Of a DNA stretch of 64,000 nt, positions 1 through 64,000 are shown piece after piece. The notes beneath the pieces are model-generated. The model was not told where the DNA came from. It searched no databases and worked only from the letters and a program-made list of their open reading frames with translations. Each line of letters starts with the position of its first letter. The stretch's first letter is position 1. Both the position numbers and the translations under genes were made by a program. Source of the DNA: Phycisphaerales bacterium (GTDB lineage Bacteria > Planctomycetota > Phycisphaerae > Sedimentisphaerales > UBA12454); the NCBI GenBank assembly GCA_003142595.1, contig PLMU01000003.1:318501-382500 (forward strand). The letters are read 5' to 3'.

Positions 1-712
1 TAAACTGCGAGTCGCCGGTGACGGCGAATTTGCAGGCGTAGCCGGCAGCGACGCGTTCGGCGGCAATAGTATTTTCAGGATTTTCTTTAAAGCTATCAAT
101 GGCTACGGCTAAAAATTTGTCGTAATCTTTGTTGTTGAAGGCTACTCCTGCGACGGCTACTGATGTGAGATATTTAAGCAGGATATCATCCTTTGCCATC
201 GCGGGCGATAAATTTTTGCAGGAATTAAAGGCATCGAGGGCCTGGGCGTATTTTTCCTGATTAAGGAAGCTGATTCCCTGCTGAAAGTCGGGCATATCGT
301 GAATCCCTTTGCTTTCGAAGTTTTGCCGGGCGAAAGTTTTGATTGAAGATTGTATTTGGGAACAGGCCAGCATAAAACACATATTCCAGAAAGTGGCGAA
401 AATAATGAGGATAATAATTGCGATGAAAGCAATCTTGGCCCAATTTGGGAATGGGAGGCGTTTGAGAAAATCCCGGCACTGAGGGCAGACGGGCAGGCCG
501 GACATCGAGGGCAATGGCATTGAGCCGTAGTCTTTCCGGCAGTTGACGCAAATGGTGGGGTCGGCTTGTCGCTGGAATGAGCCGGCGGGGAGCTGTTTCT
601 GTTCGGAGGCGATTTTGTTTGCGCAGTCGATGCAGAAGACGGCGTCCCTGGACTTGAAGGTATCATTTATTGGGAATTGTCGGCCGCACTGGTTACAATT
701 AACAGTTTGCAT
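1..712 (-). CDS. Zinc-ribbon, single-pass membrane protein with TPR-like tail (3' end outside window)
   Basis: The frame is open from ATG at 712 to the left edge, so about 237 codons are visible and the C-terminus is missing. AAAGGAG lies 8 bases before the ATG. The N-terminus has two zinc-ribbon-like cysteine sets (C6/C9 with C27/C30, and C55/C58 with C76/C79). A hydrophobic segment follows at about residues 94-116. The rest is helical, with TPR-like phrases on accumulating and using items. Zinc ribbon plus one TM plus TPR suggests a membrane-anchored scaffold with a cytoplasmic N-terminus. No specific function can be given. Confidence 0.75.
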   Translation of the reverse strand, partial: MQTVNCNQCGRQFPINDTFKSRDAVFCIDCANKIASEQKQLPAGSFQRQADPTICVNCRKDYGSMPLPSMSGLPVCPQCRDFLKRLPFPNWAKIAFIAIIILIIFATFWNMCFMLACSQIQSSIKTFARQNFESKGIHDMPDFQQGISFLNQEKYAQALDAFNSCKNLSPAMAKDDILLKYLTSVAVAGVAFNNKDYDKFLAVAIDSFKENPENTIAAERVAAGYACKFAVTGDSQF

Positions 713-818
713 CAATCATCTCCTTTGACTAAAAACCCTGTTCGTGATTTTGCACGCCTCTGAGTATTGTTTACCACAAATAGGGCGGATTGTCATTATT
801 TTTTTGACGACGAATAAC

Positions 819-849
819 GAACCCTGCCAAGGTATTGGCAGGGCTAACC
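819..849 (+). repeat. GAACCC-stem-GGGCTAA dispersed hairpin repeat, copy 1
   Basis: A perfect 9-bp stem (CCCTGCCAA with TTGGCAGGG) and loop GGTA is bracketed by conserved GAA on the left and CTAACC on the right. The unit is virtually identical to the copy at 21353-21382, with identity running a few bases past both ends. Confidence 0.8.
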
Positions 850-864
850 ACGAACCAATTTAAC

Positions 865-894
865 GAACCCCGCCCACGGGTGGCGGGGCTAAAC
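865..894 (+). repeat. GAACCCC-stem-GGGGCTAA dispersed hairpin repeat, copy 2
   Basis: This lies 15 bases after copy 1 in the same orientation. The stem is CCCCGCC with GGCGGGG, again framed by GAA and CTAAACC. The stem sequence differs from copy 1 but both sides changed together, so the pairing is kept. Confidence 0.75.
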
Positions 895-931
895 CGAAAA
901 TTGTTGCGTTGTAGGGCGGGCGGATTTTATT

Positions 932-960
932 TTGTGTTTACAAGGAAGCAGAGATATAAT
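932..960 (+). promoter_or_regulatory. Putative sigma-70 promoter of the small secreted protein
   Basis: A perfect TATAAT sits at 955-960, with TTGTGT at 932-937 and a 17-base spacer. The predicted start is near 967. The 60-base leader holds the palindrome CCTGCCGGCAGG before the ATG at 1029. Confidence 0.5.
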
Positions 961-1028
961 ATCACCTCGCGGCAGAATGTGTAGTCCTGCCGGCAGGGAA
1001 GTTTAAAAACTGGATAAGGAAAAATACA

Positions 1029-1370
1029 ATGGTAAAGAAACTAATGAAGGTCGCAGGAATATTCGTAATGGTATGCTTGCTGATGAACTCAACGGCGTTT
1101 GGTAAGGCAAAAGCGACAAAAGCTACTGAAATCAAAGTGAAAGGGACGGTAAACGTTGTAAAAGAGGCCAAAAAGATTACTTCAGTAACGCTCACGACGA
1201 AAGATGCAACTTATAACGTCGTACTCGATGCCACAGGCATGAAAATCGGAAAAACTGAAGCAGATAAAAAAATCAAGGCCACTGGAGTAGTAAGCCAAAA
1301 AGACGACCAAAAATGGATAGAGGTCAAGACGTTTGAGGCTGTTAAAGAAAAACATAAAAAAGGCAAATAA
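1029..1370 (+). CDS. Small secreted hypothetical protein
   Basis: This 113-residue protein starts with a clear signal peptide (basic MVKK, hydrophobic core, probable cleavage after the AFGKA region near residue 27). The mature part is about 85 residues, very rich in lysine, and alternates short beta-like segments with turns. It may be a small beta-barrel such as an OB-like fold, but this is only suggested by the pattern. The start is supported by ATAAGGA 8 bases upstream and by the upstream TATAAT. No family is recognised. It stands alone between two clusters of hairpin repeats. Confidence 0.65.
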   Translation: MVKKLMKVAGIFVMVCLLMNSTAFGKAKATKATEIKVKGTVNVVKEAKKITSVTLTTKDATYNVVLDATGMKIGKTEADKKIKATGVVSQKDDQKWIEVKTFEAVKEKHKKGK

Positions 1371-1408
1371 AGAAGAATTTCAAATTTGAAATCTCAGATT
1401 TTAGAAAC

Positions 1409-1462
1409 GAACCCCGTCATCATCTCCGCCTGCGGCGGACATAAGATGACGGGGCTAAACCA
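1409..1462 (+). repeat. GAACCCC-stem-GGGGCTAA dispersed hairpin repeat, copy 3, with nested hairpin
   Basis: The outer stem is a perfect 10 bp (CCCCGTCATC with GATGACGGGG). Its loop contains a second perfect hairpin, TCCGCC-TGC-GGCGGA, which matches another small palindrome family seen near 28.6 kb. It looks like one element nested in another. Confidence 0.75.
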
Positions 1463-1569
1463 AGAATTGTTGTGTTGTGAATGATTGGGGCGCAAACCCC
1501 GCACCAATTTATTATACCGTAGGGATAATAGAAGAAATTGAATATCAAATTAGTGCGGGACAAGCGGAC

Positions 1570-1596
1570 GAACCCCCTGGCAGGCAAGGGGGCTAA
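1570..1596 (+). repeat. GAACCCC-stem-GGGGCTAA dispersed hairpin repeat, copy 4
   Basis: Stem CCCCCT with AGGGGG, framed by GAA and GCTAAGG. It ends 10 bases from the stop codon of the minus-strand gene at 1607 and could act in its 3' end. Confidence 0.65.
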
Positions 1597-1606
1597 GGGA
1601 CGGAGA

Positions 1607-2155
1607 CTATAATTGCCAGCCGTTGGGATAGTTGATATTGGTTCGCTCGATATGGAATTTTCTGGAGAGTGAATTTATCAATTCCTCAGTTCGGCTTACC
1701 TGATAATCCGAAGCGGGGGTTTTTCTTTCGCCTATCACGCAGATGCGGATAGTTTTGCTGCTGCCATACCAGGTTGTGCCGGGCAGGGCCGACCATTGAT
1801 TGAGCCATTTTTCAGTGGTTTGTATCTGGCCGTCAAGTGCGCCGAGGCTGTTGCAGATGAGGAAATGGAAATTAAGGTCTTCGGAACTTGAAAGGCCGGC
1901 CAAAGATGCGAGCTGAGCAAGGTCGCCGCCTTTTGTATTGCTGTAGAAAACTTCAATCCTGTTCCACCTGTCGGTCGATACGGCCTGGCGGGTCTCGGTA
2001 ACAGAAGAAATCGAACCAAGGGAAGAGTAACTTGCGAGGCTGAAGGCACCTGCGGAAATGGACTGGCTGTCCAAAGCCATCAGAAGGGCTGCTCCCAATG
2101 TCATTGAAACGACAAGACCTATTAAAATTTTAGCTTCGCGAGGTTGAGCCGACAT
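1607..2155 (-). CDS. Membrane-anchored degenerate amidase_2/PGRP-like protein
   Basis: The 182-residue protein has an N-terminal membrane anchor (about residues 10-28). The rest follows the layout of N-acetylmuramoyl-alanine amidases of the AmpD/PGRP fold: an opening W64-x-R-I strand, FHFLI at 96-100 followed by a DG turn (matching YHFII-RDG in the family), W117, and RICVIG at 137-142 (matching IGICLVG). The family's first zinc ligand (usually HHS) is here FYS, and the C-terminal His/Cys ligands are absent. It is therefore probably a non-catalytic glycan- or peptide-binding relative. Assignment is by motif order only. Confidence 0.55.
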   Translation of the reverse strand: MSAQPREAKILIGLVVSMTLGAALLMALDSQSISAGAFSLASYSSLGSISSVTETRQAVSTDRWNRIEVFYSNTKGGDLAQLASLAGLSSSEDLNFHFLICNSLGALDGQIQTTEKWLNQWSALPGTTWYGSSKTIRICVIGERKTPASDYQVSRTEELINSLSRKFHIERTNINYPNGWQL

Positions 2156-2515
2156 GTTTTCAATCCATTAAAAATCTTTTAGGACCTTCCTTCCCCTAAG
2201 GGGTTATTGGCTACACCGCCAATATAAATGCTATCGACAGATTGGTAAAGTTTTTATAAGAAAAATTGTGAGAATTTTGCAAGATTTTCAATTAATTTTT
2301 GAAGAAGTGCTTTCGGATTGTCTTGTATGAGCAAGAGGCTTGAATATCAGGGGTTATAGCCGAAAAGGCGACAAGATAAGAATTGCAAAAAAAGAAAATT
2401 TTGATGAGTTTTAGCGGCTGGGAGGCGAAAGAGGCGGCAACGTCCTGAAAATCTTGGTTTTTAGAGGCTTTTTACTAACTATTTTCCTGTTAGTTTCGGT
2501 CTCGCAGAGTCCTGA
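2156..2515. other. Intergenic region, no gene seen
   Basis: Two short hairpins occur at 2193-2222 (CCCC-TAA-GGGG and TTGGC-N6-GCCAA) just upstream of the amidase-like gene on its strand. The remainder is AT-rich without an ORF or a convincing promoter. Confidence 0.4.
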
Positions 2516-3322
2516 TTAGTCATTAATCCTGCCGCAAGTGATAACGCAAAGTCTGATAACAGGTTTTGGGACATCGGAACAAAACGTTAACAGGCCCGCA
2601 ATGGACGAGCCGTCCCTGGGGAAATTATCTATATCAGGAGCGATATAGACGAACTGGCCGGGCCGAAGAGAGACATTAATCGCGGCAGAATCGAAAATAA
2701 ATTCGCCGGCAGGGGTTTTTTGTTCCTTTAGCGTTTTATCGGAGGATGAACCGGCGTCTGCGCGGGATAAATAAACCGGCTTGATGCTAAGATTGCAGGT
2801 TTGCCTAAGGATAGTGGGAGCGGCATTTAGCCGAAGCGAGATATCTCCAGGCGGCAGACCGATTCCCGCTAAGGCGTTGCTGTCTGAATGATAGCTGGCA
2901 AATACCGGCTCGGACTGCTGGGCGATTAAAACATCTTCATCCGTGTTAAAGTTGATATAAACTGTGGAACGTTTTGTTATGGTCGACTTAGCCTGGGTTA
3001 AAATCTGAGCTAATCTTGCCCAGGTATCACTATCGCCACCGCCGCAGATGAAGCCGTTGGCGGCAAAACTGGCGACGTCACCGTATTTGATAGTAAAATC
3101 ATTCGCTTTGCCCAGGCCATCGAGTGCCGCAGGATAGTTTTCCTTGTCAAACTGGAATACATAGATATACAGGCCGATGGAAGGAGTATTGCTGTCGCCA
3201 GCGGGATTTTGCGGCATAAGATCCTGGAGCCGGGTTTTGTCCGATGGTTTTTGATTTTGATAGCAGCCCGGCAGCAATATTGAAAGAAACAGCAGAACAC
3301 AACAATATGGCAGAATTCTCAT
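2516..3322 (-). CDS. Hypothetical lipoprotein
   Basis: This 268-residue protein starts with a type II signal peptide ending in the lipobox LPGC (Cys20). The mature part is mostly predicted beta structure: an IYVFQFD strand near 53-59, a glycine-rich stretch, and a C-terminal half with phrases like RPGQFVYIAPD. Several cysteines occur late in the chain. No domain is recognised. It lies on the same strand as the amidase-like gene and the PilZ gene, so all three might form a loose envelope-related group. Confidence 0.6.
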   Translation of the reverse strand: MRILPYCCVLLFLSILLPGCYQNQKPSDKTRLQDLMPQNPAGDSNTPSIGLYIYVFQFDKENYPAALDGLGKANDFTIKYGDVASFAANGFICGGGDSDTWARLAQILTQAKSTITKRSTVYINFNTDEDVLIAQQSEPVFASYHSDSNALAGIGLPPGDISLRLNAAPTILRQTCNLSIKPVYLSRADAGSSSDKTLKEQKTPAGEFIFDSAAINVSLRPGQFVYIAPDIDNFPRDGSSIAGLLTFCSDVPKPVIRLCVITCGRIND

Positions 3323-3349
3323 ATGTTCCGCATAGTAATGCAGACGCGG

Positions 3350-3703
3350 TTAAATGTCAAACTGCGGACGGGAACAGAACTGGAAGGCTATTAGTTTTCT
3401 GATGGCTTTGCGGTCTGGCGGGGGCTCGATAATTCTGACGACTTTTGCGTAAGCGGAAACTTTGCCGCCAATCTGGTCGGCTCTGTCGACGGCAGGCACG
3501 TCCAACTCGATATTGAAAAGGTCGCCGGCGTCAGCAAAATCGTTTTGGCCGCTCTCCACAAGAAGACCATCGGGACTGATGTTTACACTATTGCCCACAA
3601 AAGCGTGGTCGTGCACTGTTCCAACTTTGCGACATAGTATCCCCATCCTGACAAGCAGGCGCCTGTGCTTTCGTCTATCGTTTTCTCCTCCCATTGCTTC
3701 CAT
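3350..3703 (-). CDS. PilZ-domain protein
   Basis: The 117-residue protein carries both parts of the PilZ c-di-GMP signature: an arginine-rich RRKHRR segment near residues 10-15 and NISPDG near 42-47 (family pattern D/N-x-S-x-x-G). Length fits a single-domain PilZ adaptor. Such proteins bind c-di-GMP and modulate motility, secretion or polysaccharide synthesis. No partner gene is adjacent. The start has only a weak AAGG upstream; MGG three codons in is a possible alternative. Confidence 0.75.
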   Translation of the reverse strand: MEAMGGENDRRKHRRLLVRMGILCRKVGTVHDHAFVGNSVNISPDGLLVESGQNDFADAGDLFNIELDVPAVDRADQIGGKVSAYAKVVRIIEPPPDRKAIRKLIAFQFCSRPQFDI

Positions 3704-4075
3704 GCCTTAAAATGAGCTAATAAAATATTAACAACATCGCCATTATAGGACTGATGCAAATGATATACCAAAGGCATCATCTCTAAAACAGCCCATTTTA
3801 TCATACTTAAGTATAGTAAATAGATATGGTTATGTTACATTTGAAGTAAATTTAAAATTTGCAAAGATGTAAAATTAGCAAATGTTGTTTATAAAAGGCA
3901 ACAAAAACAAGTTTATGATAAAGATAATTAACATCTTTTAATTCTGGATAAAATGTTAATATTGCATCAAAAAAACTTATAACATATTTTAAATAAAGAG
4001 ATTATATCTAAAAAATGGTATGAATTAATGATGTGTTAATAATGAATTGTTGTTGTTTTTTTGCAACATCGGAGC
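3704..4075. other. AT-rich intergenic region between PilZ and kinase genes
   Basis: About 370 bases of very AT-rich sequence without a supported ORF. A small hairpin (TGTTG with CAACA) occurs near 4050-4067, just upstream of the kinase promoter. Nothing else stands out. Confidence 0.4.
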
Positions 4076-4104
4076 TTGACAGGGACATTGAGGTTTTTTA
4101 TAAT
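4076..4104 (+). promoter_or_regulatory. Perfect consensus sigma-70 promoter for the kinase-regulator operon
   Basis: TTGACA at 4076-4081 and TATAAT at 4099-4104 are separated by exactly 17 bases. The predicted start is position 4111, one base before the ATG at 4112, implying a leaderless mRNA. Confidence 0.75.
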
Positions 4105-4111
4105 ACTAATT

Positions 4112-5206
4112 ATGCCCAATACCGGTCGCCAAAACATTTCCATCAAAAAAGGGATAGAAGAAGATTTTACTCCTGCGGTTTTTCAGTCGCTGCCTGTCGG
4201 GGTAGTCGTTTTTGATAAAGAGCTGAAGATAATAAGCGCAAATTCGAGAGCATTTTCACTTGTGGAAGTTAAAGCGACGGCTGATGCGACTCTGGCGACG
4301 GGAACAAATGAGAAAATCTGGGGGAACTGGCAAAAAGCACTTCTTGAAGTTATAGAAACCGGCAAAATCAACCGATTTGATAATGTCAGTTACCGCATGG
4401 GAGAAAAACTGCCGGTTTTGCAGATAACTTTGGCGCCGCTGACGGACGGAGAAAAAGGAAACGTCCGGGGCGGACTGCTTCTGCTTGAGGATATAACCGA
4501 AAAGGCAAATATTCAAAAACAGATGGCGACTACGGAACGATTTGCCGCGATGGGGAAACTTGCCAGCAAGGTGGCGCATGAACTTAATAATCCGATAGAC
4601 GGAATAATGCGATATATTAACCTGGCAAAGAGAACTATCAACGAAGCACAACTGCCGAAGCCGGTAGAGTATCTCGAACACGCCAGCGACGGCCTTAAAA
4701 GAATGGTTCAGATTATTACTGAACTGCTGGAATTTTCGCGAAGCAGATATTCGGCGATTGAAGATGCGCCAATAGATAAAATTATCGACGAAGCAGTCAA
4801 GTTTATTGAGCCGAGCGCTAAAGCGGTGGGAGTAGAAATCGAACGCAAATACCCATCGTCTTTGCCGAAAGCAAAAAGCGGAAATCTGTTTCAGGTATTC
4901 TGCAACCTGCTTAAAAACTCAGTTGAGGCAATGCCTGACGGCGGAAAGATAACGATAAACTGTAGTATATCTGATAATAACATTGCGGTAATACAGTTTC
5001 GCGATACCGGTCAGGGCTTTGACCCGGCCAGCAGAGATACAATATTTGAGCCTTTCTTTACTACGAAAACCGGCAAAGGCACAGGGCTTGGACTTGCCAT
5101 CTGCAGGGACATAATTGAAAAGTATGGTGGGAAAATTACCGCCCAAAATGCTCCGGACGGCGGCGGTAGCATCTTTACGGTATATCTGCCGTTGAGTGAA
5201 CGATAA
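4112..5206 (+). CDS. Cytoplasmic PAS-domain sensor histidine kinase (NtrB-like)
   Basis: 364 residues, no membrane segment. A PAS domain spans about 20-130, the dimerisation/phosphoacceptor region carries H156 in KVAHELNNP, and the ATPase domain shows the N box (NLLKNSVEAM), G1 (DTGQGF), F box (FEPFF) and G2 (GTGLGLAIC). It should autophosphorylate and pass phosphate to the adjacent response regulator. A TTG 17 codons earlier is in frame but lies upstream of the promoter -35 box, so ATG 4112 is preferred. The signal read by PAS cannot be inferred. Confidence 0.92.
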   Translation: MPNTGRQNISIKKGIEEDFTPAVFQSLPVGVVVFDKELKIISANSRAFSLVEVKATADATLATGTNEKIWGNWQKALLEVIETGKINRFDNVSYRMGEKLPVLQITLAPLTDGEKGNVRGGLLLLEDITEKANIQKQMATTERFAAMGKLASKVAHELNNPIDGIMRYINLAKRTINEAQLPKPVEYLEHASDGLKRMVQIITELLEFSRSRYSAIEDAPIDKIIDEAVKFIEPSAKAVGVEIERKYPSSLPKAKSGNLFQVFCNLLKNSVEAMPDGGKITINCSISDNNIAVIQFRDTGQGFDPASRDTIFEPFFTTKTGKGTGLGLAICRDIIEKYGGKITAQNAPDGGGSIFTVYLPLSER

Positions 5207-5232
5207 AATACATTTTCGGAAACTGAAATTAT

Positions 5233-6621
5233 ATGAAACAAAGCAATATTTTAGTAGTTGACGACGATAGAATAATACTCGATTCGCTGTGCGAATTTCT
5301 CAAACTCGAAGGATACAGTACCGTCGGTGCCGAATCGTATAAACAGGCGTTAAATTATATTCAAAGACAAAAATTTTCTCTTGTTATAACGGATGTCAAT
5401 CTGCCGGACGGGGGCGGTTTCGAACTGCTTAATATAATCAAAAAGAATCATCCGCAGACAGTTGTAATTATTATTACCGGATACGGAACAATTGAAAGCG
5501 CGGTCGAAGCGATAAAAGTCGGCGCGTATGATTATCTTACCAAGCCGATTGTTGACGACGAACTGCGGCTTACGATTGAACGAGCATTAAAACAGCAATC
5601 GCTTATCAGCGAAAACGCAAATCTCAAAAGTCAGCTTGAAAACAAATTCAGCCTTGAAAATATTATCAGTCAGGATTACAAAATGTCCAAGATTTTCGAC
5701 CTTGTCGAAGCGGTCGCCGACAGCAGAGCTAATATCCTTATGACCGGCGCCAGCGGCACAGGAAAAACGATGCTGGCAAGGGCGATTCATTACCGTTCAG
5801 GCAGGAAAGACAAGCCTTTTGTCGAGGTAAGCTGCGGAGCGCTGCCGGAAACGCTGCTCGAAAGCGAATTGTTTGGGCATGTCAGAGGCTCATTTACGGG
5901 CGCAATCAGCGATAAGCAGGGAAAATTTCTGGCAGCCGACGGCGGAACTATTTTTCTCGATGAAATCTCAAGCGCATCGCCGGGGCTGCAGGTAAAACTC
6001 CTGCGAGTTATCCAGGAAAGGCAGTTCGAACCTGTCGGCAGCAATAAAACCATTTCCGTAGATACGCGCGTGATTGTCGCTTCGAACAAAGATATGATTG
6101 AAGAGGTAAAATCCGGCAGATTCAGAGAAGATTTATATTACAGACTCAATGTGATAACGATAAATCTTCCTGCGCTAAACGAAAGACCGGCCGATATTCC
6201 GCTGCTCGCAAGGCATTTTGTGAAAAATTTCTGCCTGTCGCACGGCCGCGCAAAACTTGAGATTACCGACCGGGCGATGGATGCACTGCAAAGATATAAC
6301 TGGCCGGGCAATATACGCGAACTTGAAAACGTGCTGGAAAGAGCGGTCCTGCTGAGCAAAACAGACTATATCACGCTTGAAGATTTGCCTGTCAATATAA
6401 CTTCTCATACGCCGCGGCAGGAGCCGACAGATTTTAATAAAATAAGCCTTAAAACCGCGATAGCCGAGCCGGAGAAGAATATTATCAGGGTCGCGCTTGA
6501 GACAAACAACTGGAATCGGCAGCTCACCGCGCAGGCTCTGAAAATCAATAGAACCACGCTTTATAAGAAAATGAAAAAATACGGGCTGGAGGACGAAGCT
6601 GAAAGGCTCGGAATAAGATAA
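5233..6621 (+). CDS. NtrC-family sigma-54-dependent response regulator
   Basis: 462 residues in the order receiver, AAA+, Fis-type HTH. The receiver has D10-D11-D12, phosphoacceptor D54, T82 and K104. The AAA+ domain has Walker A at 172-179 (GASGTGKT), Walker B (GGTIFLDE) and a sigma-54 contact loop at 219-224 that reads GSFTGA rather than GAFTGA. The C-terminus has a Fis-like helix-turn-helix ([21 protein letters not shown]). It starts 26 bases after the kinase, as a two-gene operon. Targets are unknown; a sigma-54 promoter search would identify them. Confidence 0.93.
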
Positions 6622-6623
6622 TA

Positions 6624-6656
6624 AGTGAAAAGTTAAAAGTGAATAGTGAAAAGTGG
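6624..6656 (+). repeat. AGTGAAAAGT-rich repeat, left flank of four-helix-bundle gene
   Basis: Units of AGTGAAAAGT and close variants occupy the space between the response regulator stop and the next gene. Their reverse complement occurs right after that gene at 7021-7053. Confidence 0.6.
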
Positions 6657-6672
6657 AATTTTTCGTTTAATT

Positions 6673-7020
6673 ATGAAAGAGTCGATACTAAGAGATAAAA
6701 GTTATAAGTTTGCAATCCGGATTGTAAAGTTATCGCAATATTTGCAATCTGAGAAAAAAGACTTTGTATTGAGTAAACAAATTCTGCGAAGCGGAACGGC
6801 AATAGGCGCTTTAATCAGAGAGGCTGAATTTGGACAAAGCAAAGCAGACTTTGCAAATAAAATGAGTGTCGGTCTAAAAGAAGCAAACGAAACCGATTAC
6901 TGGCTTTTATTATTAAAAGATACGAAATTTATCAATAGTAAATTATTTGAAAGCATGCAGGCAGATTGCAAAGAGCTAATCGCAATGTTGGTGGCAACTG
7001 TTAAAACAAGCAAAAAATAA
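6673..7020 (+). CDS. Four-helix-bundle (S23/IVS-type) protein
   Basis: A 115-residue all-helical protein of the family first found encoded in 23S rRNA intervening sequences. Characteristic features are the YKFAIRIVKL first helix, the QILRSGTAIGALIREAE segment and NETDYWLLLLKD near the C-terminus. The family is basic and linked to RNA or to diversity-generating retroelements (Avd), but free-standing copies have no settled role. ATG 6673 matches the usual family start; a GTG 9 codons earlier is within the flanking repeat. The gene is enclosed by inverted simple repeats, which suggests a mobile module. Confidence 0.85.
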   Translation: MKESILRDKSYKFAIRIVKLSQYLQSEKKDFVLSKQILRSGTAIGALIREAEFGQSKADFANKMSVGLKEANETDYWLLLLKDTKFINSKLFESMQADCKELIAMLVATVKTSKK

Positions 7021-7053
7021 ACTTTTCACTTTTAGTTTTTCACTTTTCACTAT
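7021..7053 (+). repeat. ACTTTTCACT-rich repeat, right flank of four-helix-bundle gene
   Basis: This is the reverse complement of the AGTGAAAAGT units at 6624-6656. It begins immediately after the stop codon and runs to the purQ stop codon. The two flanks could pair in RNA and bring the ends of the module together. Confidence 0.6.
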
Positions 7054-7835
7054 ATAAAGTTTTGTTTTACGTATTTGACGGCGTTGTCAAAGATTGTTCT
7101 GCCGTCGGCGCGGGATTTATCTTTTAATCTTGTCCAGTGCGGATGCTGAGTAAATCTTATATATCTTTCCGGGTGCGGCATAAGCCCTAAAACTCTGCCG
7201 GTCGAATCACACAAACCGGCGATTGCATCAGTCGAACCATTGGGATTTATCGGGAACGGGCCGGGATTTCCATTTTCATCGACATATCTGAACGCGACCC
7301 GGTCGTCTGCTTTGATTTTTTCAAACACATCATTATTTTCAAATAGAATTTTCCCCTCGCCGTGTGCTACCGGAAGATAAATTCTTCTGTCCGGGTCAAT
7401 GAATATACATTTTTTACTCGAAGGCGCCAGATATACCCATCTGTCCTCGTATCTGCCACTGTCGTTGTTGGTGATTGTAATCTGCTGTTTGCCGGTTGGT
7501 TCGATTTTGCCGAGAAGGCCTGTTTTGATAAGCACCTGAAAGCCGTTGCAGATACCGAGAACAATTTTGCCTTCTTCAACAAAGGCATTAAGCCTGTCTG
7601 AAAAATGATGAATAATCTGGTTTGCGAGTATTTTGCCGGCAGCGACGTCGTCGCCATAACTGAAACCACCTGGGATAACGAGGATTTGAAATTCATCGAG
7701 CAAATCAGGATTTTCGATAATCCTGTTCACGTGCAATCTCTGCGCCGCTGCGCCGGAAAGCTCAAGTGCATGCTGCGTTTCAAGGTCGCAATTAATTCCT
7801 GCCGCTCTTATTACTAATGCATTTACCTGCGTCAT
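7050..7835 (-). CDS. purQ: Phosphoribosylformylglycinamidine synthase, glutaminase subunit PurQ
   Basis: 261 residues of class I glutamine amidotransferase. The nucleophile C96 sits in GICNGFQ, the GGFSYGDD oxyanion region is at 56-63, and the His-Glu pair is in PHPERY near the C-terminus. It releases ammonia from glutamine for PurL in step four of purine synthesis. The length (about 30 residues above the short PurQ form) is typical of versions working with larger PurL. It starts 7 bases after purL and is the last gene of the tyrA-purL-purQ operon. Confidence 0.96.
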   Translation of the reverse strand: MTQVNALVIRAAGINCDLETQHALELSGAAAQRLHVNRIIENPDLLDEFQILVIPGGFSYGDDVAAGKILANQIIHHFSDRLNAFVEEGKIVLGICNGFQVLIKTGLLGKIEPTGKQQITITNNDSGRYEDRWVYLAPSSKKCIFIDPDRRIYLPVAHGEGKILFENNDVFEKIKADDRVAFRYVDENGNPGPFPINPNGSTDAIAGLCDSTGRVLGLMPHPERYIRFTQHPHWTRLKDKSRADGRTIFDNAVKYVKQNFI

Positions 7836-7842
7836 ATGTTTA

Positions 7843-10722
7843 TCACCATTTCAACGGTTTCTGCCAGGCGTTTTTCAGATTATCAGTCGCGACATCGACG
7901 ATTGTTTTGCCCAGGCAGTCTTTTATTACAAGATTTTTATCTTCGATAACTTTTCCAATTTGGCCGAAAGGAACGCCAAGCATAAGTTTCGCAAAGTCAT
8001 TGAATTTTTCCTGCCGAACCTCAACAATATATCTCGAACATGATTCGCTAAAGAGCTGCGAGTTAGCTGAAGAGCAATCTGCGGTTTTTGGCAAGCCCTT
8101 CAAATCGGCCAGTATTCCAAACCCGCCGGAGAAGGCCATTTCCGCAAGAGCAACGGCAAGGCCGCCTTCGCTGCAGTCGTGGCAGGCCTCAACAAGACCT
8201 GAATCGATTGCTTTATGAATTTTTTCCGCGGTTAATTTTGCCATTCTTAAATCGGTTTTCGGAACATTTGCTCCGAGCTGATTTTTAATTTTATAGTAAT
8301 GCGAACCGCCGAGCTCATTTTTTGTAAGGCCGACCATAAACAGCAGATTGCCGGCAGCTTTCAAATCGGCAGTAACGCATTTTTTAACATCGTCAACAAT
8401 ACCCATCGCGCTGATAAGCAGTGTCGCGGGTATGGAGATTTCCGTGCCGTCTTCGAGAATAAAATTATTATTCAGAGAATCTTTGCCGGAGATAAACGGT
8501 GTGCCGAACGCAACCGCGCCGTCGAAACAAGCCTGCGCTGCGCGGACAAGCGAGCCTAACGTTTCTTCTTTTTTGCAATCCGCCCAGCAGAAATTGTCCA
8601 GAATCGCGATTCTGTCCGGTCTTGCACCGACGCAGATAACGTTTCGTATCGCTTCATCGATTCCCGCCAGGGCCATCCAGTATGGGTCGATATCGCCATA
8701 TAAAGGATTCATACCGCAGCCGATAGCCAGGCCTTTGTCGGAATTAAATTTAGGCCGAATGACTGCCGCGTCGTTTGGCCCGTCATTTGTAATGCCACCC
8801 AATGGTTTTATAACTGAACCGGACTGGACTTCGTGGTCGTATTGACGGATAACCCATTCTTTGCTGGCGACGTTATATGTCGAAAGGATTTTTAAAAGGT
8901 CGTCGTTGTAATCAGCAGTGGGCTGCAAAACAGGCTCGGAAAGTTTTGGCGGGCTGTAACTTGCCTTTCTCGAATATTTTGGCAAACCGTCGTGCAGGAA
9001 ATCCATATCGAGCTGGCCGACCTGCGTTTGCTGATATTTCAATGTAAGTTTTTTATCGTCTGTGAATTTGCCGATAACTGTAGCCTCGACATTTTCATCG
9101 GCGAATAATTTGCTAATCTGCTCAAGGTTTTCCGGCTTTACCGCGATAACCATTCTTTCCTGCGCTTCGCTAATCCATATTTCGGTATATGAAAGTCCGG
9201 CGTATTTTAACGGTACTTTATCAAGCTGGACATCTGCGCCTAAATTTGCGCCCATTTCACCGACCGCGCTGCTCAAGCCGCCCGCTCCGCAATCGGTGAT
9301 GGCGGTATAGAGGCCCAAATCTCTTGCCTGCAGGAGGGTATCGAGCGTTTTCTTTTCGGTGATTGCGTTTCCAATCTGCACAGCGTGTGAAAAAACCGTT
9401 TCGTGTTCGTGCGTCATCGCGCCGCTGGAGAAAGTTGCGCCGTGAATACCGTCTCTGCCGGTTTTACCGCCGACGACCATAACAAGTTCGCCCGACGATG
9501 ATTTGCCGAAGCATTTATCTTTTGGCATAATTCCGATATTTCCGCAGAAGACCAGCGGGTTGCCGAGGTAGCGGTCGTCGAAGAAAATCGCTCCGTTGAC
9601 GGTCGGTATTCCCATTCTGTTGCCGTAATCTCTCACGCCTGCGACAACGCCTTTTGCGATTCGTTTCGGATGCAGAACGCCTCTTGGAATTTCGTCGAAA
9701 CTTTTATCAGGCTCTGCAAAACAGAAGATATCGGTATTGGCAATCGGTTTTGCGCCCATTCCCGTTCCCATCGGGTCGCGAATAACTCCGCCGATGCCCG
9801 TTGCCGCTCCGCCATAAGGGTCCAGGGCCGATGGGTGATTGTGCGTTTCGACTTTGAAACAAACCGCGTCTGTTTCGTCGAATTCTATTACGCCTGCGTT
9901 ATCTTTAAAGACGCTTATGCACCAGGGTTTATTAAGCTGCTGCGTGGCTTTGAAGACCGTATCTTTTATAAGATTATCGAAATGGATTTCTTTGCCTTCG
10001 AAATTAAAATCAACGCTGCTCCTGAAAGTTTTGTGGACGCAGTGTTCGCTCCAGGTTTGCGCGAGCGCTTCGAGTTCGACATCCGTCGGTTCCCTGTTTT
10101 GCGTTTTGAAATAATTCTGAATCGTTTTCATCTCAACAACATTGAGGAACAAATCCATTTTTTTGCTCAGTTCCAAAAGCTGCTGGTCGTTGAGATTTAT
10201 TATATTGAGTGTTTTAAGATTAAGCTGATACGCAGCGATGTGCGGACTGGGCGGTTCGGCGTCAGTTCCTATTACGACAACTTCGATGCAGTCGTTTGAA
10301 AGTCTGCGAATAATTTTTTTGAGCTGCTTTTCGTTTATTTCGCCCAGGAGAACATATTTTCTTGCGGTTCTGACGGTCTGGCACTTTTGGCCCATATCGT
10401 CGATGGCCGTCATAACCGATTCGGCCACCGGGTCGGTAACTCCGCTTTTGAGATGGATTTCTATAATGGTTGCTTTTGCAAGACCGGGAGGTGCGGAGCT
10501 TTTGCCGATATAAAAATTTTCGCAAACCGCGTCTGCCAGCAGTTGTCCGCCGATTTGTTTAGCGAAATTTTCGTCGAAATCGCCTTCAATCAGAAAGACC
10601 CTGGCCGACTGGACCTGCTGGACAGTATCGATGCCGAGTTCTTTAATGTCGCTTAGAACATCTCTGCCGTGAACGTCGTCGCTGCCGGGCTTGCTGAAAA
10701 CTTCAAAACGCCACTGTTTCAC
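7843..10722 (-). CDS. purL: Phosphoribosylformylglycinamidine synthase PurL with fused N-terminal PurS-like region
   Basis: 959 residues. Residues 1 to about 150 look like two PurS-like ferredoxin-fold modules (phrases ARVFLIEGDF and ARKYVLLGEI close each one). The synthase core follows with QTWSEHCVHKTF, ETHNHPSALDPYGGAATG and the second ATP-site half near NVASKEWVIRQYDHEVQ. It makes FGAM from FGAR, ATP and ammonia. The size lies between small PurL (about 740) and the single-chain enzyme (about 1300), and no separate purS is present, consistent with a PurSL fusion plus free PurQ. GTG at 10722 overlaps the tyrA stop (GTGA) and has AAGGA upstream. Confidence 0.95.
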   Translation of the reverse strand: MKQWRFEVFSKPGSDDVHGRDVLSDIKELGIDTVQQVQSARVFLIEGDFDENFAKQIGGQLLADAVCENFYIGKSSAPPGLAKATIIEIHLKSGVTDPVAESVMTAIDDMGQKCQTVRTARKYVLLGEINEKQLKKIIRRLSNDCIEVVVIGTDAEPPSPHIAAYQLNLKTLNIINLNDQQLLELSKKMDLFLNVVEMKTIQNYFKTQNREPTDVELEALAQTWSEHCVHKTFRSSVDFNFEGKEIHFDNLIKDTVFKATQQLNKPWCISVFKDNAGVIEFDETDAVCFKVETHNHPSALDPYGGAATGIGGVIRDPMGTGMGAKPIANTDIFCFAEPDKSFDEIPRGVLHPKRIAKGVVAGVRDYGNRMGIPTVNGAIFFDDRYLGNPLVFCGNIGIMPKDKCFGKSSSGELVMVVGGKTGRDGIHGATFSSGAMTHEHETVFSHAVQIGNAITEKKTLDTLLQARDLGLYTAITDCGAGGLSSAVGEMGANLGADVQLDKVPLKYAGLSYTEIWISEAQERMVIAVKPENLEQISKLFADENVEATVIGKFTDDKKLTLKYQQTQVGQLDMDFLHDGLPKYSRKASYSPPKLSEPVLQPTADYNDDLLKILSTYNVASKEWVIRQYDHEVQSGSVIKPLGGITNDGPNDAAVIRPKFNSDKGLAIGCGMNPLYGDIDPYWMALAGIDEAIRNVICVGARPDRIAILDNFCWADCKKEETLGSLVRAAQACFDGAVAFGTPFISGKDSLNNNFILEDGTEISIPATLLISAMGIVDDVKKCVTADLKAAGNLLFMVGLTKNELGGSHYYKIKNQLGANVPKTDLRMAKLTAEKIHKAIDSGLVEACHDCSEGGLAVALAEMAFSGGFGILADLKGLPKTADCSSANSQLFSESCSRYIVEVRQEKFNDFAKLMLGVPFGQIGKVIEDKNLVIKDCLGKTIVDVATDNLKNAWQKPLKW

Positions 10723-11591
10723 TGTATTTCCTTTTTCGATACCTTGTATTTCATAAGTCTCGCCCGCTTGTCATTGGCAAGGGCAAGCAATTTTTCAATT
10801 TTATTTTTATCTTTAAGTTTTACCGCTTTTTTAAGCTTGAGCAGTTCTTTGATTAGCCGTTCGATTCCTTTGCGGATATTTTCTGAATTTGTATAAAAAA
10901 CATCAGCCCAGATATTCGCCGGCCCCGAGGCGATTCTCGAAGTATCCATAAAACCTTTGCCGCAGAATTTCAACTGGTTCAAATCCGAGGCGTTCAGCAG
11001 CGTCGCGGCAAGTGCGTGCGGCAGATGACTGACATTTGCGAAAATTTCATCGTGCTGACTCGGCGACATTGTGCAGACGCGGCAGCCAAGCGAAGACCAG
11101 AATTTATTTAAGGTTCGCACTGCTGATGGATTTGTCGATGTATCTTTAGTAATGATACAGGCCGCTCCGTCGAATAAATCGTCCCGCCCGAATTCAACGC
11201 CTCGCTGCTCCGAGCCGGCGATTGGATGAGAGCCGGCGTAATTTACAAATTTCGGCAGGAATTTTTTCGCCCATTTATGAGCCAATAATTTCGTTGAGCC
11301 GACATCGGTAACTATACATCCCTTTTTCAAAGCGCCGGCAATGGTTTTGAAAGTCTCTCCAAAGGTGCAAATCGGTGTGGCGAGGATAACGATATCTGCA
11401 TTGGCAACGCTTTTGCAAATGTCATCATATATAACATCGGCAACGCCGAGCCGTCTTGCCCGGCTGCGGGTAGAGGCTCTGTGGCTGTAGCCGGCGGTTT
11501 TAATGCCGAATTTATTCCGGCTAATGGCCAAAGTAACCGAGGAGCCCAGCAGTCCTAGCCCTATCACTGTAACTTGTCGTAAGTCCTTCAA
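10719..11591 (-). CDS. tyrA: Prephenate dehydrogenase
   Basis: 290 residues with an N-terminal NAD(P) fold (GLGLLGSS at 11-18) and the family SHPIAGSE motif. The all-helical C-terminal dimerisation domain follows. It converts prephenate to 4-hydroxyphenylpyruvate (or arogenate to tyrosine; the substrate cannot be decided here). There is no ACT domain, so feedback by tyrosine is not through ACT. The start appears to be TTG at 11591 with AAGG 9 bases upstream; no ATG fits. It leads an operon with purL and purQ. Confidence 0.9.
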   Translation of the reverse strand: MKDLRQVTVIGLGLLGSSVTLAISRNKFGIKTAGYSHRASTRSRARRLGVADVIYDDICKSVANADIVILATPICTFGETFKTIAGALKKGCIVTDVGSTKLLAHKWAKKFLPKFVNYAGSHPIAGSEQRGVEFGRDDLFDGAACIITKDTSTNPSAVRTLNKFWSSLGCRVCTMSPSQHDEIFANVSHLPHALAATLLNASDLNQLKFCGKGFMDTSRIASGPANIWADVFYTNSENIRKGIERLIKELLKLKKAVKLKDKNKIEKLLALANDKRARLMKYKVSKKEIQ

Positions 11592-11730
11592 AATAAACGC
11601 CTTATATAAAAATTATAGTTCTTTTAGGGTTTATAAAAGGTATCGACAAATACCCCTAATGTCAATTTTTTTCTTTATTTTAAGGCGTAAAACTGCTATT
11701 ATGTTACCCTGCTAAAGCAATTCCAATCAA

Positions 11731-11744
11731 TGGACAAATGTCCA
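11731..11744. promoter_or_regulatory. Palindrome in accA leader
   Basis: TGGACA-AA-TGTCCA, perfect 6-bp arms, about 90 bases before accA and between divergent tyrA and accA. It could be an operator; no regulator is known. Confidence 0.25.
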
Positions 11745-11832
11745 AATCAGCGTTTGCGGCCCTGATGGGTCGTGGCGATATTCGTAAATAAAAATTTAAA
11801 CAGAGAAAGAGCGATTAGAATCCTCGGATTTG

Positions 11833-12918
11833 ATGGCACATAAAAAAGTAAACATAGGCAAAGGCGACTATCTTGCGTTTGAAGATACGATAGCCGATAT
11901 TGACAGTCAGATATCTGAGCTTACTCGGCTAAGCTCGGTCAAGGGGATTGACTACTCAGCGGAAATTCAAAAACTCCAGCGCCGCCAGGTCGCCGAATTC
12001 GGGCGGATATATTCGAATCTTACCGCATGGCAGACAGTCCAGGTAGCAAGACACCCAAAGCGTCCTTTGCTCGGCGAGTATCTTAACCTTATGGTGAAGG
12101 ATTTCCGCCAGCTCCACGGCGACAGATGTTTCGGCGACGACGCGGCGATAGTCTGCGGTACCGGGCACATCGGCAGAGAAAAAGTTTTAATCGTCGGTCA
12201 GAACAAAGGCCGCGACACAAAAGAAAAAATAAAATGCAATTTCGGCTGTCCAAACCCGGAAGGATACCGCAAGGCTCTTGCCAAAATGAAATTCGCGGAA
12301 AAATTCAATATTCCGGTAGTAACTTTGATTGACACTCCCGGCGCATATCCGGGCATCGGCGCCGAAGAACGCGGCCAGGCACAGGCCATCGCGGTTAATC
12401 TTATGGAAATGTCGCGACTTCGTGTGCCGATTATATGCATCGTCATCGGCGAAGGCGGTTCAGGCGGCGCATTGGGCATCGGCGTCGGCGATAAAATGGC
12501 AATTCTCGAATACGCTTATTACTCTGTCATTTCCCCCGAAGGCTGCGCTGCGATTCTCTGGCGCGACGGCACAAAAGCACAGGAAGCTGCCGAGGCTCTG
12601 AAACTCACAAGCAAAGAGCTGCACAGGCTCGGAATTGCTGACGCGATAATCGCCGAACCTCTCGGCGGAGCGCACAGGAATACTCACGATGCGGTTTATA
12701 ATGTCGAGCAATATATAATCAGGACTCTGCGCGAGCTGAAAAGAATGAGTATAGATAATCTGCTCGAGGACAGATATAAAAAACTTCGTGCGATAGGAAC
12801 GGCATCGACAATGATGCTGCCTTTGGATGACACCGAGAAGAAAATTGAAATAGCCGCTTCAAAAATCATCGAAGCAGGCCAGATAAAACCAATTTCAACA
12901 ACCCCTGTCGAAGTTTAA
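11833..12918 (+). CDS. accA: Acetyl-CoA carboxylase carboxyltransferase subunit alpha
   Basis: 361 residues. The crotonase-like carboxyltransferase fold is shown by HPKRPLLGEY, FRQLHGDRCFGDD, TLIDTPGAYPGIGAEERGQ and GEGGSGGALGIG, which together are diagnostic for AccA. It transfers the carboxyl group from biotin on AccB to acetyl-CoA, with AccD, at the first step of fatty acid synthesis. AccD is not in the window. The length is somewhat above the 320 usual, with a longer N-terminus. ATG 11833 is used; a TTG one codon earlier is also in frame. It converges with recR, 10 bases apart. Confidence 0.96.
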   Translation: MAHKKVNIGKGDYLAFEDTIADIDSQISELTRLSSVKGIDYSAEIQKLQRRQVAEFGRIYSNLTAWQTVQVARHPKRPLLGEYLNLMVKDFRQLHGDRCFGDDAAIVCGTGHIGREKVLIVGQNKGRDTKEKIKCNFGCPNPEGYRKALAKMKFAEKFNIPVVTLIDTPGAYPGIGAEERGQAQAIAVNLMEMSRLRVPIICIVIGEGGSGGALGIGVGDKMAILEYAYYSVISPEGCAAILWRDGTKAQEAAEALKLTSKELHRLGIADAIIAEPLGGAHRNTHDAVYNVEQYIIRTLRELKRMSIDNLLEDRYKKLRAIGTASTMMLPLDDTEKKIEIAASKIIEAGQIKPISTTPVEV

Positions 12919-12928
12919 ATTTAACTTA

Positions 12929-13534
12929 CTACTCGAGTTCACATCTTCCCAAAATAGCATCGGTAAGAACCGCACCTGGTGCATATTCAATCTGACTTCC
13001 GCCGGGCAGCCCTCTTGCAAGTCGTGTAACTTTTACGCCCAGCGGCTTAACCAATGAACTGATATATAAAGCTGTGCCGTCGCCTTCGACGGTCGGATTA
13101 GTTGCCATAACCACTTCGGTAATTTTGCCATTTCGCAGCCGGCTTATCAAATTATCAATCGTCAAATCCTGCGGCTCGACTCCATCCAGAGGTGCGATAT
13201 GTCCGCCGAGCACATGATAAACCCATTTGCAAAGTCCGGTTTTTTCCAAAGCGATAAGGTCTTTGAATTGTTCTACAACGCAGATAATGCTTTTATCTCG
13301 CCTGGTATCGGAGCAAATCGAGCATAATTCGCTTTCGGAGAGATTATGGCATATCTTGCACTGGCGGATAGAGTTTTTCAGTTTGCTTATCGCCTCGGCC
13401 AGTTGCAGCGATTCGTTCTTTTCCGATTTTAAAATATGAAACGCAAGCCTCTCTGCCGTTTTCGTCCCTATTCCCGGCAGTTTGGCCAATTCTTCTATCA
13501 GCTTATTAAGGCTTTGTGTATATGCTGGGTTCAT
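12929..13534 (-). CDS. recR: Recombination mediator RecR
   Basis: 201 residues, the standard RecR length. Order: N-terminal helix-hairpin-helix (LAKLPGIGTKTAERLAFHIL), C4 zinc finger (CKICHNL then CSICSD), Toprim domain (ICVVEQFKDLIALEKTG) and the C-terminal Walker B-like part. It works with RecF and RecO to load RecA at gaps. The ATG has GGAAGGTG upstream. RecR near dnaX and SRP RNA is a neighbourhood conserved in many bacteria; here a membrane protein gene and no ybaB lies between. Confidence 0.96.
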   Translation of the reverse strand: MNPAYTQSLNKLIEELAKLPGIGTKTAERLAFHILKSEKNESLQLAEAISKLKNSIRQCKICHNLSESELCSICSDTRRDKSIICVVEQFKDLIALEKTGLCKWVYHVLGGHIAPLDGVEPQDLTIDNLISRLRNGKITEVVMATNPTVEGDGTALYISSLVKPLGVKVTRLARGLPGGSQIEYAPGAVLTDAILGRCELE

Positions 13535-13603
13535 CCCGCACCTTCCTTTAAAATCATATTATAATATCTATCCTGAAAGGTTTAAAGACAAAACTAAATT
13601 CGT

Positions 13604-13633
13604 GGTTAGCCCCCGGACCCGCGCCGGGGGTTC
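13604..13633 (-). repeat. GAACCCC-stem-GGGGCTAA dispersed hairpin repeat, copy 5
   Basis: On the minus strand it reads GAA, CCCCCGG, loop CGCGGGT, CCGGGGG, CTAACC. It lies in the 3' region between recR and the next upstream gene. Confidence 0.75.
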
Positions 13634-13650
13634 GTCATTTAACTAAGTAG

Positions 13651-14109
13651 TTATTGATGGCTTGGAATAAGCTTTCTTCTTATGAATGCTCCTGCATATG
13701 CCCCGCAAATACCCGGTATGGTAAAAAATCCATATTGAACAAACTCTATCGGCCAGAGATTATGCGAATTATTGTCTGTCATCATTTCAAGGAAAGCAAG
13801 GATTGGAAATAGGGCCATGGTTGAAATACCCAAGAGCAGTTCATGCTTGGAATAAGTAAACCCCAAAAACATCCCATAGAGGGGTTCATGCCTGGGGTAA
13901 ATAACCCCCAAAAATACTCCACTCAAGAATAAAAAAAGGAATGACCATGATGACATTCCTTCAATACCTGTCCTAACCATTGGGAAAAGCGGCGACTCGT
14001 AAGCTTTAACATGTACAATATAAATAGGCGGAATTATAATCGAAATAAGCCCTAACACAGCACCCAGGGCAAATACTATCAGGTTAAGCCGGCTATACAG
14101 TTTATTCAT
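13651..14109 (-). CDS. Hypothetical polytopic membrane protein
   Basis: About 152 residues with four hydrophobic segments and no recognised domain. Two successive segments of 15 residues, reading FLG-x-x-Y-x-x-H-E-x-L-x-G, repeat each other, and the DNA shows a matching in-frame 45-bp tandem duplication near 13830-13920. ATG 14109 follows a GAGG; a TTG two codons earlier is possible. It sits between recR and dnaX on the same strand. Confidence 0.55.
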   Translation of the reverse strand: MNKLYSRLNLIVFALGAVLGLISIIIPPIYIVHVKAYESPLFPMVRTGIEGMSSWSFLFLFLSGVFLGVIYPRHEPLYGMFLGFTYSKHELLLGISTMALFPILAFLEMMTDNNSHNLWPIEFVQYGFFTIPGICGAYAGAFIRRKLIPSHQ

Positions 14110-14223
14110 AATCAAAATACCTCGCCCAAATTAAAAATTAGCTCTTCCAGCCTTCGGCGGTTCCTCAAATCTTCAATTTTCAATCTTAAATTTTAAATTC
14201 TTCGTGTCTTGGCGCCTTGGTGG

Positions 14224-15876
14224 CTATTGGCTGTTTTCCTCAACATCTATAATATTGCCCTCAAGTTCGGAAAGCATTGATTTTATAGCAGGTGTGTTTG
14301 AGACCTGGTCGATTGTTTTCTGGCTTGTCTTTGCGCCAGGCGGTTTTTGTTTCGGGGTTTGCTTATCGCTGTTTTCAATAATTTCAAAACCGGTTTTTAT
14401 CTTTGCCCCCAGTGCGCCGCTCAGGATAGTTTCGATAGATTCCTGTCTGCCGTTTCCCTGGCAGAGTTTCATTGTAAATTCATCGCCCCCGTTAAAACCG
14501 AGAACCAGCAAATTGCCGTTTAACTTCAAGGGAGAAGCTTTTTTCAAAAGCTCGGCAATTCTCGTATTGGCGATTGAATTAATTATTGTGTCCCAATTTT
14601 CTTTTATCTGCTCGATGTTTGAAACGCCGGTAAGGACAGTTTTTTGCTCAATCTTCGCCGGAGCGGCTTGCTTGCCCTGAGCGGAGTCGAAGGGTTCAAT
14701 TATTGGTAAGTTTTTTTTTAACTTATCTGTCGGATTGCTGTTTGCTGTTCTGTTGCCCAGAAGGTCTGGTATGCTCATAAATTGTTCTGCCAAAGCGACT
14801 CTCAGCAGTGACGCCTCGAGCAGGGCACGGGGATTGTCGCTGTTTTTGATTGGCCAGCGGAGTTTTTCGAATAGTGCGATATTATAAATGATGGCCGGTA
14901 TATCGAAGAAATCCGCAATTTTCGTCAGGCCGTCTTTTTCAGCCTGTGTCAGAATTACAAGAGATGCCGAATCTTCGGATGCCTTCAGGACCATCATATC
15001 TCGCAGGCTCCAAATAAGTGCATCGAGCAATCCGGTGCAGCTTAATCCTCCGGTGATGAGGTTATCGACGGCTAGTAATGTTCCGCCGGCATCTGCCTGT
15101 CCGATTTTTTCCAATAGCTGATATGTTTTTTCGCTGCTGGGTAGGCCGAGCAGGTCTTCGAGCATTTTCACAGTCAAAGGCTGCGCCCCAGCGCTGATAA
15201 TCTGGTCGAGCAAGCTCAAGCCGTCTCGCATCGAGCCGTTGGCAAGCCGGGCAAGAGCGATTATGCAATCGTCCTCGAACTTGATTTTTTCATCGACGAG
15301 TATTTTTTTAAGTTGCCCAATAATGTCGGCCGGACTGATATTTCCAAAATCGAATCTTTGGCAGCGTGACTGGATTGTTGCCGGGACTTTGGTTGGTTCG
15401 GTAGTCGCGAAGATAAATTTAACGTGCGAAGGCGGCTCTTCGAGCGTTTTCAGCAGGGCATTGAACGCCTCAGCCGTGAGCATATGCACTTCATCTATTA
15501 TATATATTTTGAATCTTGCTCTTGCCGGCCGGTAAATAGCGTTGTTTCTTAGTTCACGGATATTTTCGATACCGCGGTTGGAAGCGCCGTCGATTTCGAT
15601 AACATCGATATCTTCTCCGGTATTTACGGATATGCAGCTATCGCATTTTAGGCATGGTTCGATTGTGGGCTTATCGGCGGCAAGGCAGTTAAGTGATTTG
15701 GCGAGTATTCTTGCCATTGTGGTCTTGCCGACTCCTCGGGTTCCGGTAAAAAGATACGCGTGAGCGACTTTGTCGGTTTTTATAGCGTTTTTGAGTGTCT
15801 GCGAAATCGCGTTTTGCCCGACGACGTCGTCGAACTTTTGTGAGCGATACCTTCTTGCCAAGACAGTATAAGCCAT
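14224..15876 (-). CDS. dnaX: DNA polymerase III subunit gamma/tau
   Basis: 550 residues. The clamp-loader AAA+ module has Walker A GTRGVGKTT near 45-53, a C4 zinc module (CLKCDSC preceded and followed by partner cysteines), IDEVHML and the SRC motif at QSRCQRF. Domain III ends near residue 370 and a low-complexity linker follows, then a tau-type C-terminal domain. A run of nine A at codons 386-389 allows a shorter gamma form (see separate entry). It loads the sliding clamp and couples the replisome. The ATG has GGAG upstream; SRP RNA lies divergently next to it. Confidence 0.96.
   Translation of the reverse strand: MAYTVLARRYRSQKFDDVVGQNAISQTLKNAIKTDKVAHAYLFTGTRGVGKTTMARILAKSLNCLAADKPTIEPCLKCDSCISVNTGEDIDVIEIDGASNRGIENIRELRNNAIYRPARARFKIYIIDEVHMLTAEAFNALLKTLEEPPSHVKFIFATTEPTKVPATIQSRCQRFDFGNISPADIIGQLKKILVDEKIKFEDDCIIALARLANGSMRDGLSLLDQIISAGAQPLTVKMLEDLLGLPSSEKTYQLLEKIGQADAGGTLLAVDNLITGGLSCTGLLDALIWSLRDMMVLKASEDSASLVILTQAEKDGLTKIADFFDIPAIIYNIALFEKLRWPIKNSDNPRALLEASLLRVALAEQFMSIPDLLGNRTANSNPTDKLKKNLPIIEPFDSAQGKQAAPAKIEQKTVLTGVSNIEQIKENWDTIINSIANTRIAELLKKASPLKLNGNLLVLGFNGGDEFTMKLCQGNGRQESIETILSGALGAKIKTGFEIIENSDKQTPKQKPPGAKTSQKTIDQVSNTPAIKSMLSELEGNIIDVEENSQ
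14675..14694 (-). repeat. Palindromic repeat inserted in dnaX linker
   Basis: The 20 bases CCCTTCGACTCCGCTCAGGG (minus strand) have CCCT/AGGG ends and translate in frame as PFDSAQG. From general knowledge, FDSAQGK-like peptides recur in unrelated bacterial proteins as the signature of a dispersed element. Confidence 0.55.
14711..14719 (-). other. Nine-A slippage site in dnaX (probable gamma switch)
   Basis: Codons TTA AAA AAA AAC contain A9. One added A leads to a stop (TGA) giving about 393 residues; one lost A leads to TAA giving about 391 residues. Both frames end within six codons of the run, right after the clamp-loader domains, as in the Thermus dnaX A9 slippage site. Confidence 0.7.
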
Positions 15877-15961
15877 TCTTTCTCCGTTTTAGAACCGTCA
15901 AAACCTATAATAAAGCTAAAAAGTCGATTAGTCAAATTGATTTGTTTTAGCCGCTTTTGTC

Positions 15962-15989
15962 TTGTTATTTTCCGGACAAAAGCTACAAT
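15962..15989 (+). promoter_or_regulatory. Putative promoter of SRP RNA
   Basis: TTGTTA (15962-15967), 16-base spacer, TACAAT (15984-15989). The predicted start falls at 15996-15997, exactly the first base of the RNA stem. Confidence 0.6.
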
Positions 15990-15996
15990 AATTAGC

Positions 15997-16090
15997 GGCC
16001 GGGTCCCAGGTTAACCGCGTACGCGAACCTGGTCAGGCGCGGAAGCGAGCAGCCATAAGCGCAACAAAGTTGTACCCGGAAAACCCGGCC
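15997..16090 (+). ncRNA. ffs: Bacterial small signal recognition particle RNA (4.5S)
   Basis: About 94 bases. The ends pair perfectly (GGCCGGGT with ACCCGGCC), and the middle holds the conserved helix 8 sequence GGTCAGG, GGAAGCGAGCAGCC, which matches the GGAA tetraloop and asymmetric loop bound by Ffh. It is the RNA scaffold of the SRP that targets nascent membrane proteins. It is divergent from dnaX, a classic neighbour, and is followed by a ferredoxin gene. Confidence 0.92.
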
Positions 16091-16124
16091 GTTTTTATTG
16101 TTGCCCAAGGCAAAGGGAGCAAAT

Positions 16125-16307
16125 ATGAAGGTAAAAATAGATGACAGCTGCACAGCGTGCGGACTATGTGTTGAAACCTGCCCTGAGGTTTTTCGGATGG
16201 GTGACACCATCGCCGAAGTTATCGTCGGACAGGTGCCCCCGCAGTTCGAAGACGCCGCCCAGCAGGCAGCAGATGAATGCCCCGTAGAGGCTATCGCGGT
16301 CGAATAA
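16125..16307 (+). CDS. Single-cluster [4Fe-4S] ferredoxin
   Basis: 60 residues. Ligands C9, C12, C15 and C52 (in ECPVEA) fit one [4Fe-4S] cluster, with C19 in the place where Thermotoga-type ferredoxins keep a non-ligand cysteine. It is a low-potential electron carrier for anaerobic redox enzymes. ATG 16125 follows AAGGGAG; an in-frame TTG earlier lies inside the SRP RNA region and is rejected. It is convergent with proC, 7 bases away. Confidence 0.93.
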   Translation: MKVKIDDSCTACGLCVETCPEVFRMGDTIAEVIVGQVPPQFEDAAQQAADECPVEAIAVE

Positions 16308-16314
16308 TTCCCGA

Positions 16315-17127
16315 CTACCGGCGTGACAATTGCCTGCTCCTATTAGCAGCAGCCCAAAGGGCAATCATTACCATTTTTTCAAAATTACGCTTCGAAAATA
16401 CTTTTAGTGCAGCTTCCGTAGTTCCGCCGGGGGAGGTAACCTTCTTTCTTAAAATATCGGGTGTTTGACCATTTATAAAAGCTTCAACAGCAAGCAACCC
16501 AGCCCCTTTTGCGGTCTGCAAAACGAGCATTTCAGCAAGCTCTTTTTTAAGTCCCAGCTTTACAGCCGTCTTTATCATCTCCTCCATCAGCAAAAAGAAA
16601 TACGCAGGACCCGAACCGCTAACGGCAGTTACCGCGTCAATAAGCTTTTCATCGCCAACCGCCTGGGCAAAACCAACCGCGGAGAAAATCCGCTCGGCAA
16701 CCTTGAGTTTGCCGCGAGCGTTTTTCGTGGCATACATTACCGCAGCGCCGGCGCCAATCAAGGCAGGTGTATTGGGCATTACCCGAATGACAGGGATATT
16801 ACCAAGAACCTTTTGAATCCGCTTTGTAGTAATGCCCGCGGCTATGGAAATAATTAAAGTGCTTTTCCTGACTGCCCCTTTTATTCCTTCTAAAACATCG
16901 GCCATATTCTGAGGTTTGGTGCTTAAAACAAGGACGTCAACAGCCTTTGCCAATTTGCAATTATCAGAGGCACAAGCGACTTTGTATTTTTTGCATAAGG
17001 CCCTGACCTGCAAAGGACGAATGTCCGTGATAATTATGTCCTTAGATTTATAGACCTTCGCATCGATAATGCCTTTGATTATCGCCTCGGCCATATTGCC
17101 GGCGCCGATAAAACCAATTTTTGCCAT
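16315..17127 (-). CDS. proC: Pyrroline-5-carboxylate reductase
   Basis: 270 residues. The NADP fold opens with IGFIGAGNMAEAI, the middle has VRVMPNTPALIGAGA-type text, and the C-terminal signature reads DAVTAVSGSGPAYFFLL followed by VTSPGGTTEAAL. It makes proline from P5C. The ATG has AAGGAG upstream. Its first 17 codons and upstream region are duplicated about 700 bp away (17778-17840), with only silent changes in the coding part. Confidence 0.96.
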   Translation of the reverse strand: MAKIGFIGAGNMAEAIIKGIIDAKVYKSKDIIITDIRPLQVRALCKKYKVACASDNCKLAKAVDVLVLSTKPQNMADVLEGIKGAVRKSTLIISIAAGITTKRIQKVLGNIPVIRVMPNTPALIGAGAAVMYATKNARGKLKVAERIFSAVGFAQAVGDEKLIDAVTAVSGSGPAYFFLLMEEMIKTAVKLGLKKELAEMLVLQTAKGAGLLAVEAFINGQTPDILRKKVTSPGGTTEAALKVFSKRNFEKMVMIALWAAANRSRQLSRR

Positions 17128-17205
17128 ATATAACTCCTTGCCTTGCCATAAGCACAGTTTGCCTATAATTTTAACGAGGAAATGAAAATTTGCAAACTGT
17201 TAAAT

Positions 17206-17748
17206 TTAAGTCACAGCATTGTCATGTCTTTTGCTGATAAAAGGTCTATGTTTTTGTGTTACATAAACGTAAATGAGAAGAATGACTGTGCCCAATATAA
17301 CCAATTGCATCAAGATGCCCTGAATTGTGCGCACAGGGGCACGATGTAGCATAAATCCGTAGTGTTCTATGTGAAATCCATATCGCAACAAATTAACAAA
17401 CCCGATACCAATGAATAATAAGGATGAGAAGAACGCAAGCAAATAACCCGCTTTCCTGTGCTGAATAAGTAAGCAGCCTGATAACACTCCAATGACAATA
17501 AACAACACAGATTTTATCCACTCGATGCGCAGCTCAGTCATCATTTCCTTCTCTAATTCGTCTGCTGTTTTGTCATTAAATCGACTCTCTTGCTTTAGCC
17601 AATCAGGCAATTTTGTGTACTCTATTGCGAGGTCTCTTATGCCTTTCTTTTCTTGAAAGGGATGAGGGAAGAGGTCCGGCACGTAAGAAGCCCACATTAT
17701 GGCCAGCATGATACCAGTAACTTTAATTACGGATTTTTGATTTATCAT
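17206..17748 (-). CDS. Hypothetical membrane protein lying between two copies of the proC 5' end
   Basis: 180 residues. Hydrophobic segments occur near residues 8-26, 77-98, 101-122 and 140-162, giving about four membrane helices, with a hydrophilic, probably extracytoplasmic loop after the first. No family is recognised and the ribosome site is weak. It is placed exactly between proC and a truncated duplicate of the proC start, so it probably arrived by insertion or by a duplication followed by replacement. Confidence 0.55.
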   Translation of the reverse strand: MINQKSVIKVTGIMLAIMWASYVPDLFPHPFQEKKGIRDLAIEYTKLPDWLKQESRFNDKTADELEKEMMTELRIEWIKSVLFIVIGVLSGCLLIQHRKAGYLLAFFSSLLFIGIGFVNLLRYGFHIEHYGFMLHRAPVRTIQGILMQLVILGTVILLIYVYVTQKHRPFISKRHDNAVT

Positions 17749-17777
17749 TTTTCACATACCAATAATTAGATTAATCC

Positions 17778-17840
17778 TCATAAAATATTGATTATCGCCT
17801 CGGCCATATTGCCGGCGCCGATAAAGCCAATCTTTGCCAT
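17778..17840 (-). pseudogene. Truncated duplicate of the proC 5' end
   Basis: Bases 17789-17840 match proC 17076-17127 with two differences, both silent (AAA/AAG and GGT/GGC). It keeps a ribosome site (AAGGGAG) and an upstream segment also similar to proC's. The frame reads MAKIGFIGAGNMAEAII, three more codons, then TGA: a 20-residue remnant. Confidence 0.8.
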
Positions 17841-17925
17841 TTAATTTCTCCCTTGTTAAGGATTTCAGTTATAATATAATTTTAACAAAGAAAAGGAAAA
17901 ATGCAAAAATAAAGAGAAGCGTATT

Positions 17926-18390
17926 ATGCTAAACATTTTTCAAGTAGAAACCGATGAAGACCTCCAGGCAGTTAAGAGGCTTTTTATTGAATACGCTGAT
18001 TCGCTGGGATTTGACCTGTGTTTTCAGCATTTCGAGGAAGAATTGGCCAATCTTCCCGGCGACTATGCCCCGCCGAGCGGCTGTCTGCTGCTTGCAAGAC
18101 ACAACGGCCAAGCGGCAGGATGTATCGCACTTAGAAAGTTGAGCGACAACATAAGTGAGATGAAAAGACTATACGTTAAACCACAGATGAGGGGTTTGAA
18201 AATCGGCAGAAAATTAGTAGAGGCTGTTATTGCCGAAGCCCGAAAAATTGGCTACACTCATATACGAGCCGATACCATCCCGTCAATGAAACAGGCCAGA
18301 GCGTTGTATGTATCTATAGGCTTTAAGGAAATTAAACCTTACTGTCGCAATCCGATAGAAGGCGCTATATTCATAGAGCTAAAGTTATAA
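17926..18390 (+). CDS. GNAT-family N-acetyltransferase
   Basis: 154 residues. The acetyl-CoA site is shown by the RLYVKPQMRGLKIGRKLVEAV segment (the V-x-P then Q/R-G-x-G/K-x-G/K pattern), with the following YTHIRADTIPSMKQARALYVSIGF giving the late beta-alpha units. It transfers acetyl to an unknown amine. ATG 17926 follows GAGAAG. It is 20 bases upstream of a flavin reductase-like gene on the same strand, so the two are probably cotranscribed. Confidence 0.88.
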   Translation: MLNIFQVETDEDLQAVKRLFIEYADSLGFDLCFQHFEEELANLPGDYAPPSGCLLLARHNGQAAGCIALRKLSDNISEMKRLYVKPQMRGLKIGRKLVEAVIAEARKIGYTHIRADTIPSMKQARALYVSIGFKEIKPYCRNPIEGAIFIELKL

Positions 18391-18410
18391 ATTTTTTAGG
18401 GAGATAAAAA

Positions 18411-18920
18411 ATGCAGAAAAAAGCCGATTACGAGCAGGCAATCAAGACCAGATACCCGGAACCGATAGTATTTGCGGTTGTAAAAGATAAAAACGGCAAG
18501 GCCAACCCCGTAACTCTCGGCTGGAATATGCTCGCCAGCGGAAATCCGCCTATGCTGGCAATCGCACTTCAGCCCAAGCGATATTCGGTCGCCGCTATAA
18601 GGCACAGCAAATGCTTTACTATTGCATTCCCAAACGAAGATATGGCCGAACTTGCAATGTTTTTCGGCACGCACAGCGGAAGCGACTGCGACAAATTTGC
18701 CGTAACCGGCTGCAAGACAAGCCCTGCCGAGAAAATCGATTCGGTAATAATAGATGACGCCGTTGCCAATTTCGAATGCACGCTCGAAAGCGAACTTACC
18801 ACCGGCGACCATATAATCTTCGTCGGCCGTGTCGTCGCCTGCCATGTAAATACCGAGCCGAAAAAGAGGCTTTATACAGTAGCAACAAATCGTATACTCG
18901 GCGGCGTGGTGAAGAAATGA
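18411..18920 (+). CDS. Flavin reductase-like (flavoredoxin) protein
   Basis: 169 residues of the FMN-binding split-barrel family: PVTLGWNMLASGNPPMLAIAL near 33-53 is the flavin-binding part, and the ending DHIIFVGRVVACH is the family's last core strand. It likely binds FMN and moves electrons between NAD(P)H and ferredoxin or rubredoxin-type partners. AGGGAGAT precedes the ATG. A second member of this family lies at 61.9 kb in the flavodiiron operon, so this one may be used for another purpose. Confidence 0.87.
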   Translation: MQKKADYEQAIKTRYPEPIVFAVVKDKNGKANPVTLGWNMLASGNPPMLAIALQPKRYSVAAIRHSKCFTIAFPNEDMAELAMFFGTHSGSDCDKFAVTGCKTSPAEKIDSVIIDDAVANFECTLESELTTGDHIIFVGRVVACHVNTEPKKRLYTVATNRILGGVVKK

Positions 18921-19092
18921 GAGAACATAGGACTCAGAACTCAGGAAACAGAAGATAGAATAAAATCCGAAGCACTAAACCCTAAATCCGAAACAAATCC
19001 GAATTATCAAAATTAAAATTATTTAAATAAAATACTGCTGCGCGGATTGAAAATTTAAAACTATTTTTCAACAGCCCCAATGTGCCTGATTT
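18921..19092. other. A-rich intergenic repeats downstream of the reverse transcriptase
   Basis: Short phrases such as AAATCCGAA recur. The segment with TGCTGCGCGGATT (near 19036) and a following CTATTTTT is seen again near 28573. It forms the left border of the retron-like cassette. Confidence 0.45.
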
Positions 19093-20178
19093 TTATGCGA
19101 TATGCCGTAGTTTAATTTTGTTTTCCCAGAGATTTAATAAACGGAAGGGTTCGTTTCTGGTAGAGTGTGCTAACCACCATTTGTTTTTATATGGTTGAAG
19201 ACCATTTTTCAGAAGCATATTATTTACCTTTTCATCAGCACGTTCTACCATTCGTCGTATATGGCGAGCCGGACTAAAATCAGCTTGCCTTAAATAATAC
19301 ATCATACCGGTAGTTCTTTGTCGCAGATCTGATAGGAAAGGTAAGTCAAAAGGAGTGGCACAGCGACAACATCTGGCATAATGTATTGCAAGTTCAAGTC
19401 CATCTTTAATATGTTTTTCTTTGGGCCTTAAACCACATTTAGAATTTATAATAAGGCTATGAATATCCTTAAGTTTATCGCCGGCAAGTAAGCCTTTTTC
19501 TCTACGTTTTTTTTCATTAATCTGTAAATTTTTTTGACGGATTCTGTAATCCAACTCTTTCTCCAGATCAACTGCCTTTTCGCGAGAATTCACAGAAATA
19601 ACAAAGTCATCCGTTAGTCGTCCATAGTGACCACTTTTAGCTCTCACCCTTCTATACAAGTGGTCGTCCAACCGAAGCATATACAGGTTTACTGCTAACG
19701 AACTAAGTGGACCGCCTTGCGGTATTCGGCCATGCACGGTCATAATCGAAGATAGGAATTTAGCAAAGGCGACTGTTGCCCCAAGTTTAATGAAAGCGTT
19801 AAAAAGTCCTGCTGATGTAATGGACGGATAGCAATCTTTTATATCACGAATAACCACAAATTTAGCGCCACAGTGAGGTTTTGCACTGGTAAACGATGAA
19901 CGACCAGGAACACCGCCATGGGCTGCAGGATGATGTTTAATGTTCCTCGAAAGGATTTTTGCCATTCGCCTGAGCAATTTTTTGTATTCTGGTTTTGGCG
20001 CATCTATGTCCCTGAAACCTCCGCTGGGTTTCTTTTGAGGGCGCGTTGGTTTATACATTGCCGTAGTATCCCCTGCCAATTTCCACAGCAAACTCGCGGA
20101 GGCTTTGCATTCTACAGCAAGCCACTCAACTGTCATTCCATCTAAAGGTTGCTTAACAGTTCTGTTACCCAACCGCAT
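19093..20178 (-). CDS. Divergent retron-like reverse transcriptase
   Basis: 361 residues. RT landmarks in order: GGFRDIDAP near 53-61, AAHGGVPGRS at 85-94, SAKPH at 98-102 (place of the retron NAxxH motif), RDIKDCYPSI with catalytic D112, IPQGGPLSSLAVNLY at 152-166, and YGRLTDD with D190-D191 (normally YxDD; the Tyr is Leu here). HSLIIN at 240-245 stands where retron RTs have VTG. No maturase, endonuclease or DGR signature is present. ATG 20178 has AAAGGA 6 bases upstream and overlaps the XRE gene by 14 bases, so expression is coupled. It is the last gene of a three-gene cassette preceded by a structured untranslated region. Confidence 0.85.
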   Translation of the reverse strand: MRLGNRTVKQPLDGMTVEWLAVECKASASLLWKLAGDTTAMYKPTRPQKKPSGGFRDIDAPKPEYKKLLRRMAKILSRNIKHHPAAHGGVPGRSSFTSAKPHCGAKFVVIRDIKDCYPSITSAGLFNAFIKLGATVAFAKFLSSIMTVHGRIPQGGPLSSLAVNLYMLRLDDHLYRRVRAKSGHYGRLTDDFVISVNSREKAVDLEKELDYRIRQKNLQINEKKRREKGLLAGDKLKDIHSLIINSKCGLRPKEKHIKDGLELAIHYARCCRCATPFDLPFLSDLRQRTTGMMYYLRQADFSPARHIRRMVERADEKVNNMLLKNGLQPYKNKWWLAHSTRNEPFRLLNLWENKIKLRHIA

Positions 20179-20476
20179 CTTGAATCCTTTTTTCAAAAAC
20201 TTCCATCTGATTCAGCATAGAGATAAGGCGACTTGTTAAATCATTACTGCTATTCAGAGAAGAATTAGAGCCCGACCCGATTAAAAAAAATATATCTGCC
20301 GGAACATTTAAAGCTTCCGAAAGTCGTTTAATTACATCGAGTGACGGCGTACGTTTATCCGCCTCAACTAAGCTCAGATAAGGGGTACTTATCCGAGCTT
20401 CGGAAGCTAAAAAACCGAGAGACTTATTATTTGCTTCTCTGATTATCTTAATGGCTCTGCCAACAGTAACTGGCAT
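20165..20476 (-). CDS. XRE-family helix-turn-helix regulator
   Basis: 103 residues. The HTH spans about 6-61, with the recognition pattern FLASEARISTPYLSLVE and the closing LSEALNVPADIFFL typical of Xre/Cro proteins. A serine/asparagine-rich linker and a helical tail follow. It has AAGGAGC before the ATG. It lies between a small helical gene and the reverse transcriptase on one strand and probably controls the cassette; an inverted repeat (CCAATCG/CGATTGG) in the promoter spacer is a possible operator. HTH proteins also occur as retron accessory genes. Confidence 0.88.
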   Translation of the reverse strand: MPVTVGRAIKIIREANNKSLGFLASEARISTPYLSLVEADKRTPSLDVIKRLSEALNVPADIFFLIGSGSNSSLNSSNDLTSRLISMLNQMEVFEKRIQDAVG

Positions 20477-20530
20477 AACAAGCTCCTTAAATACAGACTA
20501 AAGAAACGTGTTTTACAAAAACACGCCATG

Positions 20531-20830
20531 TCAAGATGCGAGAATACAAGTCAATTTATGTTCAAGTTTCTCAAGCATTAGCTCAAGCAACTCAACCATA
20601 ACGATTGCGTCCGCCGCTTGTAAATTAGCAGTATGTGAGGCGATTGCCTCAATAGTCTTTGCTAATTTAATAGCGTCATCTATGTTTCCCCAAGCTTTTT
20701 TGCCAAAAGCCTTCTCATTTTTATTGAGAAGTTTACGAATGTTTATGGCTTTAAATTCAATAGCCTTGATAACATTCGTTGGCCTTAGAAAAGCCTGTTG
20801 ACGATTGGAGTTTACGTTTTTACCTGACAT
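20531..20830 (-). CDS. Small all-helical protein of the reverse transcriptase cassette
   Basis: 99 residues, lysine/alanine/leucine-rich, no membrane segment and no recognised domain. The C-terminal half (ANLQAADAIVMVELLELMLEKLEHKL) is a strong amphipathic helix that could dimerise. ATG 20830 has AAGGAG 7 bases upstream; an earlier ATG at 20872 falls in the structured RNA and lacks a ribosome site. It is the first gene of the cassette, so it may be an effector, an antitoxin or an RNA-binding partner of the RT. This is inferred from position only. Confidence 0.65.
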   Translation of the reverse strand: MSGKNVNSNRQQAFLRPTNVIKAIEFKAINIRKLLNKNEKAFGKKAWGNIDDAIKLAKTIEAIASHTANLQAADAIVMVELLELMLEKLEHKLTCILAS

Positions 20831-20865
20831 AAAAAAACTCCTTATGTGTAGACCAGATAAAATAT

Positions 20866-21118
20866 TCTCCATGTATTATCGGGAGGAGAACGTCTCCTAC
20901 CGTGGGGAAACCATCATGGCCAGAGGATATAGTGCACTCACTCACCTCAGGTTTCTTAGCTGAAATACAGGGGCCACGTGTCTTCAAGTGCACCACGACC
21001 ACCTGGAACCCGAAACAGATTTAGCACCGTTTCAGTTGTCTGTCTGCTGGGCAGACAGCAAAATGGAGATCCAATCGAACTGACTTTTGGCTTAAGCGTT
21101 ATTCATTTTTAAAAGAAC
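20866..21118 (-). ncRNA. Candidate structured RNA upstream of the RT cassette (msr-msd-like)
   Basis: About 250 bases with no gene between the cassette promoter and its first gene. On the minus strand, ends at 21063-21069 and 20866-20872 pair (TCTCCAT with ATGGAGA). Inside are a perfect 8-bp hairpin (21040-21058, loop of 3), a 5-bp stem (21012-21033), a 7-8 bp stem joining 20932-20939 with 20986-20993, and a 6-bp hairpin (20884-20898). Outer closing repeats plus internal hairpins ahead of an RT gene fit a retron msr-msd. Pairings were done by eye; the branching G is not identified. Confidence 0.5.
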
Positions 21119-21124
21119 GGTCTA

Positions 21125-21153
21125 ACTTTACCATGCGATTGGTCTTTTGTCAA
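21125..21153 (-). promoter_or_regulatory. Promoter of the retron-like cassette
   Basis: On the minus strand TTGACA (21153-21148), 17-base spacer, TAAAGT (21130-21125). Predicted start near 21118. CGATTGG at 21136-21142 lies in the spacer and pairs with CCAATCG at 21071-21077, a possible operator for the XRE protein. Confidence 0.55.
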
Positions 21154-21264
21154 CAGTAGATAAATAATTTTCCAACATATTGATAATATTTTATAATAAA
21201 TCAACATATTGTATGTAAAAGGGCTTCTAAATGCAAAAAATAGTGGTTTTGCTTCATTTTTTCC

Positions 21265-21318
21265 TTGACTTTTGTTAAAAATATGGTATAATATATATAA
21301 AATTAGATGATTATCTAA
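21265..21318 (+). promoter_or_regulatory. Strong promoter and palindrome for the HNH-AP2 gene
   Basis: TTGACT (21265-21270), 16-base spacer, TATAAT (21287-21292); predicted start near 21299. TTAGAT-GATT-ATCTAA (21303-21318) follows at once and may be an operator or 5' hairpin. Upstream, CAACATATTG is directly repeated at 21173 and 21202. Confidence 0.6.
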
Positions 21319-21352
21319 CTTTTATATTAAAAAATTAATAATTTCAAATGAC

Positions 21353-21382
21353 GAACCCTGCCAAGGTATTGGCAGGGCTAAC
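21353..21382 (+). repeat. GAACCC-stem-GGGCTAA dispersed hairpin repeat, copy 6
   Basis: Virtually identical to copy 1 at 819-849, 20 kb away. It sits in the leader of the HNH-AP2 gene, 24 bases before its ATG. Confidence 0.8.
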
Positions 21383-21405
21383 CACTAACCAATCCAATTT
21401 TATCA

Positions 21406-22068
21406 ATGGCAAAAATTCCTTTTTACATCCCCATCCCTGATTTTATTGCGCATATATGCGTGTGGTTTTTGCTGCGCTATAGAAAAAAACATTACGGCAT
21501 CGCGTTTAGGAAAATTAAACTGACAGGCGGGAAAAACGAAACGAAAATGTCCGCCGGGACAAAACCCGTCGAGACAAACTTTGCTGCGGCGAAGTTTGCA
21601 ATCGTTGACCCGGAAGATTATCAGAAATTATCGAAATACAACTGGGAATGTTTTGAAAAGGAAAGCAATCGCTACGCTATCCGACTCGAAGGCAGGAAAA
21701 TAGTATCTATGCATCGAGAGATAATGAATGCGCCTGTCGACAAAGTTGTTCATCACGAGGACGGAAACGGACTTAATAACACAAAAAAAAATCTGCGAAT
21801 TGTAACTGTTTCGGAAAATAACAAATATGTCAGGAAAAGAGGCAGGGCTGCAAGCTCGAAATATAAAGGAGTCAGTCTTGAAAAAAGAAATGGAAAATGG
21901 CGGGCAGGTATAAAATCCGACGGAAAATATAAAAGTCTGGGATACTTCGAAAATGAAGAAGATGCCGCAAGGGCATACGATGAAGCGGCGAAAATATATC
22001 ACGGCCAGTTCGCCGTTTTAAACTTTGGCCAGACGGAAGTTAATAAACTTAAAAATGTTATCTCGTAA
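21406..22068 (+). CDS. HNH homing-type endonuclease with AP2 DNA-binding domain
   Basis: 220 residues. An HNH nuclease core is seen in MHREIMNAP, VHHEDGNGLNNTKKNLRIV (catalytic HH and the N residues), followed by an AP2-like domain (SKYKGVSLEKRNGKWRA to GYFENEEDAARAYDEAA). Such proteins are selfish DNA endonucleases or their domesticated kin. Between RKIKLTGGK and FAIVDPEDY there is an extra stretch of about 20 residues whose DNA has an inverted repeat (CAAACTT with AAGTTTG), likely an in-frame palindromic insertion. The stop codon overlaps the sigma factor stop region by 11 bases, convergently. A strong promoter lies upstream. Confidence 0.85.
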   Translation: MAKIPFYIPIPDFIAHICVWFLLRYRKKHYGIAFRKIKLTGGKNETKMSAGTKPVETNFAAAKFAIVDPEDYQKLSKYNWECFEKESNRYAIRLEGRKIVSMHREIMNAPVDKVVHHEDGNGLNNTKKNLRIVTVSENNKYVRKRGRAASSKYKGVSLEKRNGKWRAGIKSDGKYKSLGYFENEEDAARAYDEAAKIYHGQFAVLNFGQTEVNKLKNVIS

Positions 22069-23740
22069 GCAACTCGAATTCTTCAGGACTAAGGGTTTGT
22101 CTTAATTTCTGAAGCGCTTCGAGTTCAATCTGGCGGACGCGCTCTTTGCTTATGCCTAAATCGTCGCCGATTTGTTTTAGGGTTTTGAATTCCTTTTTGA
22201 CCATTGTGCCCGACAGGCCGAAATGAAAACGAATAACGTGCTGCTCGCGCTCGGTAAGATTATTTGTTATTACCTGCTCGAGACTTCTGCGGGCAGTTTC
22301 AATTTCCTCTACGCCGGCGGAACGTGTTTTTAAATGCTGCGAAACGGAAATCTGGTCGAAATCGCTTCTTTCTGTGCCGGGCTGTCTGGTCGGCTGGATA
22401 TGTGCGAATTCCCTTTTAATGGCCCAGGAGGCGTAATTGCTGAACTGGCCTTTTGAATAATCGAATTTTTCCACGGCCCGCATTAAGGCCATATTGCCTT
22501 CGCTGACGAGGTCGGCGAAAATAGCGTTTGATGAATGTCTGGCGGCGACCTGAACGACAAGGTGCAAATTGGCTTCTATTATCAGATTTTTTATTCGCTC
22601 GGCCTGTGTTAAAAACTGCTCGGCCTGGTGAGCCAGATTGGCGCGGGGACTTGTCAGGCTTAACTGCTTAATCAGATTTGACGCAGTGTATTTTAAAAAA
22701 TTATAGCGTCTGAAAAGCTCGGCTTCCTGCTGACGGTTCAGGGCGGGGATTTTTTTTATCGCATCGACGAAGGCCTGCCAGTCCTGTTCCGATTTGGTCT
22801 GGGCTTTATTTAAAATTCCGCGAGGCGTCCTGCGGACGGAAAGCGGCGATGCGAGAATTTTATCCTGTGCGCCTGGTTCGATGAATTCATCGCTGGGGAT
22901 ATATTCGATTCTGGCGGCAAGAAGCTTTCGGATTCTTTGCTGGGTTATAATGCGGTAAATGGAGCTTGCGCTGTGGCCGTATTTTACGGCAATATGGTCA
23001 ACGGATAAGCCATCCTGATACAATTTGAAGGCTTCAGCGGCGTGCGCGGGGTCGATTTCTGAATGAGCGTTTAAAAAAATCTGCTTTCTCTGATTTTTCT
23101 CATACGAAAGTATTGTTGTCCTGATGGTTTCCGGCGCCCTGGAAAATTCGGCGGCGATTTTTTTTATTATCGCAGTTCTGCTGAGAGAAAAGTCCTTCTG
23201 GAAAATCTGTCTGGCTCTGGCAATTATTTTATTTTTCAATTCCGGCTCGATAGTGCTGTAATCAGAGGCCTTTTTGACCAGCTCTGGATTTGCCTTTGTG
23301 AATTCATTGACGGCCGATTCGGTAAATCCGGTTTTGATACTGCCGTTGGGAAAAACATATCTTCTGCCGAGGAGACCTTTTTTCTGCCAGCGTTCGATAG
23401 TTTTGGTTGAGATATTTAATTTTTTTGTCAGCTCGGTCAGCGAATAGATTTTTTGGCCCTGCTTATTGGCTTCGAGTTGAAGTCTTACGCTTGCCTTTAC
23501 GATGTATATCGGCAGGTCTTCAAGAAGCTCGCTGCCGGGTATCATCTGGTTTTTTGTAAGTTCTTTCGGCCGGTATCCGGTGATTTTAAAACATATAAAT
23601 TCATAAGGATAATCCTGAGCGGGCGAAACAATTTTATACAGCTCTTCGGCGGCGGCAAGCTGCTTTATCTGCTGGATTTTGGATGCAAAACTTGTCTCCA
23701 TAAAGAGTTGTGCCAGGATGGGATTTTTCATCTTTCTCAT
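22058..23740 (-). CDS. Sigma-70 family factor with N-terminal helix-turn-helix domains
   Basis: 560 residues. The C-terminal half is a sigma factor: region 1.2-like near 315-345, region 2 at about 385-450 (ADLVSEGNMALMRAVEKFD, SNYASWAIKREF) and region 4 at about 490-550 (LTEREQHVIRFHFGL, ISKERVRQIELEALQKLR). The N-terminal half has a MerR/excisionase-like HTH at 99-145 (LTKKLNISTKTIERWQKKGLL) and two more HTH-like segments near 187-212 and 242-275. Region 1.1 is missing. Such extra HTHs may read promoter DNA or control the factor. ATG 23740 is used, but an ATG three codons later is equally possible. Confidence 0.88.
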   Translation of the reverse strand: MRKMKNPILAQLFMETSFASKIQQIKQLAAAEELYKIVSPAQDYPYEFICFKITGYRPKELTKNQMIPGSELLEDLPIYIVKASVRLQLEANKQGQKIYSLTELTKKLNISTKTIERWQKKGLLGRRYVFPNGSIKTGFTESAVNEFTKANPELVKKASDYSTIEPELKNKIIARARQIFQKDFSLSRTAIIKKIAAEFSRAPETIRTTILSYEKNQRKQIFLNAHSEIDPAHAAEAFKLYQDGLSVDHIAVKYGHSASSIYRIITQQRIRKLLAARIEYIPSDEFIEPGAQDKILASPLSVRRTPRGILNKAQTKSEQDWQAFVDAIKKIPALNRQQEAELFRRYNFLKYTASNLIKQLSLTSPRANLAHQAEQFLTQAERIKNLIIEANLHLVVQVAARHSSNAIFADLVSEGNMALMRAVEKFDYSKGQFSNYASWAIKREFAHIQPTRQPGTERSDFDQISVSQHLKTRSAGVEEIETARRSLEQVITNNLTEREQHVIRFHFGLSGTMVKKEFKTLKQIGDDLGISKERVRQIELEALQKLRQTLSPEEFELLTR

Positions 23741-23855
23741 ATAAGTATTTTAAACAAAAGAGGTTGTAAAAGTCAAGTGTTTATGGTGATTTTGTCATTC
23801 GGCCAGATGTCCGATTACGGCATGGGACTGTTTTATGATGCGCTGAAAATATTAT

Positions 23856-24485
23856 TTATAGGCCGATGAGAGATTTTGCAAGGTCAACGGCCGAAGCTGC
23901 ATCGGCGGCGTAGCCATCGGCGCCGATTTTGGTTGCGTAGGCCTGAGTAACGGGGGCACCGCCAATCATAGTTTTGGTAGAAAGACCAGCGGCCTTGACG
24001 GCCTTGACTGTCTTTTCCATCGAAGGCATTGTGGTTGTCAATAATGCGCTCATACCAATAAGTTTTGCATTAACTTCCTTTGCTTTGTCAGTAAATTTTT
24101 GGGCTGAAACATCGACGCCGAGGTCAATGACTTCGAAGCCGGCGCCTTTTAACAGCATCGCAACGAGGTTTTTGCCGATATCGTGCAAATCGCCCTGAAC
24201 GGTGCCGACGACGGCTTTTGCCAGAGGCTTGACCCCTGCTGCGATGAGCTTTGGCTCGAGAATGGCCATAGCGGCCTTCATCGCATAAGCGGCGATGAGA
24301 ACTTCGGGAATGTAAACTTCGTTATTTTTGAATCGCTCGCCGATGGTATTCATGCCGGCGACGAGACCTTTGTTGAGAATATCCGCGGGCGAAACGCCTT
24401 CGTTAATAGCGGCTTTTGTTATTTCGAGAGCTTTGGCCTGGTTACCAGTGATTACGGCTTCGCTTAATGCCTTTAAATCTGCCAT
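23856..24485 (-). CDS. Corrinoid (B12-binding) methyl-transfer protein
   Basis: 209 residues, the standard length. An N-terminal helical cap (residues 1-85) is followed by a Rossmann-like B12 domain with the base-off motif GDLHDIG (D-x-H-x-x-G) near 99-105, and SALLTTTM and GGAPVT further on that contact the corrin tail. It accepts methyl groups from a substrate-specific MtxB methyltransferase for transfer to tetrahydrofolate or a thiol. No methyltransferase or reactivase is adjacent, so its substrate is unknown. AAGGG precedes the ATG. Confidence 0.92.
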   Translation of the reverse strand: MADLKALSEAVITGNQAKALEITKAAINEGVSPADILNKGLVAGMNTIGERFKNNEVYIPEVLIAAYAMKAAMAILEPKLIAAGVKPLAKAVVGTVQGDLHDIGKNLVAMLLKGAGFEVIDLGVDVSAQKFTDKAKEVNAKLIGMSALLTTTMPSMEKTVKAVKAAGLSTKTMIGGAPVTQAYATKIGADGYAADAASAVDLAKSLIGL

Positions 24486-24709
24486 TGTTTACCCTTTTAT
24501 TAGAAAAAACAGAAATCCAATTCCACAAATTTGGGATTATTAAACAAAGTTTTATCAAAAGTATCAAGAAATATGTCAAAAGCCGTGTTTTTTTGACTGA
24601 ATTAAGGTATAAAACAACATATTATTAGCAATCTTATATATTTTTGCTCAAAATTTATGAAAATTACATTAAAATTCCGAAAAGAAGGACACCAGGATGA
24701 GATTTTGAA

Positions 24710-26881
24710 ATGAGCGACTATATAGTACTTGTAAAACAAGTTCCGGACATTACTCAGATAATGGACAACGCGTTCAATCTTGAGACCGGAACTTTAATCC
24801 GCGCAAGACTTGCCAGCGTAATCAATGAGCTCGATACGCAGGCGCTGGCGGTCGCAAACCGAATGAATCAATTGAGCGGCGGGGCGGGAAGAGTTATCGC
24901 GCTTTCAATGGGACCGCCAATGGCGGAGGAAGTGCTGCGATACAGCCTTGCACGGTGCGCAGATTCGGCGGTTCTTCTGACCGATAAGTCGCTGGGCGGA
25001 GCAGATACCTGCGCAACTGCTAACCCACTTGCCTCGGCGATACGAAAAATCACAAAGGAATTGCTCGGCGGTTCGACGGAGCTCACCACAGGCGGGTCGA
25101 AAGACTTTTATATCATAAGCGGAATGCAGTCGGTTGACGGAGATACGGCACAAGTGCCGGCGCAAATCGCCGAAGAACTTAAAATACCATGCGTCGCATA
25201 CGTAACCGATGTGGAATATAATCAGGGCAGATTCGAATTTACAAAAATTATCAGCGGAGGAAATCAAATTGTAGCTGCGCGTTCGACGCCGGCAGTTATT
25301 ACGGTGGCAAAATACGAATATTCGATGTTCGCGACTTTTGCCGGAACTCGCAAGGCAAATAATTTCAAATTGATACAATGGGGCGAAAAAGATATTAACG
25401 CTACGCACATCGGCATCAACGGGTCAAGGACGCGAGTCATATCCGTTTTCCCGCCTGGCAAAACCACAAGAAAATGCCAGCATATAATCGGTACGGACGA
25501 ACTTGCGAAGGAAATTGTCGAAAACTACGACAAATCACAGCAGCGGGACGAAAAAGAGACTGGCAATGGATATATTCTGCCATCCAAAAGAACAAATTTC
25601 TTCGACAGGCATTTCGAAGGCACTAAAAAAGAGAGCGAAGATTACAAAATTCTTGCCGATACACTTGAAAAACTTGGCATAAAAAAATTATCAGACATAA
25701 CAGAAGAAACAAAAGAGAAGATTCTAAGCCTGGCAGGGCAACATTTTCACAAGAATGCACTGGATGATATGCTCGAAGGATTAAAAGCCGCCGAGCCGAC
25801 ATACCAGGGGCAGGTATGGGTGGTTGCGGAAAACGACGAAGAAAAAATTCATCCTGCAACTTTCGAACTTGTCGGAAAGGCACGAAGTCTTGCCGATTCG
25901 CTTGAAACTAAAGTCGGCGTGGCAATCGCAGGTAAAAATATTCAATCGCTGTGCAAAAGTTTAATCGCAGCCGGCGCAGATGATATTTATGTTATTGAAA
26001 ATCCTCTTTTAGAAAATTTCGACCCGGTAGTTCACAAAAAAGTTTTGGCGGATGTAATCGCAAAATATTGGCCGCAGATTGTTTTGTATGCGGCAACGCC
26101 GCAAGGCAGAGTTCTTGCGCCGATGATTGCATACAGGCTCGGGTGCGGCCTGACGGCAGACTGCACCGGACTTGAAATAAAAGACAGCAGCAGAAAACAA
26201 CAGATAGCCGTCCTTATGCAGACAAGACCTGCGCTTGGCGGAAATGTGATGGCGACGATTTCTACAAAAGATTCCCACTGCCAAATGGCGACGGCGCGGC
26301 CGGGCGTGATGAAAAGACTTGAGCCGGACTCTTCGAGAAAAGGGAGAATAATAAGAGAGCCGGCAAATATCAACGAAACGGATTTAAGTTTGGATATTAT
26401 CAGGACGGAAAAAGCGGCGGGCAAAGTCCATCTGGACGCGGAGATTGTTGTCAGCGGCGGAAAAGGAATGCAGAGCAGAGATAACTATGAAAGCCTTGTA
26501 TCGCAGCTTGCGGAGGCACTGAGTAAAAAATTTAATACGTTTGTTGAAAAAGGCGCATCGCGAGCGGCGGTGGAACAGGGATTTGCCGAGAGAATTCATC
26601 AGGTCGGGCAGACCGGCACATCGATAGGACCGAAACTTTATATCGCACTGGGCATATCCGGCGCGATTCAGCATATGATAGGCGTAGCGAACAGCGATAT
26701 TATCGTGGCAATCAACAGCGACTCCAATGCTCCTATTTTCAAACATTGCGATTACTATATGATAGGAACGGCAGAAGAAATTGTGCCGCGGCTTGCGAAA
26801 AATATGAAAGAAAACCACGCTGCGATTATAGATTCCCGTCCCCCGATCACGGTCGAAGCTAAATTGACGAACAATATATGA
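24710..26881 (+). CDS. Fused electron transfer flavoprotein (EtfB-EtfA)
   Basis: 723 residues. Residues 1 to about 265 are EtfB (YIVLVKQVPDITQIM at the start, then the beta-subunit nucleotide domain). A charged linker of about 100 residues follows. About 375-723 are EtfA, ending with the FAD site: GASRAAVEQGF, VGQTG, GISGAIQH and INSDSNAPIF. The two subunits are normally separate genes. It carries electrons from flavin dehydrogenases to a quinone reductase. The next gene, overlapping by ATGA, is that reductase, so electron flow to menaquinone (or bifurcation, as in FixABCX) is likely. Confidence 0.93.
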   Translation: MSDYIVLVKQVPDITQIMDNAFNLETGTLIRARLASVINELDTQALAVANRMNQLSGGAGRVIALSMGPPMAEEVLRYSLARCADSAVLLTDKSLGGADTCATANPLASAIRKITKELLGGSTELTTGGSKDFYIISGMQSVDGDTAQVPAQIAEELKIPCVAYVTDVEYNQGRFEFTKIISGGNQIVAARSTPAVITVAKYEYSMFATFAGTRKANNFKLIQWGEKDINATHIGINGSRTRVISVFPPGKTTRKCQHIIGTDELAKEIVENYDKSQQRDEKETGNGYILPSKRTNFFDRHFEGTKKESEDYKILADTLEKLGIKKLSDITEETKEKILSLAGQHFHKNALDDMLEGLKAAEPTYQGQVWVVAENDEEKIHPATFELVGKARSLADSLETKVGVAIAGKNIQSLCKSLIAAGADDIYVIENPLLENFDPVVHKKVLADVIAKYWPQIVLYAATPQGRVLAPMIAYRLGCGLTADCTGLEIKDSSRKQQIAVLMQTRPALGGNVMATISTKDSHCQMATARPGVMKRLEPDSSRKGRIIREPANINETDLSLDIIRTEKAAGKVHLDAEIVVSGGKGMQSRDNYESLVSQLAEALSKKFNTFVEKGASRAAVEQGFAERIHQVGQTGTSIGPKLYIALGISGAIQHMIGVANSDIIVAINSDSNAPIFKHCDYYMIGTAEEIVPRLAKNMKENHAAIIDSRPPITVEAKLTNNI

Positions 26882-28530
26882 ACAAAACTTCAGTACTTAT
26901 TGTTGGAGCAGGGCCGGGAGGTTTATCTGCCGCTATCACATTAAAACATCAGCAACCGCAGGCCGAAATCTGCGTAATCGATAAGGCCGCCGAGCCGGGC
27001 AATCATAATATGTCGGGGGCGACGTTGGAAGCGGATGCACTGGCAACACTGCTTGAGCAGGCAGATAGAAACTGGAGACAGAGCGAACAGGCAAAAGAAA
27101 TTCTCGGATACAAGGTCGAAAAAGACAATGTAATGTTTTTCGCGGGGAAAAATTTCGCGTTCAATCTCGCTTTTTCTCTAAAGCCGGCAAAAGCACTTGG
27201 AATCGGTTTTGGGCAGATGAGCCATCAGGGAAATCACATCGTTTCGGTCAGCAAGCTTACAAAATGGCTGTGCAAAATCGCCAAAGATATGGGCGTTGAA
27301 GTATTACACGGGTTTTCCGCTGAAGATATTATTTACGATGAGAAAAAAAGTATCGCGACAGGCATAAAACTTGTCGACCAGGGACTGGACAAGCAGGGCG
27401 AAAAGCAGCCTAATTATGTCGCGGGCGAAATAATAAACGCTGATGTAATTATTCTTGCCGAGGGCTGCGACGGGCTTGTTACGGGAAAATTTATTGAAAA
27501 GGCGGGACTGGCCAGAAGGTCAAAACAGCTTTATTCGGTAGGAGTAAAAGAACTTGTCAAAGTCAGCGATGAGCAATTTAAAAAATTTACTACTGCGCGA
27601 GTTGTTCACGCGATGGGCTGGCCTTTGTGGACACCTGTTTTGGGGCCGGCAATGTTCGGCGGCGGAACAATGCATCCGGTCAGCGAAAACCATATCGCCG
27701 TTGGAATGATTGTCGGGCTCGACTGGAAATACTGCGATTTCAGTCCGCAGGATGCGCTGACAAATTTCAAAAATCACGGATTTGTGAAAAAATTCATCGA
27801 GGGCGGCACAATCGTTGAGGCGGGAGCGAAGATGATTCCTGAAAGCGGTTTTTTCTCGCTGCCGCGAAATCCACAGACAAGCGCCATCGGCAAGAGCAAT
27901 GTCATAATCATCGGCGACGCGGCGGGACTTGTCAATATGCTCAAGATTAAAGGCCTGCATAACGCGATAAAGTCCGGCATCGCGGCGGGACAAGCGGTTT
28001 CCCATTGCACAAATAATCTTACCGCTATCGCGTCGAAATATACCGAGCTGCTCAATATGTCAGGAGTAATGGAAGAGCTGAGAGATGCCGCGAAATTCAG
28101 GCAGACTGTGGCGAAATTGGGACCGCTGTTTGGATTTCCGCTGTCTGTTTTCGGCAGGAAGGTGCCGCTGTTTAAGGTTGAAGAAGATTATAAGGTTATG
28201 AGCGGCAGAAAATATAAATATAAACCTGCCAAGGAATACGACAAAGCTACATTTGCCTCCCTTGCAGGGACGCAGCACCGCGAAGAACAGCCGAGCCACC
28301 TGACGATAGTCAACCGCAATATCTGCGACCAGAAATGCATACCGAAATTTTATTCGCCGTGCATTACATTCTGCCCGGCAGGTGTGTATGAAACAGTGGG
28401 TCAGCAGGTAAAGCCCGCAAATCCGTCGAATTGTCTGCACTGCAAAACCTGCCAGAGAAAATGCCCGTTCGATAATATCCGCTGGACGGCACCTGAAGGC
28501 GGGGGCGGACCAAGATATAAGAATATGTAA
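26878..28530 (+). CDS. ETF:quinone oxidoreductase (FixC-like) with eight-cysteine C-terminus
   Basis: 550 residues. The N-terminal FAD-binding motif is GAGPGGLSAAI at 10-20, the AEGCDG and GDAAGLVN segments complete the flavin domain, and the C-terminus carries the ETF-QO ending TAPEGGGGPRY. Cysteines at 483, 487, 495, 499 and 519, 522, 525, 529 form two C4 sets, whereas typical ETF-QO has one cluster. This resembles FixC with a fused FixX ferredoxin, so it may bind two [4Fe-4S] clusters. It overlaps the EtfBA gene by 4 bases (ATGA). Confidence 0.92.
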   Translation: MNKTSVLIVGAGPGGLSAAITLKHQQPQAEICVIDKAAEPGNHNMSGATLEADALATLLEQADRNWRQSEQAKEILGYKVEKDNVMFFAGKNFAFNLAFSLKPAKALGIGFGQMSHQGNHIVSVSKLTKWLCKIAKDMGVEVLHGFSAEDIIYDEKKSIATGIKLVDQGLDKQGEKQPNYVAGEIINADVIILAEGCDGLVTGKFIEKAGLARRSKQLYSVGVKELVKVSDEQFKKFTTARVVHAMGWPLWTPVLGPAMFGGGTMHPVSENHIAVGMIVGLDWKYCDFSPQDALTNFKNHGFVKKFIEGGTIVEAGAKMIPESGFFSLPRNPQTSAIGKSNVIIIGDAAGLVNMLKIKGLHNAIKSGIAAGQAVSHCTNNLTAIASKYTELLNMSGVMEELRDAAKFRQTVAKLGPLFGFPLSVFGRKVPLFKVEEDYKVMSGRKYKYKPAKEYDKATFASLAGTQHREEQPSHLTIVNRNICDQKCIPKFYSPCITFCPAGVYETVGQQVKPANPSNCLHCKTCQRKCPFDNIRWTAPEGGGGPRYKNM

Positions 28531-28626
28531 AAACGAATTTAAGATTTAAGATTGAAAATTGAAGATTTAAGGAATGCTGCGCGGATTTAAAATTTGAGGA
28601 ATATGAAACCTATTTTTAATCGCTGA

Positions 28627-28652
28627 TCCGCCGTCGCCAAGGCTTTGGCGGA
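28627..28652. repeat. TCCGCC-GGCGGA palindrome, long-loop form
   Basis: TCCGCC and GGCGGA arms around a 14-base loop that itself has GCCAA/TTGGC, followed by CAAG. Same family as 28689-28703 and the nested hairpin at 1426-1439. Confidence 0.55.
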
Positions 28653-28688
28653 CAAGTTATACTGATTTAAATGATGTATAATTTAAAA

Positions 28689-28703
28689 TCCGCCTGAGGC
28701 GGA
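28689..28703. repeat. TCCGCC-TGA-GGCGGA palindrome
   Basis: Perfect 6-bp arms, loop of 3, followed by CAAG as in the copy 40 bases earlier. It lies just beyond the 3' end of the next minus-strand gene. Confidence 0.55.
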
Positions 28704-28715
28704 CAAGAATCAGCC

Positions 28716-29414
28716 TCAAGTTTCATCCGTGTGATTTTTAATATACAGGTTCCATATCCGCTCAAATAAAACGGATAGAACAGAAGGAATTAATGCACCT
28801 AAAACATAACTCGGGTAAAAACTTATTGCCATTCCAACATAAAACAAAAGAACCTTATTCTTTTCGAGCGATGGCAAAAAAATAATGACTAAATCACAGA
28901 GGTATTTACCAATAAATACAATAAATGTAAATGTAAAAACAAGCGTGGTAATAGTAAAAATCGAATATATCAGGACATGTGTGTTATGATAATTTTCAGG
29001 TATATTACTAATTTTGTCTATTTTCAATTCATCAGGGTTTTTAATTCTAACTATCCCATCTACTCCTATCATCAAGCAAGCAGTTATAAAAGCAAGCGGG
29101 AAAATTACTTTCCAGAACTCAGAAGGATTTATTAAAAATTTATCTGTCGCATACCAACACAAAGACAAAAAAAATAAAAACCATATTCCAAATAATATTC
29201 TGGCAAGTTTAATATTATATATGCGTAAAGAAAATATATATAAAAAAGGTATAAAAATTAATAGAATAAGGGGAAGTATATCTAAAGGAACAAAGGGTTT
29301 ACCTGCAACAATGCTTCTACACTCAATAAAACTACCACGAGCTACAATATAAATTGCCGCAAGTTTCCCAATCAATACATCTATTTCGTAATCTTTCGCA
29401 GGTAAAGAATTCAT
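28716..29414 (-). CDS. Hypothetical polytopic membrane protein
   Basis: About 232 residues, six or so hydrophobic segments, unusually AT-rich compared with neighbours. No domain is recognised. ATG 29414 has AAGAGA upstream; an ATG seven codons earlier is also in frame. It is alone on its strand between the ETF genes and a thioredoxin-like gene, in a region with several palindromic repeats. The base composition suggests recent acquisition, but this is only an impression. Confidence 0.6.
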   Translation of the reverse strand: MNSLPAKDYEIDVLIGKLAAIYIVARGSFIECRSIVAGKPFVPLDILPLILLIFIPFLYIFSLRIYNIKLARILFGIWFLFFLSLCWYATDKFLINPSEFWKVIFPLAFITACLMIGVDGIVRIKNPDELKIDKISNIPENYHNTHVLIYSIFTITTLVFTFTFIVFIGKYLCDLVIIFLPSLEKNKVLLFYVGMAISFYPSYVLGALIPSVLSVLFERIWNLYIKNHTDET

Positions 29415-29541
29415 AAGTTCTCTTTTATAAAACATTATATCATCAATAATTTCAATTTTTATTCCTCAAAGAGCGGAATAATTATAGTGTGAAAAACGGC
29501 GTAAAAGCAAGGAGAAAGATTTGAAATTTGAGATTTCAGAC

Positions 29542-29572
29542 GAAACCCCGCCTCAAGCGGCGGGGGCTAAAC
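29542..29572 (+). repeat. GAACCCC-stem-GGGGCTAA dispersed hairpin repeat, copy 7
   Basis: GAAA, CCCCGCC, loop TCAAGC, GGCGGGG, GCTAAAC. The left flank TTTGAGATTTCAGAC resembles the left flank of copy 3, so the repeat may extend beyond the hairpin. Confidence 0.7.
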
Positions 29573-29598
29573 ACGAAACGAATTTAAAATTTGAGAGG

Positions 29599-29618
29599 TT
29601 GCCCGCCAAGGCGGGCAA
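29599..29618. repeat. Perfect palindrome TTGCCCGCC-AA-GGCGGGCAA
   Basis: Nine-bp arms with a 2-base loop, 23 bases past the stop codon of the thioredoxin-like gene on its strand. It may serve as a 3' hairpin. Confidence 0.5.
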
Positions 29619-29640
29619 ACTTCGCAATGACGAGGTGTGT

Positions 29641-30243
29641 TTATTTAGGCAAATAATCTTCGAGAGTTGCGTTTTTGAAAAGTGTGTCATAATCATGGTA
29701 GCCCACGGAGACATTTTGGATTATGCCTTTGCGGTCTATGAAAAAGGTTGTCGGTATGGCCGAAACTCGAGAATATGGCGACGGCATTTTTTCTTCCATG
29801 GCAATAGGATAATTTATTTTGTAATCCCAGACGAATTTATTCAGAACACCTTTTTCTTCCTGCGCGATACCCATTATAAATAAATCATTTGCGCTGATAT
29901 TTTTTCGCAGTTCAACGAAATGCGGAATTTCGGCCACACAAGGCGGACACCAGGTCGCCCAGAAATCGAGAATGACTCTTTTGCCTTTGAGGGCGGAAAG
30001 CGTAATTTGAGTTCCCTGCAGGTCGGTAACGGTAAAATCAGGCGCTGTCTTACCAATCCATTGCTCAAACCCCGAGGCCGGCTCGAGAGGTTCAATTGAT
30101 TTCTGGTAATGATTAAAATAAAAATAAACGCCAATCACTAAACCGATGACCAACAGACGCCGAGCCCAGACGGCAATACTTTGCGGCGGCCTCTGGTTTT
30201 CTGCGGCCGGCGTTTGCTGCGGAATTTCATCCTGGTTTTCCAT
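29641..30243 (-). CDS. Membrane-anchored thioredoxin-like protein (TlpA/ResA type)
   Basis: 200 residues. A cytoplasmic proline/glutamine-rich start is followed by a membrane anchor near 28-45 and then an AhpC/TSA-like thioredoxin fold with the redox pair WCPPC (about 98-102), the preceding GKRVILDFWAT, and cis-proline in AIPTTFFID. It is exported-side facing and probably reduces disulfides, for example of haem-binding apocytochromes. No cytochrome biogenesis genes are adjacent. The start has only a weak purine-rich ribosome site. Confidence 0.9.
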   Translation of the reverse strand: MENQDEIPQQTPAAENQRPPQSIAVWARRLLVIGLVIGVYFYFNHYQKSIEPLEPASGFEQWIGKTAPDFTVTDLQGTQITLSALKGKRVILDFWATWCPPCVAEIPHFVELRKNISANDLFIMGIAQEEKGVLNKFVWDYKINYPIAMEEKMPSPYSRVSAIPTTFFIDRKGIIQNVSVGYHDYDTLFKNATLEDYLPK

Positions 30244-30291
30244 TTTTCGTCTTTCTATTTTTAAATTACGATTTTATGCCGGGACGTTTTA

Positions 30292-31449
30292 TTACAGACC
30301 CAGCTTCAGAATTTTTCGCACAGCTTTTGCGTCAATATCTCCGTTCTCACCTAATACGTCGCCTCTTTGGGCGAAACGAGCGACAACTTTTTCGGTTTCT
30401 TTTTGCGTTATACCGTAATCTTTAAAAGAAGTCGGCATTCCAATAGAATGAAAAAACTTAATTGTGTTTTTTATCGCAGCGGCGGCTTTTTGTTTTGTGC
30501 TGCCGGTCCGGACGCCATAGACGTTTTGGGCAAGTTTGGCCAGTTTTGCGGCTTTGTTGTTTATTTTATATTTCCAAATCGCAGGCAGAACAATGGCCAG
30601 CGTCTCGGCGTGAGCGAGGCCGAAAAAGGCGGTAAGCTCGTGGCCGATTCCGTGCGTGCTCCAGTCTCCTATAACGCCGCAGCTTAAAAGGCCGCACAGG
30701 GCCTGGGTCGCAGTCCACATAAAAGTCGCGCGGGCGTCATAATCTTTTTTTCCACTCATTACGGCCGGGGCGATATCGACAAGCGTTTTAAAAATCGCCT
30801 CAGCGTATCTATCCTGCAGGGGGGTATTCAAGTCAACCGTCGCATATTCTTCGGCGACGTGAACAAACGCATCGACGATGCCGTTGCGAAGCTGTTTTTT
30901 GTCGAGCGAGTATGTTGTAAGCGGGTCGAGTATGGAAAATTTCGGATAGGTGTGCGGGCTTCCGAAGGCCAATTTCTCGGTTGTGCTTAATTTTGAAATT
31001 ACCGCAAAGGTGTTCATCTCCGAACCTGTCGCAGGTAAAGTAAGAACTGTTCCCATTGGGATAGCGGATTTTACAGATTGTCCGCGGGATTTAATAATGT
31101 CCCAGGGGTCTTTGCCTTTGTATGGAATTCCTGCAGCGATGAATTTAGAGCCGTCAAGGACAGAGCCGCCGCCGACAGCGAGAATGAAATTAATTTTTTC
31201 TTTGCGACCAAGCCGGATTGCCTTAATGCAGGTTTCATAAGTCGGGTTCGGTTCAATACCGCCAAACTCGACAATCTTCCGCTTCTTCAGGGCGTTTTTA
31301 ACCTGTCTGTAAACGCCGTTTTTCTTTATTGAGCCGCCGCCGTAGGTTAAAAGCACTTTTGCGCCTGGCTCTACAAGCTCATTGATTTTGGCAATAGTGT
31401 TTTTTCCGAAGACAATTTTGACCGGATTGCAGTAAGTGAAATTTTGCAT
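30292..31449 (-). CDS. Iron-containing alcohol dehydrogenase (butanol dehydrogenase/YqhD type)
   Basis: 385 residues. It has the opening MQNF-x-NP-x-KIVFGKNT of the YqhD/BDH group, the coenzyme loop VGGGSVLDGSKF, ATGSEMN, and the metal-binding region with D in GIVDAFVHVAEEY and H in THGIGHELTAFFGLAHAE. It reduces aldehydes with NAD(P)H, a role common in fermenters. AAGGGAT precedes the ATG. It is not in an operon. Confidence 0.92.
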   Translation of the reverse strand: MQNFTYCNPVKIVFGKNTIAKINELVEPGAKVLLTYGGGSIKKNGVYRQVKNALKKRKIVEFGGIEPNPTYETCIKAIRLGRKEKINFILAVGGGSVLDGSKFIAAGIPYKGKDPWDIIKSRGQSVKSAIPMGTVLTLPATGSEMNTFAVISKLSTTEKLAFGSPHTYPKFSILDPLTTYSLDKKQLRNGIVDAFVHVAEEYATVDLNTPLQDRYAEAIFKTLVDIAPAVMSGKKDYDARATFMWTATQALCGLLSCGVIGDWSTHGIGHELTAFFGLAHAETLAIVLPAIWKYKINNKAAKLAKLAQNVYGVRTGSTKQKAAAAIKNTIKFFHSIGMPTSFKDYGITQKETEKVVARFAQRGDVLGENGDIDAKAVRKILKLGL

Positions 31450-31608
31450 ATTTAATATCCCTTATTAAGTAAGACCGATATTAATTAACGTATTTTGTGC
31501 AATTTTGCCAGAGGAAACGAGTATAATAATATTAATAAATTTATTTAAAAATAATTCATCTTTTCCGCATAGTTTTGTCGAACTGTTCATTAGGCTAAAA
31601 AATAAAAC
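31450..31608. other. AT-rich spacer upstream of the orphan RNA
   Basis: No gene. It must hold the alcohol dehydrogenase promoter on the minus strand; no clear -35/-10 pair was found for either direction. Confidence 0.35.
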
Positions 31609-31738
31609 ATGGCTCGAACGACCCGTTAAGGGTTATGTTTAGCTATGTCGGCTTATCCTTCTCGAAGCAACGCGGCAAGGCAGATGGTAAGAGGATAAAG
31701 CGGGCGAAACGCTAAAACGCAAAAACGAAAAGAGCCAT
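31609..31738 (+). ncRNA. Candidate orphan structured RNA
   Basis: A 130-base intergenic segment closed by ATGGCTC (31609-31615) with GAGCCAT (31732-31738). Inside are a hairpin ACCC-N5-GGGT (about 31621-31633), a stem GCTTATCCT with AGGATAAAGC (one bulge), and a purine-rich run with AACG spaced every 8 bases. A strong terminator follows at once. It does not resemble SRP RNA, tmRNA, RNase P or any riboswitch I know. Strand is inferred from the terminator's U tract; no good promoter was seen. Confidence 0.4.
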
Positions 31739-31747
31739 AAAACAAAA

Positions 31748-31779
31748 GGCGGAGCTTACAAAGCTCCGCCATTTTTTTT
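31748..31779 (+). terminator. Strong intrinsic terminator, possibly bidirectional
   Basis: GGCGGAGCTT-ACA-AAGCTCCGCC, a perfect 10-bp stem, then A and eight T on the plus strand. On the minus strand TTTTGTTTT follows, so it can also end the beta-hydroxyacid dehydrogenase transcript. Confidence 0.85.
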
Positions 31780-31796
31780 ATCATTTTAATTTCTCT

Positions 31797-32678
31797 TTAT
31801 TTTTTTTCGGCTAATTGGCGAATCATATCAAACAAGGCCTGCGTTCCATCTTTGCCTCTGCCTTGTTTTTGCAAGACGGTAAACAATTCTTTTACTAAAA
31901 CTGTGCCCGGCAGCGGCTGGCCGATTTTCTCGGCGTATTCCAAAACCAATTTTAAATCCTTGACCTGTAAATCGACCATAAAGGCGGGCTTAAAATCTCC
32001 GGCGATAACTTTCGGGCCGAGCACTTTCAGTAATGTGCTTCCTGCCGCGCCGGAAACTGTTGCTGCCAGAGTGGTTTGCAAATCGAGCCCTGCCTTTTTT
32101 GCGAACGCAAGTCCTTCGGCCATACTCATAATGTTATGAATTACCATAATTTGATTAGCGAGTTTTGTTATCTGTCCATATCCGGATGGGCCGCAATAAG
32201 TAATAGTTCTGCCCATTGCTTCAAAAACCGGACGAACTTTTTCGAAAGAATCTTTCGGGCCACCGGCCATTATAGAAAGTTTGCCTTCTATCGCGCCGAT
32301 TTGTCCGCCGCTGATCGGGGCATCTATTAAAACAACTTTTTTTTCTGAAAGGATTTTTGCCATTTGCTGCGTTTCGGCAGGCGAAATGGTTGACATATCA
32401 ATGCAAATAAGGCCGGGATGAGCGGATTCGATGACGCCATTTTTTCCCAGCAGAACTTCTTTTACGTCCGGCGTATCTGTAACACAGGTTATAACAACAT
32501 CGGCATTTTTTGCGGCTTTTGCGGGACTATCAGCCCAGAGTGCACCTGCGTTAATTACTTCCTGAGTTTTTAATTTTGTACGTGAGTTAATAGTTAATGG
32601 GAAATCGGCCTTAAGCAAGTTAAGGGCCATAGGCTTTCCCATTATTCCTATGCCGATAAAAGCAATTTTGAATTTCAT
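31797..32678 (-). CDS. Beta-hydroxyacid dehydrogenase (3-hydroxyisobutyrate/tartronate semialdehyde reductase family)
   Basis: 293 residues. NAD-binding GIGIMGKPMALNL at 8-20, substrate-binding DAPISGGQIGAIEGKLSIMAGG near 120-141, and catalytic Lys in GQITKLANQ. The C-terminal helical domain ends with the KDL-type segment LQVKDLKLVLEYA. It interconverts small hydroxy acids and semialdehydes; the exact substrate cannot be set by sequence alone. It starts 5 bases after a membrane protein gene and ends at the strong terminator at 31748-31779. Confidence 0.92.
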   Translation of the reverse strand: MKFKIAFIGIGIMGKPMALNLLKADFPLTINSRTKLKTQEVINAGALWADSPAKAAKNADVVITCVTDTPDVKEVLLGKNGVIESAHPGLICIDMSTISPAETQQMAKILSEKKVVLIDAPISGGQIGAIEGKLSIMAGGPKDSFEKVRPVFEAMGRTITYCGPSGYGQITKLANQIMVIHNIMSMAEGLAFAKKAGLDLQTTLAATVSGAAGSTLLKVLGPKVIAGDFKPAFMVDLQVKDLKLVLEYAEKIGQPLPGTVLVKELFTVLQKQGRGKDGTQALFDMIRQLAEKK

Positions 32679-32683
32679 TTTAA

Positions 32684-33469
32684 TTAAGCCATGATGCCGA
32701 GACGTTTAAGAGTGTTTCTCGACCATCGCATACTCTTAAGCTGTGCCCAGACAAAAAGGAGAAGCACCACTATCGCAAGACCGGTAAAACGGACGAACAT
32801 AAAAGATTTTTCGGCAATATTGTCAGCGGCAAATGCCTGCCAGCTTGCGAGCAGCTCGGAAGGAGTGTAAATCGCGCCGACAATAACGCCCCTGAACATA
32901 ATCTGCCAGGGTAATAACAGGACAATCATAAAGAGCGAAACGAAAAATGCTTTTGTAATGTGACTAATGCCGCCAAGTCTTGCGACAAGAGAAATTTTTA
33001 GTGAGAACAGCAAAGTCAAAGAATACATTATCGAAGAAACAATAAGCAAATAGTCGCAGATTCTGATTACCCAGGAAAGCTGTTCAAAACGGATTTGAAC
33101 GTGGCTAAGGTCGCCGGCGTATTTATGCCAAATGGCGTTAGGCTCGGTCTTTGCAGCATTCGGCTCGGCGACGATAGCCTGGGCGGTCTGTTCGATTTTG
33201 CCGGAACTTGATTCAACTGAAACGGTCTGTTGAGAGGTTGAGGTAACCGTTGTTGTTTTTTCGGTGGATCGGCTGGTATAAGATACTGTATCGTTTGCAT
33301 TGGCAGTAATATGTTCGGTGAACATCAGCCAAAAGCAGACCTGCAGTAAAAACAGGCAGAGAAAACAAATGACAAAGAAAAAGTTTTTATTGCTTTTGAG
33401 CGTTCCAAGAGCCTCGAGGCAATCTGTTGTTTCCAGAAGCTGGTCCTGTTTTTTTGAGTCTTCGGTCAT
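32684..33469 (-). CDS. Hypothetical membrane protein with serine/threonine-rich loop
   Basis: 261 residues. The first membrane helix is at about 30-50. A serine/threonine/alanine-rich loop to about residue 110 follows, then three more helices (about 138-160, 172-195 and 225-245). The ending is basic (SMRWSRNTLKRLG). No family is recognised. AAGGAG precedes the ATG. It is the first gene of a pair with the beta-hydroxyacid dehydrogenase, 5 bases apart, though no functional link is evident. Confidence 0.65.
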   Translation of the reverse strand: MTEDSKKQDQLLETTDCLEALGTLKSNKNFFFVICFLCLFLLQVCFWLMFTEHITANANDTVSYTSRSTEKTTTVTSTSQQTVSVESSSGKIEQTAQAIVAEPNAAKTEPNAIWHKYAGDLSHVQIRFEQLSWVIRICDYLLIVSSIMYSLTLLFSLKISLVARLGGISHITKAFFVSLFMIVLLLPWQIMFRGVIVGAIYTPSELLASWQAFAADNIAEKSFMFVRFTGLAIVVLLLFVWAQLKSMRWSRNTLKRLGIMA

Positions 33470-33512
33470 TTCAGGTTCTCCTTAACCATAATAAGGTATC
33501 TTAATTTTATGC

Positions 33513-34790
33513 CTATTTTAACCGCTTGAAGGTATTTTGTGCAGCAAAAATAGTTTTTTCAATATCCTTTTTTGTCAAAGCGGCGGAAATAAACATCGCC
33601 TCAAAGGGGCTGGGAGCTAAATAAATCCTATTTTTGAGCATTGAGGCGAAGAAAGCCTTGAAAAGCTTTGTATCGGCTGACTTTGCATCGCTGAAGTTTT
33701 CAACCTTTTTTTGCGTGAAAAAGCAGCTTAAAAGAGAGCCGATTCGGTTTATTGTCACAGGAATAGATGCTTTTTTGGCGGCATCGAGCAGGCCAAGATG
33801 GAGGTATATAGAATTTTGCTCAAGGCGAGCATAAAAATCTTTGTCTTTTAAAATTTTCAAAGTCGCTATTGCGGCGGCGGTGGCAAGAGGGTTTCCGCTG
33901 AGTGTGCCGGCCTGATAAACAGGTCCAATCGGGGAGAGCAAATTCATAATTTTGGCTTTTCCGCCGACGGCTGCGCAGGGGACGCCTCCGCCAATGATTT
34001 TTCCCAGGCAGGTCAGGTCCGGTTTAATTTTGAAAATATTCTGGGCGCCGCCAAAGCAAAGACGAAAACCCGTAATAACCTCATCGAAAATCAAAAGAGC
34101 CTTATTTTCATTGCAAAGTTTTCGCAATGCCTGCAAATAGCCTGGTTTTGGAAGGACAATGCCCATATTCGCGGCAACAGGCTCGATAATACAGGCGGCA
34201 ATTTTGTTTTTATATTTTTTAAAGGCTTTGGCGGCAGAATCGATATCGTTGTATTCGGCTACCAGAGTAAGCGAGGAAAGAGCTTTTGGAACACCCGGGC
34301 AGAGCGGTTTTGAAAACTCGGCAGAACCTGAACCGGCCGATACAAGCATTGAATCGCTGTGGCCATGATAACAGCCGGACATTTTGAGGATATAATCTCT
34401 GCCTGTAAAAGCGCGGGCAAGACGAACAGCTGTCATAACGGCTTCGGTGCCGCTGCTGACAAGCCGAACTTTGTCGATGGAATCGAAGGCGGAGCAAATC
34501 ATTTCGGCAAGAGTTGTTTCGGCGGCAGTAGGAGCGCCAAAAGAAGTTCCCTTTTTCGCAGCGGCCTGGACGGCGCGGACAACGGATGGATGAGAATATC
34601 CGAGAATCAAAGCGCCCCAGGAACATACATAATCGATATATTCATTACCGTCGATGTCGTAAATTTTTGAACCTTTGCCTTTGGCGATAAAAAGAGGCGA
34701 ACAATCAACGGAACCATAGGCCCTGACAGGAGAATTTACGCCGCCCGGCATAAAATGAAGGGCTTTTCTGAATTGTTTGAGCGATTTCAT
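33513..34790 (-). CDS. hemL: Glutamate-1-semialdehyde 2,1-aminomutase
   Basis: 425 residues of aminotransferase class III. Typical HemL text: FMPGGVNSPVRA at the start, SGTEAVMTAVRLARAFTGR, FDEVITGFR, the PLP lysine in LTCLGKIIGGGVPCAAVGG, and AGTLSGNPLA. It forms 5-aminolevulinate for tetrapyrroles. That fits the siroheme- and corrinoid-dependent proteins nearby. The ATG at 34790 matches the family start; an earlier in-frame ATG gives 12 atypical residues. Confidence 0.95.
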   Translation of the reverse strand: MKSLKQFRKALHFMPGGVNSPVRAYGSVDCSPLFIAKGKGSKIYDIDGNEYIDYVCSWGALILGYSHPSVVRAVQAAAKKGTSFGAPTAAETTLAEMICSAFDSIDKVRLVSSGTEAVMTAVRLARAFTGRDYILKMSGCYHGHSDSMLVSAGSGSAEFSKPLCPGVPKALSSLTLVAEYNDIDSAAKAFKKYKNKIAACIIEPVAANMGIVLPKPGYLQALRKLCNENKALLIFDEVITGFRLCFGGAQNIFKIKPDLTCLGKIIGGGVPCAAVGGKAKIMNLLSPIGPVYQAGTLSGNPLATAAAIATLKILKDKDFYARLEQNSIYLHLGLLDAAKKASIPVTINRIGSLLSCFFTQKKVENFSDAKSADTKLFKAFFASMLKNRIYLAPSPFEAMFISAALTKKDIEKTIFAAQNTFKRLK

Positions 34791-34987
34791 TGCCGCCACT
34801 ATAATCTTTAAGTGCCAAAAGTGCAATCAGTTGCAATCAAAAGCGATTTGTTTTTTTATTGCAAACCTCAGACAAATGCGTATACTCTGTCTTTCTTAAA
34901 ATAAGCACCGCGCGTATATGTAAACCGTTTTTATTAAAGTACTTGCAGTTAGCGATAAAATTTTTAAATCTTTTTTTGGAGAGCAAT

Positions 34988-37195
34988 ATGCATCTGGTTA
35001 AATGGTTTCGAAAGAATATGACCAAATTGATGGCGATATTCGTGATATTAATCATGATAGCGTTTATTATGCCAACTGTGCTGCAGCAGCTTTCCAAGCC
35101 GCGGAACATAGGACTTGAAAATGCAATGTGGCTGTATGGCAAGGATAAAAAAATCACCGTTAACGACATGAGGCAGGCAACAACAGAACTTGCGGTGCTT
35201 CGCGGATTGTATGTTAATAGATTTCTCATCAGTCAGCCGGATTTGAAGCTGATGCTTTTGGGACAGTTGCTATTTCCGGAAACAGTGCCGGCAGCGGCCT
35301 TAAGCGATGAACTGAAAAAAATGACAGTTCAGGACCACTATTATATAAGTCCTTCAAGAATAGACGACTTTTTTGCGCAGTCCCACGGCAGACCCGAACT
35401 GTACTGGATAGGACTCAAGTACGAAGCCAGCCAGGCGGGTTGCGCTGTGTCTTCAGCGCAGGCAGGAGAAATCCTCAACCGTCTTATTCCCCAGATGACG
35501 AATAATCAGATTGATGCGGCAACAGCCGTCAAAAGGATATGTTCAGCCAATGGTATGACCGATGAGCAGGGACTGACAGCATTCGCGGATGTTCTGTCAA
35601 TTGTGATTTATTCAAGAATTGTAAGTGACTCAGAAAACGTTACCGAGTCGCAGATGGAAAATATGTTTGCGCGAGCAAAGGTAAAAGTCAGCGCTGAATT
35701 TGTGCCGTTCAAGGCCGAAGATTTTCTGAATAAGGCGTCAGAACCTGACGATGCACAGATTATGGCGCAATTTGAGAAATACAAAAATTATCTGCCGGGC
35801 ACAATTAGCGAGGATAACCCTTATGGTTTTGGGTACAAACTGATGCCGCGAATCTCGCTGGATTATATGATAATAAAACTCGAAGACGTGAAGAAACTGG
35901 TTACCAAGCCTACCGAAGAAGAGGTCGAAGACTTCTATCAGCATAATCTCGAACGGTTTACGGAACAGGAACCGGTCGACGTGAACGACCCGAACAGCAA
36001 AACAGCGGCCAGACAAAAAAGTTATGCAGAAGTGGCCGAGGCAATAAGAGACGGATTATACGCCCGAAAAGTAAATTCGCAGGGGACAAAAATTCTCAAC
36101 AAAGCGGTCGAACAGGCCGAATCTAAATTTGAGTCGCTCGATTTGGAAAAGATGGGCGTTGAAGGAATAAAGTCAAAAGCGGGGGATTACACGGCCGCTG
36201 CCGAAGCTTCTTCTAAAGAGTTCAACGTGAAAATTTATACCGGCAGAACTGCACTGCTGAGTACCGAAGAAATACAGAGCAACAAGGATTTTGGAACACT
36301 GATGATGGCCGGTCAGAGCCGAATGCCTGTAAGGCTGACCAGGCTTGCTTTTTCAGTAAAGCAACTTGGCAGCGAAGCAAGCAAACTAAGTCCGTTTGAC
36401 CCTCCAATGCCAAAGATGTATGTCAGTTTCGGGCCACTTTCAGATACGACAGGCAATATAATGGCGATGGTTCGCGTTGTTGATGCAGCGGGTTCCGCTG
36501 TGCCTGCGGATATAGGATTTAGCTACCAAAGGAATCTTCCGGAAATATCTGAAGATGCCAAGGCAGAAAATAAAGTATTTATATTAAAAGATAATGTTAT
36601 AAAAGACTGCAAAAGACTCCAGGGGCTGAAGTTTGCCGAAGATGCCGCCAAGAATTTCCTGGAGACAGTTAAAAAACAATCATGGGACGATGCTCTTGCA
36701 AAAATAAACGGTTCTTCCGGAAAGAAAGGCAAGGCTGAGCCGGAAAAAAAGACATTTGCGATTCAAACATGGAACGAGGTCGGCAGAGTCTCGCAAATGG
36801 ACATAGAGGCGATAAAGATGAGAATAGCCGGCAGTACAAGCACAGAGAATGTTGTCAATCAGGCCATAATATACGGCAAACTTATCAATGCATTTTACTC
36901 GAAGTCTGAGGATATGCAGGCTAAAAATGAAAAGCCTCCGACAATTATTGAATTTGAGCCTACGCTTTCCTGCTATGCGGTGAAAAGCCTAAGCTGCTCT
37001 TCAGTTTCAATCGACGAATATCAAAAGGTCCGCCAGCAGCTTGCTTTCCAGCAGGATTATATCGATTCTCAGAGTATGGCAATAGAACATTTTATGCCGG
37101 AAAATATTCTGAAAAGATTAAATCTTAAACCTGTGAAGGAGCCGAATAAACCAGGCGCAGATTCCAACGATATCAATGCGGGAGAGAATTCGTGA
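34988..37195 (+). CDS. PpiD/SurA-like membrane-anchored periplasmic protein
   Basis: 735 residues. A single N-terminal anchor (about 14-34, after KWFRKNMTKLM) has its bulk outside the cytoplasm. The layout of a SurA_N-like helical region (about 70-230), then repeated V-x-A-E-F-V-P-F and D-D-A-Q-I-M-A-Q-F-E-type segments, resembles PpiD. I see no clear parvulin active site, so it is probably a chaperone rather than an isomerase. ATG 34988 follows GGAGAG. It is overlapped by the next gene (GTGA). Confidence 0.7.
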   Translation: MHLVKWFRKNMTKLMAIFVILIMIAFIMPTVLQQLSKPRNIGLENAMWLYGKDKKITVNDMRQATTELAVLRGLYVNRFLISQPDLKLMLLGQLLFPETVPAAALSDELKKMTVQDHYYISPSRIDDFFAQSHGRPELYWIGLKYEASQAGCAVSSAQAGEILNRLIPQMTNNQIDAATAVKRICSANGMTDEQGLTAFADVLSIVIYSRIVSDSENVTESQMENMFARAKVKVSAEFVPFKAEDFLNKASEPDDAQIMAQFEKYKNYLPGTISEDNPYGFGYKLMPRISLDYMIIKLEDVKKLVTKPTEEEVEDFYQHNLERFTEQEPVDVNDPNSKTAARQKSYAEVAEAIRDGLYARKVNSQGTKILNKAVEQAESKFESLDLEKMGVEGIKSKAGDYTAAAEASSKEFNVKIYTGRTALLSTEEIQSNKDFGTLMMAGQSRMPVRLTRLAFSVKQLGSEASKLSPFDPPMPKMYVSFGPLSDTTGNIMAMVRVVDAAGSAVPADIGFSYQRNLPEISEDAKAENKVFILKDNVIKDCKRLQGLKFAEDAAKNFLETVKKQSWDDALAKINGSSGKKGKAEPEKKTFAIQTWNEVGRVSQMDIEAIKMRIAGSTSTENVVNQAIIYGKLINAFYSKSEDMQAKNEKPPTIIEFEPTLSCYAVKSLSCSSVSIDEYQKVRQQLAFQQDYIDSQSMAIEHFMPENILKRLNLKPVKEPNKPGADSNDINAGENS

Positions 37196-37596
37196 CGCAA
37201 GCGAATAAACTCGGAATGCCCGGCTGGGCCTTTCTTTTTCTTACAGGCGTTTTGGCTTGGTGGATACCCGGCTGCGGGCACTGGATAATCGGGCAATATA
37301 AACGCGCGACGATAATATTTATTTCATTGACGTTCGCGTTCGTGCTGGGCATTTATCTCGGTTCGATTGCCGTAATCGACGCAAGAACCCCATGGTACTG
37401 GGCACAGCTTTTATATTCTCCGGCAACGGCGTATATTGCTCATCTGAGCGGGTCTGTGTATCATCTCAATTCCTACGGCAGACCAAGAGAGATGGGCGAA
37501 ATCTACACGGCCATCGCGGGGATGCTGAATCTTTTGTGCGTTGTCAACGCTGTGTATATGGCACACTGTAATAATGTAAAAGAGCAGAACCAATGA
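37192..37596 (+). CDS. Small membrane protein with PG-x-GH motif
   Basis: 134 residues. Three or four hydrophobic helices; the first ends in WWIPGCGHWIIGQ, similar to the PG-x-GH turn of TM2-like small membrane proteins. GTG at 37192 overlaps the upstream TGA stop and the gene's own stop overlaps the next ATG (ATGA), so it is translationally coupled on both sides. Function unknown; it is linked to the PpiD-like protein. Confidence 0.7.
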   Translation: MTQANKLGMPGWAFLFLTGVLAWWIPGCGHWIIGQYKRATIIFISLTFAFVLGIYLGSIAVIDARTPWYWAQLLYSPATAYIAHLSGSVYHLNSYGRPREMGEIYTAIAGMLNLLCVVNAVYMAHCNNVKEQNQ

Positions 37597-37838
37597 TTGC
37601 TGACTATTGTCTTGCAGGATTGATGGCCCCGGTTTACATCGGCACAACGCCGTATGCGTTTTTTCTCGCATTGCCGCTGATAGTCGTTATAGCGGTTGTC
37701 TATAAAGCGACGAAACTGGAAAAAATTGAATTTGTATCGTTTGTGCGGGAATCATTTCTTCTGTTCTGCTCGATTGTTGTATTTATGGTTGTGGCCGCGA
37801 TAATTATTTTCGCTGTTATGAAACTGACTATAGGCTAA
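37593..37838 (+). CDS. Small two-helix membrane protein
   Basis: 81 residues with helices at about 22-38 and 53-77, joined by a charged loop. It is the last gene of a three-gene operon linked by 4-base overlaps. No family is recognised; it may be a subunit with the preceding membrane protein. Confidence 0.65.
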   Translation: MIADYCLAGLMAPVYIGTTPYAFFLALPLIVVIAVVYKATKLEKIEFVSFVRESFLLFCSIVVFMVVAAIIIFAVMKLTIG

Positions 37839-37883
37839 AAGCAAGCCCGATTCATTTTTGTTAACTTTGTTAACTTCCCTTTT

Positions 37884-40469
37884 TTATTCAACCTTTTTGA
37901 AAGTAAATGTATGCGCGTTGGCGTCGATTTTTATTGTGTCGCCTTCGGCAAATTTGCCTTCGAGAAGCTCGGCGGCGAGTTTATTTTCAAGTCTCTGCTG
38001 GATAGTTCGCTTTAGCGGTCTTGCTCCAAAGGCAATATCGTAGCCTTCATCTATCAATTGTTTTTTGGAATTATTGGTAAACTCAACATTTATATGTCTG
38101 TCTCGCAGTCTCTGCGCAAGGTGAGAGAGCTGTATCTCGACAATTTTTTCGAGGTTCTCTTTGGTTAACATATGGAATACTATACTCTCATCAATTCTGT
38201 TGAGAAATTCCGGCTTGAAATATTTTTTCAAAATATCTTTTACGTGAGCTTCAATTTCCCAGTCAGCCCCTTTTTCTTCGGTGAGCTGCATAATATGTTC
38301 ACTTGCGATGTTGCTGGTCATTATAATAACCGTGTTCTTGAAATCAACCGTTCTGCCCTGGCCGTCAGTGAGTCTGCCTTCATCGAAAACCTGCAGCAGA
38401 ACATTAAAGACGTCCGGATGAGCCTTTTCGATTTCATCAAGCAGCACGACGGAATAAGGTTTCCTGCGAACCGCCTCTGTTAATCTTCCGCCTTCTTCGT
38501 AACCGACGTATCCGGGCGGGGCACCGATTAATCGAGCAACACTGTGCGATTCCATAAATTCACTCATATCGACTCGAATCATTGCGTTAGGGTCATTGAA
38601 TAAAAATTCAGCAAGGGCTTTTGAAAGCTCGGTTTTGCCTACGCCGGTCGGGCCGAGAAATAAAAATACGCCGATAGGTCTGCCGGAATCGCCAAGGCCT
38701 GCGCGGTTTCTGCGAACGGCATTACACAACGCTTCAACGGCTTCGTCCTGGCCTATAACACGTTTATGGATTTGGCTTTCCATAGTCATAAGCCGTTCTT
38801 TTTCGCCGCTTAAAAGCTTTGAAACAGGAACGCCGGTCAATTTTGAAACAATCTGTGCAACGTGTTCTTCCGTAACCTCGTTACGAATCATTTTGCCCGC
38901 GCTGCTTTTGGCGAGCAGTTCTTCTTTTTGTTTAAGCTGTTTTTGCAAATCGGCGATGGTGCTGTATTTCAGTTTCGCGGCCATTTCAAGGTCGCCTTTT
39001 CGCTGCGCCTCTTCGAATTCGGTATTGGCGCGTTCAATTTTTTCTTTAAGCTCTTTTATGGCGTTTATATCCGCCTTTTCGCTTTCCCATTTCGCCGTTA
39101 GTTTTTTATCCTGCTCTTGCAAATCAGCAAGCTGTTTTTCAAGATTCTCAAGCCGTTTTTTACTTGCCGGGTCGGTTTCTTTTTTCAATGCCTGTTTTTC
39201 AATCTGGAGCTGCATTACTTTTCTGCGAATATCGTCGAGCTCGGCGGGCAGGGAATCGTTTTCAATCCGCAATTTCGATGCGGCTTCGTCAATTAAATCA
39301 ATGGCTTTGTCCGGCAGCCATCTGTCGGAAATATATCTATTTGAAAGCGTTGCCGCGGCCACAAGAGCGCCATCGGTAATTCTTACGCCGTGATGAGTGT
39401 CGTATCTGTCTTTCAGTCCACGCAGTATTGCGATAGTTTCTTCGACAGAAGGCGGGTCAACGAGAATCGGCTGGAATCTTCTTTCAAGCGCAGCGTCTTT
39501 TTCGACGTGCTTACGATATTCGTCTATGGTTGTTGCGCCGATGCAGCGAAGTTCGCCGCGGGCAAGTGAAGGTTTTAATAAATTGCCTGCATCGACAGCG
39601 CCTTCGGCACTTCCTGCGCCGACAATGGTGTGAAGCTCATCGATAAAAAGAATAATTCCGCCCTGGGAGGCGATAACTTCTTTCAGGACGGCTTTAAACC
39701 TGTCTTCGAATTCGCCTCTATATTTTGTTCCTGCGATAAGAGCGCCCATATCGAGTGCGACAACTTTTTTATTTTTCAGGCCCGTCGGCACATCACCTGC
39801 GATAATTCTTTGAGCCAGTCCTTCGACGATAGCAGTTTTACCGACGCCCGGTTCGCCGATGAGAACAGGATTATTTTTCGTACGTCGATTTAAAACCTGC
39901 ATACAGCGTCTTATTTCATCTTCTCTGCCGATGACAGGGTCGAGCTTTCCTGCGCGGGCAAGCTCGATGAGGTCTATACTGTATCTTTCGAGAGCCTTGT
40001 ATTTTCCTTCCGGATTAGCATCGGTAACTTTGTCCGAGCCGCGGACTTGTTTCAGTGCCGCCTCAATCTGCTGCGGCGTAATGGAATTGACAGATAAAAT
40101 TTCTTTTGCGTGGCTGTTTACAGATGCAAGAGACAGGAAAAAATGTTCGACGCTTAAATATTCATCGTGCATTTTGTCGGCACGGTTCTGCGCATCAAGC
40201 ACTATCTGGTTGAGGATTGGGTCGGGCATAATCTGAGGACCGGGATTTCCTGTGGGCAGACGGTTGATTTCGCTTTCGGTCATTTCTTTTATGCGTGCGG
40301 TGTTGGCGCCGATTATCTTCAGTGCCATAACGGCAATGCCGTCATCGTCGCGCAGAATGGCACTTAGCAAATGCAGCGGCGAAAGAACGGTGTTGGACTT
40401 TGCCATCGCAATCTGCTGTGCCGTGGCCAGCGCCTCCTGAGCTTTTAATGTGAATTTGTCAAACTGCAT
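37884..40469 (-). CDS. clpB: ClpB disaggregase
   Basis: 861 residues, normal length. Order: Clp N domain (two repeats to about 145), AAA-1 with GEPGVGKTA, a long coiled-coil M domain (about 410-520), and AAA-2 with GPTGVGKTE and a D2 domain ending with FTFKKVE. No ClpP-binding loop is seen, as expected. It resolves aggregates with DnaK. No CIRCE or HrcA site is obvious upstream (40470-40600). Confidence 0.97.
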
Positions 40470-40600
40470 CGTATTTCCTTTCCACTCTAAAATACATATA
40501 GAGCAAAGGATATGCCCGAAGCAAGTAAAAACATAAGTGCATAAAAAATATATAGTTACAGAACATAGCGGATTTTGCTTATATGTCAGTTTGGCAGGTT

Positions 40601-40831
40601 TTAAAAGACCAGAGCTAAAAACAGCAGAAGCGTGCCCAAAACCATCCCTGCGAAAGTTATCTGCGACAGGCGATTATATCTTGCAAAATCGGGATGTGTT
40701 TCTTCGAATTCCCAGTAGATATCGTCAAAGTCGGAATCCTGTTTTGGACGAAGTTTTATTTTTACATAGATATGCGCAATAATTGAGATAAAGAAAAGCA
40801 GACTGCCGATGAGTAATAAAATAAATTTCAT
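40601..40831 (-). CDS. Small two-helix membrane protein
   Basis: 76 residues. Helices at about 3-24 and 57-75 flank an acidic loop (DSDFDDIYWEFEE). Its ATG overlaps the stop of the alkaline phosphatase gene by 4 bases (ATGA), so the two are cotranscribed. Function unknown. Confidence 0.65.
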   Translation of the reverse strand: MKFILLLIGSLLFFISIIAHIYVKIKLRPKQDSDFDDIYWEFEETHPDFARYNRLSQITFAGMVLGTLLLFLALVF

Positions 40832-42120
40832 TTTTTTACAGGCGCTTTCTGTTCAAGGAGAGCAAAAATAACTTTCGCTATGTCGGTATTATCTATATAT
40901 GAGCCATAAACAGGGTCTTTACCTTTAACTTTTTCGGCAAAAAGTTTTGAACCCTGACCCTTTGCGAAGAAAAACACAAGCGAGTTCGTATGATTCATGC
41001 TGTTCCAATGCATCTTCGGCATTTTTCCTTTGCCGCTGTTTGAAACGCCGGTTAAATATCCTGTCTGGTGGTCTGCTGTTATGATTACAAGAGTATTCTG
41101 CCAATTGCTTTTAGTCTCCACCCAGTTAATAACTGCATCGGCAGCACCATCGAAATCAATCATCTCTTCAATCATCCTCGGGCTGTTATTTTCGTGCGAT
41201 GCCCAGTCAACGGCCCCGGCCTCAATCATAATAAAAAAACCGTCATTGTTATTGTCAAGAACATTAAGAGGGGCCTTGGTCATCTCGGACAGATTTGATT
41301 CGTTCCGATTTAAAGGCACATCGAAAGGAACGATGGATTTTCCGCTTCGATTTTCCTGTAATGTGGTAGCAGCTTCAGCGATTCCCAAAACCCTTTTTGG
41401 CGTTTTGCCTTGAGCGAGATTTATGAAATCCTGTTTGCTTTGAATTAAAGTCCAGTCATCAGCCGAACCTTTAATGAGTGAGTCCCAGATTTTTTCTGAA
41501 CCGACATATTTAAACTTGCCCGGGGTATCTAATTTTTTGCCGTTATCGTCAAACAGAGGATTTCCACAGCCAAAAATAACTTCCAGCGCACTTTTGTTAA
41601 TCATTTCGTCGGCAATTTCCTCAAAACCTTTTCGGGATTTTTGATGTGCGGCAAATCCTGCAGGCGTGGCGTCGCTTATCAGCACTGTTGTTACAACGCC
41701 GGTTGACATACCGAGCTTTTCGCATTTTTCGATAATATTTTCAAGTTTGTTTCCATTTGGGTCGACGCCAATTGCGCCGTTGGAAGTTTTCACACCGGTT
41801 GCAAGAGTCGTTGCCGCTGCTGCGCTGTCGGTATAACCTGTTTTTACGTAATTAAAATCCTTTGCTGCCTTTTTCGATTCGTAAGAACCGCCGGCGGAGT
41901 AGGTAGTTACCGCGAGTTTTACAGGAAATTTTTCAAAAGACTGCGATTTTTTTTTGCCGTCTCTGTAATAGTCCGCCGCATCGATATGATTAAATCCGCC
42001 GCCGTCGACGATTATCAGAATGATATTCTTCGGACAATTGGTTGAAGAGGCAAAAACAAAAGACTGTACGAAAAGAGACAATAATAATATTTTTGCAACA
42101 GTATTCTGTGATAATTTCAT
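40828..42120 (-). CDS. Secreted alkaline phosphatase
   Basis: 430 residues with a signal peptide (about 1-24). The alkaline phosphatase metal sites appear in order: VDGGG (D), YTDSAAAATTLATG with nucleophile Ser, IEAGAVDWASHENN (E, D, H) and TADHQTG (D, H), plus the final H in MNHTNS. DGGG replaces the usual DGMG. It hydrolyses phosphomonoesters outside the cytoplasm for phosphate supply. No Pho box was identified in the 100-base upstream gap. Confidence 0.93.
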   Translation of the reverse strand: MKLSQNTVAKILLLSLFVQSFVFASSTNCPKNIILIIVDGGGFNHIDAADYYRDGKKKSQSFEKFPVKLAVTTYSAGGSYESKKAAKDFNYVKTGYTDSAAAATTLATGVKTSNGAIGVDPNGNKLENIIEKCEKLGMSTGVVTTVLISDATPAGFAAHQKSRKGFEEIADEMINKSALEVIFGCGNPLFDDNGKKLDTPGKFKYVGSEKIWDSLIKGSADDWTLIQSKQDFINLAQGKTPKRVLGIAEAATTLQENRSGKSIVPFDVPLNRNESNLSEMTKAPLNVLDNNNDGFFIMIEAGAVDWASHENNSPRMIEEMIDFDGAADAVINWVETKSNWQNTLVIITADHQTGYLTGVSNSGKGKMPKMHWNSMNHTNSLVFFFAKGQGSKLFAEKVKGKDPVYGSYIDNTDIAKVIFALLEQKAPVKK

Positions 42121-42218
42121 AATTTATTCCAATATATCGGATTAATATACCGACAAAATAACAAATCTGTCTTAAAACGCAAGCCTGCGCAACATACAGT
42201 TTGTCTATACTATTTGTT

Positions 42219-44109
42219 CTAACGACCGCCCAAGAGAAAACGCATTTCTTTACAGAAATGGAAACTGTTGGCCGAGGGGCCTTGAGTTGTGACTATTTCG
42301 CCCGGCTCAGGCAGGTTGAAGGGTTCGTATGAGAACGTTTTCCAGTTGAACTGCAGCCAGCAGAAGGCGTTATCCTCAAGCGGAACATCGAATGTAAACG
42401 CCAGCTTTCTCGGCAGATGATGATCATCCAGTTCCAGAATCTCAACCGTCATCCCTTCCAAAACAAATCTGCGGTTTTTTTCAAACATTCTGCTGCTGAG
42501 AAAAAGTCTGTCGGCAAGAGCACAAAAGTTAGAGAAATGTATCACGTTGCTTTGAGCAGAGGTAAAAATATTGGTCTCTTTACTTGTGATGACGAGCGTT
42601 TTATCGTCAATTCTTTTGATTTCGAGAACCGTATAGGCGAAGGCCAGAGTGTGTATGGATTGCGGGACTGCTCGGCCATAGTAAGCAGCATTAAACGGCA
42701 TTACACAGACAGAAAACTGTAATGGCGCATTGACGATAACGACGCGGGAATCATCCGACAGCGGAATTTTGCTCAAACCATTCGGATTGGCCAAAATGCC
42801 AAGTATGACCGGAGCGAACTTTGGCGTGGCATATCTTGAAAGAGCGGCCAGAGGAATATGAGCGATAAGAAGCATGATGCACAAAATCCGGGCAGGATAT
42901 TTGTAGAGAGAAAATCCCGGTAGCCCACTCTGTTTGCCGAAAATGGAAGCGGCGAAAACCACAATCAATCCGTAAGCTCCTATTGCCACAAACCCGAAAT
43001 TCTTGCTCATCGGGGCGGCGACGACAGGAATAGCGGCAAATATCATTACTGCAAACCAGAAACGAACAAGGCGGTTTTTCCAGACAGCGGGAATAAGCAG
43101 AAGTATTGCCGCTGCGGTAAAAACGACATAGAAAAGAAAAATATTCATAAGCCAATGGTTATTAAATCCCATCATCCTGTCCGGCGGCAGCGAAGAAAGC
43201 TGGCCGGCAATGATGGCAATCATATATACAGGCAGATGAACCAGAAATTTCAGCGGTTCGTGCCCGGGATCAAGATATCCTTCGCCGAATCCGAAAACGC
43301 CGTAGCCAAGCGAATGATAAACAATGCGCCAAATCACAACAGTCAGGATTGCGGGCAGCAGACTCAGGAATCGTTTTGGCCATGAGGCGTTATCGAGTAC
43401 GAGAGCATAAGCGAGAATAAAAGCGAACGTCGATACGCCCGCCTCATTGGATAGCAGCGACAGCGCAAGAAAAAGGACAGACATTAACGCGGCAGGTGTG
43501 GAATTTTCAGTTCGCCATTTATGATAGGCGTAAAAACAAAGCAGCCCAAAGCAAAGTGCAATTATAAACCCTCTATTGGCCACGAACATAACCGGAAGAT
43601 AGGTGTTGCTGTCGAGAACAAACATCAGCGCCGCCAGTCCGGCGACCCAGGTCGGACCGATGATTTTGCGATACATCACCGTCGCCAGAAACACGATTGT
43701 CGTGAACCATGCGATATTATGTGCGTGCATAAGGGGGGGGCGAATCAGGAAACATCCGATAATCAAGCCAGTGTGTAAAGGCGGTGAACGGACGCCAAAG
43801 GCAACATCTGGTCTCGTCAGGAAGCCACCAGGGAAGAATCCCGTAATTCTTGCTTTTCTTCCATAGTTCTCTGTCGCGCGAGAAACCAGGAAATGTTTCA
43901 AACAGCACAGTTGATAATTTTCCCGTATTGTCCGGAACAGCACCGGTTCGATAAAGTCCCGGCGGTATCTGAGAAGGTTTGAGTTCCGGAATCCTCTGAA
44001 TAAGGTCGTCCATTAAAAGGCCTGTTTTCAGTGCGGGCAGCATTACGATGACGGCTGCAACACCAAGTATCCAAGGCAGGTGTTTGGATTCAAAAAACTT
44101 CTTTAGCAT
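42219..44109 (-). pseudogene. Polytopic membrane protein, frame broken at a C8 tract (glycosyltransferase-like)
   Basis: Two frames together form one protein. The 5' part starts at ATG 44109 (signal-anchor then LYRTG, WRPFTAFTHWLDY) and stops just after a run of eight C (43740-43733, minus strand). The rest continues in the next frame to 42219 with LMHAHNIAWFTT. Removing one C gives one 629-residue ORF (1890 bases). It has about nine membrane helices and a soluble C-terminal domain, resembling membrane glycosyltransferases of the PMT/ArnT type without a recognised motif. The break may be a sequencing error, a mutation or phase variation. Confidence 0.7.
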
Positions 44110-44121
44110 AGAAACCCTGGG

Positions 44122-46296
44122 TTATTTCTTTCTTTTCCTGTGTTTATCCTTATGTTTTGTTTTCTTTTGGTGTTGCGGTTTTTCTTTGAATTTTTCCAGC
44201 GGTATCACGTTTAATTGTCTTGCCGACATATTTACAGATACAATCTTGACGGTCAGAGGCATACCTATATGGAAAGTTATGCCGCTGCGCGTGCCGTAAA
44301 CGCATTGTGCGCTGTGGTCGTAAACATATTTATCACTGCCGAGCAAATCAATTGGAATAAGACCTTCGATACCGAATTTCATGCACTGAACGAAAACTCC
44401 GAAATTTGCCAGGCCGCTGACTATCGTTTCGAGTGTTTCTCCCAGTCTCTTTTGGAAAAGCGGTAAAATCAAAACCATTTTCAAGTCTCTCTCCGCATCG
44501 GTGGCACGTTCTTCGGTAAAAGTAATATGTTTGCCGATTTCAATAAGCTCTTCCTGTGACGGGGCATTGTTGTCTTTTTTATCAAGATACATTTCGAGAA
44601 GCCTGTGAATGAGCAAATCGGCGTATCTGCGAATAGGACTTGTAAAATGCGTGTAATGTTTCGAGGCAAGAGCGTAATGGCCGATGTTCAGCGGTGAATA
44701 CTCCGCACGTGTAAGAGAACGCAGAATATAGGTGTTCACCGCGAAAGCGGCAGGCCTGTCCTTTATATAGGAAAGGACGCTTTGCAAATCAAATCTGTCC
44801 GGGTTTTTCGGAATCGAGATGCCGAAAAGTTTTAATGTTCCGGCAAGGGCTTTTAAACTCAATGAAGCCGGGTCAGGATGTATCCTTCTTATAAATGGAA
44901 TGTTCATACTGTCAAAAAGCCGGGCAACTGCTTCGTTTGCCTCAACCATAAACATTTCTATTATTGTGTGAGGATAGCTCGTATCGGCAGGATGAGCGTC
45001 AATTACTCTGCCGGCCTTGTCGAAAACAAGCTCTATTTCCGGCAAATCGAGATGCAGCATACCTTCGCTGTTACGCCGCTTTTCTATTATCTTCGCGAGG
45101 TTTTCCATATCGTGCAGAAGCGAGACAACTTCAGGAGGCTTTTGTGTTTTTTGGTCTTTCAGGATTCTGTCGGCCTCTAAATATGTAAGTCTTGCGGCTG
45201 AACGGATGATACTATTGGCAAAACTTGTTTTGAGGACCCTGCCGGTATTGTCATAGGTTATAAAAGCAGATTTTGTAAGTCTCGGCTGGTTTGGCTGAAG
45301 GCTGCATATTCCATTACTAATCGCTTCGGGCAGCATAGGAATCACAAAGCCCGGCAGATAAACGCTGTTGCCCCTGTCCTTGGCTTCGATATCAAGAAGC
45401 GAACCGGGTTTTACAAATGTGCTGACATCGGCGATGTGAACGCCGAGCGTAAAAGTATTATCCGGATTTTTTGCCAGACTTATGGCGTCGTCAAAGTCTT
45501 TCGAATCGTCAGGGTCGATTGTTACGATGATTTTTTTTGTTAAGTCGAGCCTGTCGGAAAATTTAGCAGTATCAAAATCTCTTGCCGCCTGTCCTGCCGC
45601 ATTTAGGCAGTCAGAATTAAATTCCTGGGGCAAAGCAAATCGCCTGATAACCGAGTTGATTTCAGTTTTATATGTTCCGCTTTTGCCGAGGACTTCCACG
45701 ATAACTGCCCGGCCGTAATTCTCGCGCGTGGGGAAACTAATCATTTCAACAACCGCCTTGTCGTTCGGCTGGGCATTTTTGGCGGTTACATCGTCAATCT
45801 CTATTACTTCGGTAAATTTGCCATCCGGCACGAGATACCAGGAATCACCTTTTCTTATTATTGTGCCGACAAAACGATTATTTGCCCGCTGGAGGATTTC
45901 AATAATTTTGCCGCTGTATCTGGCTTCTGTGCCGCGTCTGGTTTCCTTTACGACTTTTGCGACAACCGTATCGCCTGTCATCGCGTTTGCGGTATAATCT
46001 TCCGGGATAAATAAATCACCGTGCGAATTCCGTTCGGTCGGCGTAACAAAACCAAAACCTTTTCTTGAACCCCGGAATGTGCCGCAAACCCTGCCTGAAA
46101 CAGGAGGCAACGAGACCATATTTTTTGAACCGATGATAGCCAAACCTTCATCGCGAAGCTGATTAAAGGCTTTATTAAAATCCCCAAATTCATCGCGGCC
46201 TATTCCCAGGGACTTTGCGATGTCGGTAAGTTTTTCCGGTTTGTATTCCTTATGCCCCAGATGGGTCATAATTTTCTTTTTTAAAACATCAACCAT
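44122..46296 (-). CDS. rnr: Ribonuclease R
   Basis: 724 residues. Order: N-terminal HTH-like part, OB/cold-shock domains (RVCGTFRGSRKGFGFVTP), RNB catalytic domain with DPDDSKDFDDAISL (acidic metal site), HYTHFTSPIRRYADL, S1 domain, and a very basic tail (KKTKHKDKHRKRKK). It degrades structured RNA 3' to 5'. Its start is only 20 bases past the rpsT terminator, so it may rely on read-through or a promoter overlapping the hairpin. Confidence 0.95.
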   Translation of the reverse strand: MVDVLKKKIMTHLGHKEYKPEKLTDIAKSLGIGRDEFGDFNKAFNQLRDEGLAIIGSKNMVSLPPVSGRVCGTFRGSRKGFGFVTPTERNSHGDLFIPEDYTANAMTGDTVVAKVVKETRRGTEARYSGKIIEILQRANNRFVGTIIRKGDSWYLVPDGKFTEVIEIDDVTAKNAQPNDKAVVEMISFPTRENYGRAVIVEVLGKSGTYKTEINSVIRRFALPQEFNSDCLNAAGQAARDFDTAKFSDRLDLTKKIIVTIDPDDSKDFDDAISLAKNPDNTFTLGVHIADVSTFVKPGSLLDIEAKDRGNSVYLPGFVIPMLPEAISNGICSLQPNQPRLTKSAFITYDNTGRVLKTSFANSIIRSAARLTYLEADRILKDQKTQKPPEVVSLLHDMENLAKIIEKRRNSEGMLHLDLPEIELVFDKAGRVIDAHPADTSYPHTIIEMFMVEANEAVARLFDSMNIPFIRRIHPDPASLSLKALAGTLKLFGISIPKNPDRFDLQSVLSYIKDRPAAFAVNTYILRSLTRAEYSPLNIGHYALASKHYTHFTSPIRRYADLLIHRLLEMYLDKKDNNAPSQEELIEIGKHITFTEERATDAERDLKMVLILPLFQKRLGETLETIVSGLANFGVFVQCMKFGIEGLIPIDLLGSDKYVYDHSAQCVYGTRSGITFHIGMPLTVKIVSVNMSARQLNVIPLEKFKEKPQHQKKTKHKDKHRKRKK

Positions 46297-46316
46297 TTAA
46301 TTCTTTTCATATAAAC

Positions 46317-46359
46317 AATAAAAAAAGCGCTACACCAATAATTCAACCGGGATAGCGCT
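46317..46359 (-). terminator. Terminator between rpsT and rnr
   Basis: On the minus strand AGCGCTA, 20-base loop, TAGCGCT then at least six T. The stem of 7 bp with a long loop suggests partial termination. Confidence 0.6.
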
Positions 46360-46390
46360 GTTATAAACGATTTTTATCAACAACAAACGA

Positions 46391-46657
46391 TTAACCTTTA
46401 AGCTTGTTGATTTTCCGAGCCATACGGGATTTGAGCCTTGCAGCTTTCTTCTTGTGTATGGTTTTCTTCGCCGCGACCTTGTCGAGAGCTTTAACAATAA
46501 GCTTATACTGCTCTGCCGCCGCTTTTTTATTTCCGCCTGCTAAAGCGGCATCGAAGGCCTTGACCTGCGTTTTAACAACACTTTTTCTTGCGCGGTTGAT
46601 TACTTTGTGCTTTGCGTTCTGCCTTACTCTTTTTTTGGCCGATAATGAATGTGCCAT
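46391..46657 (-). CDS. rpsT: 30S ribosomal protein S20
   Basis: 88 residues, lysine/alanine-rich helical protein. It opens with MAHSLSAKKRVRQNAKHKVINR and ends with KKAARLKSRMARKINKLKG, both typical of S20, which binds 16S rRNA. ATG 46657 follows AGGAG at 7 bases; an earlier in-frame start would add five residues that S20 does not have. Confidence 0.97.
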   Translation of the reverse strand: MAHSLSAKKRVRQNAKHKVINRARKSVVKTQVKAFDAALAGGNKKAAAEQYKLIVKALDKVAAKKTIHKKKAARLKSRMARKINKLKG

Positions 46658-46699
46658 TTTAACTCCTGACAAAAATCTTAGTTCTTAATTATTTCACCG

Positions 46700-48088
46700 T
46701 TAAACTTTTCTTAACTTGTCAACTTTCATTCTTACATCCTTGTAAGAAAAATCAATCTGAGCAAGCTTTCTGTAAAGCTCAAGGGCATCTTCGGTTCTGC
46801 CGTCCTGCTCATAGGACCTTGCCAGATTATACCTTAAATCCTTGGCAATGTCATTGTCTTTTATTTCATAAACTTCGATAGCTTCTTTCAGGATGTCGAT
46901 GGCATCATGGAACCAGCCCTTAACGAAGAAACAAAGACCGATTTTGTTCATAGCGGCAATCTTGTGCCTGGGGTCCTTGCGGGCATCCTGCAAGACCGGA
47001 ATAGCCTCGTCATATCTCTGATTTCTCATTAATCGAACGCCGTATTCGTATTTAAACCGTAATTCGGTCGGGTAATTTTCCGAACAAAGTTTGTAATGCT
47101 CAAGCTCTGCGGCAAGAAGCTCTTTTGTGGCGGCATCAAGTGTTTCCTGCTGGTTTGAACGGTCGGCCCCAAGCGATGCTCTTGATTTTCTGGCGTGGCG
47201 GCGAAGCATTCTGAGTTTTATTTCGCCTGCTTTTTTTTGAAAGGTGAAATCTCTCGATTCTTTATAGGCTTCTTCCAGAAGCTTTATCGCTTCTTCATCG
47301 GTCTGGTCATCCTGAAGGTCGCTCAGTGCGCCGGCCAGTTTTAATATGTTAAGGGAAGTTTTATCTGCCTGATATATTTGTTTTGCATCAATGACAGCCT
47401 GCTCTCTGAAATCTATACTCTTTATAACCGCCTGCTGCGCCTGATGTTTTTCCTGAGATTCTCTGCCATCAATGGAGTCTCTGAAATCGCCTTGCTGGTC
47501 GTATTTTCCTTTCTGCATTGTAAGTTTTGCCGAGAGGTCCTTCAATTCGCTTGCCAGCACGCCGTCTTCGGGTTTTAATTTGCCGGCATGTCCGCAGGCA
47601 TTTACAGCTTTAGCGTATTCTTCCATAGTTATATAGGCATTTTTCAAAGATAGAAATGTCTGGAGACTGGGTTTTTCAGCAGACCTGTTCGCCTCGTAAA
47701 TCAAATCGGCAATCCACAGAGCGGTTTTTTTGAATCCTCCCGCAAGGGCGGTGTTGAGCAATTGTTCCGCGTAATTCAGATTTTCAGGGTCCTTGGCCAG
47801 CAGGTGCTCGGCGTTGAGCATATTTTCAAGCGGAGTTTTGCCGCGGGAAAGCCTCATTTTTTCAAACATAGAAGGTTTTTTGCCGCCTTTTCCCTGCCTG
47901 ACCATCGCGTTATATCGAAGCGGCTTGTGTCCCTGCTCCACCGCATCCGGCGCACGCTTGAGACCTTCGATATACAAATCAATCGCATAATCGAAGTTAT
48001 CGGTGGCGGCAACTTCTTCGGCTCTGCTGAAGAAAGGAGCAGCCTTGCTTAAATCGCCATTATTTTCAGTTGTAACTGTCTCTGCCAT
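46700..48088 (-). CDS. Tetratricopeptide-repeat protein
   Basis: 462 residues, soluble, almost all helical. TPR-like helix pairs occur at about 20-50, 140-170, 245-290 and most clearly in the last third (for example YDEAIPVLQDARK, FHDAIDILKEAIEVY and TEDALELYRKLAQID). No enzyme domain. Probably a scaffold. ATG 48088 is preferred over a TTG three codons earlier. It lies downstream of prmC on the same strand, with a 125-base gap. Confidence 0.8.
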   Translation of the reverse strand: MAETVTTENNGDLSKAAPFFSRAEEVAATDNFDYAIDLYIEGLKRAPDAVEQGHKPLRYNAMVRQGKGGKKPSMFEKMRLSRGKTPLENMLNAEHLLAKDPENLNYAEQLLNTALAGGFKKTALWIADLIYEANRSAEKPSLQTFLSLKNAYITMEEYAKAVNACGHAGKLKPEDGVLASELKDLSAKLTMQKGKYDQQGDFRDSIDGRESQEKHQAQQAVIKSIDFREQAVIDAKQIYQADKTSLNILKLAGALSDLQDDQTDEEAIKLLEEAYKESRDFTFQKKAGEIKLRMLRRHARKSRASLGADRSNQQETLDAATKELLAAELEHYKLCSENYPTELRFKYEYGVRLMRNQRYDEAIPVLQDARKDPRHKIAAMNKIGLCFFVKGWFHDAIDILKEAIEVYEIKDNDIAKDLRYNLARSYEQDGRTEDALELYRKLAQIDFSYKDVRMKVDKLRKV

Positions 48089-48213
48089 AAAAGGCAAAAA
48101 ACCTCCGTTAGTGCTTTATTTTGAGTTTGTTATGGTAAAACAACTTATATCTTTTGTCAATAATAAAGGAATGCCTTAAAGCCATCTGCGACAATATATT
48201 GAAACAGGGCCGA

Positions 48214-49086
48214 TTATGCCCTGATTGCGGTAACTATTCTATCGTTGCTGCTGTGGTCTTTCTCGATTTTTATAGGACCAAAACATTTGCTATCCTCAAG
48301 AAGCCCTTTAACCTGCTGGCCCTGCAAATATCCGATTTCAAGCATAAGCGCACCGTCTTTTTTCAAATGACTGCCAATTTCAGCTGCGATTTTACGATAG
48401 ATGTCCAAGCCATCGGCGCCGCCATCGAGAGCGAGTTTGGGTTCGTAGTTTCTTACCTTGGCATCGAGTTTTTCATATTCAGCGCCGCTGACATAAGGAG
48501 GATTGCAGACAATCAAATCAAATTCTTTAACATCGAGCTGGCTTATCAGGGGTTCAAAGAGATTACCCTGCAGAAGTTCGATTTTCTGGTCAAGCTGATA
48601 TTTTTTAATATTTTCAGCGGCAATGTTTAATGCCTGTTCACTGATATCGGTGGCTATGATTTTTGCGTCGGGATAATTTTTTCCAATAGCTACTGCGATG
48701 CAGCCGCAGCCGGTGCATAAATCGCAAACGTATTGTGTGCCTGTCCTGCCGCGGAGAAATTCAATCGCTCTTTCGACGAGCAATTCCGTTTCAGGTCTGG
48801 GTATCAGGCAGTCAGCGGCAACTTTGAGCGAAATAGAATAAAATTCGGTTCTGCTGGTTAAATATTGGACGGGTTCGTGCTGAATGCAGCGTTTTACGAG
48901 GTCGCGGAGTTTATCGAGCTGCGGTTTGTCAACTTCCTTGTCGAAGTGCATATAAAGTTCGATTCGCTGCATATTCAATACAAAAGACAAAAGAAGCTCA
49001 GCAGTAAGTCTTGGCGAATCGATTTTCTTTTCGGTGAAATGACCGACCATCCAGTCAAGCAGTTTTTTAATTGTCCACTGTTCCAT
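48214..49086 (-). CDS. prmC: Peptide chain release factor N5-glutamine methyltransferase
   Basis: 290 residues. The N-terminal helical domain (1-95) is followed by an SAM fold with DLCTGCGCIAVAIG (usual DxGTGSG) and the catalytic NPPY in DLIVCNPPYVSG. It methylates the GGQ glutamine of RF1/RF2. The usual neighbour prfA is absent; instead it follows thiH by 7 bases and is likely cotranscribed with the thiamine operon. Confidence 0.94.
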   Translation of the reverse strand: MEQWTIKKLLDWMVGHFTEKKIDSPRLTAELLLSFVLNMQRIELYMHFDKEVDKPQLDKLRDLVKRCIQHEPVQYLTSRTEFYSISLKVAADCLIPRPETELLVERAIEFLRGRTGTQYVCDLCTGCGCIAVAIGKNYPDAKIIATDISEQALNIAAENIKKYQLDQKIELLQGNLFEPLISQLDVKEFDLIVCNPPYVSGAEYEKLDAKVRNYEPKLALDGGADGLDIYRKIAAEIGSHLKKDGALMLEIGYLQGQQVKGLLEDSKCFGPIKIEKDHSSNDRIVTAIRA

Positions 49087-49093
49087 CAGTCTT

Positions 49094-50143
49094 TCATTTT
49101 ATAAAAGCCTTGTCCCAATCTTTCCAAACAGCTTGGAGGTTTTTTGATTTCAGCATCTCGGCAACCTGGTCAGGAGTCCTGTCGTCGGCGATTTCAAATT
49201 GACTCAGCGATTCATCCTTTTGAGCGTAACCGCCGGGATTCGTTCGGCTGCCGGCACTCATTCTTGTTACGCAAATCTGAGCCATATTATCCCTGAAATT
49301 CGGTTTTTCGCGAGTTGAAAGTACGATTTCCGAATCGGGAAAACATAACCTCAGCGAAACCATCATTTGAACAAGCTGGGTATCGCTAATCATATACTTA
49401 AAAAGTTTTTCATCAACATTTTCTGCAGGGCGAAGTCTTGGAAAAGAAAAAGAAACTTTTGCCTGCCAGTATTTTTTCATAAGGTAATCGGCATGCTGAG
49501 CTAAAGCCTGCATTTGAGCGTGCCAGTCGCTTAGGCCGATTAAAAAGCCAAGGCCGAGACTTCTGAAGCCGGCTTGCGCCGCGCGCTGGAGAGTTTCGAG
49601 GCGCCAGTCATAGTCGGCCTTTGGGCCGGTTTTGTGAAATTTGGCGTAATCGCTGCGGTCATAGGTTTCCTGATAAATCGCAATGCTGTCGATTCCCGCG
49701 GTGAAAAGTTTTTCGTAATCTTCCGTTGAAGCAGGATAAATTTCGATGGAAATAGAACTGAATTTTTCACGTAGTTTTTGCGAAAGCTCGGCAAGATAAG
49801 GAATACTTACAAATTTCGTATCTTCTCCGCTGACAATCAATATATGCCTGAAACCGTCATCTGCCAGTATGTCGGCTTCTTTGCAGGCCTGCTCGATAGT
49901 CAGTCTTTTTCGCGGCAAATCGCTCTGCCTGTTAAAAGCGCAGTATGGACAACTATTGACACAAAAATTCGAGACGTACAGCGGGGCGTAAAGCTGAATT
50001 GTATTTCCAAATCGCTGACGTGTAATCTGTCTGGCTTTTTGCGCCATTGGTTCAAGATATTTTTGCGCTTCGGGCGAAAGCAGGGCGGCAAGTCTTTCAA
50101 CGCTGTATCCTGTGTCATCGTATATGGCTTTTTGAAGGTCCAT
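49094..50143 (-). CDS. thiH: 2-iminoacetate synthase ThiH
   Basis: 349 residues. Radical SAM motif CVNSCPYC near 61-68 binds the [4Fe-4S] cluster; the ending has the C-terminal BATS-like domain with QICVTRMSAGSRTNPGGY. It cleaves tyrosine to dehydroglycine for the thiazole ring, the oxygen-free route fitting an anaerobe. It starts 2 bases after thiG. Confidence 0.95.
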   Translation of the reverse strand: MDLQKAIYDDTGYSVERLAALLSPEAQKYLEPMAQKARQITRQRFGNTIQLYAPLYVSNFCVNSCPYCAFNRQSDLPRKRLTIEQACKEADILADDGFRHILIVSGEDTKFVSIPYLAELSQKLREKFSSISIEIYPASTEDYEKLFTAGIDSIAIYQETYDRSDYAKFHKTGPKADYDWRLETLQRAAQAGFRSLGLGFLIGLSDWHAQMQALAQHADYLMKKYWQAKVSFSFPRLRPAENVDEKLFKYMISDTQLVQMMVSLRLCFPDSEIVLSTREKPNFRDNMAQICVTRMSAGSRTNPGGYAQKDESLSQFEIADDRTPDQVAEMLKSKNLQAVWKDWDKAFIK

Positions 50144-50145
50144 CG

Positions 50146-50919
50146 TTAGTCTCTTAAGAATCCGGTAAGAGGACTTGAAGCATCGGCCTGGTTTTTGACT
50201 CCCGAAGAGCCTGCTTCAAAGGCTTCTCTGCCGGCCTGGACGGCTTTTTTGAAAGCCTCGGCCATTTTTACAGGGTTGCCTGCTGTAGCGATAGCGGTAT
50301 TAATCAAAACGGCGTCGGCGCCCATTTCCATTGCCTCGGCTGCGTGCGAAGGCATACCCAATCCCGCGTCAACGACAACCGGAACTGTTGCCTGGGCGAT
50401 TATTATTTCAATCGCCGCTTTTGTTTTTAAACCCTGATTTGAACCGATTGGCGAAGCCAGCGGCATAACTGTCGCGGTGCCGATATCCTGAAGTTTTTTT
50501 GCCAGAACAGGGTCGGCGTTTATATAAGGCAGAACGATGAAACCTTCCTTTACGAGAATTTCGGCAGCCTTTAAAGTTTCGACCGGGTCGGGAAGCAAAT
50601 AATATGGGTCTGGCGTAACTTCGAGTTTGAGCCAGTTTATTTCTGTCGCTGCGCGGGCAAGTCTTGCCAATCTGACAGCTTCATCGGCGTTTCTTGCGCC
50701 GGAAGTGTTCGGCAGGAGCAGATATTTTTTCCTGTCGATTGCGGCCAGCATATTATCCTGCGGATTTTGGATATCGACACGTCGAAGAGCGACCGTTACC
50801 ATTTGAGTCCCCGACGCTTCGATAGAGTCGGCCATAATCTTGTTCGATGCGTATTTTCCTGTGCCGATAAACAGCCTGCTGCTGAATTCTTTGCCTGCTA
50901 TAATAAGTTTATCTTTCAT
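50146..50919 (-). CDS. thiG: Thiazole synthase ThiG
   Basis: 257 residues, normal length. A TIM barrel with the opening [20 protein letters not shown], the Schiff-base Lys in [15 protein letters not shown], and phosphate-binding [28 protein letters not shown]. It joins DXP, dehydroglycine and ThiS-thiocarboxylate to give thiazole phosphate. ATG 50919 lies one base after the thiS stop; the frame extends upstream, but into thiS. Confidence 0.97.
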
Positions 50920-50920
50920 A

Positions 50921-51130
50921 TCATCCGCCGCCGACAAATCTGATAAGTTCGATTTTGTGCCCATCTCGCAAAACAGTATTTTGAAAATTTCCGCGAGGAA
51001 TAATTTGGCCGTTTACTTCCGCGACCACAGTTGTCTGGTCCACTTTCAGCAATTCAAGAAGATTTTTCAATGTTGAGGGAACGGAATTTTCAAATATTTT
51101 GTCTTCGCCGTTAATTTTTAATACTGCCAT
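50921..51130 (-). CDS. thiS: Sulfur carrier protein ThiS
   Basis: 69 residues, ubiquitin-like fold. It ends in FVGGG, with the C-terminal Gly-Gly that is adenylated by ThiF and turned into a thiocarboxylate. It has the family's QIIPRG segment near 42-47. ATG 51130 is chosen; an earlier ATG five codons upstream lies in thiF. Confidence 0.93.
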
Positions 51131-51134
51131 AATA

Positions 51135-51764
51135 TTAACTTTCAATTATTAATTCGACAATCGCGTTTGCCTGATGACCGGCGGCGATCGCCACTCGTGG
51201 CGCCATCAGGCTAAAGCCCGCTTCTATGCCGCTGTTGCTATCGCCAATAAGAATCAATCTGTCGGAAATTTTGCGAGTATTTATTTCATTGCTTCTGCCG
51301 TAGCCGCCAAGACCGCTGACTGCGACAATTATTACATCATTCATCGTATTCAGCACGGTTTCGACAAGCATTTGTTTCTGCTGAGCCTTGTCGAAACACT
51401 CGGCGATGATCCGGCAGCCGCTAAAGGTTTTCTGGATATTATCAGGAGTTAATTTTACTGGACAGCCGTCAATTTTGATATACGGATTAATACGCTTTAG
51501 ATTCTCAGTCAAAGCCGCGACTTTACTTGTTCCAAGCTGTTCAACAAAATATTGCTGGCGGTTAAGATTGCTCGGTTCAACAACATCGAAATCGGCAATT
51601 ATAAGTTTGCCGACGCCGATACGCGCCAAAGAAACTGCGACATTCGAGCCCAGTCCGCCCAGGCCGGCAATGCCGATTGTTGCGGCCTTTAATTTTTTAT
51701 GAACAGACTTGCCATGTCGTTCGATGAGCATTTCTTCGAATTGTTCATAGCTTAATTTTGCCAT
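51135..51764 (-). CDS. thiF: ThiS adenylyltransferase ThiF
   Basis: 209 residues of the E1-like/MoeB fold, in the short form. The nucleotide-binding GLGGLGSNVAVSLARIG and D-x-D-x-V-E-x-S-N-L-N-R-Q-Q are diagnostic. The C-terminal zinc cysteines of longer ThiF/MoeB are missing, as in the shorter subgroup. It activates the ThiS C-terminus. It is the first gene after the TPP riboswitch. Confidence 0.92.
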   Translation of the reverse strand: MAKLSYEQFEEMLIERHGKSVHKKLKAATIGIAGLGGLGSNVAVSLARIGVGKLIIADFDVVEPSNLNRQQYFVEQLGTSKVAALTENLKRINPYIKIDGCPVKLTPDNIQKTFSGCRIIAECFDKAQQKQMLVETVLNTMNDVIIVAVSGLGGYGRSNEINTRKISDRLILIGDSNSGIEAGFSLMAPRVAIAAGHQANAIVELIIES

Positions 51765-51775
51765 ATATATACCAA

Positions 51776-51808
51776 TAAAAAACGCAGCCTGCGAAAAGGA
51801 CTGCGTCA
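51776..51808 (-). terminator. Riboswitch expression-platform terminator
   Basis: ACGCAG...CTGCGT stem, with inner CC/GG, followed by TTTTTT, just before thiF. In the TPP-bound state this hairpin would form and stop transcription. Confidence 0.8.
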
Positions 51809-51818
51809 AGATTTTATT

Positions 51819-51914
51819 TCTTGTGCCTCCCTTGCAGGAATTACCGCTGCTAAAGGTTCAAAGGGTCGCCGGCGTTCCGGCCTCTCAGCCCCGATTTATG
51901 GGGCTCCCCTGTCA
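51819..51914 (-). promoter_or_regulatory. TPP (thiamine) riboswitch
   Basis: On the minus strand the conserved THI-box pieces appear in order: GGGG, GGGGCTGAGAG, a variable stem (GCCGG/CCGGC), GACCCTTTGAACCT, then GGTAATTCCTGCAAGGGA. This is the aptamer that binds thiamine pyrophosphate. It precedes a terminator and the thiF-thiS-thiG-thiH operon. Confidence 0.95.
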
Positions 51915-51990
51915 CTTAATATCATATTAACTTTTGTCTCATTTTACATACGGCCGGGCGGAAAACAAGTAAAATCCTTTTGTATCGGCC

Positions 51991-52019
51991 TTGTAATTGG
52001 GGCGGGTTGGCAATATAAT
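51991..52019 (+). promoter_or_regulatory. Promoter of the glyQS-asnS operon
   Basis: TTGTAA (51991-51996), 17-base spacer, perfect TATAAT (52014-52019). Predicted start near 52026, giving a 20-base leader with AAAGG. Confidence 0.65.
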
Positions 52020-52045
52020 ATGCTGTTTTACAAAAGAAAGGCATT

Positions 52046-53476
52046 ATGGCAAAATTAACCAAACTCGAAGACATCGTATCGCTTTGCAAAAGGCGAGGTT
52101 TTATATTTCAATCCAGCGAAATCTACGGCGGACTGGCAAGCTGCTACGATTACGGCCCTTTAGGTTCGGAATTGAAACGCAATGTTCGCAATGCCTGGTG
52201 GAAAAGTACCGTGCAGATGCGTGACGACATTGTCGGACTGGATTGCAGCATTTTTATGCACCCATTAGTCTGGAAAGCATCCGGCCACGCTGATAAATTT
52301 GCGGATATTGTAACCGTCTGCAAAAAATGCAATGTCCGCAGCAGAGTTGACCACTTAGCCAGTGCCGAAAATAAAACTGCTGACGGTCTTGCTGGTAAAG
52401 TTTGTCCTGCATGCGGCGCAGTTGGCCAGTTCACCGAGCCGATGCCGTTTAGGTTAATGTTCGAGACGCAAATGGGCGCTAATGTCGATGATTCAATGAC
52501 GATATTCCTTCGTCCTGAAACAGCACAGGGAATTTTTGTGAATTTCAGAAATGTGCTTGATACGACAAGAGTAAAAATTCCGTTCGGTATCGCTCAAATC
52601 GGGAAAAGTTTCCGAAATGAAGTTACAACAAAGGCGTTTATCTTCCGAACAAGAGAATTCGAACAGGCGGAAATCGAATTTTTCTGCGCACCGGGAACAG
52701 ATGAAAAGTGGTTCGAGCATTGGAAAGAAGCAAGATTCAAATGGTACACCGATTTAGGGATAAAGAAAGAAAACTTGAGACTTCGGCCGCACGAAAAAGA
52801 CGAGCTTGCTCATTATGCCAAGGCCTGCGTCGATGTCGAATATAAATTTCCGTTCGGCTCGGGCGACTGGCAGGAGCTTGAAGGTATTGCCAACAGAACC
52901 GATTTCGACCTTCGCCAGCACCAGCGAGGAATGAGAACTCTCAACGCCTGGTATGAAAAGAAAGGCGACCTGTCGAAAATCGACCTCAACAGCGAATCTG
53001 AAGATTATCAGAAAGGGCCGCTGAGTTACTTCGATGAGGAAGCAAAGCAGCGGTTTATTCCTTATGTAATTGAGCCAAGCGCCGGAATTGACAGAAGCTG
53101 TCTTGCGTTTTTAGTTGACGCTTACGATGAAGATGAAGTCAATGGCGAAAAACGCGGCCTGCTTCGTTTCCATCCTGCTATCGCGCCGGTAAAGGCTGCC
53201 GTTTTTCCGCTTGTAAAGAAAGACGGAATGCCTGAAATCGCCAGAAATATTTATGACGACATAAGAAAATATTTTAACTGCTTCTACGACGAAAAGTCCG
53301 CTGTCGGCAGACGTTACCGCAGGCAGGATGAAGCTGGGACTCCGTTCTGCATCACCATTGACGGCCAAACTAAAGAAGACCAGACAGTAACAGTGCGCGA
53401 GCGAGATAGTATGAAACAGGAAAGAATAAATATGTCGCAGGTAAAACAATATCTGCGCGAAAAACTTGATATATAA
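52046..53476 (+). CDS. glyQS: Glycyl-tRNA synthetase (dimeric type)
   Basis: 476 residues of class II GlyRS in the eukaryote-like alpha2 form: EDIVSLCKRRGFIFQSSEIYGG, YDYGPLG, motif 2 around GKSFRNEVTTKAFIFRTREFEQAE and motif 3 around SAGIDRSCLAFL. A zinc-binding insertion (CKKCN with CPACGA) sits between motifs 1 and 2. It charges tRNA-Gly. It leads a four-gene operon with PspC, YhcH and AsnRS. Confidence 0.97.
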   Translation: MAKLTKLEDIVSLCKRRGFIFQSSEIYGGLASCYDYGPLGSELKRNVRNAWWKSTVQMRDDIVGLDCSIFMHPLVWKASGHADKFADIVTVCKKCNVRSRVDHLASAENKTADGLAGKVCPACGAVGQFTEPMPFRLMFETQMGANVDDSMTIFLRPETAQGIFVNFRNVLDTTRVKIPFGIAQIGKSFRNEVTTKAFIFRTREFEQAEIEFFCAPGTDEKWFEHWKEARFKWYTDLGIKKENLRLRPHEKDELAHYAKACVDVEYKFPFGSGDWQELEGIANRTDFDLRQHQRGMRTLNAWYEKKGDLSKIDLNSESEDYQKGPLSYFDEEAKQRFIPYVIEPSAGIDRSCLAFLVDAYDEDEVNGEKRGLLRFHPAIAPVKAAVFPLVKKDGMPEIARNIYDDIRKYFNCFYDEKSAVGRRYRRQDEAGTPFCITIDGQTKEDQTVTVRERDSMKQERINMSQVKQYLREKLDI

Positions 53477-53490
53477 GCGAGGATGTGCAA

Positions 53491-53688
53491 ATGAAAAAAC
53501 TTTATTTATCTAAAAGCGATAAGAAAATATTTGGTGTTTGCGGCGGAATAAGTGAAATGACCGGAATTGACTCGACACTTATCAGGCTTGCATTAGTTTT
53601 TATTTGCCTTGTTACTGCGATATTGCCACTGCTGGCGACTTATATCATTGCGGGAATTATTGTGCCCGGCAAACCGGCGGGACAATAA
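53491..53688 (+). CDS. PspC-domain small membrane protein
   Basis: 65 residues. The PspC domain is shown by KLYLSKSDKKIFGVCGGISE and one long membrane helix in the second half (about 31-60). It belongs to the phage-shock/envelope-stress family, but standalone copies have varied roles. ATG 53491 has GAGG 9 bases upstream; GTG two codons earlier is an alternative. Confidence 0.9.
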   Translation: MKKLYLSKSDKKIFGVCGGISEMTGIDSTLIRLALVFICLVTAILPLLATYIIAGIIVPGKPAGQ

Positions 53689-53689
53689 A

Positions 53690-54142
53690 GTGATACTGGA
53701 TATAATTAAAAATTATAAGCATTATGAAAAAATGTCGCCGCTGATTGCCAGGGCGCTGCAAATTGCCGCTCAAACAGATTTTGAAAAATTGCAGGACGGC
53801 AAATACGAGGTTGATGGCGATAAATTGTTTTATATCGTTCAGCGGTATAAAACCAAACCGTCGGCAAATAAAATTGAGGCGCATAGAAAATATATAGATA
53901 TTCAATTTTTGGTCAATGGCAAAGAGCGAATCGGTTATGCTCCCGCAAATAGTCTCAAACAGGCCGTTGAATATGACCCCGAAAAGGAAGTGGAATTTTT
54001 CCAGGCTGAAAAGAATATGACATTTCTGAATATGACAAAAGGTTATTTTGCAATTTTCTGTCCCAGCGATGCACATATGCCGGGCTGTCAGATGAATGAG
54101 CCTGAAGATGTAATTAAGATTGTATTTAAAGTAAAGGTTTAA
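53690..54142 (+). CDS. YhcH/YjgK/YiaL-family protein
   Basis: 150 residues of the cupin-like DUF386 family. Key features are IEAHRKYIDIQFLVNGKERIGY near 62-83 (metal-binding His/Asp) and the late PGCQMNEPEDVIKIVFKV. Relatives are the beta subunit of evolved beta-galactosidase and sialic-acid anomerases. The start is GTG at 53690, 2 bases after the PspC gene; the alignment of DIIKNYKHYEKMSP to family N-termini supports it. Confidence 0.88.
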   Translation: MILDIIKNYKHYEKMSPLIARALQIAAQTDFEKLQDGKYEVDGDKLFYIVQRYKTKPSANKIEAHRKYIDIQFLVNGKERIGYAPANSLKQAVEYDPEKEVEFFQAEKNMTFLNMTKGYFAIFCPSDAHMPGCQMNEPEDVIKIVFKVKV

Positions 54143-54143
54143 A

Positions 54144-55652
54144 ATGCTTAATGACCTTACAAGAATATGCAGTCTGAAAGACAATGTTGGTAAAACTGTA
54201 ACAATCGGCGGCTGGGTTTATCATTCAAGGCCCGGCGGCAAGGTGATATTTCTTGTTGTCCGCGATGGAAGCGGACTGTGCCAGTGCATTATTGAAAAAA
54301 CCACTGTTCCGGAAGAATTATTCCGCCAGCTGTCGCATCTTGGTATGGAATCTTCCCTTACTCTGACCGGCGCAGTGCGAGCCGATGGCAGAAGCGTCGG
54401 CGGCTATGAAATTGCCGTTACTGACGCGAAAATTTTCTGTCCTACACAGGATTATCCGATTACGCCGAAGGCGCACGGCATAGATTTTCTGCTTAAGAAC
54501 CGTCATTTACATCTTCGTTCGCAAAGACAATGGGGCATCGGCAAAATACGTCATACCGTTGTCAACGCCATAAGGCAATTTTTCAACGATAACGGATTCA
54601 CTCTTGTTGATACGCCGATTCTGACAGGCATTGTCGGCGAAGAGGCGGGAAGTCTGTTTAATGTCGATTATTTTGAGATGCCTGCTTTTCTGACCCAGAC
54701 CGGACAATTACATCTTGAATGCGCAGCATTGAGTTTCGGCAAGGTTTATTGTTTCGGCCCGACATTCAGAGCCGAAAAAAGCAAAACCAGAAGACACTTG
54801 ACAGAATTCTGGATGGTTGAGCCGGAAGTGGCGTTTGTTACTTTGCCCGACCTTTTGGAAATAGCGGAAAATTTCGTTTCCTTTATTGTAAAACAAGTTC
54901 TTGAAAAAAATGAAGAGGAATTAAAAACATTAGGCGCCGATATCGAATCATTGAAGAAAATTACTCCGCCTTTTTATCGTTTGACTTATACGCAGGCCTC
55001 TGAAATCCTTACGAGCCAAAAAACTCAGGATTTTCTTGCAGCGCAACTGGACGAATTCAAAAAATTAAAACAGGAAATTGAAAATAAAATTGCCGCACTC
55101 GAAATTGAAACAAAAGGGCAGATAAAACAATGGCGGCAGGATAAAATCACGGCGGAATTAATCGACCTTCGCAGCGATTTAGCGGAAATAGAGACAAAAA
55201 TTGAAAATAATCCTAAGCACGCCAAATTAGCCTCCGAATTCAAATGGGGCGGGGACTTGGGCGGCAGCGACGAGACGATAATTTCTCTTATGTACGATAA
55301 ACCCGTCTTTGTAACGCACTACCCAAGAGATGCAAAAGCTTTTTATATGAAACAGGACCCTGAAAATCCGAAGGTCGTGCAAAATTTCGATATGCTCGCC
55401 CCGGCGGGCTTTGGCGAAATCATCGGCGGCTCAGTCAGGGAAGATATTTATGAAAAACTGCTCGCGCGGATAAACGAAGAAGGATATAAACTTGAAAATT
55501 ATCAATGGTATCTTGATTTGCGAAGATACGGTTCTGTTCCGCACGGCGGTTTTGGATTAGGCGTTGAAAGAACCATCGCCTGGCTCACCGGCGAAAAACA
55601 TATCCGCCAGTGCATTGCTTTTCCGCGAATGATGGATAAAATTTTGATTTAA
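54144..55652 (+). CDS. asnS: Asparaginyl-tRNA synthetase with coiled-coil insertion
   Basis: 502 residues. The OB anticodon-binding domain (15-105) and class II core are clear: motif 2 around FRAEKSKTRRHLTEFWMVE, motif 3 around GFGLGVERTIAWLTGE. Normal AsnRS has about 430-465 residues; here residues 288-360 insert a K/E/I-rich coiled coil between RLTYTQASEIL and FKWGGDLG. It charges tRNA-Asn directly. It begins one base after the YhcH stop and converges on the next gene with 3 bases between stops. Confidence 0.95.
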   Translation: MLNDLTRICSLKDNVGKTVTIGGWVYHSRPGGKVIFLVVRDGSGLCQCIIEKTTVPEELFRQLSHLGMESSLTLTGAVRADGRSVGGYEIAVTDAKIFCPTQDYPITPKAHGIDFLLKNRHLHLRSQRQWGIGKIRHTVVNAIRQFFNDNGFTLVDTPILTGIVGEEAGSLFNVDYFEMPAFLTQTGQLHLECAALSFGKVYCFGPTFRAEKSKTRRHLTEFWMVEPEVAFVTLPDLLEIAENFVSFIVKQVLEKNEEELKTLGADIESLKKITPPFYRLTYTQASEILTSQKTQDFLAAQLDEFKKLKQEIENKIAALEIETKGQIKQWRQDKITAELIDLRSDLAEIETKIENNPKHAKLASEFKWGGDLGGSDETIISLMYDKPVFVTHYPRDAKAFYMKQDPENPKVVQNFDMLAPAGFGEIIGGSVREDIYEKLLARINEEGYKLENYQWYLDLRRYGSVPHGGFGLGVERTIAWLTGEKHIRQCIAFPRMMDKILI

Positions 55653-55655
55653 AAA

Positions 55656-56660
55656 TTATTTGTGATATTTTTTATAAATTCCCCACAATAAAACAGCGAG
55701 CAAAACTACTGCGCTGATATGTTCGAGAGGAGTTGTGCCCATCTGATGAAAATGACCGTGAATTTCACTGCCTAAATTTTTAAACATCGCATCGAGAAGC
55801 AGACCGAAGGTCAACGCACAAACCGCGACGGTAAGTAAATAAATAATCGCTGTCCTGTTGCCCATTACTTTCCAGATTATAGCAATAGACGCGGCATTTG
55901 AAGCAGGGCCTGTCATTAAAAATACAAGCGCCGCACCGGGCGTCAGGCCTTTTGCGATTAGAGCCGCAGCGATAGGCACAGAAGCCGTTGCGCAGACATA
56001 AAGCGGTATGCCGACCAGCATCATAATAATCATTGCGCCGATTCCGGTGCCGATTTTATTCGCAAAAAAATCATCCGGCACAGCGACAGAAATAATCGCT
56101 GCAATTACCAAACCTATTAACATCGCGACGCCTATATCCCGCGGCAAAACTAAAAATGCATGTCTAAAACCTAATTTGAAAATATTTTTATTTGAATCCA
56201 ATTCTTCATCTTCTTCAACCGGCGGAGCTTCGGAAGGTTTGTTGTCGAATAAATCTACACCAACTCCGCCAACAACGCCGGTAATTAAAGCGATGAGAGG
56301 TCTGGCAATCATAAAAACCGGACCTAAAAGGCTGTATGTTACAAAAATACTGTCAACGCCCGTCTGAGGCGTGCTTAAAAGGAACGCCACGGTAGCGCCT
56401 TTGGTTGCGCCTCGTTTGCGCAGCGACATTGCTACAGGTATAACTCCACAACTGCACAAAGGTAGAGGCACGCCGAAAAGCGAAGACTTGATTATCGGCC
56501 AGATACCTTTTCCGCCAAGATGCTTTTGCACAAGACTTGTCGGAATCAAAACTTTCAGTGCTCCGGCGACCGCAAAACCGAACAGCAGATATGGGCTCAT
56601 CTGTCCTACCGTTGCCCAAAACTCCATCAGCATTGATTTCAAAAAATCAGTCATTACCAT
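55656..56660 (-). CDS. Permease (SO_0444-like/DUF318)
   Basis: 334 residues with about eight helices in two halves, each bearing a paired motif: PLPLCSCGVIPVA and GIPLYVCATASVPIAAAL. These mark the ArsP/SO_0444 permease family, variously linked to efflux of metals or organoarsenicals. The ligand here is unknown. Its ATG overlaps the upstream stop (TAATG), placing it last in the rrf2-hcp operon. Confidence 0.88.
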   Translation of the reverse strand: MVMTDFLKSMLMEFWATVGQMSPYLLFGFAVAGALKVLIPTSLVQKHLGGKGIWPIIKSSLFGVPLPLCSCGVIPVAMSLRKRGATKGATVAFLLSTPQTGVDSIFVTYSLLGPVFMIARPLIALITGVVGGVGVDLFDNKPSEAPPVEEDEELDSNKNIFKLGFRHAFLVLPRDIGVAMLIGLVIAAIISVAVPDDFFANKIGTGIGAMIIMMLVGIPLYVCATASVPIAAALIAKGLTPGAALVFLMTGPASNAASIAIIWKVMGNRTAIIYLLTVAVCALTFGLLLDAMFKNLGSEIHGHFHQMGTTPLEHISAVVLLAVLLWGIYKKYHK

Positions 56661-57376
56661 TATCCTTCGATAAATTCCCTGCTTTTAATCTGTCCGTCAA
56701 GGCTGATTGTTATATCTTCAAATTTTAATGGTTTTCCGCTGTTTGTGATTGCCTGCTGAACAATCTTCGTCAAGCCGAAGCAGCAGGGCACTTCCATATG
56801 CACCACCGTAACACTTTTAAGATTATTAATCTTAAACATTTCGCTGAGTTTGTCGACATATAATTCATTGTCATCCAGCTTGGGACAGGCAATTATGAGA
56901 CTGCGCCCCTTGAGCAGTTTGCTGTGAAAATCACCCATCGCGAACGGAACGCAATCGGCTGCCAGAAGCAAATCTGTATCCTTTAAAAATGGAGCGTTTG
57001 TCGAAACAAGTTTAAGCTGAATCGGCCAATGGCTCAATTGCGAACAGACATCGCCTTTTGTCAAATCTTTTTTAGCGAACTGTTTAGCCTGCATACTCGG
57101 ACAAACAAACCCCCCCGGCGGCGAAGGTTTCTTTTGGCTTTCAAGATGTTTTTTTGCCGCCTGCTCGTTAAAATCATCGCATTCTCTTTGCTCGACTGTT
57201 ATCGCATCCTGCGGGCAATGGCCCAGGCACGCGCCCAGCCCATCGCAGTATGTTTCGCTTATCAGTTTTGCTTTGCCATTGATAAGTTTTATCGCGCCTT
57301 CGGCGCAGGCGCTGACGCATTTGCCGCAGCCGTTGCATTTATCTTCATCGATTTTTACGATGTTTCTGACGGTCAT
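56660..57376 (-). CDS. Iron-sulfur protein with bi-cluster ferredoxin N-terminus
   Basis: 238 residues. A ferredoxin-like start has CNGCGKCVSAC and CDGLGACLGHCP, and a larger domain holds ACPKLDD, CCFGLTKIV and other cysteines that may bind a further cluster. This type is often found next to Hcp in anaerobes. It probably supplies electrons to Hcp. One base lies between the preceding gene's stop and its start, and it is linked by TAATG to the permease. Confidence 0.85.
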   Translation of the reverse strand: MTVRNIVKIDEDKCNGCGKCVSACAEGAIKLINGKAKLISETYCDGLGACLGHCPQDAITVEQRECDDFNEQAAKKHLESQKKPSPPGGFVCPSMQAKQFAKKDLTKGDVCSQLSHWPIQLKLVSTNAPFLKDTDLLLAADCVPFAMGDFHSKLLKGRSLIIACPKLDDNELYVDKLSEMFKINNLKSVTVVHMEVPCCFGLTKIVQQAITNSGKPLKFEDITISLDGQIKSREFIEG

Positions 57377-57377
57377 T

Positions 57378-57725
57378 TTACGCCCTTATCATAATCAAAA
57401 GCATTTTAAATTTCTCTTTTGCCTGCACAGCATGAGGCACATTAGCGGGCATAATCACAATTTCGCCGGCTTTTGCTTTTACCTTTTTGCCGCCGATAGT
57501 CAAAACTGCCGAACCTTCGACAATCTGAACAAATGCATCGTAAGGAGCCTGATGTTCACTCAAACCCTGACCTGTGTCGAAAGCGAAAAGCGTTACAGTC
57601 CCGACAGATTTATCGATTATCGTTTTGCTGACAACCGAATCGGGAGAATATTCAATCAGTTCCGCCAGATTAACTGTCTTTGCAACGCAAGCCTTCAGAA
57701 CAGTATTTTTCTTTGTCTTTTTCAT
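57378..57725 (-). CDS. Cupin-domain protein
   Basis: 115 residues, single cupin barrel: motif 1 near SEHQAPYDAFVQIVEGSA and motif 2 near MPANVPHAVQA, with His residues for a metal. It may be a small dioxygenase-like or ligand-sensing protein. It lies 12 bases after hcp in the same operon; such small cupins are common beside Hcp. Confidence 0.9.
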   Translation of the reverse strand: MKKTKKNTVLKACVAKTVNLAELIEYSPDSVVSKTIIDKSVGTVTLFAFDTGQGLSEHQAPYDAFVQIVEGSAVLTIGGKKVKAKAGEIVIMPANVPHAVQAKEKFKMLLIMIRA

Positions 57726-57737
57726 AATTATCCTTTT

Positions 57738-59021
57738 TTATCCGAGCATTTCAGCCATATCTTTTTGCGGGTCGCCAATCGGCTTTATGTTATATTTTTC
57801 CACAAGGAAATTAAGAACATTTGGACTTACAAACGCCGGCAGAGAAGGCCCGAGCCGGATATTTTTTACCCCCAGGTAAAGCAGCGTAAGAAGTATTGCA
57901 ACAGCCTTTTGCTCGTACCACGAAACCACAAAAGACAACGGTAAATCATTTACGCTGCATTTAAACGCCTCGGCGAGAGCTAATGCAATCTTTACCGCAG
58001 AGTAGCAGTCGTTGCACTGGCCTGTATCGAGGAGTCTTGGTATTCCATCAATTGTTCCAAAATCATTATAGTTAAACCTGTATTTTCCGCAGGCCGCAGT
58101 TAATATCACGCAGTCCTTTGGCACAAGTTCCGCGATTTGAGTGTAGTAATTTCTTCCCGGCTTTGCCCCATCGCAGCCGCCTATGAAGAAGAACCGTTTT
58201 ATTTTGCCTGCCTTTACCGCGGCGATAATTTTGTCGGCAAGTCCGAGCACGGCGGTATAGTGAAAACCTGTGCTTAACGTTCCTGCTTTATTTTCTTTTA
58301 GCGGAGCCGACTTCAAAGCTTTTTGAATTACCTTGCTGAAGTCGCGTCCTTTAATATGTTCAGCACCGGCTACGCCTGCTATGCCGCAGGTAAATATTCT
58401 GTCTTTGTAGCTGTCCTTTGGAATCATAACACAATTAGTCGTTACGAGAATTGCGCCGGGAAATTCGTCAAATTCTGTCCGCTGGTTCTGCCACGCCGTG
58501 CCGTAATGGCCGACGAGGTGTTTGAATTTTCTCAGCTCCGGATAGCCGTGTGCCGGCAGCATTTCGCCGTGAGTATAAATATTTATGCCCTTTCCCTCTG
58601 TTTGTTTCAAAAGTTCATGCAGGTCGAGCAAATCGTGACCGGTAACCACGATGCCCGGCCCGACTTTTGTTCCCGCAAAGACCTGTGCCGGTTTCGGCGC
58701 ACCGAATCTTTCAACGTGAGCGTTGTTAAGCATCTCCATTGTTTTTAAATTCATCTGACCTGCCTTGAGCACAAGGTCGATATATCTTTGTAAGTCAAAA
58801 TCAACATTCGTCAAAGTGGCAAAAAGAGCCTCGTGCATAAAGCCGTCAACTTCGGGGTCGCTTTTGCCGAGTTCTTTTGCGTGATATGCGTAAGCGGCTA
58901 TTCCTTTAAGACCGAAGACAAGCATATCCTGAAGACTTTGAATGTCCGGGTCTTTGCCGCAAACTCCGATTTTTGTACAGCCTTGTCCGCCGGCCGTCTG
59001 TTCACACTGATAGCAAAACAT
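57738..59021 (-). CDS. hcp: Hybrid-cluster protein (hydroxylamine/NO reductase)
   Basis: 427 residues, the short (class III) form. Cluster ligands C3, C6, C15 and C21 fit the CX2CX8CX5C-like start; hybrid-cluster residues are in GHDLLDLHELL, THGEMLPAHGYPE, TNCVMIPKDSY, TCGIAGVAG, GGCDG and TAACGKYRFN. It reduces NO or hydroxylamine and protects against nitrosative stress. ATG 59021 has AAAGGAAA upstream. It is 11 bases after the Rrf2 regulator. Confidence 0.95.
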   Translation of the reverse strand: MFCYQCEQTAGGQGCTKIGVCGKDPDIQSLQDMLVFGLKGIAAYAYHAKELGKSDPEVDGFMHEALFATLTNVDFDLQRYIDLVLKAGQMNLKTMEMLNNAHVERFGAPKPAQVFAGTKVGPGIVVTGHDLLDLHELLKQTEGKGINIYTHGEMLPAHGYPELRKFKHLVGHYGTAWQNQRTEFDEFPGAILVTTNCVMIPKDSYKDRIFTCGIAGVAGAEHIKGRDFSKVIQKALKSAPLKENKAGTLSTGFHYTAVLGLADKIIAAVKAGKIKRFFFIGGCDGAKPGRNYYTQIAELVPKDCVILTAACGKYRFNYNDFGTIDGIPRLLDTGQCNDCYSAVKIALALAEAFKCSVNDLPLSFVVSWYEQKAVAILLTLLYLGVKNIRLGPSLPAFVSPNVLNFLVEKYNIKPIGDPQKDMAEMLG

Positions 59022-59032
59022 AATTTTTCCTT

Positions 59033-59443
59033 TCAAGTATTTCTTTTCAGTAATTCGCTCAGCATTATATTTTTCATATAGTCTTCGATATATCTTTGCA
59101 GTTCAACAAGGTTTTTATTTATTCTGCACCCGCATCGTCTGGGACAGCTTTTGGTGTCCGGCACACAGCGGTTGAGGCAGATACTGCCTTGAACGGCTTC
59201 AATAACCTGATAGAGACTGATTTTTTCAGGCCTTTTAGCAAGCTCAAAACCGCCCGCAGCTCCCATACTGCTTTTGACCAGCTTCGCCGATGAAAGTTTC
59301 TGAAGGAGTTTACAAGCCAACTCGTAAGAAACATCCTGATTTTTGGCAAGCTGCCTTGCTGAAACAGGTGCTTTACCGTAATTTTCTACAAGCCCAACAA
59401 CGAGCCTTAATGCGTAATCGGTATTTCTTCTTATGACATCCAT
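59033..59443 (-). CDS. Rrf2-family Fe-S transcription regulator (NsrR/IscR-like)
   Basis: 136 residues. A winged HTH (1-75; VSYELACKLLQKL, GAAGGFELAK) is followed by a cysteine-rich loop with C89, C93, C100, C104 and C106, enough for a [4Fe-4S] or [2Fe-2S] cluster. Family members sense NO or Fe-S status. A perfect palindrome over its own -10 box suggests autoregulation of rrf2-hcp-cupin-FeS-permease. Confidence 0.93.
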   Translation of the reverse strand: MDVIRRNTDYALRLVVGLVENYGKAPVSARQLAKNQDVSYELACKLLQKLSSAKLVKSSMGAAGGFELAKRPEKISLYQVIEAVQGSICLNRCVPDTKSCPRRCGCRINKNLVELQRYIEDYMKNIMLSELLKRNT

Positions 59444-59444
59444 A

Positions 59445-59480
59445 TAGGACTATATTAGTCCTACTTAGAGGAAATGTCAA
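59445..59480 (-). promoter_or_regulatory. Promoter with Rrf2 operator
   Basis: TTGACA (59480-59475), 17-base spacer and TAATAT (59457-59452) on the minus strand. The 19-base perfect palindrome TAGGACTA-ATA-TAGTCCTA (59463-59445) covers the -10 box. Predicted start near 59445, 2 bases before the ATG, so the mRNA may be leaderless. Confidence 0.75.
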
Positions 59481-59503
59481 TATGTTTTTAATAATTTTTT
59501 TAA

Positions 59504-60166
59504 TTATTGGATATTTGCGGCTTTTTTGAACTCTTCAAGCCCCATTTTTTCGATTAAAGCCCCGATTCGCTGATGCGCCTTAGCACTTGCCTTATAATAA
59601 GTTATGATTTTTTCAATCATATCAAAAGCTTGTTCTTTGGTTAAATCTTTTGCGATTTCCTGAGCCAGTCTTGCTTTTCCGCCGCCGTTTCCGCCAATCA
59701 GCAGTCTCCAGCCGTTTTTTGCTCCGACAAGACCAATATCTTTGATGCAGGTTTCTGCGCACTGGTTCGGACAGCCGCTTACTCCGATTTTTAATTTACC
59801 CGGCGTTTCAAGGCCGTGATATTTTTTGTCAAGTTCAAGACCGATGCCGAGACTATCCTGCATTCCCCGTTTGCAAAACGTTGTGCCGGGACAGGCCTTG
59901 ACGCTTCTTACGCAAAGCCCGATTGCAAAACCGGGACTCATCTGCAAATCTTTCCAGACGCTGTCTATGTCTTTTTCATCAAGTCCGACGATTGCGATTC
60001 TTTCTGCGCTGGTCATTTTAAGAGCCGCGGCGTTATATTTTTCCGCGACATCGGCAATTTTCCGTAAAGTTTGCGGACTGACAACGCCACAGGGAATATG
60101 CGGAGCAACCGCGTAAGTTTTTTTATCTCTCTGAATGATGACACCTTTTTCGCCGTCGTTGAGCAT
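59504..60166 (-). CDS. Small siroheme nitrite/sulfite reductase-like protein
   Basis: 220 residues, a single nitrite/sulfite reductase unit. The N-terminal ferredoxin-like half-domain is followed by ACPGTTFCKRG and SGCPNQCAE, the paired cysteine motifs that hold the siroheme-[4Fe-4S] centre. It is similar to the small, low-spin or assimilatory sulfite reductases of anaerobes. Substrate is unknown. ATG 60166 has AAGGAAA upstream; the longer frame would overlap zwf. It is the last gene of the flavodiiron unit. Confidence 0.88.
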   Translation of the reverse strand: MLNDGEKGVIIQRDKKTYAVAPHIPCGVVSPQTLRKIADVAEKYNAAALKMTSAERIAIVGLDEKDIDSVWKDLQMSPGFAIGLCVRSVKACPGTTFCKRGMQDSLGIGLELDKKYHGLETPGKLKIGVSGCPNQCAETCIKDIGLVGAKNGWRLLIGGNGGGKARLAQEIAKDLTKEQAFDMIEKIITYYKASAKAHQRIGALIEKMGLEEFKKAANIQ

Positions 60167-60176
60167 TCTATTTTCC

Positions 60177-61700
60177 TTACGTTTCTGAAATTTTTCGCCA
60201 ATTCCTGCCGTCTTTTTGAATAAGAGCGTCTGCCTGTGAAAAACTCTCGCCTCCTGCCGGATAAAAATAAGGTTCCGCGTCATTTTGCTGCCAGTTTTTA
60301 AGAACATTATCAATAAGTCCCCAGGCCAGTTTTACATCGTCAATCCTTGTAAACAGGGTCTGGTCGCCTGTCGTGCAATCCAGCAGAAGTCTTTGGTATG
60401 CATCCGGCAGTTCTGCGCCGAACACCTCGGTGTAATTAAAATCCATTTCAAGTGTTCCGATACACATTTTCGCTCCCGGCCTCTTGGCCTCGAACGATAA
60501 ATTTATACCTTCTTTTGGCTGAATTTTAAGCACAAGGACATTTGCCGGCAAATCTTCTATTCCCGCCGAGGCAAACATCAGGTGCGGCACCTTTTTAAAG
60601 ATTACCGCTATTTCCGTAACACGCTGGGCTAGTCTCTTACCTGTTCGCAGATAAAAAGGCACGGACTGCCATCTCCAGTTATCCACGAAAAGTCTGGTGG
60701 CAATGTATGTTTCAGTTTTTGAATTTTTGTCTACATCGGCTTCCTGCCGGTAAGCCGGGATGTTTTTTCCATCAGCAATACCCTGGGCATACTGTCCTCT
60801 TACAATATCTTCGTTGCATGGGTCAAGGCTGAATGGCCGAATACTCCGCAGAAGTTTTATCTTTTCATCACGGATATGCTCTGCGTCGAATGATGGCGGC
60901 GGTTCCATCGCGACAAGTGAAAGCATACTGAGCATATGATTGACGAACATATCACGAAGAGCGCCGCTCTTATCGTAATAACTGCCGCGAGATTCGATGC
61001 CGATGGATTCTGCAATTGTTATCTGAATATGGTCGATATAATTGCGATTCCATATCGGCTCAAAAATCGAGTTGGCAAAACGAAACATCATTATATTCTG
61101 AACGGTTTCTTTGCCGAGGTAATGGTCTATTCTGTAAAGTTGCTTCTCTGAGAACCATTTACTTATACAATCATTAAGTTCTGTGGCGCTGGCTAAATCT
61201 TTTCCAAAAGGCTTCTCAACAACCAACCTGGCGAAACTTTCTTCATTTTTATTAAGACCTGCCTGTCCCAGATTTTCTACTACATCCGGATACATCGCCG
61301 GCGGCAAAGCGAGATAAAAAATCCTGCCGAAGTTTTTACCATATTTTTTGTCGAGTTCGACCAGGGTATTTTGTATTTCGTTATATAAATTTTTATCGTC
61401 GTAATCGCCGCTGACATAGAAAAAGCTGCTTAAAAACTTTTCAGATTCAGCGAGAAAATCTTTTGTTGCCTCGGCAGCGATTTTTCTCAAATCTTCATTA
61501 CTTAGTTTTTTTCTGCCGCAGCCGAGAAATAAAAATCCATTATCCAGCAATCCTCTTTTAAAGAGATTGGCAAGGGCCGGAATGAGTTTTCTTTTTGTTA
61601 AATCGCCGGAAGCGCCGAAAACAATAAACACGCAAGGCGGCGCAGGCGACTCAACGCAAAGCATTTGCTGGCATACAGCCGATGGACTGATTTTTGCCAT
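60177..61700 (-). CDS. zwf: Glucose-6-phosphate 1-dehydrogenase
   Basis: 507 residues, normal length. NADP motif GASGDLTKRKL near 29-39, active-site RIDHYLGKE, and a C-terminal EAKRPG-type segment. It produces NADPH and 6-phosphogluconolactone. The usual partners pgl and gnd are absent; instead it sits between rubredoxin and the siroheme protein, so its role may be to supply reductant for stress defence. Confidence 0.96.
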   Translation of the reverse strand: MAKISPSAVCQQMLCVESPAPPCVFIVFGASGDLTKRKLIPALANLFKRGLLDNGFLFLGCGRKKLSNEDLRKIAAEATKDFLAESEKFLSSFFYVSGDYDDKNLYNEIQNTLVELDKKYGKNFGRIFYLALPPAMYPDVVENLGQAGLNKNEESFARLVVEKPFGKDLASATELNDCISKWFSEKQLYRIDHYLGKETVQNIMMFRFANSIFEPIWNRNYIDHIQITIAESIGIESRGSYYDKSGALRDMFVNHMLSMLSLVAMEPPPSFDAEHIRDEKIKLLRSIRPFSLDPCNEDIVRGQYAQGIADGKNIPAYRQEADVDKNSKTETYIATRLFVDNWRWQSVPFYLRTGKRLAQRVTEIAVIFKKVPHLMFASAGIEDLPANVLVLKIQPKEGINLSFEAKRPGAKMCIGTLEMDFNYTEVFGAELPDAYQRLLLDCTTGDQTLFTRIDDVKLAWGLIDNVLKNWQQNDAEPYFYPAGGESFSQADALIQKDGRNWRKISET

Positions 61701-61710
61701 ATTAATTCTT

Positions 61711-61872
61711 TTAATCTATCGGCTCGAATTCATCCTTTGATGCGCCGCATTCCGGACATACCCAGGTATCCGGAATATCTTCGAACGCAGTTCCCGGCTC
61801 AACGCCGTTTTCCGGATCTCCCTTTGCAGGATCATAGATATAACCACACATAAGGCATTTATACTTTTTCAT
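61711..61872 (-). CDS. Rubredoxin
   Basis: 53 residues. Iron ligands C6, C9, C39 and C42 lie in KCLMCGY and CPECGA; YDP, PGT and DTW are typical. The small iron carrier delivers electrons to flavodiiron protein and superoxide reductase. AAAGGAG lies 8 bases before the ATG. It lies 10 bases before zwf. Confidence 0.97.
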
Positions 61873-61906
61873 AGTTTTATCTCCTTTTTGGAATTACTGT
61901 TTTCTG

Positions 61907-62446
61907 TTAATTTAGCTCTGACGATTTTTTCTGATAAGTTGCCGCTGTTCTTGGCGTTCTTCCGCCCTTTACGTCACGGTAGTAATTGTAAGTCATCGCG
62001 ATTTTGCCGTTATGGAATTGCTCGCAGGCGACGACTTTACCTATAAACAGCGTATGACTTCCGGCATCGATAGTATTTATCACCTCTGCTTCAACGCAGC
62101 CGGTAGTATTTTCAAGGACAATCGGACAGCCTGTTGCGCCTTTTTTAAAGGTTGTCTGTTTGAATTTATCTAAATCTCTGCCTGACCGAAAACCAAACAT
62201 TCCGATAAGTTTCAGCGGTGCGTCTTCAGCAAGAACAGAGACGGCGAAGAGCTTGCTGCCGCTTATAAATTCATGTGTGAGATTTTCCTTGCTGATACTT
62301 GCGGCGATTATAGGCGGCTCAGGTGTAATCTGAAAAACTGCGTTTGCGGTGCAGCCATTGACGGCGTCGGCCTTAATGGAACTTACTATATACATTCCAT
62401 AGTTAAGCTGAAACAGAGCCTCTAAATCTATTTTGCCTGTATCCAT
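61907..62446 (-). CDS. Flavin reductase-like protein, likely NAD(P)H:rubredoxin oxidoreductase
   Basis: 179 residues of the FMN-binding split-barrel family. The start ALFQLNYGMYIVSS and TANAVFQITPEPPIIAASIS match the flavin domain of high-molecular-weight rubredoxin (Hrb), the partner of FprA. Here the rubredoxin is a separate gene 34 bases downstream. ATG 62446 has a modest GGCGAG. It lies 13 bases after dfx. Confidence 0.9.
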   Translation of the reverse strand: MDTGKIDLEALFQLNYGMYIVSSIKADAVNGCTANAVFQITPEPPIIAASISKENLTHEFISGSKLFAVSVLAEDAPLKLIGMFGFRSGRDLDKFKQTTFKKGATGCPIVLENTTGCVEAEVINTIDAGSHTLFIGKVVACEQFHNGKIAMTYNYYRDVKGGRTPRTAATYQKKSSELN

Positions 62447-62459
62447 ATTCTCGCCTGTT

Positions 62460-62834
62460 TTACGCTTTCCAAAGTCCGTGAATATTGCAGTATTCTCTGG
62501 CACTTACACTGACTGCGTCAATCATAAAAACCGCTTCAGGCTTTTGGCCCGGCGCAAGGAATTGTCTGTAAGCTCTTTCATCTGCAATAAGCTCAATCCA
62601 TTCTATGTAATGTTTTTCTTCCATCGGATGAGCGACTGAACCAACCTTGACTTTATATCCGCCGGCGATTTTCTCTATTACCGGCACATGTTTTTCCTTT
62701 GCCCCGTCGGTTGTGTTTTCCACAAAAAGTTTCATAGACTGGCCGCAGCAGACAAGCTCGCCGTCGCCGCCGTGGGTAACCTCAACAATATTTCCGCACG
62801 CCATACACTTGTAAATTTCAAGTTTCTTTGCCAT
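62460..62834 (-). CDS. dfx: Desulfoferrodoxin (2Fe superoxide reductase)
   Basis: 124 residues. Centre I has C10, C13, C29 and C30; centre II has H49, H69, H75, C116 and H119, with E47-K48 of the EKHVP motif. All positions match the classical desulfoferrodoxin numbering. It reduces superoxide to peroxide using rubredoxin electrons and releases no O2. ATG 62834 has AAAGGTG; ATG three codons earlier is less likely. Confidence 0.97.
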
Positions 62835-62849
62835 ATTTCGCACCTTTCA

Positions 62850-64000
62850 TTATTTTTTATGTCTCTTTGCTATCTCTTCTGCCAGTTTATCGAGTTTCTG
62901 AAAATCTTCGCTTTTCGGCTCGCCCTTGGCGATTATAGGCTCGAGTATTTCCGCACTGCTGTTGGCAAGCAGTCCTTTCAATTGCTCGACCATTCTGCCT
63001 CCCCATCCGAACGAACCTATAACGGCAAGGTATTTTGTTTTCGGTCTCAGCGCGTTTACAAGAAATGCCGCCTGTGCCGCCGCCGGATGAGCTCCGGAAA
63101 GAACGGTCGGACTTGCCAGGACTATCCCGGCAGCATCGACCATCTCTATCGCAAGTTTACCGATATCGACTCCAATAAGGTTGAACTGTTTTACGCCGAT
63201 GTTTCTTTTGATAAGAGCGTCAACAAGATATTCAACCATCTTTTTTGTGCTGCCGTGCATTGAAACGTAAGCGACGATAACTTTATTTTCTACTTCATCG
63301 CTAATCCATTTTTTATATGCGTCAATGATAAACTTCGGCTCGTCATATAACTGCCCATGACTTGGCGCGATTATCGCAATATCAAGGTCTTTTATTTTTT
63401 CAAGATTTTTTACAATTGGCCCCCTGAACGGCATCATTATTTCCGCGTAATACCGCTTTGCGCTCTCATAAACTTTTGCCTGGTCGATAACAAACAAATC
63501 GCTTGAGGCGAGATGTGAGCCGAAAAAGTCGCACGAGAATAGTATTTTATCTTCCACAAGGTATGTTGAGAATGTTTCCGGCCAATGCACCCAGGGCGTA
63601 AAAATGAATTTAAGGGTTTTATCGCCTAAAGATAGTTCCTGACCATCTTCAATTGTTATAAACTTATCTTTGCTGATTCCCATAAGGTCGATAAGCATAT
63701 TTTTGCATTTTTCATTTGTAACGACCTTTGCATCCGGATAAATTTCCAGCACGTTCGGAATTGAGCCTGAGTGGTCCTGCTCTGCGTGATGGCTTATCAG
63801 GTAATCGATTTTTTTTATGCCGGACTCGACAATATTTGTTATAAGCGTTTCAATTTTTGGAGGGTCAACTGTGTCAATCAAGGCGATTTTTTCACTGCCC
63901 TTTACGATATAGGCATTGTAACTTGTGCCATCCGGCAAAGGAATAAGCTCATCGAACAGTTTTCTGTCCCAGTCAATCGCGCCAACTTCAAGTATGTTAG
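62850..64000 (-). CDS. Flavodiiron protein (FprA-type; 5' end outside window)
   Basis: About 383 residues are visible; the frame stays open to the right edge, where LEVGAIDWDRKLFDELIPLP is read, so the N-terminus (about 15-20 residues) is missing. The metallo-lactamase domain has HHAEQDHSG, WVHWPET, CDFFGSH and APSHGQ (diiron ligands), followed by a flavodoxin domain with FMN loop SMHGSTKKM. It reduces O2 or NO with electrons from rubredoxin. It leads the operon with dfx, flavin reductase, rubredoxin, zwf and the siroheme protein. Confidence 0.95.
   Translation of the reverse strand, partial: NILEVGAIDWDRKLFDELIPLPDGTSYNAYIVKGSEKIALIDTVDPPKIETLITNIVESGIKKIDYLISHHAEQDHSGSIPNVLEIYPDAKVVTNEKCKNMLIDLMGISKDKFITIEDGQELSLGDKTLKFIFTPWVHWPETFSTYLVEDKILFSCDFFGSHLASSDLFVIDQAKVYESAKRYYAEIMMPFRGPIVKNLEKIKDLDIAIIAPSHGQLYDEPKFIIDAYKKWISDEVENKVIVAYVSMHGSTKKMVEYLVDALIKRNIGVKQFNLIGVDIGKLAIEMVDAAGIVLASPTVLSGAHPAAAQAAFLVNALRPKTKYLAVIGSFGWGGRMVEQLKGLLANSSAEILEPIIAKGEPKSEDFQKLDKLAEEIAKRHKK

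Follow-up and report, generated by a model that had tools for sequence, protein, structure and literature searches.

The window, a 64,000-nt stretch of DNA from a Phycisphaerales bacterium, contains a compact group of genes with a reverse transcriptase (RT), which the initial annotation had read as a retron or a sister RT-based defence system of an unusual type. The locus raises the question of whether this cassette is a retron, and how it is related to the retron types already described. Judged from its sequence, the cassette is a real retron. It belongs to a divergent lineage that resembles type VI, and its small protein represents a new family; this family and the divergent RT/XRE lineage are what is new here.

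Layout of the cassette and structure of its upstream RNA

The features of the cassette are collected in Table 1. The minus-strand promoter proposed in the initial annotation matches the sigma-70 type at 10 of 12 positions, with a 17-nt spacer, and TTGAC-type sites could be read by eye at about the same place upstream of the relatives. The small ORF is counted from an ATG preceded by AAGGAG, and an alternative 113-aa version starting from 20872 is possible. The annotated order of three genes, the last two overlapping by 14 bases, was confirmed, and this overlap of the XRE and RT genes holds with the ATG start of the RT. The RT is the sole RVT_1 match in the 2.28-Mb genome assembly.

Table 1. 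Features of the candidate retron cassette in the window
Feature	Position	Strand	Properties
Candidate retron cassette	19093-21153	minus	promoter, structured RNA, small gene, XRE gene, RT gene
Sigma-70-type promoter	21125..21153	minus	TTGACA-17-TAAAGT; TTGACA from 21153, TAAAGT to 21125
boxA-like leader element	21105..21118	minus	GTTCTTTTAAAAAT; 4/14 mismatches; not significant alone
Candidate msr-msd non-coding RNA	20866..21069	minus	multibranched, ~204 nt; trimmed to a1/a2 ends -77.6 kcal/mol, z -3.1; untrimmed (320 nt) z -2.0
a1 arm of closing inverted repeat	21063..21069	minus	TCTCCAT; 7-bp pairing with a2
a2 arm of closing inverted repeat	20866..20872	minus	ATGGAGA; 7-bp pairing with a1
3′ hairpin	20882..20901	minus	GGTAGGAGACGTTCTCCTCC; most relatives share a purine-rich arm and a similar loop
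Small gene	20531..20830	minus	99 aa; predicted three-helix bundle; homologues in relatives
XRE-family helix-turn-helix gene	20165..20476	minus	103 aa; HTH_VI (top profile) 62 bits; Pfam HTH_3 43 bits
Retron-type RT gene	19093..20178	minus	361 aa from ATG at 20178; 367 aa from TTG at 20196

Relatives of the locus were sought in its taxonomic class by tblastn and profile searches, and such loci are present in other Planctomycetota. The RT was 53% identical to the window RT in L034, 36-38% in L035 and L037, 36% in L036 and 29% in L038, while L073 was a match to the RT profile (231 bits), and L072 and L074 contained RT fragments at contig edges. A further locus, L065, was found by a search with the small protein; it contains the small gene and the XRE gene next to a decayed RT, and it may either have kept these two genes without the RT or be decaying. 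The order of RNA, small gene, XRE and RT was kept in all seven relatives with upstream sequence, including L065 with its decayed RT.

The hairpin-rich RNA closed by a 7-bp pairing, as described in the initial annotation, was recovered in the window, and comparison of the loci extended this observation. In each of the eight loci, that of the window among them, the trimmed upstream RNA was more stable than its dinucleotide shuffles (z -2.75 to -7.45). The cassette is more than a chance arrangement, since homologous loci keep the three genes in order and every one of these eight has a structured upstream RNA. Most loci have a terminal helix, whose sequence differs between loci but pairs within each locus (CCCCGC/GCGGGG in L034, AGCCTCC/GGAGGCT in L035, TCCTCCT/AGGAGGA in L036, TCCCTCCTTC/GAAGGAGGGA in L065 and GGACCT/AGGTCC in L073), and in L038 the end helix has 4 bp only. 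Hence, homologous loci lacking a conserved upstream RNA structure, which the initial annotation had named as an outcome that would speak against a retron, are not what was found. An adjacent structured non-coding RNA closed by a1/a2 repeats is a defining feature of retrons, and it is present at the window locus.

The specificity of the terminal pairings was analyzed by swapping the a1 and a2 arms between loci. The whole-RNA alignment with MAFFT misaligned the 5′ ends, so folds of individual loci and these swapped-pair tests were used instead of a covariance model. The pairings of each locus with its own partner outscored the swapped ones, as only 7 of 5040 permutations and none of 2000 shuffles were as good, in narrow regions that were set by eye and that favour this result, while the first test with wider regions was weak and not significant (384 of 5040). 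The a2 arm and the Shine-Dalgarno sequence overlap in several loci, which explains the GGAGG shared between loci. In most loci a hairpin is located shortly before a2; it was above chance in L034 and L065, while in the window alone it was not (51 of 300 shuffles). The Rfam search of the window returned chance matches only, and a conserved priming G could not be assigned in the candidate RNAs.

A boxA-like sequence of the TGCTCTTTGAAAAT type was observed between the promoter and a1 in L034-L038, L065, L073 and the window. It has 1-4 mismatches among the relatives, is strong in L036 and L073, and is weaker in the window than in some relatives. Such a sequence would hint that the structured RNA is subject to antitermination. 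In the same genome, the region upstream of the 16S rRNA gave no recognisable boxA.

Identity of the reverse transcriptase and its relation to type VI retrons

The PDB profile search and the tree, as had been proposed for the RT, and also its predicted fold grouped it with retron RTs. In PADLOC the first match of the window RT was RT_VI (133 bits), and in NCBIfam it was the St85 retron RT, with a score under its 235-bit cut-off. A profile of six member RTs matched the retron chains Ec86 (95 bits), Kva2 (78 bits), Ec67 (70 bits) and Ec78 (61 bits) in the PDB, while the non-retron chains scored 41 bits for DRT2, 37 bits for group II and 25.5 bits for a DGR chain, which is titled "Reverse transcriptase" in the PDB and was identified as DGR in the fold search. 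With Ec86 so far above group II, the firm clustering with group II or DGR enzymes, which the initial annotation had also named as an argument against a retron, was not observed. The AlphaFold2 model of the RT had a pLDDT of 89, and ranks 1-13 of its Foldseek search of the PDB were occupied by retron RTs only. Judged by these profiles and by the predicted fold, the window RT belongs to the retron RTs and not to the group II intron, DGR or DRT enzymes.

The motifs of the RT are altered in part. The catalytic D and DD residues are invariant across the six members that were aligned. Region X reads SAxxH or AAxxH in these, compared with NAxxH in Ec86, with A and H invariant, and region Y starts with [I/V]H[S/N/G] in place of VTG. 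The YADD motif of the RT is also altered. Ec48 (Eco6) represents another retron type, which has a transmembrane effector. According to PMC6868368, its RT does not keep the N of NAxxH and has H for the T of VTG; both changes are also seen in the window RT. In a survey of retron RTs, VTG was present in only 47%, while in NAxxH the N was conserved in only 62%, the A in 87% and the H in all (PMC4244168). Given this frequency and the change in Ec48, VTG is not a strict requirement, and its loss does not exclude membership among retrons. Ec86 (Eco1), which is the best solved relative of the window RT by both profile and fold, has NAxxH and VTG intact, unlike the window RT, and its effector is a ribosyltransferase-like protein (PMC12948488). 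The motif changes in the window RT could mean a different RNA recognition. The altered VTG and YADD, together with the RVT_1 domain, which is common to all RT classes, would also agree with a non-retron system, such as a DRT/UG, Abi or DGR system or a group II intron remnant. However, retrons are favoured by profile, by fold and by tree alike, an RNA closed by a1/a2 repeats is adjacent, and the match to group II RNA reached 18.5 bits, below the 49-bit cut-off, on the other strand, which makes a non-retron system very improbable.

Type VI retrons consist of an RT, a DNA-binding protein and a small auxiliary protein, as described in PMC8541194, which cites Mestre 2020, and the window has a small auxiliary gene, a DNA-binding gene and an RT in one operon. 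The same order of RNA, small gene, XRE and RT is found in the type VI retrons of Klebsiella phage ST147-VIM1phi7.1, P2_2H1, KS5, Shewanella MuM16-1 and Staphylococcus plasmids, the phages compared being P2-like and Mu-like. In these systems XRE and RT are adjacent or overlapping, and the systems scanned gave RT_VI and HTH_VI as top profiles, as did the window clade. Their small peptides, which are 47-67 aa long, basic and amphipathic, differ from the 90-101-aa three-helix protein of the window clade. In the window and the four relatives scanned, the top profiles were RT_VI (118-133 bits, with small margins over other RT types) and HTH_VI (60-67 bits), which is about half of the 260-345 bits and 100-105 bits of the canonical phage and plasmid type VI systems. 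The layout small gene-XRE-RT recurs in the planctomycete loci L002, L003, L021, L046 and L050, and RT_VI was best where scanned; these loci differ from the window in having other small proteins, and their RTs are nearer to canonical type VI or intermediate. L046 and L050 form a second planctomycete lineage with this layout, and their small proteins appear different from those of the window family.

In the unrooted RT tree the window clade was recovered as monophyletic with 100/99 support; its branch was long and stood beside L023, L046 and L050. The clade, these three loci, canonical type VI and L082 were located on one side of a branch with 93/95 support. In AU tests, the window clade, type VI and L082 as one clade were not rejected (p 0.33), and there was no firm rejection without L082 (p 0.077). 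When the tree was rooted on a group II intron RT, the window clade was placed outside all other sampled retrons, a position which could possibly result from long-branch attraction, and in the best trees the window RT was outside the type VI clade. L082, from Bacteroides uniformis plasmid pBUN2, has a very basic 73-aa amphipathic ORF (1090-1311) before a retron-like RT, and no XRE directly before this RT, yet it is near type VI in the tree.

These data can also be viewed as the signs of a new retron type other than VI, in which the layout evolved independently or another RT took the place of the original one, while the profile matches reflect general similarity of retrons and of XRE proteins, and the cassette still works as a retron. 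The low RT_VI scores near those of the runners-up, the low HTH_VI scores, the rooted tree, and the differing size and make-up of the small protein would agree with such a type. On the other hand, the careful unrooted tree unites the clade with L023, L046, L050 and canonical type VI, two of these loci (L046 and L050) also carry small gene-XRE-RT, and the AU test does not reject the clade with type VI and L082, so that we consider a separate new type somewhat unlikely. The window clade probably represents either a divergent branch within type VI or a sister lineage of this type. It is called type VI-like, and not firmly type VI, because of its tree placement and because of the common layout with different small peptides. 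The retron part of the initial reading is supported by profile, fold and tree, while the unusual type has to be qualified, as the best match is the known type VI. The lineage is weakly recognised by current retron profiles.

The small protein and a proposed mechanism

The small-protein family has members of 90-101 aa, of which those aligned are 26-34% identical to that of the window. Its homologues were detected by phmmer with E values of 1.7e-13 to 1.3e-4, and they are present in all relatives covering that region. Between L035 and L037, the closest pair, the dN/dS was 0.35 for the small protein, 0.15 for the RT and 0.10 for XRE, and of the two accessory proteins XRE was the better conserved. 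The AlphaFold2 model of the small protein is a three-helix bundle with a pLDDT of 82, with low confidence for the first 13 residues. No family was found for it in PADLOC, NCBIfam or PDB sequences; Pfam gave nothing but single-member matches (E 0.03 and above), PHROGs gave one match only (E 0.05), and the model had no PDB fold match below E 1. There was also no resemblance to a known toxin, no sign of a membrane segment in the composition, and no similarity to the small protein of L003 in a profile comparison. By these searches, the small protein is a new, previously undescribed family, and in the clade it is small, soluble and confidently folded.

Retron effectors are usually the variable part of the system. 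By analogy, the small three-helix protein is the likely effector of the cassette, because it is its exchangeable part. Alternatively, it could be an accessory subunit of the ribonucleoprotein, with XRE as the responder, for instance by switching transcription. The small protein having no recognised family or fold match and XRE being the better conserved accessory protein are consistent with this assignment, but nearly all type VI-like loci examined closely encode at this position a small helical protein of differing make-up, which is as expected of exchangeable effectors, and XRE as the responder therefore appears unlikely. The comparison of the clade with other type VI-like loci suggests that the small component is swapped between unrelated families, while the RNA, XRE and RT stay.

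A mechanistic study of type VI retrons was not found in the literature searched, and the precedents come from other types. In a retron precedent, RT-msDNA is the sensor of an effector (PMC12948488). The type IX Kva2 retron combines an RT, a helical protein that binds DNA and a helical effector within a single operon, like the cassette in the window, and its DNA-binding WH protein cradles the msDNA hairpin (PMC13405049). Kva2 differs from the window in that this protein is a WH and not an XRE, and its effector is a HEPN RNase, for which no sequence or fold link to the window small protein was found.

The cassette is probably an anti-phage immune system, by analogy with these retrons, and the best explanation, which we regard as reasonably likely, is a divergent type VI-like retron in which RT-msDNA restrains a small-protein effector that is freed by phage. 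In this model, the folded RNA would serve the RT both as primer and as template for msDNA synthesis, and the RT and msDNA, probably with the XRE protein, would hold back the activity of the small protein. The XRE protein may contact the hairpin of the msDNA, like the WH protein of Kva2, and may act as a repressor of the promoter as well. If msDNA is bound, modified or degraded by a phage, the small protein would be freed, and it would then stop host growth and block phage production. It is possible, if on the doubtful side, that the cassette is instead a retron type of its own, so far confined to Planctomycetota, with an effector from a previously undescribed three-helix family checked by RT-msDNA and XRE.

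Distribution and genomic surroundings

The clade provides a comparison set of eight loci in bacterial genomes, and not in phages. It is patchy, as it was present in 9 of 397 genomes of the class including that of the window, and it was not found in the other searched members of the genus of the window. A single-sequence scan of genome contigs gave no relatives, while the six-RT profile detected five loci there, all already known from the whole genomes; viral contigs gave no relatives.

The neighbours of the cassette in the window, apart from one AP2/HNH gene, are housekeeping genes and not a defence island, the other neighbours being named from sequence only. This gene, at 21406-22068 on the plus strand beside the retron promoter, is of the homing-endonuclease sort, with an AP2 domain and a weak match to HNH_3, and it may mark a mobile insertion. 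A clean empty site was not found by synteny with genomes of the same genus. Among the relatives, ThsB of Thoeris (L059, 161 bits), HmaC (L058, 350 bits), GmrSD (L060) and a phage integrase (L061) were each observed adjoining a locus, and these neighbours are an indirect sign of a role in defence. Genome G352 contains two different retron-type RTs (L010 and L038), one of which belongs to the window clade.
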